A DNA stretch of 52,977 bases from an uncultured Verrucomicrobia subdivision 3 bacterium. Its GTDB lineage: Bacteria > Verrucomicrobiota > Verrucomicrobiia > Limisphaerales > UBA11358. The notes below the pieces were generated by a model. That model saw nothing but the letters and a program-made list of their open reading frames with translations. It did not search any database and was not told the origin of the DNA. A program made the position numbers and the translations under genes. Location of the stretch: contig CAISYZ010000097.1 in NCBI GenBank assembly GCA_903889895.1, forward strand, positions 1-52,977. Direction: 5' to 3'. Shown piece after piece: positions 1 to 52,977 of this stretch (within the stretch, counting starts at the first letter, position 1; each line of letters begins with the position of its first letter).

Positions 1-1743
1 ATCGCCAACCCAGCCGGATTCACCCACTACATTTATACATTCACCTCTCCGGCGACGTTCAATGGTGCGCCCTCGGTCCAGTTATGGAACCTCACCGCCG
101 GCGACAATACGGTTGACTTCGCCAATGTCTCGCTCGTCCTGCTCTGGATCAAAAGCCCTGCCACCACCACCTTGATGTCGAGCGCGAATCCCTCGACGTA
201 TGGCGGCGCGGTCACCTTGACCGCCACGGTGACGACCACCAATGGCGTTCCGACCGGAACGGTCACGTTCCAAGACGGTGTCACCACTCTGGGCATGGGC
301 ACATTAGGAAGTGGCAGCAGCAACACCTTGACCGCCACGCTGACGCTTACAAATTTGTCGGCGAGTTCGCACAGCCTCACCGCCAGCTACGGCGGCGATA
401 CCAACTTTATCGGGAGCACTTCGAGTGCGTTGGCGCAGGTGGTGAACCTGAAGCCGTTGACTGTGACCGGCCTGACGGCGGGAAACAAAGTTTATGACGG
501 CGGGACCAACGCCGCGTTGACCGGCGCCGCCGCGCTCGTCGGCGTGGTGGGCGGCGACACGGTGACACTGGCCGGAACGCCGGCCGCCAGCTTCTCGGAC
601 AAAAACGTCGGCACGGCAAAAACCGTCAGCGTCAGCGGCTACACGTTGGGCGGCGCGAGCGCGACGAATTATTCGCTGGCGCAACCGGCGTTGAGCGCAA
701 ACATCACGGCCCGGCCGGTGACGCTCTCCGGCAGTCGCGTATATGACAGCACCACCACGGCGGCGGCGTCAATCTTGACCATTGGCAACAATGTGGACGG
801 CGCAAATCTGACGTTGAGCGGCAGCGGCACGCTGGCGGGCGCGAACGTCGGCTCGCAGGCGATTTCCGCCGGCACGCTGGCGCTGGGCGGCTCGGCGGCG
901 GGCAACTACACGCTCGTGGGCATGAGCAGCACGGTGACGATCACGGCCGCGTCTTCTGCCACGGCCCTGGCGGCTTCGCTCAATCCATCGTTGCCTGGAA
1001 CGAACGTGGTCTTCACGGCCACGGTGAGCGCGGTGCCGCCTGGCAGCGGCACGCCGACCAACGCGGTGCAATTTCGCACCAACGGTGTAGCGGCGGCGCT
1101 GGTCAACTTGAATAGCAGCGCACAGGCGCTTTATGCCACAAGCTCGTTGCCACATGGTTCCAATGTCGTTACGGCGGAATATTTGAGCGATGGCAATTTT
1201 CTCGCCAGCACCAACAACTTGGTGCTGGTGGTGAACACGCCGCCAGTGGCGAACGCGCTAACGCTGGGCGCAGTGAGCGGGTTGCTGGCGACGATCCAGA
1301 TCATCGGCGGCTCAAACGCGCCGACCGATGCGGACGGCGATCCGCTGACGGTCACGGCGGTGGGCGTTCCCGCCCATGGCATTGCCAGCGCCGACGGCAC
1401 AAACGCGACTTACACCGCCACGAACAATTTTGTCGGCAGCGATAGTTTCAACTACACGGTGAGCGACAACTACGGTGCCACCGCCACGAATGCGGTGACG
1501 GTGAACGTCATCGCCAACAACGCGGGCGTGAACCGGATGACCGCCGGATTGAGCGGCGGGAACCTGGTGCTGGCGTTTCTGGGGATACCGTGGAACAACT
1601 ACGCATTGGATCAGACATTCAGTTTGTCGCCGCCGGTGTGGTTGCCGGTGGTGACCAATCTGACTCCGGCCAACGGGCAACTGCTGTTCACAAACCAACC
1701 GACCGGCAGCAACAGTTTCTGGCGCACCCGTTATGTCCCGTGA
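1..1743 (+). CDS. Secreted multi-domain Ig/YDG/cadherin-like repeat protein, 5' truncated by window
   Basis: The reading frame is open from base 1, so the gene begins upstream and the visible 580 residues are its C-terminal part. A TTG at 172 is internal, not the start. Reading along: a beta-rich segment resembling the end of a carbohydrate-binding or PEP-CTERM-like domain (about 1-55), an Ig-like domain of the Big_3_5 type (about 56-145), two YDG-type repeats (motifs KVYDGGT and RVYDSTT, about 150-315), a second Big_3_5-like domain, a cadherin-like domain (DADGDPLTVTAV, DSFNYTVSDNYG), and a short C-terminal domain ending in FWRTRYVP. Such proteins are normally exported and act in adhesion or polysaccharide binding at the surface. 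No catalytic domain is visible. Export and function are inferred from domain type; the signal peptide lies outside the window. Confidence 0.8.
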   Translation: MANPAGFTHYIYTFTSPATFNGAPSVQLWNLTAGDNTVDFANVSLVLLWIKSPATTTLMSSANPSTYGGAVTLTATVTTTNGVPTGTVTFQDGVTTLGMGTLGSGSSNTLTATLTLTNLSASSHSLTASYGGDTNFIGSTSSALAQVVNLKPLTVTGLTAGNKVYDGGTNAALTGAAALVGVVGGDTVTLAGTPAASFSDKNVGTAKTVSVSGYTLGGASATNYSLAQPALSANITARPVTLSGSRVYDSTTTAAASILTIGNNVDGANLTLSGSGTLAGANVGSQAISAGTLALGGSAAGNYTLVGMSSTVTITAASSATALAASLNPSLPGTNVVFTATVSAVPPGSGTPTNAVQFRTNGVAAALVNLNSSAQALYATSSLPHGSNVVTAEYLSDGNFLASTNNLVLVVNTPPVANALTLGAVSGLLATIQIIGGSNAPTDADGDPLTVTAVGVPAHGIASADGTNATYTATNNFVGSDSFNYTVSDNYGATATNAVTVNVIANNAGVNRMTAGLSGGNLVLAFLGIPWNNYALDQTFSLSPPVWLPVVTNLTPANGQLLFTNQPTGSNSFWRTRYVP

Positions 1744-1779
1744 ACGAGCTAATGAATCGGATAATCCAGTTGCAAATGG

Positions 1780-1802
1780 CCGTCTGCCTCTGCGTCAGAC
1801 GG
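1780..1802 (+). terminator. Hairpin after the repeat-protein gene, possible terminator
   Basis: A perfect 7-bp stem (CCGTCTG at 1780-1786, CAGACGG at 1796-1802) with a 9-nt loop lies 37 bp after the stop codon and before the next gene. No T-run follows it on either strand, so it is not a textbook intrinsic terminator. It could be a weak terminator or a 3' mRNA stabiliser. Confidence 0.3.
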
Positions 1803-1896
1803 AACGATTTGACAATTCGAAAAATAAATTAAAATCAAAGACCTTGTTGTAAAGAACAATTGTTTGCGCAAAACCTAACTAAACTGAAATACCATC

Positions 1897-2907
1897 ATGT
1901 TCATCATCGAATCCTACGCCGTCGCCGTCGCCATGTGCATCATCACCATGCTATGTTGGGGCTCGTGGGCCAACACCCAGAAACTCGCCAGCAAGGAGTG
2001 GCGGTTTCAACTATTCTACTGGGACTATGCCATCGGTGTCTTCCTGCTCGCGCTGCTCCTTGCGTTCACGCTGGGCAGCACTGGCAGCGGCGGCCGCGGC
2101 TTCCTCGCCGACCTGCATCAAGCCGACACCAAATGGCTCGGTTCAGCTTTCGTCGGCGGCGTTATATTCAATCTATCGAACATCCTGCTCGTCGCGGCGA
2201 TTGACATCGCCGGCATGGCGGTGGCGTTTCCCGTCGGCGTCGGGCTGGCGCTCTGCATCGGCGTTATCACGACTTATCTGTCCACCAAGGTTGGCAACAC
2301 GCCGATGCTCGGCCTCGGCGTGGCGGCCATCATGCTGGCGATCATCCTCGACGCCATCGCCTACAAACGCCTCGCCAGCGGCGACAAAAAAACACCGGTC
2401 AAAGGCATTGTCATTTCCATCGCCGCCGGTGTGCTGATGGGTTTCTTTTACAAATATGTTGCGCAATCCATGGGCAAAATTGAACCGCTGACCCACACTC
2501 TCGAACCCGGCAAACTCAGTCCTTACACCGCCGTCGTTTTATTCAGCGCGGGATTGCTGCTCTCGAATTTTCTTTGGAACAGCATCATGATGGTCAAACC
2601 GTTCACCGGTTCGGCTGTGCCGTTCGGCGATTATTTCACCAAAGGCAACGTCCGGCTGCATCTCGTGGGCATCCTCGGCGGCATGATCTGGAACACCGGC
2701 ATGGCGTTTAGCATTATCGCCAGCACCAAGGCCGGCGCGGCGTTGTCCTACGGCCTGGGCCAGGGCGCGACGATGATCGGCGCGTTCTGGGGTGTGTTCA
2801 TCTGGAAAGAATTCAAAGGAGCGCCAAAGGGAACGAACAGCCTGCTCGCCGCCATGTTCCTGCTTTACATCCTCGGCCTCGCCATCCTCATCGCGTCGAA
2901 ATCTTGA
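1897..2907 (+). CDS. GRP-family (DMT superfamily) sugar permease, probably ribose
   Basis: This is a 336-residue integral membrane protein with about ten hydrophobic segments and almost no soluble domain. It begins MFIIESYAVAVAMC and carries the early GSWANTQKL segment and Gly-rich helices typical of the glucose/ribose porter family within the drug/metabolite transporter superfamily. Automatic annotation often labels these multidrug DMT permease. The gene for ribokinase starts 15 bp downstream and an exported nucleoside hydrolase follows, which points to uptake of ribose released from nucleosides. The family assignment is from overall pattern; the substrate is inferred from neighbours only. 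Confidence 0.8.
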   Translation: MFIIESYAVAVAMCIITMLCWGSWANTQKLASKEWRFQLFYWDYAIGVFLLALLLAFTLGSTGSGGRGFLADLHQADTKWLGSAFVGGVIFNLSNILLVAAIDIAGMAVAFPVGVGLALCIGVITTYLSTKVGNTPMLGLGVAAIMLAIILDAIAYKRLASGDKKTPVKGIVISIAAGVLMGFFYKYVAQSMGKIEPLTHTLEPGKLSPYTAVVLFSAGLLLSNFLWNSIMMVKPFTGSAVPFGDYFTKGNVRLHLVGILGGMIWNTGMAFSIIASTKAGAALSYGLGQGATMIGAFWGVFIWKEFKGAPKGTNSLLAAMFLLYILGLAILIASKS

Positions 2908-2922
2908 ACAAATAAAACTGTC

Positions 2923-3972
2923 ATGTCCACTCCTTCCATCATTGTCGTTGGCAGTTCCAACACCGACATGATCATCAAGCTCGACCGCATTCCGCGACCG
3001 GGCGAAACCATCCTCGGCGGCGAATTTGTCACCGCCGCCGGCGGCAAAGGCGCGAACCAGGCCGTCGCCGCCGCCCGCGCCGGCGGCAAAGTTACCTTCA
3101 TCGGCCGCGTTGGCTGCGACATGTTCGGCGACGAAGCAATCGCCGGTTTTCGCCGCGACGGCATCAATTTGAAACACCTCGTCCGCGACGCCAAAGCGCC
3201 GTCGGGCGCGGCCTTGATCTTCGTGGCGAAGGACGGCGAGAACAGCATCGCCGTGGCTGGCGGCGCGAACGGACGGCTTTCGCCCGCCGATGTCAGGAAA
3301 GCGAAACGGGCTTTCGCCAATGCCAGCGCCGTGATAATGCAGTTGGAAACGCCGCTCGAAACCGTCCAGGCCGCCGCCGAACTGGCGGCCAAGGCCGGTG
3401 TCCGCGTCATTCTCAACCCCGCACCGGCGCGGTCGTTGCCGGATAAATTGCTCAAGCTGGTTTCCATTCTCACGCCGAACGAAACCGAAGCCGAATTGCT
3501 CACCGGCATCAAAGTCACCGACGAGAAATCCGCCGGTCAGGCTGCCGATAAACTTTTGGCCAAGGGCGTCGAGACCGTGATTCTCACGCTTGGCGCACGC
3601 GGCGCGTTTGTGGCCGGCGCGGGAATCCGCCAGCTTGTGGCTGGTTTCAAGGTGAAGCCCGTGGATACCACCGCCGCCGGCGACACCTTCAACGGCGCGC
3701 TCGTCGTGGCGCTGGGCGAGAGCCTTGCGCTGATTGACGCCGTGCGTTTCGCCAACGCCGCCGCCGCCATTTCCGTCACGCGCCTGGGCGCGCAACCGTC
3801 CGCGCCGTCGCGGAAAGAAATTGACCGGTTCCTTGGATGTCAGTCAAAAACACCGCAAGTCAGAGCGGGTGTCAATGGCTTCATCACTTCCCTGTCATCC
3901 AACAAATTGACCACTACTAAAACCATTTGCGCCCGTGACGAACTTGCCGTGCAACCACCACAACTATTATGA
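2923..3972 (+). CDS. rbsK: Ribokinase with unusual C-terminal extension
   Basis: PfkB-family sugar kinase that phosphorylates ribose to ribose-5-phosphate with ATP. The N-terminal substrate signature GGKGANQ is at about residues 40-46. The second PfkB signature DTTAAGDTFNGAL starts at about residue 248 and includes the catalytic Asp (about 254). Homology ends near residue 305 (KEIDRFL), the usual length of ribokinases. The remaining 45 or so residues are low-complexity, Thr/Ser-rich and look like translated intergenic DNA, so the original stop may have been lost. The last codons overlap the ATG of the nucleoside hydrolase (ATGA), so the two are probably translated together. It forms an operon with the permease upstream. 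Confidence 0.93.
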   Translation: MSTPSIIVVGSSNTDMIIKLDRIPRPGETILGGEFVTAAGGKGANQAVAAARAGGKVTFIGRVGCDMFGDEAIAGFRRDGINLKHLVRDAKAPSGAALIFVAKDGENSIAVAGGANGRLSPADVRKAKRAFANASAVIMQLETPLETVQAAAELAAKAGVRVILNPAPARSLPDKLLKLVSILTPNETEAELLTGIKVTDEKSAGQAADKLLAKGVETVILTLGARGAFVAGAGIRQLVAGFKVKPVDTTAAGDTFNGALVVALGESLALIDAVRFANAAAAISVTRLGAQPSAPSRKEIDRFLGCQSKTPQVRAGVNGFITSLSSNKLTTTKTICARDELAVQPPQLL

Positions 3973-4985
3973 TCAAAAAAATTCTTTTCGCCTGGCTGCT
4001 TGCGACGTCGCTCGTGCAAGCCGCACCGGTGAAACTCATCCTGGACACCGACATGGGCAACGATGTGGATGATCTCATGGCCTTGTGCATGATTCACACC
4101 TTGGAAGCACATGGCGCGGTGGAACTGCTCGCCGTGACCATCACCAAGGATAATCCGCAGGCGGCGGCCTTTGTGGATGCGGTGAATACTTTCTACGGAC
4201 AACCGGATGTCCCCATCGGCGTTGTGACCAATGGCGCGACGCGAGATGCCGGCAAGTTCCTCTTGCTGGCCGATGCTAGGAACGAAGACAGCTCGCTGCG
4301 TTATCCCCACAAACTCAAGAGCGGCAAAGATGCCCCAGAAGCGGTCAGCTTGATTCGCAAGCTGCTTGCCGCACAACCGGACGACAGCGTCACGCTGGTG
4401 GGGACGGGCTTCTTCACCAATTGGCGACGCTTGCTGGAATCGCCGCCGGACGATGCCTCACCGCTCAATGGACACGATCTCATCGCGAAGAAAGTGAAGT
4501 TGCTTTCAGTCATGGCAGGGGCCTTCCAGACAGTAAACTGGGATTCGCGGTATCGCGAATACAACGTGGTCACTGATTTGCCCGCTGCACAGGCCGTGGC
4601 GAAAAGCTGGCCAACGCCGATGGTTTGGAGCGGCTTCGAGATTGGCGCAGCGGTGATGTTTCCCCACGAGGTGATTGAGCATGACTTCGAATATGTGAAG
4701 CATCATCCGCTTAAGGAAGCCTATTATCTTTATTGTCCGCCACCACAAGACCGCCCCATGTGGGATCCGACCGCACTATTGTATGCGGTTTATCCCGACC
4801 GCGGCTATTTTGACCTTTCGCCACCCGGCACCGTCACGGTCGAGAACAACGGTGCCACTTGGTTTCGCCCGTCGAATGATGGCAAATGCCTCCATCGCTA
4901 CCTTGTGATGAACGCCGTTCAAGCCGCCCGTGTGCGCGAAGCCATCGTGCAGCTCTGCGTGACTCCACCCGCAAAAATGAAGTGA
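3969..4985 (+). CDS. Exported nucleoside hydrolase (inosine/uridine-preferring type)
   Basis: The 338-residue product splits ribonucleosides into base and ribose. After a clear signal peptide (MIKKILFAWLLATSLVQA, cleavage near residue 19) comes the family-defining calcium-binding motif DTDMGNDVDD at residues 26-35. The C-terminal part has a conserved His/Asp region (FEYVKHHP, RPMWDPTALLYAV). The signal peptide implies a periplasmic or outer-surface enzyme, unlike the cytoplasmic E. coli RihA/B/C. With the permease and ribokinase it makes a three-step route: release of ribose outside, import, phosphorylation. Base specificity cannot be read from the sequence. Confidence 0.9.
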   Translation: MIKKILFAWLLATSLVQAAPVKLILDTDMGNDVDDLMALCMIHTLEAHGAVELLAVTITKDNPQAAAFVDAVNTFYGQPDVPIGVVTNGATRDAGKFLLLADARNEDSSLRYPHKLKSGKDAPEAVSLIRKLLAAQPDDSVTLVGTGFFTNWRRLLESPPDDASPLNGHDLIAKKVKLLSVMAGAFQTVNWDSRYREYNVVTDLPAAQAVAKSWPTPMVWSGFEIGAAVMFPHEVIEHDFEYVKHHPLKEAYYLYCPPPQDRPMWDPTALLYAVYPDRGYFDLSPPGTVTVENNGATWFRPSNDGKCLHRYLVMNAVQAARVREAIVQLCVTPPAKMK

Positions 4986-5142
4986 TGAACGAACATCCAA
5001 AGATTGTCGGTAGCCGTTCACCAAATGAAAGGGGGCAGAGATGACTGATATGTATCCATCTCGTGTAACGAGTGCATCGCAAAGGCAACGCTCCATTAGC
5101 CAGCTCTTCACATGCGTATACGAACAAAAAAAAAAATCGGCG

Positions 5143-7110
5143 ATGCTGGTGCAACTCGGTTGGTTGCTGCTCTTGTTCGTCGGCCTGCCGGCGCGTTGTG
5201 AAAAAATCTCCGGTTGGGTCGGGGCGCATCAGTTTGCGTTCGACGTGCGCTCTGTGCCCTCGACAGAAGTGTTCCCGGTTGCCGGAGTGACGGCGGAGTT
5301 CATCGCCATTACCGAGGTTTATCCCGATAATCCCAAAGCGGTTTCATATCACTATCTCGTTACTGCTCCCGGCCTCGCTCCGTTTGAGCGCTGCTACTCT
5401 GCCCGGGGGTTCGGACCGGTCGCCTACTTCTTGCGCGTCGCCCGACAACCGGTCGGCTCGGTAACGCTGACCAATCTCGGCGGCGGCACGCCACAAATTC
5501 TTGGCGTGCGCGCGGTGACTCGCGATGAACTGGCCCGTATCAAACGCGATGACAAGTTCACGCTCATGGGCACGGTGATTAATCCGAGGAATGCCATGAG
5601 CGAGGACGAACAAGTCAGGCGGATTGCTGAGAGGCTTGTCGCCGATCCAAAGCGGAACATTGGCCGGGCATTCTCCTACGAAATCTATTATGCCAACAGT
5701 AACACCAACGATGTGCGTCGACAGTTGGAGGCTGCCAGACAGTGGTCACTACAATACAAACTGCCAGTGCTGCTCGGCATGGTCTCGTGGTGGAACGGCA
5801 CGCCGCGCAACGTGCCAGACGGGCTGGGTGGCAAGTTTGGCGACCTTCAGTATCAGCAGGTATGCTATACCCCGGACAGCATTCACCCGGAAAACACGGA
5901 GTTGCGGAAGTTGCTCGGCGAGCGATACAACCCCCACTATTGCCTTTCGACACCGAATATTTGGAACAATACTCCATGGCTGACCTTGAACAGCACGGAA
6001 CTAAATGCCTATCGCGCCCGCCGAATGCGTGAAGCGGTGGACTTGTTGGCTGAAATCAGCCAGGGCGACACCGCGTGGATCGCCGGCATCTTTCTGGAGA
6101 ACGAGCCGCGTTACTGGGACACACAGTCAACCCAGGGAACGCCGCAATGGTGTGGCGAACGCTGGGCTGATTTCAATCCCTGCGTTATTGCCGCCGCCGC
6201 TCGGGACGGGGTGACATTGGATCCCGCCGATGGATTGTCGCTGGAGGAATTGACCTGGTTGCAAAAAAACGCCGGACGCTATTTTCAAGAGACGGTCAAC
6301 ATGTTCCGCGCGGCGCTGGCGGCCCGGGGGCTGCTTGATAAGTTTCCCATATACACCCACTCACTCCAGATTCCGATCTTGTTTCCCGGAGTGAAAATCA
6401 ACCGGACGCCATCAGACTGGGCCAGAGCAGTCGGGGCGCGCACCGGCATCGAAGGCATCTGGAGCCAACCCTCGGATTTCGATCGCGTGCGCGAATGGGG
6501 GCCGTGGTGCAATCTAAATCGCGAGGAGACCGATGGCAGTCCCATTGATACACACCTCTGGGATCTGCGCACGGCCTATGCCATGGGTGCCGAGTTGTTC
6601 AACAGCTATAACTGGCATCTGATCAAGAAAGACGCCTACTTCAACTACGCGCGCAATTTTGTGGCGGCGCTGCCGTCCGTCACGCTCCCGCCGGTTCGCG
6701 CCGAGCGGATAAACTCAAACACCATCACCCTCACGCCACCCGGCGGTCTGCAGGCTTTCACACAAATCATTGTTCCAGTGGAAACCATTCCCGGTCGTGC
6801 AGTCAAAGGCATGACGGTGGCATTGGCTGTTGACGGCGGCCCAAATCTAACGTGGTTCTCCGAACGCCAGCCGCTTCCAGCCGGTGGCCGCCGTCTGTTG
6901 ACGTTTGTTTTTCCCGCGCCAGCCGAGGTGCGTTGGTCGGACACAGGAACGATTCGCCTGCGCGCGTATGATGCGGGTGGCGCGGAGGTGCATAGGGCGG
7001 TGGCTTTTACCAGTGGCGCGGCGCAGGAGCTGCGCTTAAACTACGATTTGGAGCAGAGTCGCGCCTTGAGCCGGCTGCTGATGCAATGGAAACAAGCTGC
7101 TCCGCGATGA
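5143..7110 (+). CDS. Unrecognised exported protein, TIM-barrel glycosidase-like
   Basis: The open frame begins upstream at 5041, but the ATG at 5143 immediately starts a signal peptide (LVQLGWLLLLFVGLPA), so I take it as the start; this gives 655 residues. It lies just after an 11-A run (5126-5136). I do not recognise the family. Residues about 20-130 look beta-rich; the middle has alternating hydrophobic strands and an N-E-P stretch (FLENEPRYWD, about 316-325) of the kind seen at the acid/base position of clan-A glycoside hydrolases. Residues about 510-655 look like a C-terminal beta-sandwich. Position at the head of a secreted-glycosidase run suggests polysaccharide breakdown. That function is inference, and no catalytic pair is proven. 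Confidence 0.7.
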   Translation: MLVQLGWLLLLFVGLPARCEKISGWVGAHQFAFDVRSVPSTEVFPVAGVTAEFIAITEVYPDNPKAVSYHYLVTAPGLAPFERCYSARGFGPVAYFLRVARQPVGSVTLTNLGGGTPQILGVRAVTRDELARIKRDDKFTLMGTVINPRNAMSEDEQVRRIAERLVADPKRNIGRAFSYEIYYANSNTNDVRRQLEAARQWSLQYKLPVLLGMVSWWNGTPRNVPDGLGGKFGDLQYQQVCYTPDSIHPENTELRKLLGERYNPHYCLSTPNIWNNTPWLTLNSTELNAYRARRMREAVDLLAEISQGDTAWIAGIFLENEPRYWDTQSTQGTPQWCGERWADFNPCVIAAAARDGVTLDPADGLSLEELTWLQKNAGRYFQETVNMFRAALAARGLLDKFPIYTHSLQIPILFPGVKINRTPSDWARAVGARTGIEGIWSQPSDFDRVREWGPWCNLNREETDGSPIDTHLWDLRTAYAMGAELFNSYNWHLIKKDAYFNYARNFVAALPSVTLPPVRAERINSNTITLTPPGGLQAFTQIIVPVETIPGRAVKGMTVALAVDGGPNLTWFSERQPLPAGGRRLLTFVFPAPAEVRWSDTGTIRLRAYDAGGAEVHRAVAFTSGAAQELRLNYDLEQSRALSRLLMQWKQAAPR

Positions 7111-7176
7111 GCGAAAAATGAAAACCAAACCATCACCATTAACTCAACTCCGAAAAGTTGTTTTCGGCAGCTTCCT

Positions 7177-8430
7177 ATGATAGCCGCATCAAACAAAACA
7201 GGTTGGATACGCGGACTGCTGCTGTTAGTGGCCATTGCCCCCGAGTTGGTGAATCTTGCCGGTTGGGCCGGGAAAACCAATTCGCCTATCACCGTGGCGT
7301 GCTATTATTTTCCCGATTTTCATCCGGGCGACCCACGCAACACCAAACTCAAGGGCAAAGACTGGTCGGAATGGAAGCTGGTGGCGGATGCCAAGCCGCG
7401 CTTTCCCGGCGAGCATCAGCCCAATGTGCCGCTGTGGGGGTATTGCGATGAATCCAACCCGCAGGTAATGGCCAAAAAGATAGGCGCCGCGGCTGACAAT
7501 GGCATCAACGTCTTCATCTTTGATTGGTATTATTACAACGACGGCCCGTATTTGCAGGGCTGTCTGGATGATGGGTTTCTCAAGGCCACAAATGTCAATC
7601 GCATCAAATTTGCCCTCATGTGGGCGAATCATGACTGGCTCGAATTGCATCCTGCCAAACTGGGCCAGCCACAAAAGCTGCTGTATCCTGGGAAAGTTAC
7701 GCCCGAACACTTTGACCAGATTTGTGATTACGTCATCAAGAATTATTTTCTGAATTCGTCCTATTGGAAAATTGACGGCAAGCCTTATTTTTCCTTTTAC
7801 GATTTGAACAAGTTGCTGGAAAATTTCGGCTCAGTGGAAGCGACACGGGCGGCTCTGGACAAGTTTCGCGCCAAAGCCAAGGCAGCCGGTCTGCCTGGAC
7901 TTCATCTGAACGCCGTGGTTTGGGGGCAGCCTATTCTGCCTGCGGAGAAAACCCCCGCCGATGTCGCCAAACTGGTGCGCGAACTCGGTTTTGATTCCGT
8001 CACTTCCTATGTGTGGATTCACCATGTGCCGCTGCCCCAGCAGCAGACTGACTACAACTATGTCCGCGACGCCTACTTCAAGTATTGGAACGAGGCGGAG
8101 AAGGAATACGACGTGCCATATATTCCGAATGTGACGATGGGCTGGGATCCCAGTCCCCGCTGCAATCAGAGTGACAAGTTCGGCAATTTTGGTTATCCCT
8201 TCATGAACACCATCTGCAGCAACACGCCGGAGCGGTTCAAGGAAGAATTGGAATTGACCAAGCAACGCCTGCTCGCCGCCCCGAATGGCCCTCGCATCCT
8301 CAACCTCAATTGCTGGAATGAATGGACCGAGGGCAGCTATTTGGAGCCGGACACTGTCCATGGCCTGTCCTACTTAAAAGCGGTCAAAGAGGTCTTTCCG
8401 CCACCGAAGTCCGGTTTGTCCGCTCAATAA
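7177..8430 (+). CDS. Exported GH99/WbsX-like protein
   Basis: 417 residues with an N-terminal hydrophobic leader (GLLLLVAIAPELVNLAGWA), so probably exported. The mature part starts ITVACYYFPDFHPGD and contains FDWYYYNDGPYL (about 114-125), MWANHDW and, near the C-terminus, NCWNEWTEGSYLEPD (about 376-390). These are hallmarks of the WbsX/GH99-like family, related to endo-alpha-mannosidases and often found beside polysaccharide genes. The exact reaction is unknown; the conserved acidic residues are consistent with a retaining glycosidase. It lies 66 bp after the preceding unknown protein and 12 bp before the next gene, so it is probably cotranscribed. Confidence 0.8.
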   Translation: MIAASNKTGWIRGLLLLVAIAPELVNLAGWAGKTNSPITVACYYFPDFHPGDPRNTKLKGKDWSEWKLVADAKPRFPGEHQPNVPLWGYCDESNPQVMAKKIGAAADNGINVFIFDWYYYNDGPYLQGCLDDGFLKATNVNRIKFALMWANHDWLELHPAKLGQPQKLLYPGKVTPEHFDQICDYVIKNYFLNSSYWKIDGKPYFSFYDLNKLLENFGSVEATRAALDKFRAKAKAAGLPGLHLNAVVWGQPILPAEKTPADVAKLVRELGFDSVTSYVWIHHVPLPQQQTDYNYVRDAYFKYWNEAEKEYDVPYIPNVTMGWDPSPRCNQSDKFGNFGYPFMNTICSNTPERFKEELELTKQRLLAAPNGPRILNLNCWNEWTEGSYLEPDTVHGLSYLKAVKEVFPPPKSGLSAQ

Positions 8431-8442
8431 AATGAACTGAAC

Positions 8443-9510
8443 ATGAAAAAAGTATTTCTTGTAACTGCCATTCTCGCTTGCACGGCAATATCGGGGTTCA
8501 CCGTTCCACCCGCCGCCTATGTGGACAGCCGTCCGCAGGCCAGCCTTCGGCTCGAAGCCAAGGACCAACGCGTCGTTCTCAAGCACGGCGGCGGGCCGGG
8601 GGATTGTGACATCTGCGGAGCGCGCGAGGCCATCGTGTTCGAGGACAAGGGAATTTATTATCTGCACTACGACGGTGCGGGGCCGAAGGGCTGGCTGGCC
8701 TGCCTGGCCACGAGCCATGACCTAGTTCACTGGGATAAACGGGGGGCGATCCTAGGCTTCGGCAAGCCGGGCAGCCCGGATTCTGCCAGCGCCTCGTCAC
8801 CGTGGGTCATCCACGATGGCAAATGGTGGCATCTGTATTATCTCGGCACGTCCAACGTGTCGCCCGCGCCGGATTTTGTCCCCATGTTTCCGTATCAGAC
8901 GCTCACGGCGCGCAGCCATTCGCCGGCGGGACCGTGGGAGAAGCAATATGAAGCCGCGCCTTTCACCACCCGGCCGGGAACTTACTATTCCGCGACGGCC
9001 AGCCCCGGTGCCATAGTGAAAGACCACGGCCAGTTTCTGATGTATTTCAGCGCCTCCACTCCGGGGCCGGATGTCAAACGAACGCTCAGCATTGCCCGGG
9101 CAAAGAATCTGGACGGGCCATGGGTGGTGCAGGTTGACCCCATTCTGCCGGCGACGGAGCAAGTTGAAAACAGCTCGCTCTACTACGAGCGGAAAATCAA
9201 AACGTGGTTTCTGTTCACCAACCACATCGGCATCAACGATCGCAAGCAGGAATTCACCGATGCGGTCTGGGTTTATTGGAGCAAGGATTTGAACCGCTGG
9301 GATGCGAAGAACAAGGCGGTGGTGCTGGATGGTCGGAACTGTTCGTGGTCAAAGGAGTGCATTGGGATGCCGTCCGTGATAAAGACAGGCAAACGTCTCG
9401 CTCTTTTCTATGACGCGCCCGGCGGCGATAGCATCAGCCACATGAACCGCGACCTCGGTCTGGCGTGGCTCGACCTGCCTTTATCTATTCCTGTTCCTGC
9501 CTCAAAATAA
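8443..9510 (+). CDS. Exported GH43-like five-bladed beta-propeller hydrolase
   Basis: The 355-residue protein has a signal peptide (MKKVFLVTAILACTAISGF). Its body shows repeated blade motifs of the five-bladed glycosidase fold: YYLHYDG, CLATSHDLVHWDKRG, WWHLYYLG, SHSPAGPWEK, FLMYFSAS, NLDGPWV, WVYWSKDLNRWDAKN. This pattern fits GH43 or a sister propeller family (GH117/GH130-like); I cannot pick one by eye. These enzymes typically remove arabinose, xylose, galactose or related sugars from side chains. It sits between the GH99-like and GH78 genes in one run, consistent with stepwise dismantling of a rhamnose-containing polymer. Confidence 0.75.
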   Translation: MKKVFLVTAILACTAISGFTVPPAAYVDSRPQASLRLEAKDQRVVLKHGGGPGDCDICGAREAIVFEDKGIYYLHYDGAGPKGWLACLATSHDLVHWDKRGAILGFGKPGSPDSASASSPWVIHDGKWWHLYYLGTSNVSPAPDFVPMFPYQTLTARSHSPAGPWEKQYEAAPFTTRPGTYYSATASPGAIVKDHGQFLMYFSASTPGPDVKRTLSIARAKNLDGPWVVQVDPILPATEQVENSSLYYERKIKTWFLFTNHIGINDRKQEFTDAVWVYWSKDLNRWDAKNKAVVLDGRNCSWSKECIGMPSVIKTGKRLALFYDAPGGDSISHMNRDLGLAWLDLPLSIPVPASK

Positions 9511-9572
9511 GCGCACAGTCTTTTTTTACTGCGCTAACCACAAATTAACACCGGTCTTCCAATCAAACATCC

Positions 9573-12479
9573 ATGAAACGAATCCTGCTCCTTATCCTAG
9601 TTGCGAATCTCTTCGCTTCCGTCTCCCGCGCCTCTTTGGAACCCGTCGAGTTGCGCTGCGAATACCGCGTGAACCCGCTCGGCATTGACGAGGTGCAGCC
9701 GCGCCTGACATGGCGCGTCGAGTCCGCCGAGCGCGGGCAAAAGCAGACGGCGTATCAAATCCTCGTGGCCAGCAGCGCCGCCGAATTGAAGAAAAACATC
9801 GGTGACTTGTGGGACTCCGGAAAAATCGCCAGTAGCGAAACCGTGAATGTGCCTTACGCGGGCAAGCCGCTCGTTTCACGGCAGCAATGCTTTTGGAAAG
9901 TGTGCGTGTGGGACAATGACGGGACTTCATGTTGGAGCGAGCCGGCGGTGTGGGCGATGGGGCTGCTGCAGCCGTCGGACTGGCAGGCGCATTACATTTC
10001 ATTCCGCGACACCACGCCGGTTTGGAAAGACACAAACAATCTTTTTCTCCCACCCGCCCGCCAGTATCGCAAGGAATTCATCGTTCCAAAAACCGTGAAG
10101 CGCGCGACGATTTATGCCACCGCGCTTGGCATCTACGAACTTTATGTGAATGGCCAGCGCGTCGGCGATGCGCGATTTGCGCCCGGCTGGACGGATTATC
10201 ACCAGCGTGCCTATTACAACACCTACGACGTGACGCCGCTAGTGAAACGCGGCGACAACACCCTCGGCGCGTGGGTTGCCGACGGCTGGTATTCCGGCTA
10301 TCTCGGTTTCGGATTATGCGTCGGCTACGGCCCGGAAAAGATCGGCCGCTACATCTACGGCAAAACGCCCGCGCTGATGGCGCAACTGGAAATTGAATAC
10401 AGCGACGGTTCGCGCGAAATCATTCCGACGGATAAATCTTGGAAGGAAACCGGTGACGGCCCGATCCGCGAGGCGGATTTTCTGATGGGCGAATACTATG
10501 ACGCGCGCAAGGAAACGGCTGGTTGGGCCAAGTTTGGATTTGACGACGCGAAATGGAACCCGGCCATTCTTGCTTCCGAAAATGGCCGCGTGCCAGCGAT
10601 GTTTTACGAATGTCAGAATCCAACCAATGTTGACACTGCGCCGATAATATCAGGTCATGCGGTGGATCTCGGATTCCAGCGCCCGCCGGAACTACAGGCG
10701 TTTCCCAGCGTGCCGGTGTGTCCGGTTCAAGAACTCAAACCGGTGTCCATCACTTCGCCGACGAATGGAGTTTATATTTTCAACCTCGGCCAGAACTTTG
10801 CCGGCGTCGTCCGCCTGAAAGTGAAAGGCCCGGCAGGCACGCAGGTTCAACTGCGCTACGGCGAAATGCTGCACGCGGACGGCAGCCTGATGACGGAAAA
10901 TCTGCGCCGGGCGCGGGCGACGGACTTTTATATTTTGCGCGGCGACAAACACGGCGAGACTTACACGCCGCGTTTCACCTACCACGGATTTCAATATGTG
11001 GAGGTCACTGGCTATCCTGGCAAACCCGGCAAAGATGCGATCACCGGCATCGTGCTGCAAAGCGACACGCCGATGACCAGCGCGTTTGAATGCTCCGATC
11101 CGATGGCGAACAAGCTGTTCAAAAACATCGTCTGGACGCAGCGTGCCAACTTCATTGATCTGCCGACGGATTGTCCGCAGCGTGACGAGCGGTTTGGCTG
11201 GACGGGCGATGCGCAGATTTATGTGCATTGCGCCACGCTCAACGCGGACGTAGCGGCGTTTTATACCAAGTGGCTGCGCGAGGTCATGGAGGCGCAGCGG
11301 CCCAGCGGCACATTTCCGGGCTACTGCCCGTTTCCATTTCAGCACGGCTGGGATTTCGGCACGGCATGGTGCGATGCGGGTGTCATCTGCCCGTGGACCA
11401 TCTGGCAGGCCTATGGCGACACGCGGATCATCGAGCGCTGCTGGCCGAACATGGTGAAGTTCATGGACTGGCGCAAGGCCACGAGCACAAATTTCCTCGG
11501 TATCGTTCACGGCAACGACTGGGGCGACTGGCTTTCGTTCGGCGGCAAAACGCCGCTGGACTATGTTGACACTGTTTACTTTGCTTATTCAGCAAAATTG
11601 ATGTCAGACATGGCCGCCGCCATCGGCAAGGAAAAGGAAGCCGCCGACTACCGCGAACTGTTCGCCAACATCAAGACGGCGTTCAACCAAAAGTATGTGA
11701 AGCCCGACGGCTCGCTCGCGGTGGACACGCAGACGGCCTACGCGCTGGCGTTGTTCATGAATTTGATTCCCGCCGAACTCCGGGTTGAGTCGGGGAAAAT
11801 TCTGGCGGACAAGTTGCGTGCCGGCGAGACGGCTGAAAATTCCGGCATGACCACCGGCTTCCTCGGCACGCGGCCACTGCTGCCGGTGTTGACGAGCGTT
11901 GGTGAAAACGATCTGGCGGTGAAACATTTCCAGAGTCGCAAATTTCCGTCGTGGGGCTACGAAGTGGATCAGGGCGCGACGACGATCTGGGAACACTGGG
12001 ACAGCTATACCAAGGCGCATGGTTTTGGCGGCATGGACGGCACGCAAAACGCGGGAATGAATTCCTTCGCGCACTATTCCTTCGGCGCGGTATGCGAGTG
12101 GATGTTGGGCCAACTTGCCGGCATTCAATCGGACGGACCGGGTTACGACAAAATCATCATCCATCCGCATCCACCATCGCCCGGCAGCAATCCTGATCAC
12201 ACGCCGATTAACTGGGTGAAGGCGCATTACGATTCCATCCACGGGCGCATCACGAGCAACTGGAAACGAACGGACGGAAAATTTGAATTGGAAACAGAAA
12301 TTCCCGCGAATACTACGGCCACCATTTATCTACCCGCAAGCAGCGCAGATCAAATTACCGAAGGCGGCCAGTCGCTGGCAAATGTCAAAGACGTGAAAAT
12401 TCTTCGGATGGAAGGCGGCCGCGCTGCGCTCGCCGTGGCCGCTGGCAAATATCAGTTCGTGGTAGAATCGGCCAAGTAA
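9573..12479 (+). CDS. Exported alpha-L-rhamnosidase, GH78
   Basis: This 968-residue enzyme cleaves terminal alpha-L-rhamnose from polysaccharides or glycosides. It has a signal peptide (MKRILLLILVANLFASVSRA), an N-terminal fibronectin-like domain (PVELRCEYRVNPLGID), jelly-roll domains, then the (alpha/alpha)6 catalytic barrel. The diagnostic GH78 motif DCPQRDERFGWTGDAQ is at about residues 532-548 and contains the conserved Asp/Glu/Asp cluster; TTIWEHWDSY near residue 805 holds the second catalytic Glu. A C-terminal beta-sandwich domain follows. Full length for the family. It ends 9 bp before the convergent AraC-type regulator, and the rhamnose catabolic genes lie just beyond, which supports the substrate. 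Confidence 0.93.
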   Translation: MKRILLLILVANLFASVSRASLEPVELRCEYRVNPLGIDEVQPRLTWRVESAERGQKQTAYQILVASSAAELKKNIGDLWDSGKIASSETVNVPYAGKPLVSRQQCFWKVCVWDNDGTSCWSEPAVWAMGLLQPSDWQAHYISFRDTTPVWKDTNNLFLPPARQYRKEFIVPKTVKRATIYATALGIYELYVNGQRVGDARFAPGWTDYHQRAYYNTYDVTPLVKRGDNTLGAWVADGWYSGYLGFGLCVGYGPEKIGRYIYGKTPALMAQLEIEYSDGSREIIPTDKSWKETGDGPIREADFLMGEYYDARKETAGWAKFGFDDAKWNPAILASENGRVPAMFYECQNPTNVDTAPIISGHAVDLGFQRPPELQAFPSVPVCPVQELKPVSITSPTNGVYIFNLGQNFAGVVRLKVKGPAGTQVQLRYGEMLHADGSLMTENLRRARATDFYILRGDKHGETYTPRFTYHGFQYVEVTGYPGKPGKDAITGIVLQSDTPMTSAFECSDPMANKLFKNIVWTQRANFIDLPTDCPQRDERFGWTGDAQIYVHCATLNADVAAFYTKWLREVMEAQRPSGTFPGYCPFPFQHGWDFGTAWCDAGVICPWTIWQAYGDTRIIERCWPNMVKFMDWRKATSTNFLGIVHGNDWGDWLSFGGKTPLDYVDTVYFAYSAKLMSDMAAAIGKEKEAADYRELFANIKTAFNQKYVKPDGSLAVDTQTAYALALFMNLIPAELRVESGKILADKLRAGETAENSGMTTGFLGTRPLLPVLTSVGENDLAVKHFQSRKFPSWGYEVDQGATTIWEHWDSYTKAHGFGGMDGTQNAGMNSFAHYSFGAVCEWMLGQLAGIQSDGPGYDKIIIHPHPPSPGSNPDHTPINWVKAHYDSIHGRITSNWKRTDGKFELETEIPANTTATIYLPASSADQITEGGQSLANVKDVKILRMEGGRAALAVAAGKYQFVVESAK

Positions 12480-12488
12480 GAGTTCCGG

Positions 12489-13364
12489 CTAGCTCAGTCG
12501 GGCATGTTGCCGGCGATATTGACTGGGCGTGACGCCTAGCAGCTTGCGGAACTGGCGCGCAAAGTAATTGCTGTCGGCGAATCCGACCTGAAACGCAATC
12601 TCGGTGACGCTCGACTCGGTGCGGCGGAGCAGAGAGGCCCCCCGGTTCACGCGCAGTTGGATGACATAGGCGATGGGCGAGCTGCCCATGGCGGCATGAA
12701 AGCTACGGATGAAATTCCGGTTCGACATGTGCGCGATACGGGCCAGTTGGTCGAGGTCAATAGCCTCCTGGTGGTTGGTTTCCAGATGGCTGATGGCGGC
12801 ACCGATGCGCAGCAACGCGCGCGAATCAGAGTTCTTCGCCCGGGCATAACAGCGGGAAAGATAGCCTACGATTTGCAAGAACGAGGCGGTGGCCATGAAT
12901 TTAAAGCCGCTTGAGCGCGTGACGAGTTCTTCTTCCAACTGGTCCACGAAGCCCATCGCCATGCTCAACTCGGATGGAGTCAGGCGTAGCCGCCCGTTGA
13001 ACTGATGCCGCCGTCGCCAGGCTGGCTCCAGCGTGAAGAGCGCGTGATAGCCCGGCAGGGTGCGGAGATCGAAGGTGCGCAGGTTCAGCTTCTTCGGCTG
13101 AAATAGAATGTTCACCAGGCACAGCCGTTCCATGCTGTGATAATCGTGCTGACGCGAGCCCCCGATCACAAACGCGTCGCCCGCGTTGAGCGGATAGGTT
13201 TCTTTGCCAGTCACATGCACACCGCGACCGGCGGTAATGATGACGATCTCCGTGAATTCATGCGAATGAAGGCCAAAAGGCTCCTGCGGGTCGCGCCGCT
13301 CAACCGCGATGGGAAACCCGTCCGGGTGAAACCAGTCTTTGTGTTTGAGGGTGGCGTGCTGCAT
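12489..13364 (-). CDS. AraC-family regulator of the rhamnose genes (RhaS/RhaR-like)
   Basis: 291 residues: an N-terminal cupin sensor (HSHEFTEIVIITAGRGVHVTG, about 33-53, followed by GDAFVIGG and QHDYH) and a C-terminal double helix-turn-helix (about 185-285) with LDQLARIAHMSNRNFIRSFHAAMG and the strongly conserved second half VTEIAFQVGFADSNYFARQFRKLLGVTPSQYRR. It is divergent from rhaA across a 119-bp gap, the usual arrangement for RhaS-type activators that bind rhamnose and switch on rhaA and rhaT. It probably controls the rha genes and perhaps the glycosidases on its other side. The family is certain; the effector is inferred from context. Confidence 0.9.
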   Translation of the reverse strand: MQHATLKHKDWFHPDGFPIAVERRDPQEPFGLHSHEFTEIVIITAGRGVHVTGKETYPLNAGDAFVIGGSRQHDYHSMERLCLVNILFQPKKLNLRTFDLRTLPGYHALFTLEPAWRRRHQFNGRLRLTPSELSMAMGFVDQLEEELVTRSSGFKFMATASFLQIVGYLSRCYARAKNSDSRALLRIGAAISHLETNHQEAIDLDQLARIAHMSNRNFIRSFHAAMGSSPIAYVIQLRVNRGASLLRRTESSVTEIAFQVGFADSNYFARQFRKLLGVTPSQYRRQHARLS

Positions 13365-13380
13365 GGCAAATAGGCAGATT

Positions 13381-13444
13381 TAGTCTGGCCAGATAGTGCT
13401 AGCTTATGGCGGCATCGTCAAGGACTCGGGTGTGGTTCTAGTCT
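13381..13444. promoter_or_regulatory. Candidate regulator half-sites between araC-type gene and rhaA
   Basis: The hexamer TAGTCT occurs twice in the same orientation (13381-13386 and 13439-13444) in the divergent promoter region. AraC-type activators often bind direct repeats, but these are short and 58 bp apart, so the call is weak. Confidence 0.2.
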
Positions 13445-13483
13445 AAAGTGTTCGCGAATCATAGAAAGCACAAATTAATTTTT

Positions 13484-14749
13484 ATGGCCAACACTATCAA
13501 TATTGAAGCCGCTTACAAACTCGCCTGTGAACGTTACGCGGCGCTCGGCGTGGATGTGGGCCACGCGTTGAAGACTTTGGCGACGATTCCAATCTCGCTT
13601 CACTGCTGGCAGGGTGATGACGTGGACGGCTTCGAAAACGCCGGCGGCGCGCTCGGCAACGGTCTCGCCGTCACCGGCAACTATCCCGGCAAGGCGCGCA
13701 CGCCGGACGAGTTGCGCACCGATTTGGAGAAAACCTATTCGCTCATTCCCGGCAAACATCGTTTGAACCTGCACGCATTCTACGGCGAGTTCGGCGGCAA
13801 GAAAGTTGATCGCGATGCCATCGAGCCGAAACATTTTGCCAACTGGATTGCGTGGGCGAAGAAAAATGGTCTTGGACTCGACTTCAATCCGACCTGTTTC
13901 TCGCATCCAAAAGCCGCCGATGGATTCACTTTGTCCAATGCTGACAAGGGGGTTCGTAAGTTTTGGATTGAGCATTGCATTCGCAGCCGCGAAATCGGCG
14001 CGGCGATGGGTAAGGCGCTCGGCAAAACCTGCGTGACGAACGTGTGGATTCCCGATGGCTATAAAGACACGCCCGCCGACCGCGTTGCGCCTCGCGCGCG
14101 CCTCGCGGAATCGCTGGACGCGATTTTCAAAAAACAAATTTCCCCAAAGCTGAACCTCGACGCCGTCGAACCGAAACTATTCGGCATCGGCAGCGAAAGT
14201 TACGTTGTCGGTTCGCATGAGTTTTACATGGGTTATGCGGTTACTCGCAAAAAACTGCTGACGCTCGACGCCGGCCATTATCATCCGTCTGAAGGCATCG
14301 CGGACAAGATTTCCAGCGTGTTGCAATTTATGCCGGAGATTTTGTTGCACGTCAGCCGCGGTGTTCGTTGGGACAGCGATCACGTTGTGATTTTGAATGA
14401 CGATTTGCTTTCCATCGCGCGAGAGATTGCGGTGAACGGTTTTGAGAAACGCCTTCATATCGGCTTGGATTATTTCGACGCGAGTATCAATCGCGTTGCC
14501 GCGTGGACGATTGGCGCGCGCAATATGATTCGCGCGTTGCTCATCGCGTTGTTGGAAACGCCGCTCATCCGCACGGCGGAAGCAAGAGGAGATTTCACCA
14601 CTCGCCTCGCGTTGCAGGAAGAAGCCAAGTCGCTGCCCTTCGGCGCGGTCTGGGATTATTACTGCGAAAGTCAGGGCGTGCCCATCGGCGAACATTGGCT
14701 GACGGAAGCGAAGAATTACGAGAATACAGTTTTGATCAAACGTAACTAA
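13484..14749 (+). CDS. rhaA: L-rhamnose isomerase
   Basis: Converts L-rhamnose to L-rhamnulose in the cytoplasm. A GTG at 13448 would add 12 residues with no homology; the ATG at 13484 gives 421 residues starting [18 protein letters not shown], which matches family length (about 419). Recognisable segments are [15 protein letters not shown], the metal-site region [22 protein letters not shown], and [15 protein letters not shown]. It opens the catabolic run rhaA-rhaT-mqo-aldolase-rhaB-glpX-rhaM, all on the plus strand with short gaps. It is likely induced by the divergent AraC-type regulator. Confidence 0.96.
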
Positions 14750-14774
14750 ACCTAACCAACAAACTACACGAATT

Positions 14775-15950
14775 ATGGGAAATCCATTTCTTGGTGTCTT
14801 CTTTCACTGGCTCGGAGGCCTCGCTTCCGGGAGTTTTTATGTGCCGTATCGCGGTGTCAAAAAATGGTCTTGGGAAACTTACTGGCTCGTTGGCGGGTTT
14901 TTCTCGTGGATCATCTGCCCGTGGGTGTTTGCCTTGACCATGACGAACGACGTGTTTGGCGTCTTGCATCAGCAGACCGCCAGCACGCTGTGGTGGACGT
15001 ATTTCTTTGGCGCGATGTGGGGCTTCGGCGGCCTGACGTTCGGTTTGACGATGCGCTATCTGGGCATGTCGCTGGGCATGGGCGTGGCACTGGGTTATTG
15101 CGCGGCGTTCGGCACGCTGGTGCCGCCGATTTTCAAACAGTTCATGCCGAGCCTGCCGGTGGGGGCGAGCATTTCGGAAATTGCCGGTTCCACGCCCGGC
15201 CAGGTCACGCTTGCGGGCGTGGGCGTGTGTCTGCTGGGCATCGCCATCGCGGCGGCGGCGGGCTTTACGAAGGAACGGGAAATGCCGGCGGAGCAGAAAA
15301 AAAAGGCCATCGCGGAATTTGATTTCAAGAAGGGCCTCATGGTCGCGACCTTTTCGGGCATCATGAGCGCGTGTTTTTCGTTTGCGCTGACGGCGGGCAA
15401 TCCGATTGGCGACGCTTCCAAGGCGGCGGGCACCACGGTCATCTGGAGCGGCCTGCCAAAACTCGTGGTGGTGCTGGCGGGCGGTTTTACGACCAATTTC
15501 ATCTGGTGCGTGTTGTTGAACCTCAAGAACCGCAGCGGCTATCAATACGTCGCTTCGCACGTCAAAGAAGAACACGCGCATCATGGCGGTCTGGGCAGCG
15601 GCGAGCATGTGCCGGCAGGAACGTCCGCCAGTGGCGCGGTGGCAGATCTGAAAATTCCGATGCTCGCCAATTATCTCTTCTCCGCGCTGGCAGGCACCTG
15701 CTGGTATTTCCAGTTTTTCTTCTACACGATGGGCGAGACGCAGATGGGCAAGTTCAGTTTTGCCTCATGGACGCTGCACATGGCGAGCATCATCATCTTC
15801 AGCACGATGTGGGGCTGGATTTTACATGAGTGGAAAGGCTCCAGCAAAAAGGCACATCTGCTCATCGCGGGCGGCATCGGCACACTCATCCTTTCGACCA
15901 TCGTCATCGGTTTCGGGACATATCTGAAAAGCCTCGGCGGCGGACATTGA
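14775..15950 (+). CDS. rhaT: L-rhamnose-proton symporter
   Basis: A 391-residue membrane protein with about ten transmembrane helices. It matches RhaT through FFHWLGGLASGSFYVPYRGVK near the N-terminus, WGFGGLTFGLTMRYLGMSLGMG and the long middle loop with KKKAIAEFDFKKG. RhaT imports L-rhamnose with a proton. It starts 25 bp after rhaA and is followed 31 bp later by the mqo-like gene. Family assignment is strong because RhaT forms its own small family and the context is a rhamnose operon. Confidence 0.95.
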   Translation: MGNPFLGVFFHWLGGLASGSFYVPYRGVKKWSWETYWLVGGFFSWIICPWVFALTMTNDVFGVLHQQTASTLWWTYFFGAMWGFGGLTFGLTMRYLGMSLGMGVALGYCAAFGTLVPPIFKQFMPSLPVGASISEIAGSTPGQVTLAGVGVCLLGIAIAAAAGFTKEREMPAEQKKKAIAEFDFKKGLMVATFSGIMSACFSFALTAGNPIGDASKAAGTTVIWSGLPKLVVVLAGGFTTNFIWCVLLNLKNRSGYQYVASHVKEEHAHHGGLGSGEHVPAGTSASGAVADLKIPMLANYLFSALAGTCWYFQFFFYTMGETQMGKFSFASWTLHMASIIIFSTMWGWILHEWKGSSKKAHLLIAGGIGTLILSTIVIGFGTYLKSLGGGH

Positions 15951-15981
15951 ATAAAGATTAGAGCTTTCAAACTAAACGCTG

Positions 15982-17488
15982 ATGGCATCCTCGACGCACA
16001 TCGAATACCCCGACGTCATCCTGATCGGTAGCGGCGTCATGTCCGCCAATCTCGCGGCCTTGCTCAAGCGCCTCGACCCGGGCATCAGGATCCAGCTTTA
16101 TGAAGTCACCGACGGGCTCGCTCAGGAAAGCTCTGACGGCTGGAACAATGCAGGCACCGGCCACGCGGGCATTTGCGAGTTGAGTTACACGCCGAAGCGG
16201 GAGGCCGATGGGTCGGTGAATGTTAGCAAGGCGATAGAAATCTTTGAGCAATTTGAATACTCGAAGCAGTTCTGGAGCTATACCGTCGCGAGCGGCATGA
16301 CGGAGCGGCCGAAGGAATTCATCAACCCCGTCCAGCATATTAGTTTCGTGCATGGCGAGTCACAGGTCGCGTTTCTGAAAGCCAGACACGCCGGAATGGC
16401 TGCGCACCATTTTTTCCGCGAAATGGAATACTCCACCGACCGCGCCATCATCGCGGGCTGGGCTCCGTTGCTGCTCGAAGGCCGCGGTGACGTGTCCATC
16501 GCCACGACCAAAATGGACGCGGGGACCGATGTGAACTTTGGCGAGATTTCGCGCAAGCTTCTGAACTGGCTTGACCAGCAGGAGGGATGTGGTATCGCGT
16601 CCGGCCATCGCGTCGTTGGCTTGAAGAAAAGCAGCACGGGTTGGGATGTGCGCGCAAAAAATCTCGCCACCGGGGAAGTCCGAGAGAACCGCACGAAGTT
16701 CGTCTTCGTTGGTGCCGGTGGCGGCAGTCTATCGCTGCTGCAAAAGTCCGGCATCCCAGAAGCCAAGGGTCTGGGCGGCTTTCCCATCGGCGGGCAATGG
16801 CTCATCTGCGACAACCCGGAGATCGTCAGCCAGCATCAGGCAAAAGTCTATGGACAGGCGCTCGCCGCCGCGCCGACGATGGCGGTGCCGCATCTCGACA
16901 CGCGGATTCTCGATGGGAAAAAGACGCTGCTCTTCGGCCCGTTTGCCGCGTGGACGACCAAGTTTCTCCACAAGAAAGGCAGCATCACTGATCTGCCATT
17001 TTCCGTCCGACCGGATAATCTTGCCACACTCCTGAATATCGGAATCCGCAATCTTGATCTCGTCCGCTACCTCGTGCAGCAAGGCACGCAAAGCACGGCG
17101 GATCGCATGGAAGTCCTCCGCATCTTCTATCCCGCCGCCCAGGCCAAGGATTGGAAATTGATTGACGCTGGCATCCGTGTGCAGGCGATAAAAAAGACTG
17201 ACGGCCAAGCCGGCATCGTCCACTACGGCACCGAGGTTATCACCAACACGAACCATTCTATATCTGCGCTGCTCGGCGCCTCACCCCGGTGCCTCGGTCT
17301 CGGTGAACATCGTGCTCGAAGTCATAAAAAAATGTTTCCCGCAACTGCTGGCCAGCAGCGAGGGACGAGTGCGGATGAAGGCGATGATCCCGACCTACGA
17401 CGAAGACATCAAGCTATCCAAGAACGCCGCGCGCTTCCGTGAAGTCAGTCAACGCGCGGACGAAATTCTTGGGCTTCGCTCTCCTTAA
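15982..17488 (+). pseudogene. mqo: Malate:quinone oxidoreductase family gene with a +1 frameshift
   Basis: FAD-dependent dehydrogenase of the Mqo family: N-terminal dinucleotide motif ILIGSGVMSANLAALL, then SSDGWNNAGTGHAGICELSYTP, a region typical of Mqo. The frame is intact to IVHYGTEVITNTNHSISALLGASP and then breaks. Removing one C from the CCCC run at 17284-17287 restores the expected continuation (GASVSVNIVLEVIKKCFP ... MKAMIPTYDEDIK) to a stop at 17486-17488, giving about 501 residues, the normal length. As sequenced, translation ends at 17442 with about 50 wrong residues. Either a true frameshift or an assembly error. Mqo normally oxidises malate to oxaloacetate and feeds quinone; its place inside a rhamnose operon is odd. 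Confidence 0.88.
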
Positions 17489-17524
17489 TTCCAACGGCCC
17501 ACGCGCCAGAACTCCAGTTTTTAC

Positions 17525-18823
17525 ATGAACACCATTTCCACCGCCCCTCGCACATTTCTTCATCCGCGCGACGAGATCATGCGCATGATGGAGCGCATCT
17601 ATCGCTACCGGATGACCACCACTTCCGGTGGTAATCTCTCGATACGCGAACCCAACGGCGACATTTGGATCACTCCGGCTCGCGTGGACAAAGGCAGCCT
17701 GCGCCGTGAAGACATCATTTGCGTTCGCGCCGAAGGACGGCGTGAGGGGCTGCATCCGCCGTCAAGTGAACTGCCGTTCCATCAGGCCATTTATCAACAG
17801 CGACCTGATCTTGGCGGCATCGTGCATGCACATGCCGTCGCGCTCGTTGCCTTCAGTGTCTGCCGCCGGGTGCCAGATACGCGGCTGTTTCCGCAGGCGC
17901 GTCATGTTTGTGGTGAGGCGGGATTTGCGCCTTACGCGTTGCCGGGCAGCACGGTGTTGGGAGGAAATATCGCGCAGACTTTCGCAAAAGGATTCAATTG
18001 TGTGGTTTTGGAAAATCACGGTGTCGTCTGCGCCGGAGAAAACCTCCAGCGCGCCTTTGAGCGGTTTGAAACGCTGGAATTCACGGCGAAGACCATCATC
18101 AAGGCCAGCCAACTCGGCGAGGTGCGCTATCTGAATAACCAGCAAGTCGCGCAACGGCATGGAATCGCACTACCCCAGTTCACGCCTAATTTGGCAAGCG
18201 AGGAGGAAAACGAACTTCGGCGGCAACTTGCCAACTTTCTGCAACGCGGCTACCGGCAGCGGTTGCTCATCAGCACGGAAGGCAGCTTTTCAGCGCGGCT
18301 TGCCGATGGATCAATGCTCATCACCCCCTCGCGCGCGGATCGTGGCTTGATTGACATCGCCGACCTAGTGTTGGTGCGCTCCGGGGCGGCGGAGGCGGGT
18401 CGCCAGCCGAGCCGGGCAGCGCAATTGCACGCCGCGATTTACCGGCGACATCCCAAGGTGCGGGCTATCGTCAACGCACTGCCCGTGAACGCGACCGCCT
18501 TCAGCGTCACCGACTCCCATTTGGACAGCCGCACAATTCCCGAGAGCTATCTTTTTCTCAAGGATGTCGCGCGTGTGCCGTTCGGGGAACAATACCAGGA
18601 TGGCCGGGCCGTGGCGGAACGGCTGTCGTCAGAAAACCCGGTTGCCCTCATCGAGAACGACGGAGCGCTGGTCTGCGGCACCAGCGTGCTGGATGCCTTT
18701 GACCGGCTGGAAGTGCTGGAGACGACTGCCGAAGCGATCATCAACAGCCGCCCGCTGGGGAAAGTTGTTCCCATGTCGGACGCAATAATCGCGGAACTGA
18801 CCGCCGCCTTTTCCACCAAGTAA
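17525..18823 (+). CDS. Two-domain class II aldolase, likely rhamnulose-1-phosphate aldolase
   Basis: The 432-residue protein is two tandem class II aldolase/adducin domains (about 14-210 and 225-425). The first has the zinc-site residues of fuculose/rhamnulose-phosphate aldolases: Glu82 (SSELPFH), His101 and His103 (VHAHAVA) and His165 (ENHGVVC). In the second, the aligned positions are Ala298, Asn317, Leu319 and Asp379 (VNALPVN, ENDGALV), so it cannot hold the metal the same way. By position between rhaT and rhaB it should split L-rhamnulose-1-phosphate into DHAP and L-lactaldehyde, since no other aldolase is present. The second domain is probably structural or regulatory. A single-domain RhaD is about 275 residues, so this is a different architecture. 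Confidence 0.85.
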
Positions 18824-18834
18824 ATCCACCAACC

Positions 18835-20283
18835 ATGAAAGAAAAAGTATATATGGCAGTTGACCTCGGCGCAGAAAGCGGCCGCGTAGTGGCTGGCCTT
18901 TGGAACGGACGAAAACTCCGGCTCGAAGAAATTCATCGCTTCCCCACCGGCGGCGTTTATCTCGGTGAGACATTTCGCTGGGATGTGTTGCGGCTGTGGT
19001 CGGAAATCCAGAACGGCCTCACGCTTGCCGGCAAGAAATATGGCAAACGAATCGTCTCCGTCGGCGCGGATACCTGGGGCGTGGACTTCGTGCTGCTGAA
19101 TAAACAGGACGAAATTCTTGGTCAGCCATACCACTATCGCGACCCCCGAACGCGGGGTGCTTTGGAGCGCACGTTTAAAAAAGTTTCGCGCGCGGAAATT
19201 TTCCGGCAGACCGGACTGCAGTTCATGGAGCTGAACTCGCTCTACCAATTGCTCGCGTGGAAAGAGCGTTCACCCGGGATCCTTGACGCAGCGGACAGGC
19301 TGCTGTTCATGCCGGACTTCTTGCACTGGGCCATGTGCGGTGCGAAGCGGACCGAGTTCACCATTGCCTCAACGTCGCAATGTGTGCATCCGCTCAAACG
19401 CAACTGGTCGCTGCCGCTATTGAAGAAGCTTGGTCTGCCCACACATTTCCTGCCGAAGATTGTTCCACCCGGCACGACGCTTGGTAAGTTCCGTAAATCA
19501 CTCGCCGAGCGCACCGGCCTGGCGGGCGTGAAAGTCGTCGCGCCGCCGTCGCACGACACCGCTTCCGCCATTGCCGGCGTGCCGACGGCCAACACCGGCA
19601 AAGCCAACTGGGCATACATCAGTTCCGGCACCTGGTCGCTCATGGGCGTGGAGGTAAAGAAAGCCAACCTTTCGTCGCGGGCGCTGGAACTGAACATGAC
19701 CAACGAAGGCGGTGTGGACGGCACCTATCGCCTGCTCAACAACATCATGGGTCTCTGGCTGGTGCAGCAGTGCAAGCGTTCGTTCGACGCGGCGGGCCGG
19801 AAATATGATTACGTCCAGATTGCTGAACTTGCGGCGAAGGCGAAGCCGTTCCGCTCCACCTTGAACCTCAACGACCCGCGCTTTTTCAATACGCCAGATA
19901 TGCCGAAGGCCATTCAGGTATATTGCCGCGAGACGAAACAGCCGGTTCCTAAAACCGATGGCGAACTCGTGCGCTGCGCCTACGAAAGCCTCGCGCTCAA
20001 GTATCGCGAAGTCCTCGCCTCACTCGAAGAACTCACCGGCGAAAAAATCGAAGTCATCCACATCGTTGGTGGGGGATCTCAAAATAAATTCTTGAGTCAG
20101 CTTGCGGCTGACGCCTGCCAGCGGCCGGTTATCACCGGGCCGGTCGAAGCCACGGCCATGGGCAATCTCCTGACACAAATTCGCGCCGACGACGAACTCG
20201 CCTCACTGACCGAGATGCGTGAAATCGTCCGCGCATCCAGTTCGGTCCAGCGGTATGAACCTGCCGCGTGGGGCACGGGGTAG
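18835..20283 (+). CDS. rhaB: L-rhamnulokinase
   Basis: FGGY-family kinase, 482 residues, phosphorylating L-rhamnulose to L-rhamnulose-1-phosphate. The N-terminus AVDLGAESGRVVAGLWNGRKL is the ATP-binding motif in its RhaB form (GAESGR). GADTWGVDFVLL and the region IHIVGGGSQNKFLSQLAADACQRPVITGPVEATAMGN (in two parts, about 400-445) are also typical. Length matches the family. It begins 12 bp after the aldolase stop. No internal damage is visible. Confidence 0.95.
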   Translation: MKEKVYMAVDLGAESGRVVAGLWNGRKLRLEEIHRFPTGGVYLGETFRWDVLRLWSEIQNGLTLAGKKYGKRIVSVGADTWGVDFVLLNKQDEILGQPYHYRDPRTRGALERTFKKVSRAEIFRQTGLQFMELNSLYQLLAWKERSPGILDAADRLLFMPDFLHWAMCGAKRTEFTIASTSQCVHPLKRNWSLPLLKKLGLPTHFLPKIVPPGTTLGKFRKSLAERTGLAGVKVVAPPSHDTASAIAGVPTANTGKANWAYISSGTWSLMGVEVKKANLSSRALELNMTNEGGVDGTYRLLNNIMGLWLVQQCKRSFDAAGRKYDYVQIAELAAKAKPFRSTLNLNDPRFFNTPDMPKAIQVYCRETKQPVPKTDGELVRCAYESLALKYREVLASLEELTGEKIEVIHIVGGGSQNKFLSQLAADACQRPVITGPVEATAMGNLLTQIRADDELASLTEMREIVRASSSVQRYEPAAWGTG

Positions 20284-20323
20284 ATTGTTTTGTTTACCTT
20301 TAACCATCATCCGAAAATAATTC

Positions 20324-21391
20324 ATGAACCAGCCTATTCCATCACTGACCACGACTGATCCGGAACGCACGCTTGAATACGAATTCGTCCGGGCCACTGA
20401 AAATGCCGCGCTCAACGTCCTGCAATGGCTGGGACGCGGCGAAAAGGAAATGGCAGACGCCGCCGCCTGCGACGCCATCAACGGCGTATTCGACCTCGTG
20501 GACATGCGCGGCGAAGTCGTCATCGGCGAAGGCATCAAGGACAACGCTCCTGGCATTTTTCTGGGTGACAAGCTGGGCAACTGGAAGCCCGATGCGCCGG
20601 AGTTCGACATCGCGCTTGATCCCGTGGACGGCACGTCCAATCTCGCCAACGGCCTGCCTCATTCCATTTCCGTGATGGCCGCGAGCGAACGGCGCAACGG
20701 CCAGGGGCGCTCGATGAAAAACCTGCCGGCGTTTTATTCGGATAAATTGGCATTCGGCCCGGCCGTCGTAAAAGCGATGCAAAACGGGCTTGGACAGATT
20801 CATTTGGATGATCCGCTGGAAAAGATTTTGCCGAAGGTGGCAGAGGCGTTGGGCAAACGGGTGCAGGAGCTCGTCGTATGCACCATGAACCGTCCGCGAC
20901 ATGCAGATCTCATCAAGGAAATCCGGCGCGCCGGTTCGGCCTTGCGGTTGATCAGCGATGGCGACATCGCGGCGGCAGTCGCGCCGTCGCTGCCGGATTC
21001 AGGCGTGGATTTGTATTGCGGCATCGGAGGTTCGCCGGAGGGCGTGCTGGCGGCGGCGGCCTTGCGCGCCCTGGGCGGCGACATGCTCCTGCGCATGTGG
21101 CCGCGCGATGACGCAGAGCGCGCGGAATTGCTGGAACAAATGAGCGAGGCGGAATTAACTCAGGTTTTCAGTTCCAGCGATTTGGTTACGGGCGAAAGTG
21201 CGGTCTTTTGCGCCACGGGCATCAGCGACAGTGCCATGTTGCCGGGGGTGAAACTCACCGGCAAAAAAGCGATTACGCATTCCATCCTGATGCGTGCCTG
21301 CAGCCGGACCGTGCGCTACATCCGTGCCGTGCATGATCTGGAAACCAAAACGATTCACCTGCGCAGCGTGCAGCAGGAACAAAAACTTTGA
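20324..21391 (+). CDS. glpX: Fructose-1,6-bisphosphatase class II
   Basis: 355 residues, GlpX type. The N-terminal [22 protein letters not shown] and [10 protein letters not shown] segments, [14 protein letters not shown] and the metal/phosphate motif LDPVDGTSN (Asp99, Asp102) are diagnostic, as is [16 protein letters not shown] in the second half. It dephosphorylates fructose-1,6-bisphosphate in gluconeogenesis. Placement in the rhamnose operon makes sense because rhamnose yields DHAP, which must go up to hexose phosphates when rhamnose is the main carbon source. Its stop is 7 bp before the start of the broken rhaM. Confidence 0.93.
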
Positions 21392-21398
21392 GAGGCCG

Positions 21399-21640
21399 AT
21401 GAAAACCGTTGCGTTCACCATGAAGCTGAAACCCGATGTGGCGGCAGAATACAAAAGGCGACATGATGAACTCTGGCCGGAGCTTACCCGCGCTCTCCTC
21501 GACGCGGGCATCTCTGATTAGTCAATCTTTCTCGACGAAGCGACACTGACGTTTTTGTCGCGCAGAAACGGTCCGATAGCAACGCCGCCGCAGATTTGCT
21601 AAATCATCCGGCGGTCAAAAAATGGTGGAATCACATGGCT
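21399..21640 (+). pseudogene. rhaM: L-rhamnose mutarotase remnant
   Basis: The ATG at 21399 starts [20 protein letters not shown] and [20 protein letters not shown], the N-terminal 40 residues of RhaM with its conserved [17 protein letters not shown] at 21519-21521 stands where family members have Tyr (SDYSIFLDE). Reading through, homology continues to ATLTF; then a 5-T run at 21552-21556 shifts the frame, after which FVAQKRSDSNAADLLNHP and AVKKWWNHMA follow, again RhaM. Homology stops at about 21640, before the C-terminal third. So there is one nonsense change, one frameshift and a missing end: a real pseudogene. Mutarotation is spontaneous, so its loss would slow but not block rhamnose use. 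Confidence 0.85.
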
Positions 21641-21753
21641 ATGCCCAGGCCGCAGTGCTGGTGCGCATGGGAAAACTTGAAGAAGCCCGCAGTGCCGCCC
21701 GGCGTGCCCTCGAACTTGACTCGAATTCACCTGCCGCCAACCTGCTCCGGTAA
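21622..21753 (+). pseudogene. 3' tail of a TPR-protein gene fused to the rhaM remnant
   Basis: In the frame one base off that of rhaM, the sequence reads GYAQAAVLVRMGKLEEARSA then ARRALELDSNSPAANLLR and a TAA at 21751-21753. This is a canonical tetratricopeptide unit at the end of a protein. It has no start of its own and no upstream TPR units, so it is a fragment of a gene whose front part was lost. The join with the rhaM remnant is at about 21637-21641. It marks a deletion or recombination breakpoint at the left edge of the mobilisation module. Confidence 0.65.
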
Positions 21754-21865
21754 CTTGGAGGGTATTGATTTGAGCGAGTAAATAGCTCACAATTGCCATG
21801 AAGAGTATTTTCTCATTATCTTGTGCAAATTTCGCTCTGACGCAAACAATCCCATTCTACAGCTA

Positions 21866-22261
21866 TCACGGATTCATCCGCCGCGCGCTAAAACCAAGAT
21901 CTACGATCAATTGAGGAATACATATAGAGTTTAGAGCACGGGCGTCGTTTAATTCCCCAGTCATGTCATCCGTTAGCATACGATAACCATGCTTGGTTGA
22001 AGCCCGGGCAGCTATCTTTATGAATGGAATGGTTCGTCGCGCCAACTCATTCCGCAACCAGCGTAGCGACGGTCGGGAAGATTTCTCCAATAAAATGCCC
22101 GTCAAATTAGGGGATAATTGAATTTTTGATGGTGCAATCGGAAGCAGATAGACGAAAGTCCGTGACGGCAGATGAACCAATTTGGAAAAATCCTTGGACA
22201 AATTGGCGACCCAACTGCTGTCGAAATTGATTACAAAAAACGCTTCCACCAAGGAAACCAT
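21866..22261 (-). CDS. Hypothetical protein downstream of the coupling protein
   Basis: 131 residues (MVSLVEAFFVINFDSSWVAN ... DLGFSARRMNP) with no family I recognise. No signal peptide, transmembrane helix or known motif is evident. It overlaps the end of the coupling-protein gene by 31 bp on the same strand. The start is uncertain; the ATG at 22261 is the longest option. Composition looks protein-like rather than a shadow frame, and nothing better occupies this stretch. It could be the last gene of the mobilisation operon. Confidence 0.45.
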   Translation of the reverse strand: MVSLVEAFFVINFDSSWVANLSKDFSKLVHLPSRTFVYLLPIAPSKIQLSPNLTGILLEKSSRPSLRWLRNELARRTIPFIKIAARASTKHGYRMLTDDMTGELNDARALNSICIPQLIVDLGFSARRMNP

Positions 22262-23724
22262 TTTGAAATTGTGCCATCGGCTTCAAGCGGCGGTAAAACC
22301 GTTTTGTGGAAGCCTTTCTCACAGTGAACGAGAACGCACTGGTGTTTTCTCAAGTTACGCAATTCGTAAGGTTTGATTTTATGCTCATCCACGTTTGTGT
22401 ATGAGCGCGTCAACATTCCGCCAGAATAGCCAGAGGTTCGTTGTCGGACTTTTCGTTGACCAAGAAAGTCCGCGCTTTCAACTGCGCCCGCTTCGTCTGC
22501 CCCTTTGAAAATCATCCGATTGCGAAGATTCAGCGTCAGCACTTGTGCCTTTTCCTCGCCGAGCGGCGGAATGAATGACGTTGACGACTGTGCGGCGGCA
22601 ACCAGCGTCGCCTTCGCTTCGCGCATCACGTCAATGCAGTTGTAATCGCTCATGCCGTCCTCGCTGGCTGTGACGAAGCGTTGCGCTTCGTCTGCCCACA
22701 GAATGAGCAGATTGTCGGTGGCGCGTTCTTCCTTTGGCCGGTCGAAGCGTCTCAAAACGTGCGCGTAAAAATGCATTTTGAGAAACGTGTTTATGTAGCG
22801 TCGTTCCATCTGAAATTTCTGCGGCATCGCCACGCAGATTATTTTGCCACGATCAATTTCCTTGAAATCGAAACTGTTTTTGGCGTCGCCAAAAACCTCA
22901 ATGACATCGGGCGTCAAAAAGAATTGGAGATAATTGGCGATGGTCTCTTTCACGCCGCCCATCTGCTCGGCGGGCTGTCCCCGATAGCGTTCGGAAAAAT
23001 GTTTGATGAGGGCTTTGTCGCGGTCAGTAGGATAATCCGTCTGCATCTCTCCCAACACCTCATTCATCGTATTGTCATCGAGAAGAAAATCACGGACATT
23101 GAACAGGGTCGCTTCCATCCCCAATCGCGTCAACAGTTCCAGCGCCAGACCGATATGCGTTTGTGCCTGGCTCTTGAAAAAGGATTGTTCGGCGCGCTGT
23201 CCCAAGCTCGTCACCGTATCCACTACAAACTTTGCGTAGGTGGACGGCGGAATTGTCCGGTCAGAAAGCAGATTGAATGTGTATGCCGGTTTCCATTTCT
23301 CCGGCGGGTTGTCCGGCCTGACTTGCAACAGAATTAAATCGTCTTGGCGATTAAACTTCGCTGCCATTTCCACGAGCGTTTCCCAATAGACGCCCTTGTC
23401 GTCAATGCACAGGCCGCCCCAATTGGGATCGTTTTGAAAAACCTGAAAGAGCAGTTGATTGATGCCGGAGCGGGTTTTGCCGGAGCCGGTGTCGCCGGTA
23501 ATGAGCCAGCCTCGGCAAAAATCTTCGCGTGTCCACGCAAAGCCCTTCAGCCGAACGATAAATTTACTTTTTGCAATTTTACCACCCTTCGCCGTGGCCG
23601 CGTAAGCAGCAATGCCAGCGAAGATCGCCGCCACAATCCACGAGGCCGGCGCGGGCAGAAAAAGGAGTGCTCCGGTCGCCATCAGCAAAGACAGGCCGGT
23701 CGTGATGTAATTTATCCAGCGCAT
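22231..23724 (-). CDS. Type IV coupling protein (VirD4/TraD/TrwB-like)
   Basis: The 497-residue inner-membrane ATPase would link the relaxosome to a type IV secretion channel. Two N-terminal hydrophobic segments (about 5-45, TGLSLLMATGALLFLPAPASWIVAA in outline) are followed by Walker A GDTGSGKT (residues 77-84) and Walker B NLLILWADEAQ (338-348). The C-terminal third is like the TraG/TraD helical region (DVMREAKATLVAAAQSSTSF). Shorter than TraD but near TrwB length (about 507). It starts 2 bp after the small membrane protein gene. A chromosomal FtsK/SpoIIIE or HerA ATPase was considered, but the partners and TrwB-like size favour coupling protein. Confidence 0.85.
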   Translation of the reverse strand: MRWINYITTGLSLLMATGALLFLPAPASWIVAAIFAGIAAYAATAKGGKIAKSKFIVRLKGFAWTREDFCRGWLITGDTGSGKTRSGINQLLFQVFQNDPNWGGLCIDDKGVYWETLVEMAAKFNRQDDLILLQVRPDNPPEKWKPAYTFNLLSDRTIPPSTYAKFVVDTVTSLGQRAEQSFFKSQAQTHIGLALELLTRLGMEATLFNVRDFLLDDNTMNEVLGEMQTDYPTDRDKALIKHFSERYRGQPAEQMGGVKETIANYLQFFLTPDVIEVFGDAKNSFDFKEIDRGKIICVAMPQKFQMERRYINTFLKMHFYAHVLRRFDRPKEERATDNLLILWADEAQRFVTASEDGMSDYNCIDVMREAKATLVAAAQSSTSFIPPLGEEKAQVLTLNLRNRMIFKGADEAGAVESADFLGQRKVRQRTSGYSGGMLTRSYTNVDEHKIKPYELRNLRKHQCVLVHCEKGFHKTVLPPLEADGTISKWFPWWKRFL

Positions 23725-23726
23725 AA

Positions 23727-24161
23727 TCAGAGTAAATATTTTCCAACCAGGATTCCGGCCAAGAGCGAAGCGATTGCCACGCAGAAAAAAGCCACGGCAC
23801 GCCCGGCGGAAAGCTGCTGGGTGATTTGGGGAACGCTCCGAATTTCCTGTTTCAACTCCCGCGCCTCCTTTGAAAATTCCTTGGTCAATTGCGTAAGCGT
23901 TTGCAGCGAGACACGAACCGTCACCAACTGGATGGAATCCATGTCGGGCGGAATTTCAATTTTGACGTTCTGGAAAAATATCTTGAGCAATTCCAGCATC
24001 TGCAAAACGGAGTCATCATCCCGAATCCCGTGCTTGCGCCGCCATTCGGAAACCGCCTCGTTGAAGCTGTGCTTTTCCTCGTTCACAAAAGTGAGTCGCT
24101 GGATTTCGTTTCCTTTTTCGACTTTTGAATTTTCGGCGGTGGTGGCAGTAACATCCCGCAC
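23727..24161 (-). CDS. Small tail-anchored protein of the mobilisation operon
   Basis: 144 residues: a charged N-terminal half (TFVNEEKHSFNEAVSEWRRK), a probable coiled-coil region (LQTLTQLTKEFSKEARELKQ) and one C-terminal membrane helix (AVAFFCVAIASLLAGILVG). I do not recognise a family. It overlaps the ParA-like gene by 79 bp and ends 2 bp before the coupling-protein gene, so its product probably works at the membrane with both. It may bridge the ATPase and the coupling protein; that is inference from position and topology. Confidence 0.7.
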   Translation of the reverse strand: MRDVTATTAENSKVEKGNEIQRLTFVNEEKHSFNEAVSEWRRKHGIRDDDSVLQMLELLKIFFQNVKIEIPPDMDSIQLVTVRVSLQTLTQLTKEFSKEARELKQEIRSVPQITQQLSAGRAVAFFCVAIASLLAGILVGKYLL

Positions 24162-24829
24162 ACAGATTCCAGTTGGCTATAAAGCAGGTGCTGCCAGTTT
24201 AGCAGCCGTTGCCGGTTGAAGAAATCGAAGGCAGGATTATTGATGCCAGCGGAAACGGTCAGGTCGTGCCGGTTCAAATCGGCTACGATCCAATCGTAAA
24301 GTTTCGGCATGATGATTTCTTTGGCATCCAGTTCCTCCATCAGTCGTATCCTTGTGGCGCTGCGCTCGTAGTTGTCAAACCGTTCCGACAACGCCTCATT
24401 TTTGACAACCAGGTATCGGGCATTGTGATTGAGCCGGTCGGTGATGTTGCGAATCTGCTCCAAGCTGTCGGTTTCGTGATTCACCGGCATGATGAGATTC
24501 AAGGATGCGCCAACCTGTTTGAGCAGATCGAAGATTCGCACTTCGTCAAAATAATCGAGAAAAATGTCGGTCGAGGCCGCGCGGCAATCCATGACAACCA
24601 AATCCGTTTTGTCCAGCATGGCGAAAACTGAATCAATTTCGGTCGGTTCTGCGATATTGAGAAACAGGGCTTCGGGATGGAAACGCTTCAGCGTCGAGTT
24701 TTCGTTGTCGGTATCAACGGCGATGTGGGCGATGTCCTTGTCTTTAAGATACTGGACGAAATTGACAGCGAAGAAACTTTTGCCGACGCCGCCCTTGCCG
24801 TTGATGACAGCATTGAATTGTTTTTGCAT
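24083..24829 (-). CDS. ParA/MinD-type ATPase of the mobilisation operon
   Basis: 248 residues with the deviant Walker A motif GKGGVGKS (residues 11-18), including the signature Lys12, then VDTDNENSTL (A' region) and LVVMDCRAAS (Walker B). The rest (DYFDEVRIFDLLKQVG, LNLIMPVNHETDSLEQI) fits a SIMIBI-class positioning ATPase. The C-terminus is Pro/Lys-rich. ParA-like proteins in conjugative loci are known to position or recruit the relaxosome or to partition the element. No ParB homologue or parS site was seen nearby, which favours a role in transfer over partition. Confidence 0.85.
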   Translation of the reverse strand: MQKQFNAVINGKGGVGKSFFAVNFVQYLKDKDIAHIAVDTDNENSTLKRFHPEALFLNIAEPTEIDSVFAMLDKTDLVVMDCRAASTDIFLDYFDEVRIFDLLKQVGASLNLIMPVNHETDSLEQIRNITDRLNHNARYLVVKNEALSERFDNYERSATRIRLMEELDAKEIIMPKLYDWIVADLNRHDLTVSAGINNPAFDFFNRQRLLNWQHLLYSQLESVCGMLLPPPPKIQKSKKETKSSDSLL

Positions 24830-24838
24830 AATTTTTGG

Positions 24839-25246
24839 TTAAAGGTTTTTTGAATCGGCGATGCGTGGTCCCGGCTTGCGCCGCGACCACGGGCCGGGAA
24901 AACGCTCCCGCTGTTCCCGCAAGGTCGCCCCAATTTTTTCAGGTGGCGGTAGCACCGGAATAGGTTTTGACGGTGAATTTTTTGGCGGGCGTGATTTATG
25001 AGGTCGGTCGGATTCCTCGCCGATCACGTCGCGGCAAAATCGGTAAATGGTGTTAAGAGAAACAATTATTTTCTCCTCTGCCAAAATCAGCCGGATGTCG
25101 TCGTAGGCAGCATTGCGCGCGCGAAGCTCTTTAATTTGGGATTTGAAAGGAAGCAACAACGCCCGTTTGGGTGACAACTTGGGGTAGCCACAAACCACTC
25201 CCGCCAGTCGAGTTTTTATTTCGTCGGATGGACTTTGCTCGCTCAT
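24839..25246 (-). CDS. Small putative relaxosome/DNA-binding accessory protein
   Basis: 135 residues from the ATG at 25246. A longer frame from 25303 exists but would read through the phased repeats, while a perfect GGAGG lies at 25251-25255 just before the 25246 start. A helical central part (SQIKELRARNAAYDDIRLIL, then EEKIIVSLNTIYRFCRD) resembles the short helix-turn-helix of TraK/MobC-like accessory proteins; the C-terminal half is Pro/Arg/Lys-rich and probably disordered. It is the first gene of the leftward arm, facing the relaxase gene across the candidate oriT, where nicking accessory factors usually lie. I do not recognise a precise family. Confidence 0.7.
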   Translation of the reverse strand: MSEQSPSDEIKTRLAGVVCGYPKLSPKRALLLPFKSQIKELRARNAAYDDIRLILAEEKIIVSLNTIYRFCRDVIGEESDRPHKSRPPKNSPSKPIPVLPPPEKIGATLREQRERFPGPWSRRKPGPRIADSKNL

Positions 25247-25250
25247 AAAA

Positions 25251-25255
25251 CCTCC
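25251..25255 (-). promoter_or_regulatory. Strong ribosome-binding site fixing the accessory-protein start
   Basis: On the minus strand the sequence is GGAGG, four T residues, ATG. It is a perfect Shine-Dalgarno core and decides between the starts at 25303 and 25246. Confidence 0.75.
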
Positions 25256-25340
25256 GAAAATACGTCGAAAGAAGCTGGCGAATTGTTGGCAAGAATTTGG
25301 CAAACAAATCGAAAATCTTTGGCAAAAAGGCGATAAGCAA
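25253..25340. repeat. 11-bp-phased direct repeats beside the relaxase promoter
   Basis: Cutting the sequence every 11 bp from 25253 gives eight units with related starts: TCCGAAA, GTCGAAA, CTGGCGA, TTGGCAA, TTGGCAA, ATCGAAA, TTGGCAA, GCGATAA. The core TTGGCAA is exact at 25286, 25297 and 25319, spaced 11 and 22 bp. The 11-bp phase puts each core on one face of the helix, as in arrays bound by accessory proteins at conjugative origins. The outermost units are weak. Confidence 0.6.
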
Positions 25341-25344
25341 AACC

Positions 25345-25457
25345 TCTAACGAAGGTTAGACGTAAGGCGTGCCATGAAAAAAGCCACTTCAGCGATGAAC
25401 TCATGCCTCCATGTAAACCGATTTCCGACAATCAGGTTGTGATGGTTTCATCACAAC
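25345..25457. other. Candidate origin of transfer (oriT) with two inverted repeats
   Basis: Between the divergent accessory-protein and relaxase genes lie a perfect 6-bp inverted repeat (TCTAAC at 25345-25350, GTTAGA at 25355-25360, 4-nt loop) and a perfect 9-bp one (GTTGTGATG at 25436-25444, CATCACAAC at 25449-25457, 4-nt loop), followed by TTTTGTGGGC. MobF relaxases recognise a hairpin next to the nick site, and oriT normally sits beside the relaxase gene. The nick position cannot be read; the hairpin could instead be a relaxase-gene operator. Confidence 0.5.
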
Positions 25458-25482
25458 TTTTGTGGGCAGGATGAGCTAAAAA

Positions 25483-28311
25483 GTGGGGGTGCTTTCAACC
25501 AAGACACAATGCAACCTGAACAATGCCGAAAAATACTTCAAAGAACATCTGCAACTCGGCGATTATTACAGTCAGGAAAATATCGTGTCCGGCGAATGGA
25601 CTGGAATCGGGGCTGAAACGCTTGGGCTTGCAGGCAGGGTGAAACAGGATCAATTCCTGAAACTCTGCCACAACCAGAATCCGAACACCGGCGAATTGCT
25701 GACACAGCGGATGAAAACCACACGCTGGGATTCGGACAGAATGGCAGAGGTTGCCAATCGCCGGATTTTCTACGACTTCACATTTTCACCGCCCAAATCA
25801 GTTTCCATTCAGGCATTGATTGCCAATGACAAGCGGCTATTGGATGCACACAGTCGCGCCGTGCGGATTGCCGTCAACGAATTGCAGCACTTCGCCGGGA
25901 CACAGGTGCATCGTGGAATGGACAAATCGGAGCGGCTCACCGGCAACGTCGTCTGCGCCACATTCCGCCATGACACCTCCCGCGCGCTTGATCCCCACTT
26001 GCACACACACTGCGTCATGTTCAACGCCACGTTTGATGCAACCGAAAATCGTTGGAAGGCGTTATCCAATTACGAAATGCTTCAGGTGCGGAAGTTTGCC
26101 GAAAATGTCTATTACCACGAATTCGCCCGCGACTTGCGGCAATTCGGCTATGAGATTGAAAACAACCCTCGTGGCGATTTTGAAATCAAGGGCGTGTCCA
26201 GTGAACTGCAATCACGTTTCTCCAAACGCCACAAAGAAATTGATGCCAGCATCGAACGGATGCTGAAAGAGAAGCCGGAACTGGCAAATGGCAATTTGAA
26301 GGAACTGCGCTCACAAATCGCCCAAGCGGAGCGCAGCCGGAAAATTGAAGGAATTGCCCTGCCTGAACTTCAACGCCTCTGGGACAGCCAGCTTACGGGC
26401 GAAGAAAGGCAATCCCTGCGCGCGCTGGCTCGCCAGTCAAAGGCGGCGATTCAATCGCCGTCCGTCACGGCGCAAGCCGCAGTCCAGTGGGCGGAAGACC
26501 ACTTGTTTGACCGCCGCTCGGTCGTCCGCGAACACGAAGTTTGGAGCGCGGCTTTGGAGCGTGGGCGCGGATCGGAATTGACGGTTCATGGCATCAAGGC
26601 GGCAGGGCAGGAACGTGATTACATTCGCAACGAACACGCGCCGTCAAAAATCACGACGCGCGAGATTTTAAGCTGCGAATGGGAAATCGTCTGCCTCGCC
26701 CGCGACGGGCGGGGCAAGTTCACGGAGTTCAATCCACGTTACAACATTGCCGCCGACCTCATGCCGGATCAGCGCACCGCCGCCGAATTGATTCTGGGGT
26801 CGCGAGATTTTGTCACGCTGTTCTGTGGTGGCGCGGGAACGGGGAAAAGCCATACGCTTCGAGAAATCGGCAACGGCTTGAAAGCTGCCGGACACAATTC
26901 ATACGTCATCGCGCCGCAGCGCCAGCAAGCTCTGGATTTGAAAAAGAGTTTTGCCGATACCAAAACCGTTTCTGAATTTCTGGCGAAACGGCAGATGATG
27001 CCTGGCTCGGTGGTGATTGTGGATGAAGCCGGACAAATCGGCGGAAAGCAGATGTGCGAGCTTTTGAGTTTCGTGCAAGTGAATGGTGGTCGCGTCATTC
27101 TTTCCGGCGACACGCGCCAGCATGGGGCGGTCGAAGCCTCGGACGCCCTGCGCGCCATCGAGCGGTATGCCGGTCTGGAAGCGGCGCGGCTGACAAAGAT
27201 TCGGCGACAGAATCCAAAGGCGGGTGAAACGAAGTCCGAGCGGAAACGCATCAGGCAATACCGCGCAGCGGTTCGCAAGGCACAGTCCGGCCAATACGCC
27301 GAATCATTCGACCGTTTGGATCGGCTCGGCGCAATTGTCGAATGCCGCACCACCGACGAGCAACGCGAACGGCTGGTCGCCGATTATCTGACGCTGGCGG
27401 AAAGGAAAAAGTCCACCGTGATTGTTTCGCAGACTTGGGCGGAGATTCGGGAGATCAATGAGCGGATTCGGATTGGACTGCGAATGGCGGGGCTGATTGA
27501 TAAAGCCGATTCGACGGTGGCGGCTCACGAGCGGCTGGATTTGACGGATGCTCAAAAACGCGACCAGCGGTTTTATCCGGCCAATGCGGTGATTGTTTTT
27601 AACCGCGAGACGGGGAATTTCGCCAAAGGCGAAATCGGCAAACTGTTGGTCGCAACGCCAACACATTTGCTGGTCAAGGGGGAAAAGAAAGAGCAGAAAA
27701 TTCCCTTCAAGTTGTTGAACCGGCTCACAGTCTGCCAGTCGGTTGAAATGCCGCTCGCCAAGGGCGATCAATTGCAACTCAAGGCCAATGCGCCGTCGCT
27801 TGGCGGCAAAGAACTAATTAACGGCGAACTGGTGACGGTCAAAGCCGTCAATTCAAATGGGCGCATTGAGTTGAAAGACGGGCGAGTCCTGCCAGAAAAA
27901 TATCGGGAGTTCGTCCGTGGTTACGCGATTACGTCTTATGGCTCACAAGGCAAAACCGTCGAACACGTTCTGTTTTCCGATTCGTCCGTTAAGGCCGCGA
28001 CGAATAATCAGCAATGGCTCGTCACGATTTCACGCGGAACACGGGCGGTCAAAATCTTCACCCAGGACAAAGCGCAGTTGCGCGAGAACGTCGGTCGCTT
28101 GGGCGACCGTGAACTGGCGATTGAATTTGCGAAGCAAGATTCGGCACAGTCGCAGCGTGTGCCGCCACCGCCGGTTCGCAGATATATCGCCGGACTGATT
28201 CAAAGCCGCCGTTCGGAGACGGTTCAACAAAAAATTGAGAACATTGATTTATGGAAACACAAACAAAGCCCTCGAATGACACCGCAACGGACGCGCGGAC
28301 AAAGAATCTGA
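25483..28311 (+). CDS. MobF-family conjugative relaxase-helicase (TrwC/TraI-like)
   Basis: 942 residues. The N-terminal relaxase domain has the catalytic tyrosines Tyr28/Tyr29 (LGDYYSQ), the FRHDTSRALDP segment and the metal-binding triad His172, His174, His176 (PHLHTHCVMFN). The second half is a RecD/Pif1-like helicase with Walker A GGAGTGKSH (about 449-457), VVIVDEAGQIG, LSGDTRQ and the late motif YAITSYGSQGKT. It would nick oriT, stay bound to the 5' end and unwind the transferred strand. GTG at 25483 has AGGA 11 bp upstream; a second GTG at 25489 would start MLSTKTQ, which is the more usual MobF N-terminus. The stop overlaps the next gene. Confidence 0.94.
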   Translation: MGVLSTKTQCNLNNAEKYFKEHLQLGDYYSQENIVSGEWTGIGAETLGLAGRVKQDQFLKLCHNQNPNTGELLTQRMKTTRWDSDRMAEVANRRIFYDFTFSPPKSVSIQALIANDKRLLDAHSRAVRIAVNELQHFAGTQVHRGMDKSERLTGNVVCATFRHDTSRALDPHLHTHCVMFNATFDATENRWKALSNYEMLQVRKFAENVYYHEFARDLRQFGYEIENNPRGDFEIKGVSSELQSRFSKRHKEIDASIERMLKEKPELANGNLKELRSQIAQAERSRKIEGIALPELQRLWDSQLTGEERQSLRALARQSKAAIQSPSVTAQAAVQWAEDHLFDRRSVVREHEVWSAALERGRGSELTVHGIKAAGQERDYIRNEHAPSKITTREILSCEWEIVCLARDGRGKFTEFNPRYNIAADLMPDQRTAAELILGSRDFVTLFCGGAGTGKSHTLREIGNGLKAAGHNSYVIAPQRQQALDLKKSFADTKTVSEFLAKRQMMPGSVVIVDEAGQIGGKQMCELLSFVQVNGGRVILSGDTRQHGAVEASDALRAIERYAGLEAARLTKIRRQNPKAGETKSERKRIRQYRAAVRKAQSGQYAESFDRLDRLGAIVECRTTDEQRERLVADYLTLAERKKSTVIVSQTWAEIREINERIRIGLRMAGLIDKADSTVAAHERLDLTDAQKRDQRFYPANAVIVFNRETGNFAKGEIGKLLVATPTHLLVKGEKKEQKIPFKLLNRLTVCQSVEMPLAKGDQLQLKANAPSLGGKELINGELVTVKAVNSNGRIELKDGRVLPEKYREFVRGYAITSYGSQGKTVEHVLFSDSSVKAATNNQQWLVTISRGTRAVKIFTQDKAQLRENVGRLGDRELAIEFAKQDSAQSQRVPPPPVRRYIAGLIQSRRSETVQQKIENIDLWKHKQSPRMTPQRTRGQRI

Positions 28312-28646
28312 CGTGCTGGCGCACGGCAACAAGTCCGCAATGCTTGCGCGTGGAAACTGTCAACGAAGTTCACTTGTTTCCCTACGGTTATTTTCAACAC
28401 GCAAAATTCATCCGGCAAAGCGGCAAGGACGTTGTGCAAATCCAGTTTCAAGACCGAATCGTCTTGGTCAAAGGAAAAGGTTTAGAGCCGCTGTGCGATG
28501 CGCTGGAACGGCTCGCCGTGGAACGAATCCGAGTGCGCCCTGAAAAATATGAGGGGCTTGGCAAAAGCGAAGGGGTTATTGAGGAGATTGAAATTAAGAA
28601 AGTCGGCCAACAAGAATCGGCGTCTGAACCAATCAGTAACCCGTAA
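28251..28646 (+). CDS. Small hypothetical protein overlapping the relaxase gene
   Basis: 131 residues starting METQTKPSNDTATDA, overlapping the relaxase 3' end by 61 bp in another frame. The central part (HLFPYGYFQHAKFIRQSGKD, then VVQIQFQDRIVLVKGKGLEP) is a plausible small beta domain; the C-terminus is charged. I do not recognise it. Translational coupling to the relaxase is likely. It may be an accessory or regulatory protein of the same operon. Confidence 0.65.
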   Translation: METQTKPSNDTATDARTKNLTCWRTATSPQCLRVETVNEVHLFPYGYFQHAKFIRQSGKDVVQIQFQDRIVLVKGKGLEPLCDALERLAVERIRVRPEKYEGLGKSEGVIEEIEIKKVGQQESASEPISNP

Positions 28647-28655
28647 CCGATAAAC

Positions 28656-29072
28656 TTAATTCCGCATCGGGTCGTCGCCAAAAGTTGGTCGTTTTTCAGA
28701 ATACATACGAAGCGTGTGTGGCAGACCTGGATAAACCCACGCTTCGTTGAGCGCCCACTGGATCATTTCCGAATCCCGATTTTCTAAAGCGGGAAAAAGA
28801 CCCGTTGTGCAGGTGCTCAACGCTATCGCCAAATCCACACCATTACTCAACCGGAAATACAGCATCACTGTTTGCTCGTCTGAAAGCACAGGCCAAGTTT
28901 TTGCTTTAGCAAATCCGCACACGGCTTCGTCAAGCGATTCGTGTGTTGCTTTTTCAAGACGCTCAAAAGTGTCCGACGCTTTCTCTCCAATCCGGGCGAA
29001 CTCGGAGATTGGCCGGGGCGCAACAGATCGCCGCTGCAAATGCAAAAAGTCGCTTAATTCACGCCACGTCAT
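28656..29072 (-). CDS. Hypothetical protein near the tRNA-Arg end of the element
   Basis: 138 residues (MTWRELSDFLHLQRRSVAPR ... FGDDPMRN), convergent with the preceding small gene. No motif, signal peptide or membrane helix is apparent. The frame looks coding by amino-acid balance, and the opposite-strand frame of the same stretch looks like a shadow. Function unknown; it could be cargo of the element. Confidence 0.5.
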   Translation of the reverse strand: MTWRELSDFLHLQRRSVAPRPISEFARIGEKASDTFERLEKATHESLDEAVCGFAKAKTWPVLSDEQTVMLYFRLSNGVDLAIALSTCTTGLFPALENRDSEMIQWALNEAWVYPGLPHTLRMYSEKRPTFGDDPMRN

Positions 29073-29170
29073 TTCGTGTAGGTTAGCCCGTCACGAGCGC
29101 CACGTCTATTTCGCTTTGCATGATGCGTCTTGGCAAAAAATCTGGAACGAGTATTCTGCTTAAAATTTGT

Positions 29171-29246
29171 GCTCCCATAGCTCAAATGGATAGAGCAGCG
29201 GATTTCTAATCCGCGTATCCCGGTTCGATTCCGGGTGGGAGCGCCA
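29171..29246 (+). tRNA. tRNA-Arg (anticodon UCU)
   Basis: A complete 76-nt cloverleaf: acceptor GCTCCCA pairs with TGGGAGC, D-stem GCTC/GAGC, anticodon stem GCGGA/TCCGC with loop TTTCTAA (anticodon TCT, reading AGA), T-stem CCCGG/CCGGG with loop TTCGATT, discriminator G and an encoded CCA. No mismatches in any stem. Confidence 0.95.
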
Positions 29247-29424
29247 ATCATTTCACCCCGAATTCAGTAAATTCTTTCTATACTTTTTTCTATACTGAAG
29301 GCTGTTTTTTGGGCAAATACTTGTAAACGACTGCAAAAGCTGAAACCTCATAAAACCATTATGGACATTGCAGAATTTACGATTGAGAATCCAAATCAGC
29401 GATAGTAAAAGATGCGTTTTTTAT

Positions 29425-29463
29425 TTAGAAGGCAGGTGCTCTATCCAACTGAGCTACAGACGC
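29425..29463 (-). pseudogene. 5' half of a second tRNA-Arg(UCU), broken at the anticodon loop
   Basis: On the minus strand from 29463 the sequence is GCGTCTG-TA-GCTC-AGTTGGATA-GAGC-A-CCTGC-CTTCTAA, exactly tRNA positions 1-38 with anticodon TCT. The 3' stem GCAGG, T-arm and acceptor complement are absent; AT-rich DNA follows. It differs from the intact tRNA-Arg at 29171 in the acceptor and anticodon stems, so it is a separate gene. The 178 bp between the two hold two TCTATAC copies 12 bp apart (29277, 29289) and no gene. A break at the anticodon loop is typical of integrase crossover sites in tRNA genes. Confidence 0.75.
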
Positions 29464-29514
29464 AGCCGACAGGAGATTAGCCCCGGCCAGTCTGCTCGGC
29501 AAGCGTGTTGCGGC

Positions 29515-31542
29515 TCACGCGTGACCGAGATGCCGCAACACCTGATACACGACCAACGCCGCGACATAGGCCAGACCGGTCATGTAGGCGATTTGAAACA
29601 GCGGCCATTTCCAACTGTTTGTCTCGCGCCGCACGACGGCGGTGGTTGATAAACATTGCGCCGCGAGAATATAAAAAACCAACAGACTCGCGCACGTTGC
29701 CACGTTGAAAATCGGCGTGCCGTCCGTGCGTTTGGCCTGTTGCAACGTGCTGTAAAGCGACGACTGATTGTTTTCCGCCGCATCCTTGCCGACGCCATAA
29801 ACAATCGCCAGCGTCGAGACGATGACCTCGCGTGCGGCGAATGAGCTAATGATGCCGATGCCAATCTGCCAGTCGTAACCGAGCGGCGCGATGACCGGCT
29901 CAATGACGTGGCCGATTTTTCCGGCGAAGGAATTTTGCAGCGAATTCTGCGCGGTCAGCCGGTCAGCGGTGTCGAGCAAAGCTGCCGCCTGATTCGTGTC
30001 GCCGGACTTTTCAAATTGTGCGGCTTGCGTCGTCATCGCGACGGCGGCGGCCGGCGGGCTGGATTTTGGATAATACGAAAGCGCCCATAAAACCAGCGAG
30101 ATTGCGAGGATGATCGTGCCCGCCTGTTTCACGAAAATTTTTGCACGGTCGTAAGTGTGCAGCAGCGCCACGCGCAAACCCGGCACGCGATACGGCGGCA
30201 GTTCGATCATCAGCGGTTTGCTTTCGCCAGGCAGAATGGTTCGACGGAAAATCATCGCCGCACCAAGCGCTGACACCACACCACACGCATACGCGGCGGT
30301 GAAAACCAGCGCCGCCTTCAATGGCGAATGCGGAAACAGCAGCGCCGTGACCATCGCGTAAACCGGGATGCGCGCCGAACACGCCATCAGCGGCGTGACT
30401 AGAATCGTCACCAGCCGGTCGCGCGGATTTTCGATGACGCGCGTGGACATGATGGCGGGAATCGCGCACGCGTGTGCCGAGAGCAGCGGCACGAAGGCTT
30501 TGCCCGGCAGGCCGAGTTTGCGCATGATTTTGTCCATCACAAACGCGGCGCGCGACAGGTAGCCGGTGTCTTCCAGCAGCGACAGCGCGAAAAATAAAAT
30601 GCAGATTTGCGGCAGAAAAACCAGAATGCCGCCAACGCCGCCCACCACGCCATCGGAAACCAGGCTTTGCAAATCGCCCGGCGGCAGAATCGAGGCCGTC
30701 CATGATTTGATGCCCGCAAACGCATGGTCAATCAGCTCCATCGGAATTTGCGCCGCCCAGAAAATGAGCGCAAACAGCGCCAGCATCACGACATGGAAAA
30801 TCACCACGCCGGTGACCGGATGCGTGAAATAATCGTCCAGCCGGTCCGTCCACGCCGAACGCTGGATGAGCGCGGCGTCCATGACGCGCGTGGAAATCTG
30901 CTCCGTCCATTCGTAGCGCGCCTGAAAAGTGCAACCGGTGCAGCCGGCGCAGTTCGGATCCACATGATCCACAGCCTCCGGCATCGCGCCCTTCACGAGC
31001 CGGTCGAGTTCGCGCTTCAATTCGTCCACGCCTTCGCCGTTGCGCGCGGACACGGGCATGACGACGCAGCCGAGTTCCTCGCGCAATTTCGCCACATCAA
31101 TGTGGATGCCGTCGCGTCGCGCCATATCCATCATGTTCAGCGCCACGACGACGGGAATTTTCTTCAGCTCCAAAATCTGGCTGACGAGAAAAAGATTTCG
31201 TTCGAGATTCGTCGCGTCCACGACGACGAGCGCGGCGTCCGGTGCGGTGTGGTCGAGCTTTCCCTGCAACGCGTCGGCGGCGAGTTTTTCGTCCGGCGAT
31301 TTGCTGTCGAGACTATAAAGGCCGGGCAAATCCACGACCACAATCTGCTTGTGGTCGAGGTGCAGCCGACCGACTTTGCGCTCGACCGTCGTGCCGGGAA
31401 AATTCGCCGTTTTGGCGCGCAGGCCGGTGAGCGCGTTGAACAAAGTGGTTTTGCCGGCGTTCGGATTGCCGACGAGCGCGAGCGTGAACGTGTGATGGGA
31501 ATGCGCGGCGGCTTCCGGCGCGCTGTCGTGACAGGCGCTCAT
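29515..31542 (-). CDS. feoB: Ferrous iron transport protein B
   Basis: 675 residues from the ATG at 31542, which overlaps the feoA stop (ATGA). A longer frame from 31569 ignores this coupling. The N-terminal G domain has G1 GNPNAGKT (about 25-32), G2 Thr in FPGTTVE, G3 DLPGLY and G4 NMMD. The C-terminal part is a multi-span permease with the conserved gate regions (LLSAHACAIPAIMSTR, CSARIPVYAMV). It imports Fe(II) across the inner membrane. No FeoC follows. A His-rich stretch near the N-terminus (AAAHSHH) is a minor oddity. Iron control is expected, but I saw no clear Fur box upstream of feoA. Confidence 0.95.
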   Translation of the reverse strand: MSACHDSAPEAAAHSHHTFTLALVGNPNAGKTTLFNALTGLRAKTANFPGTTVERKVGRLHLDHKQIVVVDLPGLYSLDSKSPDEKLAADALQGKLDHTAPDAALVVVDATNLERNLFLVSQILELKKIPVVVALNMMDMARRDGIHIDVAKLREELGCVVMPVSARNGEGVDELKRELDRLVKGAMPEAVDHVDPNCAGCTGCTFQARYEWTEQISTRVMDAALIQRSAWTDRLDDYFTHPVTGVVIFHVVMLALFALIFWAAQIPMELIDHAFAGIKSWTASILPPGDLQSLVSDGVVGGVGGILVFLPQICILFFALSLLEDTGYLSRAAFVMDKIMRKLGLPGKAFVPLLSAHACAIPAIMSTRVIENPRDRLVTILVTPLMACSARIPVYAMVTALLFPHSPLKAALVFTAAYACGVVSALGAAMIFRRTILPGESKPLMIELPPYRVPGLRVALLHTYDRAKIFVKQAGTIILAISLVLWALSYYPKSSPPAAAVAMTTQAAQFEKSGDTNQAAALLDTADRLTAQNSLQNSFAGKIGHVIEPVIAPLGYDWQIGIGIISSFAAREVIVSTLAIVYGVGKDAAENNQSSLYSTLQQAKRTDGTPIFNVATCASLLVFYILAAQCLSTTAVVRRETNSWKWPLFQIAYMTGLAYVAALVVYQVLRHLGHA

Positions 31543-31823
31543 GCGCAATTTTCTTCGCGCATCGCGCAATGGCCGGGCTGGCAGACTTCCACCGTCACAC
31601 GCGCGGCGAGTTCGGCGGACAGCCCGAGGCGCGAACCGAAAATTTTTAGGATGAGCGGATTCCCGGCGCGAACGAGTTCCAGCCGGCGCCCGACGCAGAC
31701 GCCGAGCGTCTTGAGCCGCTGCGTGTCCTCGTCGTCGGTCGTGACGCTGCGCACCACGGCGCAGACGCGCGGCGGCAATTCGTCCAGCCGGACGAGCGAA
31801 ACGGGCTTTGCATTAGTTGTCAC
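31539..31823 (-). CDS. feoA: Ferrous iron transport protein A
   Basis: 94-residue SH3-like FeoA domain protein (LKTLGVCVGRRLELVRAGNP, SRLGLSAELAARVTVEV), the small cytoplasmic partner of FeoB. Its stop overlaps the feoB start, so the two are translated together. It ends CQPGHCAMREENCA, a short Cys-containing tail beyond the fold. The 147-bp gap to the divergent DUF192 gene must contain its promoter. Confidence 0.93.
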   Translation of the reverse strand: MTTNAKPVSLVRLDELPPRVCAVVRSVTTDDEDTQRLKTLGVCVGRRLELVRAGNPLILKIFGSRLGLSAELAARVTVEVCQPGHCAMREENCA

Positions 31824-31970
31824 AACGAGAACAAAATAATCCTTCCTGCGAACCAGTCAAAGTCTATCCGTCGGCGGTGGTGCCGGCTGTTGCCGGCTTG
31901 CGGTTTGTTGTCGGCGGTTTGCCATCGCAGTTTGGTTGAAAATCCGCCGTGAGTCCGGCACATTGGCCGC

Positions 31971-32498
31971 GTGAAGCTGAAATTTATTTTTCCCGCGCTG
32001 CTGGCCGTGGCAATTTTCGCCGGTTGCACCAAGCCGGACGAGTCCACCACGCTGAATCCGCCGCCGTCCTCAGACGATTTGCTGCCCACGCACGCGCAGC
32101 CGAAACTGCCGACGATGAAAATTTATCTCGGCGCGGAAATGCTCGATGCCGAACTGGCGCTGACCGAACAGGAAGAAATGACCGGCATGATGTTCCGCAC
32201 GAACATCCAAGAGACGGATGCGATGCTGTTCGTGCTGCCGGAGCCGCAGCGCGCCAGTTTCTGGATGAAGAACTGCCCCGAATCCATCTCCGCAGCCTAC
32301 ATCACGACCGACGGCACGATTCAGGAAATCCATCACCTCGAACAAAACGACACCAACTCCGTGATCGCCGCGCGCGACGACATCCGGTTTGTGCTGGAAA
32401 CGAAGGAAGGCTGGTTCGGGCGGCACCACATCAAGCCCGGCACGGTGATCACTACGGAAAAAGGCTCGCTCGCGGATACTTTTTTGCGCCGCCAGTAG
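31971..32498 (+). CDS. DUF192-family lipoprotein
   Basis: 175 residues from a GTG. A signal peptide ends in a lipobox with Cys19 (AIFAGC), so it is probably a lipoprotein. The body is a DUF192 domain with its hallmarks: EEMTGMMFR, AMLFVLPEPQRASFWMKNC, and a C-terminal GWFGRHHIKPGT. The family's role is not established; members are small exported beta-barrel proteins. It converges with the thioredoxin-like gene with a 4-bp gap. Confidence 0.85.
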   Translation: MKLKFIFPALLAVAIFAGCTKPDESTTLNPPPSSDDLLPTHAQPKLPTMKIYLGAEMLDAELALTEQEEMTGMMFRTNIQETDAMLFVLPEPQRASFWMKNCPESISAAYITTDGTIQEIHHLEQNDTNSVIAARDDIRFVLETKEGWFGRHHIKPGTVITTEKGSLADTFLRRQ

Positions 32499-32502
32499 CC
32501 AA

Positions 32503-32928
32503 CTACTTGCCCGCAGAAAACTTGTCCAGTCTAGCTTTCAAATCGGCTTCGTCCGGCAGGCCGGTGAGGCGGTCGGCCACCTTGCCGTCCTTGAAAAAAA
32601 TCAGCGTCGGAATCGCCTGCACCTGGAAATTCTGCGCCAGCCCCGGCGACTCATCCACGTTGATTTTGACGAACTTGATCTTGTCCGCATAGCCGCCGGC
32701 CAATTTGTCCAGCATCGGTGAAAGCATCCGGCACGGTCCGCACCACGTCGCGTAAAAATCCGCCACCAACGGCGTCGCGCAGCGCGTCACCTCGTCGGCA
32801 AACTCGCCCTGTGTGATGTGTTTCACATTCGCCGTGGACTCATTCATCGCCGCCGGATTACCACAGCCAGCCAGCAGCATCAACGTCGCGCCGGCCAAAA
32901 CGGGAAAAAGTTTCCGTAGGAAGTTCAT
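32503..32928 (-). CDS. Thioredoxin-like lipoprotein
   Basis: 141 residues from the ATG at 32928; upstream in-frame codons lack homology and would bury the signal peptide. The lipobox Cys is residue 22 (LMLLAGC), so the protein is anchored outside the cytoplasm. The thioredoxin fold carries the classical active site WCGPC (62-66) and the cis-Pro region AIPTLIFFKDGK. The WCGPC form is that of thioredoxin rather than DsbA. It probably reduces or shuffles disulfides in exported proteins. Its partner reductant is unknown. Confidence 0.88.
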   Translation of the reverse strand: MNFLRKLFPVLAGATLMLLAGCGNPAAMNESTANVKHITQGEFADEVTRCATPLVADFYATWCGPCRMLSPMLDKLAGGYADKIKFVKINVDESPGLAQNFQVQAIPTLIFFKDGKVADRLTGLPDEADLKARLDKFSAGK

Positions 32929-33017
32929 GCCGCAATCTAACCGCCGCCATTCCTCGCGCAAATAATTTTTCGCGCCAAACTGTTTGCGAAATTTCCATTC
33001 CGGCTTACGATTCCGCC

Positions 33018-33905
33018 ATGCTTTCGCTGGAACAACTCTCGGAACTGCTCGCGCAAAACCGCGCCGCTGCGTCCGCGCGAGTGAAGGAATTTACGCTCGG
33101 CAGCAAGAAGTTCCATTTTAATTCCCAGCCCGCCATCATGGGCGTGGTCAATCTCTCCGCTGATTCGTGGTATCGCGAAAGCGTCTGTTTATCGGCGGAT
33201 TCCGCGATTCAACGCGGCAAGGTTCTGGCGGCGCAAGGTGCGCAAATCATTGATGTCGGCGCGGAATCCACGCTGGCGCACGCCGCGCGCGTCGGCAACG
33301 CGGCGCAAAAATCAAAATTGACTCCGGTAATCGAGGCATTGCGGCAGCAGAAGATTCTCGTCTCGGTGGAAACCTATTCGCCCGCCGTCACGCGCGCGAG
33401 CCTCGAAGCTGGCGCCAACATCCTGAACCTGACGGGCACCGTCGGGTCGAAGGAAATATACAAGCTGGTTGCCGACCACGACGCGGCGGTCATCATATGC
33501 TACGTCGCCGGCAAAAATGTCCGGGAGGTTGGTGATTTTGATTTGAGCGCCGACCCGATACCAATGCTGCGGGAATTTTTTTCGCGGCAAATTGAGCTGG
33601 CGCAAAAATGCGGCGTGGAGAAAATTTTCCTCGATCCCGGCCTCGGCGTTTATTACCGCAACTTGCAGGACAGCACCGTGCGCGTGCGGCACCAGATGAA
33701 TATTTTTTTAAACACATTCCGGCTGCGCGAACTCGGCTTCCCGATCTGTCACGCGTTGCCGCATGCGTTCGAGTTTTTCGGCGAAGAAGTCCGCTGCGCC
33801 GAGCCATTCTTCGCCGTGCTGGCGGCGCTGGGCAAAACGGATTTGTTCCGCACACACGAAGTTCCACGCATCAAAGCCGTCCTAGACACACTGAAAGTTT
33901 TCTGA
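33018..33905 (+). CDS. Divergent dihydropteroate synthase-like protein
   Basis: 295 residues with a DHPS-like TIM barrel: IMGVVNLSADSWY at about 41-53 in place of the usual MGILNVTPDSFSDGG, GAQIIDVGAEST at about 75-86 (conserved), NILNLTG, and IFLDPGLGVYY. The pterin-pocket elements (Asp/Gly, Asn) are partly kept, but the flexible loop that holds PABA is changed. It may be a diverged FolP or a pterin-binding enzyme with another acceptor. No folate genes are adjacent. It converges with the EgtD-like gene 9 bp away. Confidence 0.7.
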   Translation: MLSLEQLSELLAQNRAAASARVKEFTLGSKKFHFNSQPAIMGVVNLSADSWYRESVCLSADSAIQRGKVLAAQGAQIIDVGAESTLAHAARVGNAAQKSKLTPVIEALRQQKILVSVETYSPAVTRASLEAGANILNLTGTVGSKEIYKLVADHDAAVIICYVAGKNVREVGDFDLSADPIPMLREFFSRQIELAQKCGVEKIFLDPGLGVYYRNLQDSTVRVRHQMNIFLNTFRLRELGFPICHALPHAFEFFGEEVRCAEPFFAVLAALGKTDLFRTHEVPRIKAVLDTLKVF

Positions 33906-33914
33906 CCGACCGGC

Positions 33915-34895
33915 TTATTTTCGGCGGCAGAAAAAAACGCCCTCCTCTGCTGATTTCGCAATCCATTTGTCGGTAACATCAAGACCGTGGCGTTCAAGTA
34001 ATTTTTGAACCACAGCCGGCGTGTAGCGGTATGAGAAAAAAAGCCGGATGGCATCGCCACGCACAAAGGAAAACTTTCGGCCGCTAACTTTGATCCGGCG
34101 AGCGCGTTGAAAATGAAACTTTGCCACCACACGTTTCAAACCAAGGCCACCAGTCTCAATGCTAAAACGCAACCGGCCATCTTGTTGTTCCACGCCCAGA
34201 TCAAACAAAAACGCCGTGAGCCAGTCGTGCGTGAGCGGATTGTCGTATTGCGGCAGAATTTTTCTCATGCCGGCGGCGTAGTCATCGCTCGGCGTAAGGT
34301 TGGCGCTGAACAGAAGGTAATCGTTGGGGCGCAATAGTTGGGTGATTTTTGGTAGGATTTTCTGCGGTTCGAAATTGGGAATCATGCCAAAAAACGTGAT
34401 TACACGAGGTGCCTTTACCTTTGGGGCGTGGGCAAATAGTTCTGGCAAATCGTCCGCCGTCGCCAGATCGCAGACAACCGGGAAACAATTTTTTGCTTGG
34501 ACCAAAGCACGTGTCGCCTGCCGGGCAACCAGAACCATCGCTACGCTGACATCACAGGGCGTATAAGAAAATAATTTGCCGCGCGCCTTTAACTGCTTCA
34601 TCAACTGCACGTCCTTTTGCCCGCCACCACAACCCAATCCGATGATGTGAACCTGTAGGGCTTTTATTTGAGCAACGGCCTCAGCAAAAGCACGGTCATA
34701 AGTGGCCAGGCATTCGGCATCATAGCGGGCGGGAGAATGAAACTCATGCAACGCGAGCCACTTTTGGGTTTGCTTGGCGTTGTCGTAATGAAACTTGTGA
34801 TTCACGCGCCGCGTGCGCAGTGAGGCGAGCAGATCACGGCGAACATTTTCTGGAAACTGGCTGGGATGGATCGCAATTTGGACGCTGACAGTCAT
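33915..34895 (-). CDS. EgtD-like (histidine-specific family) SAM methyltransferase
   Basis: 326 residues. The N-terminal KFHYDNAKQTQKW recalls the family's KYFYDERGS element, and HIIGLGCGGGQKD (about 83-95) is the SAM-binding loop, followed by YTPCDVSVAMV and VITFFGMIPNF. It fits the family that includes ergothioneine enzyme EgtD. The His-binding residues cannot be judged by eye, and no EgtB-like gene is nearby, so ergothioneine synthesis is not claimed. It lies just upstream in map terms of the oxidase operon but is its last same-strand neighbour, 6 bp beyond the DUF420 gene. Confidence 0.65.
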   Translation of the reverse strand: MTVSVQIAIHPSQFPENVRRDLLASLRTRRVNHKFHYDNAKQTQKWLALHEFHSPARYDAECLATYDRAFAEAVAQIKALQVHIIGLGCGGGQKDVQLMKQLKARGKLFSYTPCDVSVAMVLVARQATRALVQAKNCFPVVCDLATADDLPELFAHAPKVKAPRVITFFGMIPNFEPQKILPKITQLLRPNDYLLFSANLTPSDDYAAGMRKILPQYDNPLTHDWLTAFLFDLGVEQQDGRLRFSIETGGLGLKRVVAKFHFQRARRIKVSGRKFSFVRGDAIRLFFSYRYTPAVVQKLLERHGLDVTDKWIAKSAEEGVFFCRRK

Positions 34896-34901
34896 GCACG
34901 A

Positions 34902-35330
34902 TTAATTCTGCGGGAAAACCTGGTATAGGAGCAGATAAATCACCACGCCGGTCACGGAAACATAAAGCCAAAGCGGCCAAGTCCAGCGCGCGATTTTTCT
35001 GTGCGCTTCGAAGTTTTGTTTTTTTGCCCGCCAGAGCGTCATCAGTATCAGTGGCACAATTGCAATAGCGAGAATCGTATGGGTGGCGAGAATCGTCAAA
35101 TAAATTGGCCGGAACCACGCGGGATTCAAGAAGTGCGTCACCGTTCTAACCGTGGCGTGGTAAGTCAGATAGCACGCGAGGAAAACCACCGATGTGCAGA
35201 ATGCGGAGATCATGCAGTTGCGGTGAGCGATTTTATTGCCACGCTTGATGGCAATGAAACCGGCGGTGAGAAAAATTGTGCTCAAGCCGTTGAGGGTGGC
35301 GTTGACGGCGGGCAAATCGTGGATGGTCAT
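34902..35330 (-). CDS. DUF420-family membrane protein (CtaM-like) of the oxidase operon
   Basis: 142 residues with four hydrophobic helices and conserved His/Arg around HRNCMISAF, CYLTYHA and THTILAIAIVPL. DUF420 proteins accompany caa3/aa3 oxidases, and the relative CtaM is needed for oxidase maturation in staphylococci. The start ATG overlaps the SCO gene's stop. It is the last oxidase gene in transcription order. Confidence 0.85.
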   Translation of the reverse strand: MTIHDLPAVNATLNGLSTIFLTAGFIAIKRGNKIAHRNCMISAFCTSVVFLACYLTYHATVRTVTHFLNPAWFRPIYLTILATHTILAIAIVPLILMTLWRAKKQNFEAHRKIARWTWPLWLYVSVTGVVIYLLLYQVFPQN

Positions 35331-35983
35331 GGCTCGTTCTCCAACTGGCGGACGGATTTCAAAATCTTTGGCAACACGGCGTTAGTCCAATCCACACCGT
35401 CACCGCCGGTTTCAAAAAGCCCGCGTAACTGCGAGTGCTTGTCCACGATGACGAAAATCGTCGTATGGATGAATAAATCGCCTGCGTCTTTCTGCTCTTC
35501 CGGTTTCACTGGCTGCGCGCTCAATTTCAGGCTGTTCGCGGCGATGCCGGCAATTTCACTTTTCGTGCCGGTGAGAAAAGTCCAGCGACTGAAGTCCGCG
35601 CCGAAATGTTCGCCGTATTTTTTTAGCACGGCGGCCGTATCGAATTCCGGGTCCGTGGTGAGCGTGACGAGTTTTGCACTGCTTTCCGGTGGCAGCAAAC
35701 CCTGCACCTGCCGCATCTGCTGCGTTAGGCGCGGGCACGGACCGGCGCAGCGCGTGAAGATGATGTCGGCGAGCCAAACGTGGTTGGTGAAATCAGCGAG
35801 CGTCACTGGCCGGCTTTCCTGGCAGGTAAGCGTGAACGGTGCCACCGTGCCAAGGACACGCATGGGCGGACCGCTGCGGCTGACTTGCAGCCACCACACC
35901 AGAAATGTCGTGGCCATGGTCACCGACAGGAGCAAATACCCCACCCAAATGATGCGGGGCGGACGTGGTGAAACTTCCGACAT
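35327..35983 (-). CDS. SCO1/SenC copper chaperone for cytochrome oxidase
   Basis: 218 residues from the ATG at 35983 (upstream in-frame codons lack homology). One N-terminal membrane anchor (IIWVGYLLLSVTMATTFLVW in outline) precedes a thioredoxin-fold domain. The copper ligands are all present: Cys79 and Cys83 (TRCAGPCPRL) and His173 (FIHTTIFVIVD). SCO proteins deliver copper to, or reduce, the CuA site of subunit II, which is encoded 53 bp upstream in the operon. Confidence 0.93.
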   Translation of the reverse strand: MSEVSPRPPRIIWVGYLLLSVTMATTFLVWWLQVSRSGPPMRVLGTVAPFTLTCQESRPVTLADFTNHVWLADIIFTRCAGPCPRLTQQMRQVQGLLPPESSAKLVTLTTDPEFDTAAVLKKYGEHFGADFSRWTFLTGTKSEIAGIAANSLKLSAQPVKPEEQKDAGDLFIHTTIFVIVDKHSQLRGLFETGGDGVDWTNAVLPKILKSVRQLENEP

Positions 35984-36036
35984 AGACTGGGAATTATGCC
36001 GCTGGAAAATCTGGCGGCAAGCCAAGTTGCGACCGC

Positions 36037-36810
36037 TTACTCAAAGCTCGCAGGCGCACCTGAAGCGGATTTGGACTTGATCCAGTCGTCAAAATCTTGC
36101 TGGCTTTGCACGACGATGAAGCCGCCGGACATCGCCGCATGACCATTGCCACAAAGCTGCGCGCATTCAATCTGGTAGCGGCCAATTTTCGTCGGCGTGA
36201 ACGTGCAGGGTATGCGCAGCCCGGGAATGGCGTCCTGCGTCAGGCGCATGGCGACGAGCTTCAGCGAGTGAATCACGTCTTTGGAACTAAGATAAATCAG
36301 CACCGGTTTATTGACGACAACGTGGATTTCATTGAGCACCTGAACGTCGTCCTTCCCGGCGGGGTCGGCGGGATCCACACCAAAAACATTGTCGCTGGAA
36401 ATGAGCTTCATGTCCTGCCGGCCAAATTTTCCGTCCGCGCCGGGATAACGGGCGTTCCAAGCAAACTGCTGCGCCATGATTTGGATAACGGTGGATTCTT
36501 CGGGCTTGGGAAAACGATCTACATTTTTCGCCCAAATAGGAATGGCCACGCCGACGAGCAGCACAGCTTCAATCACGACTACGGCAATCTCACTAAACTT
36601 GGGCAGCGGACTTTTGGAGCCTTCGTAGTCGGCCGTGGGATTGCGCACGGCATTGAAGCGCCAGAGCGCGTAGCCAAAATACAGACTCCAGCCCACGAGC
36701 AATGCAAGCATCAGCCAATGGACATAAACCATGAGGTCGTCCACCGCCTGGCCGTTCAGCGAGGCGAGTTCGGGCAAACCAAGGAGATGATGGGCAAACC
36801 AGTCATTCAT
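36037..36810 (-). CDS. ctaC: Cytochrome c oxidase subunit II
   Basis: 257 residues. Two N-terminal transmembrane helices (about 28-50 and 75-93) anchor a periplasmic cupredoxin domain. The aromatic electron-entry region is MAQQFAWNARYPG. CuA ligands are complete: His181, Cys216, Cys220, His224 and Met227 (ECAQLCGNGHAAM). There is no cytochrome c domain fused at the C-terminus (no CxxCH), unlike many caa3 enzymes, so a separate c-type donor is needed. No usual signal peptide is seen. The start overlaps the stop of the small CxxC protein gene. Confidence 0.95.
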   Translation of the reverse strand: MNDWFAHHLLGLPELASLNGQAVDDLMVYVHWLMLALLVGWSLYFGYALWRFNAVRNPTADYEGSKSPLPKFSEIAVVVIEAVLLVGVAIPIWAKNVDRFPKPEESTVIQIMAQQFAWNARYPGADGKFGRQDMKLISSDNVFGVDPADPAGKDDVQVLNEIHVVVNKPVLIYLSSKDVIHSLKLVAMRLTQDAIPGLRIPCTFTPTKIGRYQIECAQLCGNGHAAMSGGFIVVQSQQDFDDWIKSKSASGAPASFE

Positions 36811-37064
36811 AATTTTGGAGCTTGGGGAGAATTTTTTTGTTCGGCGGCGGCGGTGAGCGCCTCGCTCTTGCGGATGGCGTAAATCAAAAAGGTCAGGAAT
36901 GCGCCAAGCACCGTGGTGAGCACGGCTCCGAGCGTGAGGATGGCCCAGTTCATGCCGTCAGCCATCGGCGAATCAATGTTGCCACCAAAACATGCGGCGC
37001 ACGCAAAAATTTTCGCGGGCGCGAACGTGGCCAGGGCAAATATGATTTTGCGGAACGCTTTCAC
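36807..37064 (-). CDS. Small exported membrane protein with CxxC motif in oxidase operon
   Basis: 85 residues from a GTG at 37064 that overlaps the stop of the preceding small gene (GTGA); a longer frame from 37178 only shadows that gene. It has a signal-like N-terminus (FRKIIFALATFAPAKIFA), then CAACFGGNIDSPMADGMNWA and one membrane helix (LTLGAVLTTVLGAFLTFLIY), then a charged tail. The CxxC is followed by Phe, not His, so it is not a heme c site. Such CxxCFG proteins recur beside oxidase genes, as far as I recall, but have no assigned role. A metal- or redox-linked assembly factor is a fair guess. Confidence 0.7.
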   Translation of the reverse strand: MKAFRKIIFALATFAPAKIFACAACFGGNIDSPMADGMNWAILTLGAVLTTVLGAFLTFLIYAIRKSEALTAAAEQKNSPQAPKL

Positions 37065-37246
37065 AGGTAGCTGACGTTTTTCAGTTTTTTCAAAAAATAA
37101 ATGCCGTAAACAATGACAAAAATGCCTGCGGCAATGCCCGTCGCGCCCCACAGCACGCTGCCGGATTGAAACGCCCACGCCGCGCAGCCGAAAGACAGCG
37201 CGGTTAGCAGCGTCACAAAAATGAGATGGAAGGCTTTGAGGGACAT
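37061..37246 (-). CDS. Small two-helix membrane protein in oxidase operon
   Basis: 61 residues, two hydrophobic helices (FHLIFVTLLTALSFGCAAWA and SGSVLWGATGIAAGIFVIVY), then KKLKNVSYL. It is sandwiched with overlaps and gaps of a few bases between subunit IV and the CxxC protein genes, so it belongs to the operon. No family recognised; it could be a minor oxidase subunit or assembly factor. Confidence 0.7.
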   Translation of the reverse strand: MSLKAFHLIFVTLLTALSFGCAAWAFQSGSVLWGATGIAAGIFVIVYGIYFLKKLKNVSYL

Positions 37247-37252
37247 ATAGGT

Positions 37253-37576
37253 TTAATGGCTGGCGGTGCCGGGCGGAAAACCGTTCGTCGCCCAGAGGGT
37301 CAAGCCCATCAGGCCGATGAAAAAGAACACGGTGAACGCCAGCACGGTGTAAATCAGTTTTTTCTCGGACAGCAGATGCATCAGGTAGCCGGCGACGAGA
37401 AATGCATTCACCACGGCGATAGCGAGGATGAGCGCGACTTTCAGCGTCCAGCCCTCGCCAATGTGCGAGAATGACGTGGCGATCATCGCCGACGTGGTGC
37501 AGACGACGACGAGAAACACCACCGCACAGAGGCGGATGTAGCTTTGCAGGGAAACGGGTTTTTCGGATTCGCTCAT
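37253..37576 (-). CDS. ctaF: Cytochrome c oxidase subunit IV (prokaryotic)
   Basis: 107 residues with three membrane helices; matches the bacterial COX4 type: SYIRLCAVVFLVVVCTTSAM, NAFLVAGYLMHLLSEKKLIY, TVFFFIGLMGLTLWA. Small non-catalytic subunit that stabilises the CuB/heme region. It lies 7 bp after subunit III. Confidence 0.88.
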   Translation of the reverse strand: MSESEKPVSLQSYIRLCAVVFLVVVCTTSAMIATSFSHIGEGWTLKVALILAIAVVNAFLVAGYLMHLLSEKKLIYTVLAFTVFFFIGLMGLTLWATNGFPPGTASH

Positions 37577-37583
37577 AAAATTC

Positions 37584-38387
37584 TCAAGTCAAATAAAGCA
37601 CAGGGAACAGAAAAATCCAGACCAAGTCCACGAAATGCCAGAACAGGCCGGAAACCTCAATACGGTTGGTAAAGCGTTCGGGATCAGTCTTCCACATCGC
37701 GCCACCAAAGGCCCAGAAGTAAAATATTACAACCGTGCCGCCCAAGATGTGCAGCGCGTGCAGACCAGTGAGTGTGAAATAAATTGCGGTGAAGGTATTA
37801 TGCTTCGGGCCGTAATTTTCCATCTTCTTGATGTCAGTGGCGGCGATGGTAATTTCGTCATGCTTCGCGGCCTGCGCCTCAGGACTGCGCAAATCCATCA
37901 GTTCCTTCCGGTCTTCGACGATGTGACCGTGGAGCGTGACCGTTCCGGTTTTTTTGGCAAGGTCGAAATCGGCGGATTTTTCCACGAGATGGCCATCGGC
38001 GAATTTGCCGTTGGCCAGCGCGATTTCATAATGAATCAACTTGTCGTGATATTCGTAGGATTTGATTCCCAAAAATGTCAGCGCCAACAAAATGGTGCAG
38101 GCGTGAAAAATCTTAAACTTGGTGAAGTCGCGCACCTTGCACGCCGCCCACGCGAGTAGCGTGGTGATGGCCGAGAGCGCGAGCAGCAGCGTGTTGACGG
38201 TGCCGAGCGTGACGTTGAGCCAGCCGTGCGGCCACATGCCCGGCTCCGCACCGACGCGCAGTAAAATATACGCGGAAAAAAGTCCGCCAAAGAGCATCAC
38301 TTCGGACGCCAGGAACAGCCAGATGCCGAGCTTCGCGTTGTAGATGCCGGTATCCGGCCGGTTTTGAACGGTGTAGGGAATTTCCAT
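37584..38387 (-). CDS. ctaE: Cytochrome c oxidase subunit III with a loop insertion
   Basis: 267 residues, multi-span. It starts with the family motif KLGIWLFLASEVMLFGGLFSAY and ends with the typical RIEVSGLFWHFVDLVWIFLFPVLYLT (in outline), with TGLHALHILGG between. Between the helix ending in IKSYEYHDK and the helix starting FTAIYFTLTGLHALH there is a hydrophilic stretch of about 80 residues (GKFADGHLVEKSADFD and onward), where most members have about 20. The insertion is rich in Asp, Glu and Lys and should face one side of the membrane. Otherwise complete. Confidence 0.93.
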   Translation of the reverse strand: MEIPYTVQNRPDTGIYNAKLGIWLFLASEVMLFGGLFSAYILLRVGAEPGMWPHGWLNVTLGTVNTLLLALSAITTLLAWAACKVRDFTKFKIFHACTILLALTFLGIKSYEYHDKLIHYEIALANGKFADGHLVEKSADFDLAKKTGTVTLHGHIVEDRKELMDLRSPEAQAAKHDEITIAATDIKKMENYGPKHNTFTAIYFTLTGLHALHILGGTVVIFYFWAFGGAMWKTDPERFTNRIEVSGLFWHFVDLVWIFLFPVLYLT

Positions 38388-38393
38388 GGAAAA

Positions 38394-40265
38394 TTAGTGG
38401 TGCGCGGTTGGGGTTCTCGGCGCGGAAGGTCCTTCCGCCTCGTCCTGCGGCGTGAAATCCGTGGCGTGGCCGGGCGCGCTGTATTCGTAAGGACCGCGAA
38501 GAACAATTGGTTCGTGGGCGAAATTACCGTGCGGCGGCGGCGTGGGCGTCTGCCAGTCGAGCGTCGTAGCGTCCCAGGGATTGTCATTCTCCACTTTTTC
38601 ACCGTGGCTGATGCTCCAAAATAAATTAATGATGAACGGAATCTGCGCAACGCCCAGCGCGATGGCCGCCCAGAGAATCCAGGTGTTCAACTCCATCACC
38701 GAGCCGGGCAACGTATCAATGGCGTTCGGCACGCGTGCGGCGGAATAGTTCACCGCGCCGTCGCTCATACGGCGCAACATGCCTTTGATGCCCTGCGCGA
38801 ACATCGGCATGAAAACAAGATTCATGAAGACGAACGAGCACCAGAAATGCACGCGCCCCCAGAATTCATTCATTTTTCGGCCGGTAATTTTTGGAAACCA
38901 GAAATACACGCCGGCAAACAACGCGAAAATCGTCCCGGGTGCGACCACATAATGAAAATGCGCGATCACATAATAAGTGTCATGCAAATATAAATCTGCC
39001 GCCGCGAGACCAAGCGGCAAACCGGTCAAACCGCCAATGCCGAACATCGGCAGAAAGCCGAGCGCAAACAACATCGGCGTGTTGATGCGGATGGAGCCGC
39101 CCCAAAGCGACAGGAACATACACGTCAAAATAATGACGGATGGCACGGAAATAATCATCGTGGTCGTCTGGAAGAACGTCGCGATTTTCTGGCCCATGCC
39201 GGTCAGATACATGTGATGCGCCCAAACGATGAACGACAGGAAGCCGACAAACAGCGCGGAATAGACGAGCGATTTGTAGCCCCAAAGTGGCTTGCGCGTG
39301 TTGTTGGCAATGACTTCGGCAACGATGCCCATCGCTGGCAAAATCAAGACATAAACTTCAGGATGACCAAGAAACCAAAACAAATGTTGCCACAACAACG
39401 GACTGCCGCCGCCGCTGCGGTCAGCAAGCTGCCCGCCGACGGCAAGCCCGGTCGGCAGGAAAAAACTGGTGTGCGCGACGTTGTCCATCAACTGCAAAAC
39501 ACCGGCGGCTTCGAGCGGCGGAAATGCGAGCAGCAGAATGAATGCGGTCACAAACTGCGCCCAGACAAAAAACGGCATCCGCATCCAAGTCATGCCCGGC
39601 GCACGAAGCTGGATGATTGTGGCGATGAAATTCACCGCGCCGAGCAGCGACGACGTGATGAGCAAAACCATTCCCACCAGCCAAAATGCCTGACCATTTG
39701 TCGGGATGGTCGAAGCGAGCGGTGAATACGATGTCCAGCCCGCCTGCGCGGCGCCGCCGGGAATAAAAAAGCTCACCAACATCACCACGCCGCCGAGGAA
39801 AAATGCATGGAAGCTCGCCATGTTGATGCGCGGAAACGTCATGTCCGGCGCGCCAATCATCAGTGGCACGACGTAATTGCCGAACGCCGCAAACGCCAGC
39901 GGCACGACGCCGAGAAATACCATGATGGTGCCGTGCATCGCGCCAAAGGAATTGTAGAGGTCGGGTGAAATCGCGCCGCCGGCTGCCATCGGACCGCAAA
40001 TTTTTCCCAGCAGCGGACCAAGCACCGGCACCGGCACGCCCGGATGCGCGATCTGCCAACGCATCAGCATCATCAGGAAAAACCCGAACAGCATGAAGCA
40101 AAGCGACATGAAGCCATATTGGATACCGATGACCTTGTGGTCGGTGGAGAAAATATATTTCTGCCAGAAATTCGGCTCGTGGTGCTCATGATGGCCGTGG
40201 TCGTCGTGCGCGGGGTGCGCCGCGCCTTCGCGAAACGGCGGAAATTGTTGAACAGTCGCTTGCAT
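38394..40265 (-). CDS. ctaD: Cytochrome c oxidase subunit I (caa3/A-type)
   Basis: 623 residues with twelve expected helices. Ligands are all present: His111 (GAMHGTIM) and His438 for low-spin heme a, His301 and Tyr305 (GHPEVY, the CuB ligand and cross-linked Tyr), His350/His351 (WAHHMY) for CuB, and His436 (AHFHYV) for heme a3. Glu303 in GHPEVY and the GNYVVPLMIGAPDM segment indicate an A-family D-channel. The N-terminus has a His-rich run (HPAHDDHGHHEHHE, 17-30) before the first helix, and the C-terminus a Pro-rich tail. It reduces oxygen to water and pumps protons. Confidence 0.97.
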   Translation of the reverse strand: MQATVQQFPPFREGAAHPAHDDHGHHEHHEPNFWQKYIFSTDHKVIGIQYGFMSLCFMLFGFFLMMLMRWQIAHPGVPVPVLGPLLGKICGPMAAGGAISPDLYNSFGAMHGTIMVFLGVVPLAFAAFGNYVVPLMIGAPDMTFPRINMASFHAFFLGGVVMLVSFFIPGGAAQAGWTSYSPLASTIPTNGQAFWLVGMVLLITSSLLGAVNFIATIIQLRAPGMTWMRMPFFVWAQFVTAFILLLAFPPLEAAGVLQLMDNVAHTSFFLPTGLAVGGQLADRSGGGSPLLWQHLFWFLGHPEVYVLILPAMGIVAEVIANNTRKPLWGYKSLVYSALFVGFLSFIVWAHHMYLTGMGQKIATFFQTTTMIISVPSVIILTCMFLSLWGGSIRINTPMLFALGFLPMFGIGGLTGLPLGLAAADLYLHDTYYVIAHFHYVVAPGTIFALFAGVYFWFPKITGRKMNEFWGRVHFWCSFVFMNLVFMPMFAQGIKGMLRRMSDGAVNYSAARVPNAIDTLPGSVMELNTWILWAAIALGVAQIPFIINLFWSISHGEKVENDNPWDATTLDWQTPTPPPHGNFAHEPIVLRGPYEYSAPGHATDFTPQDEAEGPSAPRTPTAHH

Positions 40266-40269
40266 AAAA

Positions 40270-41172
40270 TTATTTCAATTTGTCCCAGACCATCGCCGCG
40301 AGCAGCAGCGGCAGGTAAATGATGGAGGCCAGAAAAAGCTGCCGGGCACGTTGCGCCGTGAGCTGCCGCGCGAACCGCACCGCGCACCAAAAATATCCGG
40401 CGCTCAAAATGACGGCGAGCGCGAGATAGATTTGCCCGTTCATTTTCAGCAGAAACGGGCAGAGGCTCACGATGAACAACGCAAGCGTGTTGCCAACCGC
40501 GTGTTGCGCCGTGCGGGTGCCATCGGCATCCACGTTGGGCAGCATGACGAAGCCGGCTTTGGCATATTCTTCCTTGTAAAGCCACGCAATGGCCATGAAA
40601 TGCGGAATCTGCCAGAACGCCAGAATCGCAAACAGCGTCCAGCCTTCGCCGCTAAGTTCATTGCGCGCGGCAGTCCAGCCCATCAGCGGCGGCAGCGCGC
40701 CGGGAATCGCACCGATGAGCGTGTTGACCCACGTCACACGCTTGAGCGGCGTGTAAATAAAAAGATAACTGACGGAAGTCACCGCGCCGACAACGCTCGT
40801 CAGGGGGTTCACCAGAACCGCGAGATAAATCAAGCCGGCCACGGAACAAACGCCGCCAAAAATCGCGACGGTCGCCGGCTGCAAACGCCCCGACGGCAGC
40901 GGCCGGCTGGCGGTGCGGCGCATCTTGGCGTCGTATTCGCGTTCGAGCAACTGATTCAAGGCCGCCGCGCCGGAGGCAACCAGCGCCGTGCCAAAAAGCG
41001 TGTGAAACATCAGCAGATAATTCACGCCGCCGTGCTGACCGAGATAAAAACCCACAAACGTGGTCAGCAGCACGAGCGCGGTGAGCCGCGCCTTGACCAG
41101 ATCCGCCAGGACCGCCAGCAGGCTTTTTTCCGCGCCGAGCGTTGAGACAAATGCTTCCGCCGATGATTTCAT
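40270..41172 (-). CDS. ctaB: Protoheme IX farnesyltransferase (heme O synthase)
   Basis: 300-residue UbiA-family membrane prenyltransferase. The signature region is NQLLEREYDAKMRRTASRPL followed by PSG, with KARLTALVLLTTFVGFYLG at the N-terminus and KRVTWVNTLIGAIPGALPPL in the middle. It adds farnesyl to heme B, making heme O for CtaA. It lies 4 bp before the subunit I gene. The 127-bp gap upstream, before ctaA, may hold a promoter: TTGCAT and CAAAAT, 17 bp apart on the minus strand, are a weak -35/-10 match. Confidence 0.94.
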   Translation of the reverse strand: MKSSAEAFVSTLGAEKSLLAVLADLVKARLTALVLLTTFVGFYLGQHGGVNYLLMFHTLFGTALVASGAAALNQLLEREYDAKMRRTASRPLPSGRLQPATVAIFGGVCSVAGLIYLAVLVNPLTSVVGAVTSVSYLFIYTPLKRVTWVNTLIGAIPGALPPLMGWTAARNELSGEGWTLFAILAFWQIPHFMAIAWLYKEEYAKAGFVMLPNVDADGTRTAQHAVGNTLALFIVSLCPFLLKMNGQIYLALAVILSAGYFWCAVRFARQLTAQRARQLFLASIIYLPLLLAAMVWDKLK

Positions 41173-41299
41173 TCTTTGGTAAAATTGCGACTAGTATCGC
41201 GCCTAATTCAACCTATTTTGTCATGCCGTGGCAAAATATGCAATGTCGTTTGGCGCGAAATTATCTAGGTGAATGCCTCAAGTAGGCCCGGTGAAAACC

Positions 41300-42295
41300 T
41301 TATGCCGCAAGCCTGGTTCGACGCGCGGCCACCAGCCACCACAGCGCGCCGGTCAGCAGCGCCGAAGCGCCGACCATGACGTGCAACGTGGTCACGTCCG
41401 CCGCCTTGTTCGACCAGATGGTCGCCGCGCCGAGGACGATTTGCAGCGAGAGGAGCACCAACCAGAAAAAGGCTAATTTCGTCAACGCGTCACGCCCGCC
41501 CATTTTTTTCCGCGCGAGCATAGCTGCGGCCACGACGCCGAGAAAAATGGCGTAGGCGACGAAGCGATGGATCATTTGCAGATTCACCTGAAACGCGGTG
41601 ATGGGGTTGCCGATGGTGCCGGCCGGGCGCGTGGCATTGTAATGCGCAATTGCTTCCGGCGTGGTGGCCGGCCAGAATTTTCCGTGCGCGGTCGGAAAAT
41701 CCCAAATCGCCAGCCCGGCATGCTGATGCCGCATGGTGGCCGCGATGAGTAGTTGGATGAAAATTAAAATTGTGACGTAAAGCACATGGCTACGCAGCCC
41801 ACGCGGAACGGCAGTCTGTTTTTCATCCGCAGAATTAATCCACCAGCGGCTGGTGAACAGCGCGATGGATGCGGTTAGCACAAGAAAAGTTTGTGCAACC
41901 GCGCCGTGCGGCACACCAAGCCAGTTAAGCTGCCAGCGGACACGCAGTCCGCCAAGGATGCCCTGCACGATGACGAGCAAAAATGCCGCGATGCCGAGCC
42001 ATTGAATCCACTTGCGGGAATCTTTGAGCCAAAGCCAAACCGCGAGAATGGTCGTCAGAAAACCGACGCCGGAGGCGAGCAACCGGTGCGAATGTTCGTA
42101 TTTGATGCCGCCAATCCATTTGTCCACGGGAAACAGAAACATGTTGTAACCGTATGTCGTCGGCCAGTCGGGCACGGACATGCCGGCTTCGTGGCTGGTG
42201 ACGAGACCGCCAAGGCCGATGAGCAGAAACGTAGTGACGACGTTCAGCACCGCAAACCAAAACAGCGCGGGAGAATATTTGTTGTTCATGTTCAA
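41300..42295 (-). CDS. ctaA: Heme A synthase (COX15/CtaA)
   Basis: 331 residues, about eight helices. Recognised by GGLVTSHEAGMSVPDWPTTY near the N-terminus, YEHSHRLLASGVGFLTTILA, VPHGAVAQTFLVL, MRHQHAGLAIWDFPTAHG and MIHRFVAYAIFLG, giving the four conserved His ligand positions. It oxidises heme O to heme A for subunit I. Same strand as the rest of the oxidase genes; first or second gene of the locus. Confidence 0.93.
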   Translation of the reverse strand: MNMNNKYSPALFWFAVLNVVTTFLLIGLGGLVTSHEAGMSVPDWPTTYGYNMFLFPVDKWIGGIKYEHSHRLLASGVGFLTTILAVWLWLKDSRKWIQWLGIAAFLLVIVQGILGGLRVRWQLNWLGVPHGAVAQTFLVLTASIALFTSRWWINSADEKQTAVPRGLRSHVLYVTILIFIQLLIAATMRHQHAGLAIWDFPTAHGKFWPATTPEAIAHYNATRPAGTIGNPITAFQVNLQMIHRFVAYAIFLGVVAAAMLARKKMGGRDALTKLAFFWLVLLSLQIVLGAATIWSNKAADVTTLHVMVGASALLTGALWWLVAARRTRLAA

Positions 42296-42351
42296 AAAAG
42301 AAACGACCGCTGCGGATTTTTTCGCGCAGCGGCCGTTTGCAGGCGAAAAAT

Positions 42352-43050
42352 TTATTTTACTTCAAACGAAAAGTCCTGCGCCACGCCGTCAGCCTTGACC
42401 TCGATCTCGGCAGTTTGCACGCCGAGTTTACGGTGCGCAGCTTCGAGCGTGTATTTACCGGGAGGCACGTTTTTGATGGTGAATTTTCCGTCCGCGCCGC
42501 TGACCGCGAAATACGGATGATCGAACACGCTCACCCACGCAAACATCCACGGATGCACGTCGCACTGGAATTTCAGGAACGGTTCCGGCTTGTCAAAGGT
42601 GTAGGTCAAGTCCGGTCCGCCGCCCATCTGCACTTGGTTTGATTCGGGATTGGCCGTGGGCTTGGTGTGGACGTTGTGAACGAAAGAGTCGGAATTTTTC
42701 ACGATTAATTTTTGGCCGGTTTGGATGGCGAGGATTTGCGGCGTGTAAAGCGCGCCTTTCTGGTCAATCGTCACCGGCGCCGCACTCGCGCCGGTGGACT
42801 GGCCGGAAATGCCCTTGAGCGAAACGACCACGTCGGCCAGCTCGCCGTTCGCCCCGACAACGTAAAACTTCGTCTTCGGCAGGCCGTTCGGATACAGCGG
42901 CGCGCAGTTCGGGTCATCCTTGATGGGCGTGATTTCCTTGGCGGCGGGAGCCGTGCCTTTCAAGGTGATGGTGCCGGTGATGTCGCCCGCCGACGCGATT
43001 TGCGCGGCGGCGAAAAGTCCGAGGGTGAGGGATAAAACAGATTTTTTCAT
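42352..43050 (-). CDS. Exported cupredoxin/carboxypeptidase-regulatory-like protein
   Basis: 232 residues from the ATG at 43050 (a longer frame to 43098 adds non-homologous residues before a clean signal peptide MKKSVLSLTLGLFAAAQIASA). The body contains a cupredoxin-like region: SFVHNVHTKP and KFQCDVHPWMFAWV supply His, Cys, His and Met in type-1 copper order. After it comes a short carboxypeptidase-regulatory-like beta domain (DGKFTIKNVPPGKYTLEAAH). It sits just upstream of ctaA on the same strand. It could carry electrons or copper for the oxidase; that is inference. Confidence 0.75.
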   Translation of the reverse strand: MKKSVLSLTLGLFAAAQIASAGDITGTITLKGTAPAAKEITPIKDDPNCAPLYPNGLPKTKFYVVGANGELADVVVSLKGISGQSTGASAAPVTIDQKGALYTPQILAIQTGQKLIVKNSDSFVHNVHTKPTANPESNQVQMGGGPDLTYTFDKPEPFLKFQCDVHPWMFAWVSVFDHPYFAVSGADGKFTIKNVPPGKYTLEAAHRKLGVQTAEIEVKADGVAQDFSFEVK

Positions 43051-43113
43051 AACATTAAAAACAGTATATAAACTACCAGTCACCGGCGCGCCTCGCAAGC
43101 GGATTACAAGCGC

Positions 43114-43572
43114 TCACAAGCTCCGCATCACCGCCGCCATCACCAAAGCAGTCTGCGCCGCCTCGGTGCCACGATTGTGTTTTTTGTCGAGGCAGCGTTC
43201 CACCGCCTGCTGCTCATTTTCCAGCAACAATACTTCGTGGATAACCGGCACCTCGTGCTGGATTTGGATTTGCACCAGCGCATTGCTCACAGCTTCGCCA
43301 ATATGCTGCGCGTGCGTCGTCGCGCCGCGCAGGATGACGCCAAGGCAAAGGATGGCGGAAAACTTTTGCGCACGCGCGAGTTTGGCAGCAACGACGGGAA
43401 TTTCATACGCGCCCGGCACGCGGAGGATTTCCACTTTGCCGCCGGCGCGGAGGATTTCCGCTTTCGCCGCGCGCAACATGGCGTCCACAAAACGGGAATT
43501 ATATTTCGACGCGATGATGGCGAACGTGCCACCAATGGCGCGGACTGATTTGGCTTTGACGGGTTTTAACAT
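43114..43572 (-). CDS. ribH: 6,7-dimethyl-8-ribityllumazine synthase
   Basis: 152 residues, the usual length. Key segments: IIASKYNSRFVDAML, VPGAYEIPVVA, LGVILRGATTHAQHI (active-site His in TTHAQHI) and NRGTEAAQTALVMAAVM. Condenses the ribBA product with the pyrimidine to form lumazine. It is 18 bp downstream of ribBA, so the two form an operon. Confidence 0.96.
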   Translation of the reverse strand: MLKPVKAKSVRAIGGTFAIIASKYNSRFVDAMLRAAKAEILRAGGKVEILRVPGAYEIPVVAAKLARAQKFSAILCLGVILRGATTHAQHIGEAVSNALVQIQIQHEVPVIHEVLLLENEQQAVERCLDKKHNRGTEAAQTALVMAAVMRSL

Positions 43573-43590
43573 GAAAATATTTAAGAAATT

Positions 43591-44790
43591 CTATAATAAA
43601 TGGCCTAGCTTCTCGCGTTTGGTTTTCAGATACCGCTCGTTGTGCGGATTAGATTTTATCTTGATGGGAACCTGCTGCGTGATGTGCAGGCCGTAACCTT
43701 CCAGCCCGACGATCTTACGCGGGTTGTTCGTGAGCAGCCGGATGGTTTTCAGGCCAAGGTCGCAGAGGATTTGCGCGCCGAGACCGTATTCTCGCAGGTC
43801 CATCTTGAAGCCGAGTTTCTCGTTCGCCTCCACGGTGTCGTAGCCCTGCTCCTGCAATTTGTAGGCCTGAATCTTCGGCGCGAGGCCGATGCCGCGACCT
43901 TCCTGCCGCATGTAAAGAATCACGCCACAGCCGGCCTCAGCCACCTGCCGCATGGCGGTATGCAGTTGCGGCCCGCAGTCGCAGCGGCGCGAGCCAAACA
44001 CATCGCCGGTGAGGCATTCGCTGTGGACGCGGACGAGGACGTTTTTCTTGCCGGTCACGTCGCCGCGCACGAGCGCGAGGTGGTGCTGGCCGTCCAGCTT
44101 GGAGCGGTAAAGCGCGAGGTCGAAATCGCCGTAATCCGTGGGCAGCTTGATGGTCTCGATGCGTTCGACCAATTTTTCGCGCGTGCGGCGATATTCAATG
44201 AGCGACGCGATGGAACAAATTTTTAATTTATATTTTTTGGCGAATTTCAGCAGCGCCGGCAACCGCGCCATCGTGCCGTCATCGTTCATGATTTCGCAGA
44301 TGACGCCGATGGGCCGCGCGCCTGCCAGCGTGACCAAATCCACTGCCGCTTCGGTGTGGCCGGAACGCTGCAAGACGCCGCCGGGCTTCGCGCGCAGCGG
44401 GAAAACGTGGCCCGGCTGAACCAGGTCGTCCGGCATGGCCGTCGGCGACGCCATGATAGCGATGGTCTTCGCCCGGTCCGCGGCGCTGATGCCGCTGCCG
44501 ATGCCCTTGGCCGCGTCCACGCTCACCTGAAAATCCGTCCGAAACACCTCGCGGTTTTGTTTGACCATGCGCTCGATGCCGAGCTGCTGCAGGCGCTCGC
44601 TGCTGGTCGGCACGCAGATTAAGCCGCGCCCATGCTTGGCCATGAAGTTGATGGCGGCCGGCGTCACGAATTGCGCGGCCATGATGAGATCGCCTTCATT
44701 CTCGCGATCTTCGTCGTCGGTGACGATGACCATCCGGCCGCGGCGGATGTCCGCCACAACGGCTTCAATGGAATCAAATTTGGTTTTCAT
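43591..44790 (-). CDS. ribBA: Bifunctional DHBP synthase / GTP cyclohydrolase II
   Basis: 399 residues from the ATG at 44790 ([20 protein letters not shown]); upstream in-frame Mets lack homology. The N-terminal RibB half has [20 protein letters not shown] and [21 protein letters not shown]. The C-terminal RibA half has the zinc site Cys-x10-Cys-x-Cys ([15 protein letters not shown]), [11 protein letters not shown] and TNNPRKI. Makes both precursors for riboflavin. No FMN riboswitch signature is visible in the 155 bp to the divergent kinase gene. Confidence 0.96.
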
Positions 44791-44945
44791 CAGCGCAAAC
44801 AGGCTAAACATCGCGCCGCCAAATGTCACCTTCAAGCTGCGTTGCGCCGCGTGGGAATTTATGTTGGAGCCATGCAAAACTTCTGCTAAAGTGAATCAGT
44901 AATCAGTCGAATTTGCTCGGCGAGGGAGGTTGGCGCCCAATAAAC

Positions 44946-45695
44946 ATGTCATCCAAACCCGAAAAATCGTCCGGCAGTGCGGCGGCGAGTGCTTCCGCAT
45001 CCGGGCATGATGTGCCGGAAAGTCTCCGGCGACTCGACCGACTTGCCAACGTAGGCCTCGTTTCCGCCAGCCTCGCGCATGAAATCAAGAATGGTCTCGT
45101 GGCCGTGAAGACTTACACCGAGGTATTGCTGGAAAAAGGCGACGACAACCAGATGACCGAGTTGGTGCGCCGCGAACTCACCCGCATTGACGGCTTGGCC
45201 AGCCAGATGCTCCGCCTGTCCGCGCCCAAGGCCAGCACACCCAAGACGCTGAACCTCCACCAGACGCTGGATCATTCCCTGCGGGTGCTGGAATACCAGC
45301 TTCGCGACCGGTTCATCACCCTTCAGCGCGATTACTCCGCCAGCCCCGACACCGTGCGCGGTGACGAAGCTCAGTTGCAGCAGGCTTTCATGAATCTTGT
45401 TCTTAACGCGGTGGAGGCCATCGGCCAGAACGGCGAGCTGACCGTGAGGACGGTGTTGACCCCGGCGGCAAACGGCGGGCAGCGCCTGCGCATTTTTTTT
45501 CAGGACACCGGGCCGGGCATCACGCCCGAAAATCTGGCACGGCTGTTTGAACCCTTCTTCACCACCAAGAAAAACGGCACCGGGCTCGGTCTGGCCATCA
45601 CGCGGCGCGTGGCCGAGGACCATCAAGGCGACATCGAAGTAACCAACGAACCCGGCTCGGGTGCGGTCTTTATTTTCTCGCTACCGGCGGCCTAG
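44946..45695 (+). CDS. Soluble histidine kinase, NtrB-like core, orphan
   Basis: 249 residues from the ATG at 44946. After a Ser/Ala-rich N-terminus come the H-box SLAHEIKNGL (His45), N-box NLVLNAVEAI, G1 DTGPGI, F-box FEPFFTTK and G2 GTGLGLAI. There is no membrane helix and no PAS, GAF or HAMP sensor domain, so it must receive its signal through a partner protein. No response regulator gene is adjacent. The NxxR pattern is like NtrB/ZraS-type kinases. Confidence 0.9.
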   Translation: MSSKPEKSSGSAAASASASGHDVPESLRRLDRLANVGLVSASLAHEIKNGLVAVKTYTEVLLEKGDDNQMTELVRRELTRIDGLASQMLRLSAPKASTPKTLNLHQTLDHSLRVLEYQLRDRFITLQRDYSASPDTVRGDEAQLQQAFMNLVLNAVEAIGQNGELTVRTVLTPAANGGQRLRIFFQDTGPGITPENLARLFEPFFTTKKNGTGLGLAITRRVAEDHQGDIEVTNEPGSGAVFIFSLPAA

Positions 45696-45755
45696 GTAAA
45701 AACTCTGGACGCGGTTTGTCCTTGCTCCATAGACGCAGCGATTTATTTTCCGGTC

Positions 45756-46334
45756 ATGCGTGCGTTGCGGAACCTGTTCTTTATTTTTCTGGGAGCCTTG
45801 GCGGCGATCATCGTGGTGGCCCTGGCTGTGCCCACCGCGCTTTGGCTGAACCACGGCGGTGGGCGTTTTTTCTGGAACACCACCAGCGTGGTCCACGAAG
45901 TTCAATCGCTGTCGGATTTGGTGACCGTCAAATACGTCATGAACAAGGTCGTAGTGCTGGAAGACGTAAAGTGGTATGGCGAAAACCGCGTGCTGCTCCT
46001 CGCGCAAGGCGTGGTGAAAGCGGGCATTGACCTAAAACGCCTGAAACCGGAAGACGTGGACATCGCGGGCAAAAAAATTTCCCTGCGCCTGCCTCCGGCG
46101 GAAGTGACGGACGCCTATCTAGACGACGCGGCGAGCCAGGTGATTGATCACACCACCGGCCTGCTCCGCGCCTTCGACAAAGATTTGGAAGAGTCCGCCC
46201 GGCAGAATGCGGTGGACGACATCAAGCGCGCTGCGCGCAACGCCGGCATCCTTGCGGAAGCTGACAAGCGCGGGCGAGAAGAGTTGGCGAATTTTTTCAA
46301 ACGCGCGGGCTTTGCGACGGTTGAGTTTCGCTGA
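45756..46334 (+). CDS. DUF4230-family membrane-anchored protein
   Basis: 192 residues: one N-terminal helix (FFIFLGALAAIIVVALAVPT), then a beta-rich domain (SVVHEVQSLSDLVTVKYVMN, VLLLAQGVVKAGIDLKRLKP) and a helical C-terminus with RAARNAGILAEADKRG. The pattern matches DUF4230; function unknown. It is 60 bp downstream of the kinase gene. The 252 bp between its stop and the convergent mpl stop contain no gene or clear terminator that I can support. Confidence 0.75.
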   Translation: MRALRNLFFIFLGALAAIIVVALAVPTALWLNHGGGRFFWNTTSVVHEVQSLSDLVTVKYVMNKVVVLEDVKWYGENRVLLLAQGVVKAGIDLKRLKPEDVDIAGKKISLRLPPAEVTDAYLDDAASQVIDHTTGLLRAFDKDLEESARQNAVDDIKRAARNAGILAEADKRGREELANFFKRAGFATVEFR

Positions 46335-46586
46335 CCGCCGTGCCCAAATTTTGGGGTGCGTGTCTAATTATCACCGGCGACAGGACGCCGGGCAAAAAGG
46401 TTACCGGAAGGCGGCGACGGATTGCCGGAATTTTGCGAACGCGCGGAGGAACGCGTAATCCAGCCAATGGAATCGTCGCCATCCGTAAATGGATTGCGGC
46501 AAGCGCGGCACTCACCGGGGAGGTGCGGGAGAGTTGTAATTTTCTGGCCACGGATTGATTGATGCAATCCGCGTGCCAGAAATTAT

Positions 46587-47996
46587 TCACCGTTTACCCA
46601 GCCGCGCAAGCAGCTTGGCGTGGATGCCGTCGAAGCCGCCGTTGCTGAAAACCACCACCACATCGCCACCCAGCGCCTGTTGCGCGAGATGCGCCACGAT
46701 GGCATTGGCGTCCGGTAGATACACGGCTGTTTTGCCGGAAGCCTTGATGTCGGCCATCAGTTTTTCGGGGTTCAACCGCTCGTCAGCGGATATTTGCTCC
46801 AGCCGCGCCACCTCGGAAACGATGACTGCATTCGCATCAGCAAAAGATTCCGCTAGTTCCTGCTGAAACACATTCCGGCGCGTCGTGTTGCTGCGCGGCT
46901 CGAACACCGCCCAAATCTTCTCGCGCGCATACCGGAGCCGGAGCGCCTTGAGCGTTTCGCGTATCGCCGTCGGATGATGACCAAAATCGTCAATGATCGT
47001 CACGCCGCCAGCGATGCCTTTGATTTCCTGCCGCCGCTTGATGCCCTTGAACGTATCGAAGGCGGACTGGATTTGCTTGTTGGACAAGCCGCAATGTTTC
47101 GCCGCCGCGATAACGGCGAGCGCATTGCGGACGTTGAGTTCGCCGACGAGGTTGATATGAAACTTCGCGCTCGGAATCTCAAATTCGCTGGCCGTTGAGC
47201 CGAGGCGCAGATTCGTCGCGCGGATGGAATTGTGCTCGCCGAGGCCGAAGCGCTTCAATGGGCAAATTTTCCAATCCGTCAACAAGGAGGCAATGTTGGC
47301 GTCGTCGCCGTTTGCCAGTAGCAGGCCGTTACGTGGCACCAGCCGAATAAAATGCGAGAACGTTTTCTTTACCGCGTCGAGATTTTCAAAAATGTCGGCG
47401 TGATCAAATTCCAGATTGTTGACGACAGCGACTTCCGGCTGGTAGTGAATAAATTTGCTGCGCTTGTCGAAAAACGCGGTGTCGTATTCGTCGCCCTCGA
47501 TGATGAACCATTCGCTGTCCGTGAAGCGCGCGCCCTGCGAAAAATTATTCGGGATGCCGCCGATGAGATAGCTCGGGTTCAGCCCGTTGTGCTCGAACAC
47601 CCACGTCAGCAAACTCGTCGTTGTCGTCTTACCGTGCGTGCCGCTGACCACGATAGAGCGCTTGCCGCGGATGAAAAACTCCGCCAGCAGCGCCGCCAGC
47701 GAGCAATAGCGCAGCTTGTGGTCGAGCACGTATTCCGCCTCCGGGTTGCCGCGGGAAATGGCGTTACCGATGACCACGAGGTCCGGTTTGTGATTGAGAT
47801 TCTGCTCCGCGTAACCATTCATGACGACGATCCCTTTTTGCGCGAGGAACGACGCCATCGGCTCATAGACATTCTGGTCAGAGCCGGTGACTTGAAAACC
47901 TTTGTCCAGCATCGCGGCAGCGGCGGAAGCCATCGCCGTGCCACCGATGCCGGTGAAGTGAACGGATTTGATCTCGGATGAAAACATTCCCGCCAT
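46587..47996 (-). CDS. mpl: UDP-N-acetylmuramate:L-Ala-gamma-D-Glu-mDAP ligase
   Basis: 469 residues, Mur-ligase fold. The N-terminus VHFTGIGGTAMASAAAAMLD is the UDP-binding glycine motif; the ATP loop is VVSGTHGKTTTTSLL; EGDEYDTAFFDKRSKFIHYQ is the Mpl-specific region that distinguishes it from MurC, as is DDFGHHPTAI with FEPRSNTTRRN. Mpl re-attaches recovered murein tripeptide to UDP-MurNAc, so the bacterium recycles peptidoglycan and makes Gram-negative-type meso-DAP murein. Confidence 0.93.
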   Translation of the reverse strand: MAGMFSSEIKSVHFTGIGGTAMASAAAAMLDKGFQVTGSDQNVYEPMASFLAQKGIVVMNGYAEQNLNHKPDLVVIGNAISRGNPEAEYVLDHKLRYCSLAALLAEFFIRGKRSIVVSGTHGKTTTTSLLTWVFEHNGLNPSYLIGGIPNNFSQGARFTDSEWFIIEGDEYDTAFFDKRSKFIHYQPEVAVVNNLEFDHADIFENLDAVKKTFSHFIRLVPRNGLLLANGDDANIASLLTDWKICPLKRFGLGEHNSIRATNLRLGSTASEFEIPSAKFHINLVGELNVRNALAVIAAAKHCGLSNKQIQSAFDTFKGIKRRQEIKGIAGGVTIIDDFGHHPTAIRETLKALRLRYAREKIWAVFEPRSNTTRRNVFQQELAESFADANAVIVSEVARLEQISADERLNPEKLMADIKASGKTAVYLPDANAIVAHLAQQALGGDVVVVFSNGGFDGIHAKLLARLGKR

Positions 47997-48087
47997 GATG
48001 ACGAAAGTTCAGGGACAGAAAAAGTCTGAATTGCTTAAAGTGAAAAACCTTCCAGACGAAGAGACTTTACATATCACGCGCTGCCAA

Positions 48088-48999
48088 TCATTCCTCAAAC
48101 AACGCCTGCGCGAATTGCTTGGCGTCGAACGGCTGCAAATCGTCCGGCTGCTCGCCGAGGCCGATAAATTTAATTGGCAGGCCAAGTTCTCTTTGGATTG
48201 CCACCACCATGCCACCTTTGCTAGTGCCATCCAGCTTAGTGACGATGAGGCCGGTCAGCGGCACCGCCTTGTGAAATTCACGCGCCTGGTTCAGCGCGTT
48301 CATGCCGGTGCTGCCGTCCAGCACAAGCAAAACTTCATGCGGCGCACCCGCGAGTTGCTTGCCGATGACGCGATGCAATTTTTGCAACTCCTGCATCAGA
48401 TTATGTTTCGTGTGCAATCGGCCCGCCGTATCAATGAAAAGATAATCCGCCTTGCGCGCCTGCGCGGCAGTCACGGCATCGTGCGCCACAGAAGCGGCGT
48501 CTGCGCCGTAGTTGCCGGCGATGACCTCGACCTTGAGGCGAGCGCCCCACAATTTGATCTGCTCAATTGCCGCCGCGCGAAAAGTGTCACATGCGGCAAG
48601 TAGCACGGTTTTTTTCTGCACCTGAAAATAATTTGCGAGCTTCGCGCTGGTGGTGGTCTTGCCCGTGCCGTTCACGCCGACGATGGAAACGACGGTGGTG
48701 CCGCCGGAAATTTCTTTTAGCTTGGGGTTATTCGTTGAAAAACTTTTTTCAATTTCCGCGCGCGCGATGGCGAGATAGTCAAGTCCCGCTGTGCCTTGCG
48801 TTTCGTAGGCTAATTTCACCGCTGCCACAATCTGCGACGTCATCGCCATACCGAGGTCGGCAGCGATGAGGGCCTGCTCGATTTCTTCCAGCGACTCAGC
48901 GGTCAGCTTGGGCGAGCGCGTGATGATGCGCTTGATTTCGTGCGTAAGCTTGGCGTGCGTCTTGGCGAGGCCGGCCTTGAATTTGGCGAAAAGACCCAT
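48088..48999 (-). CDS. ftsY: Signal recognition particle receptor FtsY
   Basis: 303 residues: an N domain of helices and the GTPase G domain with GVNGTGKTTTSAKLA, DTFRAAAIEQ, DTAGRLHTK and TKLDGTSKGG. The acidic N-terminal A domain of E. coli FtsY is absent, as in many bacteria. It targets SRP-ribosome complexes to the membrane. It begins 3 bp after the stop of the PHP gene and seems part of a nusB-PHP-ftsY operon. Confidence 0.96.
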   Translation of the reverse strand: MGLFAKFKAGLAKTHAKLTHEIKRIITRSPKLTAESLEEIEQALIAADLGMAMTSQIVAAVKLAYETQGTAGLDYLAIARAEIEKSFSTNNPKLKEISGGTTVVSIVGVNGTGKTTTSAKLANYFQVQKKTVLLAACDTFRAAAIEQIKLWGARLKVEVIAGNYGADAASVAHDAVTAAQARKADYLFIDTAGRLHTKHNLMQELQKLHRVIGKQLAGAPHEVLLVLDGSTGMNALNQAREFHKAVPLTGLIVTKLDGTSKGGMVVAIQRELGLPIKFIGLGEQPDDLQPFDAKQFAQALFEE

Positions 49000-49002
49000 G
49001 AC

Positions 49003-49848
49003 TTATTTCCGATTTCCGATTTCCGATTTCCGTTTTTTTTGGGCGGCGTAAAGTTTTTCGATGTGCTCGTAAGGCAGCTTCACGGTGCCGATGAGCGGCT
49101 GCTTTTTGCTGAAGCCGTGGCAGTCGGAACCGCCGGTGACAAGCAAATCATATTTCTCAGCAATCTCCAGATAGCGTTCAGACATCACGGTGGAATGCTT
49201 AGTGTGAAAACATTCGATGCCATCAAGTCCCGCCTTCACGAGGTCGGGAATGATGTCATCCGTGCGGTTCAAACCGGGATGCGCCATGACCGCAAGGCCG
49301 CCGGCCTGATGGATCAGCTCCACGCTTTCCAACGCGGACATCTTGGTCTTCGGCACCCACGCCGGCCGGCCTTTTTTGAGATATTTTTCAAACGCCTCGT
49401 CAAGGTTGCCGATGAGTTTTTCCTTCACCAGCGCGCGCGCGACGTGCGGCCGGCCGGGCGACTTGCAGTTCGCCAGCGCAAAAACCGCTTCCGGCTTGAG
49501 CGGAATCCCGAGCTTGTTCAGCGCTGCACACATTTCGTTGATGCGGTTCTGCCGCACGGCTTGAAACTTGGCGATGCGGTCCAGCAGCACCTTATTTTTG
49601 GTGTCGAGAAAATAACCAAGCACATGGACTTCCGTGTCCTCATGCTCGGCGGTGAGCTCCGCGCCGGAAATAAACTCCATCTTCACGTTTGCGCACGCCG
49701 CCGCCGCGCGCTCGCAACCCTCCACCGTATCGTGGTCGGTGAGCGCGATGCAGGCCAGCCCGGCTTTTTGCGCGCGCAGCACCAGCTCCTCCGGGGTAAA
49801 GGTGCCGTCGGAAAACTGCGTGTGCAGGTGCAGGTCCGCGAATTTCAT
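49003..49848 (-). CDS. PHP-domain phosphoesterase (RNase AM/YciV type)
   Basis: 281 residues. The metal-binding PHP motifs are DLHLHTQFSDG, ALTDHDTVEG, GAELTAEHEDTEVHVLGYF, MAHPGLNR and GGSDCHG. The overall order is that of the YciV/RNase AM group, which trims RNA 5' ends and hydrolyses 3',5'-bisphosphates; the exact substrate is inferred. The C-terminal residues KRKSEIGNRK come from a 7-bp tandem repeat that also contains the stop codon. Start overlaps the nusB stop. Confidence 0.88.
   Translation of the reverse strand: MKFADLHLHTQFSDGTFTPEELVLRAQKAGLACIALTDHDTVEGCERAAAACANVKMEFISGAELTAEHEDTEVHVLGYFLDTKNKVLLDRIAKFQAVRQNRINEMCAALNKLGIPLKPEAVFALANCKSPGRPHVARALVKEKLIGNLDEAFEKYLKKGRPAWVPKTKMSALESVELIHQAGGLAVMAHPGLNRTDDIIPDLVKAGLDGIECFHTKHSTVMSERYLEIAEKYDLLVTGGSDCHGFSKKQPLIGTVKLPYEHIEKLYAAQKKRKSEIGNRK
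49005..49032. repeat. Four tandem copies of a 7-bp unit at the PHP gene's 3' end
   Basis: ATTTCCG is repeated four times without error. On the minus strand it encodes the last codons of the PHP protein and overlaps its stop. A change of copy number would alter the C-terminus and the distance to ftsY. Confidence 0.9.
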
Positions 49849-50348
49849 TTTACGTTGCGCGCCGGCCGGAGAATTTCACCACGCACCTTGTCGAGAATGC
49901 CGTTAACGAACTTGCCGCTGTCCTCGGTGGAAAATTTTTTGGCGATGTCCACCGCCTCGTTGATGCTGACCACCGGCGGAATGTCCTCGCGGTGCAACAT
50001 TTCAAAAATGGCGAGCCGCATGATGTTGCGATCCACTACGGCGATGCGGTTGAAATCCCAGTTCTTGCAATGTTTTTTGATGTGCTCATCAATCGCCTCG
50101 CGGTGCTGAATCACGCCCTTGATGAGCGGCTCGGCGAACAGCCGCGTCTCCGCCTCCTCGACGGTCGGCGGCGGCAACTCGGTTTTTTCGCCCCATTTGG
50201 CCATGCCGGACTTCTCGTCCTCGATGGCGGCGGCGCGCTGGGAATTCCAGAACGTCGCCAGCTCCAACTCCAGGTCGGCGGACGGGTTCATGTCGTTCTG
50301 AAATAAAAATTGGACGGCGCGTTCGCGCGCCTCTCGTCGTTTTCCCAT
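49845..50348 (-). CDS. nusB: Transcription antitermination factor NusB
   Basis: 167 residues, all-helical RNA-binding protein. It has the N-terminal RREARERAVQFLFQND and the C-terminal IMRLAIFEMLHREDIPPVVS and INEAVDIAKKFSTEDSGKFV, then NGILDKV, all typical. A central insertion with EKTELPPPTVEEAETR makes it slightly longer than E. coli NusB (139). It helps rRNA transcription read past terminators. Heads the leftward group with PHP and ftsY. Confidence 0.93.
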   Translation of the reverse strand: MGKRREARERAVQFLFQNDMNPSADLELELATFWNSQRAAAIEDEKSGMAKWGEKTELPPPTVEEAETRLFAEPLIKGVIQHREAIDEHIKKHCKNWDFNRIAVVDRNIMRLAIFEMLHREDIPPVVSINEAVDIAKKFSTEDSGKFVNGILDKVRGEILRPARNVK

Positions 50349-50480
50349 TCCGGAAGCTTAATTGCGCCGCCGGTCAATGTCCAACGCCGAAAGCCGGCTT
50401 TCTGACCCGAACAAAAAACTTTGCGCCTTTGCGTTGAATTATTTTCCTATTTGCCGCATCTTCCCCGCCGCACAATTTCT

Positions 50481-52328
50481 ATGGCTGAAAAACCTGTTGC
50501 CGTTTACGACGAAAGCAAGATCAAGACGCTGTCCTCGCTGGAACACATCCGGCTGCGCACCGGTATGTATATCGGGCGCATCGGCACCGGCGCGCATCCC
50601 GACGACGGCTGTTATGTCCTGCTCAAGGAGGTCGTGGACAACGCCATTGACGAATACATCATGGGCCACGGCAAGGAAGTCCAAATCACGCTGGATGGAA
50701 ATAAAGTTTCCGTGCGCGATTTCGGTCGCGGCATCCCGCTCGGCAAGGTCGTGGACTGCGTTTCCAAAATCAACACCGGTGCGAAATATAACGACGAGGT
50801 CTTTCAATTCAGCGTCGGCCTCAACGGCGTCGGCACGAAGGCCGTCAACGCGCTGTCAAAAAACTATTTCGTGCGCAGACATCGCGACGGCGAATTTGCC
50901 GAGGCGAGTTTCAAAATCGGGAAATTAAAAAAGGAAGATTCCGGCAAAACGAAGGAGCCGAACGGCACGCTGATCGAATTTGAGCCGGACGACACGATTT
51001 TCAAGGACAGCGAATTTCGGATGGAATATGTCGAGCGCCGGCTGCGCCATTACAGCTATCTCAACACCGGCCTGAAGCTCATTCTCAACACGCCGCAGTT
51101 CGCCGAGCCGAAAGTTTTCCAGTCGCGCCATGGCCTGATGGATTTGGTGATGGAAGATTTGGCGAGCGACGGCAGCGAGCCGATTTATGCGCCGCTGCAT
51201 TACGCGGGCAAGACGCTGGAATTTTGTTTCACGCACAGCAATTCGCGCTACGGCGAGACCTTTTATTCCTTCGTCAACGGCCAATACACCAGCGACGGCG
51301 GCACGCATTTGAGCGCGTTCCGCGAGGGTTTGCTGAAAGCCGTCAACGAATACGGCAACACCAAATACGAGGGCGACGACGTGCGCGAGTGCATGGTCGG
51401 CGCAGTGGCCATCCGGTTGAAAGACCCGGTGTTCGAGTCGCAGACGAAGAACAAACTGGGCAACACGGAAATCCGCACCGAGTTGGTGAACAGCGTGCGT
51501 GAGGAATTGCTGCATTTCTTTCAGCGCAACAAGCAGATCGCCGAGACCATCATGGCGAAGGTCAAGGACACGCAGCAGTTGCGCAAGGAATTGCAGGACG
51601 TGAAAAAACTTTCCCGCGAGCGCGCGAAGGCGATTTCCCTCCGCATTCCGCAGTTGAAGGACTGCAAAAATCATTTCGACAAGAAGAAGGAAAAAGGCAA
51701 AGGCACGATGGTGTTTATCTGCGAAGGCCAGTCTGCCGCCGGCTCCATCACGAGCTGTCGCGACGTGAACAACCAGGCCGTCTTCGTGCTCAAGGGCAAG
51801 CCGCTCAACGTCTGGGACCTCAAGCGCGACGTGATGTATAAGAACGACGAGATGTATAATCTCATGCAGGCGTTGCAGATTGAGGACACGACGGACAGCC
51901 TGCGCTACGAAAAGGTGATTCTTGCGACCGACGCGGACGTGGACGGTCTGCACATCCGCAACTTGATGATCACGTATTTCTTCAAGTTCTTCGAGCAGCT
52001 TGTCCACGACGGCCATGTTTTCATTTTGGAAACGCCGCTGTTCCGTGTGCGCAACAAGCAGGAGACGATTTATTGTTACAGCGAAACCGAACGCGACGCG
52101 GCGTCCGCGAAGCTGGGCGGCAAACCGGAAATCACGCGCTTCAAAGGGCTCGGTGAAATTTCGCCGAAGGAATTCCAGCAGTTCATCGGCAAGCAAATGC
52201 GCCTGAGCAAAGTCGAATACGCGCCGCGCGCCGAGTCCGGCCAGATCTTTGATTTCTACATGGGCAAGAACACGCCCGAGCGCAAGGATTACATCATGGA
52301 CAGCCTCGTGGTGCCCGTCGAAGAATAA
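50481..52328 (+). CDS. parE: DNA topoisomerase IV subunit B (Bacteroidetes-like ParE)
   Basis: 615 residues from the ATG at 50481; the frame opens at 50421 but the added residues have no homology. The GHKL ATPase has EVVDNAIDE, DFGRGIPLG and VGLNGVGTKAVNALS; the toprim domain has EGQSAAGSI (415-423), TDADVDGLHIRN (Asp484, Asp486) and RFKGLGEISPKEF. The wording is close to Bacteroidetes ParE and not to typical GyrB. Gln417 stands where GyrB has the Asp of EGDSAGG; ParE of this type also varies there. No parC follows in the window. Confidence 0.9.
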   Translation: MAEKPVAVYDESKIKTLSSLEHIRLRTGMYIGRIGTGAHPDDGCYVLLKEVVDNAIDEYIMGHGKEVQITLDGNKVSVRDFGRGIPLGKVVDCVSKINTGAKYNDEVFQFSVGLNGVGTKAVNALSKNYFVRRHRDGEFAEASFKIGKLKKEDSGKTKEPNGTLIEFEPDDTIFKDSEFRMEYVERRLRHYSYLNTGLKLILNTPQFAEPKVFQSRHGLMDLVMEDLASDGSEPIYAPLHYAGKTLEFCFTHSNSRYGETFYSFVNGQYTSDGGTHLSAFREGLLKAVNEYGNTKYEGDDVRECMVGAVAIRLKDPVFESQTKNKLGNTEIRTELVNSVREELLHFFQRNKQIAETIMAKVKDTQQLRKELQDVKKLSRERAKAISLRIPQLKDCKNHFDKKKEKGKGTMVFICEGQSAAGSITSCRDVNNQAVFVLKGKPLNVWDLKRDVMYKNDEMYNLMQALQIEDTTDSLRYEKVILATDADVDGLHIRNLMITYFFKFFEQLVHDGHVFILETPLFRVRNKQETIYCYSETERDAASAKLGGKPEITRFKGLGEISPKEFQQFIGKQMRLSKVEYAPRAESGQIFDFYMGKNTPERKDYIMDSLVVPVEE

Positions 52329-52358
52329 GACCTCTTCTCCGGCTCCAGCTTCCACCCG

Positions 52359-52610
52359 CCGGATTGAATCGTGCGGTTGAAAGATCGCGTCTGACGGTCG
52401 CCAGATTGGTTCTGCAAATTGCCGGACGACCTCTGCCGACTGCCGGATGGCATCTGTCGGTTGGTTTATTCCATCTGCCAACTGCAAAACGCCATCTTCC
52501 TTTTGATTTATCGCCTCGTGCTGTTGACTTTTGACCATGTGCGGTCGCTGGATAGCGTCTGTCAGTTGCCGGACGACCGCTGACTTTTGGTTTATCGCGT
52601 CTGTCGGTTG
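52359..52610. repeat. Array of twelve exact-period 21-bp degenerate repeats
   Basis: Twelve consecutive 21-bp units fill 52359-52610 with no insertion or deletion. Each ends in TTG, CTG or TCG, and most have CTG or GTG eleven bases in; units 4, 5, 10 and 11 share CCGGA or CTGGA starts. Read on the minus strand in one uninterrupted frame, each unit is a heptad of the form Q-x-x-D/E-x-I/V-x (QPTDAIN, QKSAVVR, QLTDAIQ, QPTDAIR, QSAEVVR, RPSDAIF and so on). No ATG precedes the array in that frame back to a TAA near 52710. The 380-bp gap between parE and the next gene holds only this array and 98 bp of unremarkable sequence. Confidence 0.85.
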
Positions 52611-52708
52611 CCTTTTTGCCCCGAAAACCCGCTTTTTCTCAATTTTCGTCGAATAAATGGCAAAATTTGGTGAGAAAGCCCGTCCAGCGGGTTCACGCTT
52701 GGCGTGTT

Positions 52709-52977
52709 ATGAATACCAAGCAGCAGAACAAGCTGGCCATGTATCTAGCGACAAAGAGCGTGCTCGATTCCAACAATTCAGTTTGGCAATCGTTGCAGGC
52801 TTTCGCGGATGGATACACGGACTTCACCAGCCATGTAGCCAGAATCCAGACCTTGGAACTTTCCCAGGTGACGGATTCCACCGGCATCGCGCAGGACAAA
52901 AAAGCGTCCAAGGCGGCGATGGCAACGGCAGCGCAGACCATCAGTGCGGCGGTTCACGCCTACGCTGTCAAAAACAA
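52709..52977 (+). CDS. Unrecognised protein, 3' truncated by window end
   Basis: An ATG at 52709 opens a frame that runs off the end (89 complete codons): MNTKQQNKLAMYLATKSVLD, then SNNSVWQSLQAFADGYTDFT and a helical, Ala-rich part. It looks real: the amino-acid balance is natural and the opposite-strand frame is a shadow. It resembles small hypothetical proteins with an MxTKQQNKL start that I associate with Bacteroidetes/Verrucomicrobiota, with no known function. No signal peptide. Confidence 0.65.
   Translation, partial: MNTKQQNKLAMYLATKSVLDSNNSVWQSLQAFADGYTDFTSHVARIQTLELSQVTDSTGIAQDKKASKAAMATAAQTISAAVHAYAVKN

Follow-up and report, generated by a model that had tools for sequence, protein, structure and literature searches.

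The window analysed here, the whole stretch of 52,977 bp, corresponds to contig C97 in an assembly of 4.1 Mb. Near its end lies parE, the gene for topoisomerase IV subunit B (50421..52328, + strand), recognized by its open reading frame and 80 relatives, which is taken as a neighbour outside the module described below. It is followed on the + strand by an array of 13 units of 21 bp (52352..52624), an A+T-rich spacer (52625..52708) and the beginning of an orphan gene (52709..52977), here called family 1, of which the first 89 codons are present before the contig end cuts it, and which is 89% identical to a full copy in contig C70 of genome G011 (G011:C70). The alignments show the spacer to be homologous to those at G011:C70 and G011:C90. 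A previous sequence-only reading had described 12 units with a strict 21-bp period at 52359-52610; the strict period holds, being all 12 steps of 21 bp when the unit alignment permitted steps of 17-25 bp, whereas the extent is slightly wider. The + strand gene starting at 52709, upstream of which the array lies, was outside the view of that reading, as was the presence of more such arrays elsewhere in the genome.

The periodicity is specific. Over 52330-52650, identity is 0.49 at lag 21, 0.50 at lag 42 and 0.45 at lag 63, with values of 0.16-0.37 for the remaining lags from 5 to 69, and the unit carries a dyad (p 0.005). The 80 parE loci and the window together make up 849 kb of control DNA, from which an arbitrarily chosen cut-off of 0.5 lag-21 identity over 126 bp retrieves four stretches, namely the window array and its orthologue in L025, plus one stretch each in L029 and L059, while lags 20 and 22 give none and lags 18 and 24 give two each. 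This confirms that the window array is real and beyond chance, although it is absent from the output of TRF at score 30. Also, a 7-bp sub-period is present in the window array (z 3.3) and exceeds a z of 2 in 7 of 28 family-1 arrays. Elsewhere in the window, a 7-bp tandem repeat (ATTTCCG, 4.6 copies) occupies 49005-49036, at the 3' end of a minus-strand ORF.

The relatives of parE come from MAGs labelled Verrucomicrobia subdivision 3, Limisphaerales or Pedosphaera, plus some with other labels, and parC directly follows parE in 24 of the 78 that are testable. Comparison with related sites shows how the parts of the module are combined. At G011:C70, an array is followed by the same spacer and gene as in the window, and the alignment of the window with a decayed copy at G011:C90 extends from -352 to +80 (433 bp, 83% identity), array and spacer showing no internal gaps. 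At the orthologous parE site of G011, whose sequence is identical to L025, the array is present and the gene absent. Solo arrays without a gene are also found at G000:C186, G011:C21 and L029. The last one (L029:295-441) is a row of palindromes next to which no family-1 gene was detected; two family-1 copies with different units exist elsewhere in its genome.

Family 1 is a dispersed family of proteins of about 235 aa, with members in 19 of 49 congeneric genomes, in 36 of 320 genomes of the order (profile search, E 1e-10) and in 3 of 387 genomes of a phylum sample, the window's own counted. No convincing relative was found in Pfam, NCBIfam, PADLOC, PHROGs or the PDB sequences, and a protein collection gave 211 relatives, unnamed or hypothetical as far as the best 120 of the 211 are concerned. 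AlphaFold predicts an all-helical model with one helix of 59 residues (mean pLDDT 84.3, pTM 0.49), for which Foldseek returned no match under an E value of 0.38 and VIA-align only generic bundles. An array lies within 700 bp upstream of 23 of the 40 full-length copies at a lag-21 identity of at least 0.5 (20 of 37 if L105, L114 and L115, which were first found by their arrays, are excluded) and of 26 at a value of at least 0.44; the 14 copies below 0.44 belong to G095, G110, G114, G118, G032, G079 and G189. The 849 kb of control DNA, by comparison, contain the four stretches listed above. When mapped onto a tree of 42 proteins, array presence requires 7 changes, compared with 12.0 for shuffled labels. 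Moreover, the unit consensus sequences of 28 family-1 arrays fall into 9 unrelated clusters (99.9% level, permuted null). Short family-1 forms of about 110-130 aa, with the middle part missing, are observed at L145-L148, L156, L157 and L183, and nothing upstream of them reaches an identity of 0.5 at lag 21. At L214 (G122:C33, around position 2320), the C-terminal part of family 1 stands in frame behind some 25 residues that resemble the start of a RAYT-type transposase.

Such arrays are found upstream of further orphan genes. Near thrS of G029, an array with a period of 42 bp precedes an ORF unrelated to family 1. This second family was found at 8 loci, distributed over 7 of 313 genomes; the majority of the loci match the N-terminal 47 residues only, and lag-42 identity is 0.52-0.68 in the seven loci with enough upstream DNA, all of them positive and with no rise at lag 21; the steps are of 42 (33 cases), 41 (6), 43 (2) and 39 bp (1). 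A survey covering the window and 20 stretches each from G011 and the window's genome, 847 kb in all, yielded 17 lag-21 stretches of at least 0.5, compared with one each for lags 20 and 22, 16 for lag 42, 14 for lag 63 and up to 8 for other multiples of 3. In the 394 kb sampled from the window's genome there are 12 lag-21 stretches, two of which are short and lie within ORFs, leaving 10. The sample consists of long contigs chosen by the authors and amounts to roughly a tenth of the genome; an extrapolation from it would put about a hundred arrays in the whole.

Two genes downstream of surveyed arrays served as starting points for families 3 and 4, found in 45 of 313 and 22 of 49 genomes, respectively. 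Family 4 shows a weak fn3 match. Among the best 30 loci per search, lag-21 arrays lie upstream in 19 of 27 family-3 loci and 21 of 27 family-4 loci (17 of 25 and 20 of 26 without the ascertainment loci), being 8 and 6 loci below 0.5 at lag 21, and lags of 16-20 and 22-26 give none or one each. A 3' control taken 750-1450 bp past the start gives lag 21 in 0 of 27 family-3 and 2 of 27 family-4 loci, where the denominators count all loci whatever the length of their 3' DNA. The upstream arrays thus recur in four orphan gene families. The median number of units per array is 13 in families 3 and 4, and the distance between array end and gene start is 18-307 bp in family 1, with medians of 191 bp in family 3 and 220 bp in family 4.

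Since seven codons also make 21 bp, the exceptions to the period are informative. All arrays considered here had been selected for a 21-bp period, and 798 of their 825 steps measure 21 bp. Family 1 (30 arrays) accounts for 333 of 342 such steps, the other 9 being of 20 bp; family 3 (19 arrays) for 229 of 236, with one step of 18, three of 20, two of 22 and one of 24 bp; and family 4 (21 arrays) for 236 of 247, with two of 17, one of 18, four of 20, three of 22 and one of 23 bp. The step finder takes a 21-bp profile as its start and penalizes every other step equally; hence, although this start and the preselection of the family-3 and family-4 arrays at lag 21 inflate the share of 21, the split among the exceptions is unbiased. 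In the scripts behind the step counts, which for families 3 and 4 also gave the stop and dyad counts, unknown letters were counted as A. Of the 27 non-21 steps, 21 deviate by 1 bp and 3 by 3 bp, and because slips of a single base pair thus far outnumber those of a codon's length, it is helix phase that is kept and not codon phase. The proposal of the sequence-only reading that the spacing itself is under selection is supported by the same data, the period recurring across unrelated units with exceptions mostly of ±1 bp, and a phased protein-binding array is the best supported of the readings it had offered.

The other two readings of the same origin were a selfish heptad-coding repeat and a decayed coiled-coil gene, in both of which seven codons per unit would be read from the minus strand as coiled-coil heptads. 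The open minus-strand frame on which they were based exists in the window, but the start codon, described as not visible, is there: an in-frame ATG is present, and the resulting ORF (52538-50925, minus strand, 537 aa) begins inside the array and runs antisense through parE. However, two minus-strand frames of the window array are free of stops, so that one open frame is weak evidence. Some ORF of 83-186 aa spans 6 of the 10 arrays sampled in the window's genome, a result that speaks for coding and keeps its rejection from being clean. By chance, a stop-free frame is to be expected in many 21-bp arrays. Stops in all six frames are present in 8 of 28 family-1, 3 of 19 family-3 and 7 of 21 family-4 arrays (18 of 68 in total), including L114 and L105 from the window's own clade, and there is no Pfam match. 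Also, a coding array should favour slips of 3 bp, and the ratio of 21 to 3 in favour of 1-bp slips therefore argues against coding. As no frame is conserved open in related arrays, coding is refuted as a general explanation, and neither the selfish repeat nor the decayed gene is supported in that role; that the window array codes for heptads is highly improbable. Free occurrence of both indels and stops in related arrays had been named as speaking against the whole observation: stops do occur freely, whereas indels that depart from 21 bp are rare.

Regarding the anatomy of the arrays, a permutation test detects significant unit dyads in 7 of 28 family-1 arrays, among them that of the window, and none in the other 21, whereas they are present in 15 of 19 family-3, 19 of 21 family-4 and 12 of 13 further arrays (L282, L302 and L309 sit both in this last set and in families 3/4). 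The dyad consensus varies between arrays. As regards a -35 element, which the nearest site of a BvgA-type activator array would adjoin, 15 of 28 family-1 copies have the motif TTGAC within the 170 bp of spacer closest to the gene, compared with 4.0 expected and a maximum of 10 in 500 simulations. Some of the 15 are poorly placed, as in L112, where the motif stands beside the ATG, and copies that are related do not count as independent. The window spacer contains neither TTGAC nor a sigma-70-like promoter match. A terminator-like stem followed by a T run, judged by eye and of two sequence types, is observed after 14 of 18 family-1 genes.

Dyads could also indicate that the arrays act as RNA, either as a 5' stem-loop leader or as a repeat RNA that partners a protein, as in type III toxin-antitoxin systems. 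Like the present modules, these have tandem repeats upstream of a protein gene (PMC5086642). Covariation between the dyad arms within units gives a z of 2.9 over 42 pooled arrays, compared with -0.5 to 0.7 when the axes are slid by 1-2 positions; the pool consists of 35 of the 40 family-3 and family-4 arrays plus 7 of 13 others, with one array entering twice (L345 = L309) and L320, L325, L343, L354 and L355 left out as having no significant dyad. Taken singly, 6 of the pooled 42 exceed a z of 2. Moreover, folding is better than that of shuffled sequence (z below -2) in 10 of 12 further arrays, and the window array reaches -1.9 on the + and -2.7 on the - strand. However, family-1 arrays fold with mean z values of only -0.4 and -1.1, with 3 and 8 of 28 below -2; the covariation is absent in the window (z -1.0), reaches the 0.05 level in 0 of 28 family-1 arrays and is positive in 2 of the 13 other arrays; and the predicted pairs mostly reach beyond one unit. 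There is no Rfam match. In type III loci, a terminator is placed between the repeats and the endoribonuclease gene (PMC5086642), but no terminator-like site lies between array and gene at 52300-52977 of the window. As for a ToxN-like endoribonuclease, no Pfam match was obtained, the predicted model is all-helical and the fold searches gave no clear match. An RNA function is regarded as fairly unlikely.

In another explanation, the arrays would have no function: they would grow and spread by two-turn duplications, through slippage on a protein-bound template, and the neighbouring genes would be there by chance or mobility. Recent amplification is indeed apparent from near-perfect units (lag-21 identity of 0.99 in L185 and 0.98 in L353), every array has its own private units, and the solo arrays mentioned above stand without a gene. 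Nonetheless, diverged arrays still keep the spacing, and the upstream position at four gene families, when set against the 3' control, speaks against growth alone. This explanation is regarded as fairly unlikely. Alternatively, the array could belong to the structure of a mobile cassette, perhaps as an iteron-like site for recombination or transposase binding, with the gene as cargo or helper. The patchy spread of family 1 within the order and the phylum sample agrees with this, and the patterns at two places suggest movement: L149 carries part of the thrS tail upstream of its array, at a different site, and the proteins of L134 and L184 differ by 0.04 changes per site although the two loci belong to separate families within the order. 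However, L134 and L184 have 1.3 kb of flank in common, so that a larger segment may have moved. Besides, the downstream proteins lack an integrase or Rep-like domain and no relative was found in viral contigs. The probability of a cassette part is judged to be quite low.

The thrS gene, for threonyl-tRNA synthetase, shows rearrangements of its own. It is split at the eight loci L224, L225, L226 and L261-L265 (genomes G011, G041, G077, G029, G031, G013, G032 and G036), where 1.6-8 kb of one contig separates the two halves, and also at L260 and L266, whereas both halves lie in one frame of 690-857 codons at L235, L236, L237, L239 and L240. The gap between the halves holds variable cargo, with array modules in three cases and an apparent methyltransferase in two. 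Extra tails of the N-terminal thrS half occur within the cargo (L224:6059-6271, 6856-6957 and 7436-7588; L266:2042-2155 and 2772-2924), as if the inserted elements carried a tail of their target gene.

Among known repeat systems, plasmid iterons are helically phased direct repeats with a length of about 20-22 bp. The present arrays differ in that no Rep gene or replicon was found beside them, and no Rep-like Pfam match was obtained among the tested proteins downstream. A closer likeness is offered by BvgA~P, which binds Bordetella promoters as six dimers, 22 bp apart on one face of the DNA, at degenerate sites (PMC7250471). Both have sites about two helical turns apart and upstream of a gene, or a promoter in the case of BvgA~P, but there six sites serve one regulator, while here the median is 13 units, each array has a private unit and binding is putative (PMC7250471). 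In the parS sites of pSM19035, contiguous 7-bp WATCACW repeats extend over promoter regions (PMC9499535). Tandem contiguous sites are common to both. In the window's clade a 7-bp sub-period exists, but here the 21-bp period is general and the 7-bp period is not. Finally, REP palindromes with their RAYT transposases are short and extragenic, occur in Verrucomicrobia and are sometimes clustered (PMC3733652). REPs form one family with many copies per genome, whereas each of the present arrays has its own palindrome and a fixed 21-bp pitch (PMC3733652); the nine unrelated clusters among 28 family-1 arrays, and consensus sequences that differ between the other arrays compared, do not make up one palindrome family.

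Based on these comparisons, the arrays may be rows of dimer sites on one DNA face that act in cis, upstream of the promoters of orphan genes, an interpretation we tentatively prefer, with a chance somewhat short of even. Each unit would be the site for one protein dimer, and a dozen or so dimers, aligned on the same face, would act jointly on the promoter; the gain or loss of whole units would alter the number of sites while the phase is kept. Such a row would need just what is observed: a two-turn pitch in which slips of 1 bp are tolerated, dyad units and a position before genes. The private unit sequences, however, fit a single regulator poorly. Because units differ between arrays, there would be either many binders or one that reads geometry, that is, a dyad and 21 bp, over sequence. 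That many arrays, each with its own unit and nearly always with a two-turn spacing, stand directly before unexplained genes suggests a hitherto undescribed type of control element. A broader possibility, which we consider somewhat unlikely, is that Limisphaerales use a genome-wide geometric mark, with private, often palindromic units on a common two-turn pitch, placed before orphan-gene families that are partly mobile and read or built by a machinery for dyads and 21-bp phase.

If the geometric mark were true, perhaps about a hundred arrays would bear it in the window's genome. A spacing rule that survives the sequence it spaces is unusual. To our knowledge, no described system combines a constant two-turn pitch with a private unit for each array, and no description of such arrays was found in the literature, where coverage of subscription journals was limited. 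The novelty would shrink if one ordinary regulator accounted for the arrays. The geometry offers a sequence-independent route to presumed control elements and the orphan genes that follow them. It also opens to experiment the question of how a bacterium could act on many genes through arrays with a shared geometry and no shared sequence.

Finally, some single arrays depart from the common arrangement. At L186:2779, an array with a period of 20 bp (lag-20 identity 0.87) lies downstream of a family-1 gene, and at L350 a family-4 gene has an upstream array that also has a period of 20 (lag-20 identity 0.58). An array of 22 units at L298:12797-13273 (G000:C257), whose palindromic units vary jointly on both arms (z 3.5), adjoins an ORF with a weak match to Mrr-like endonucleases.
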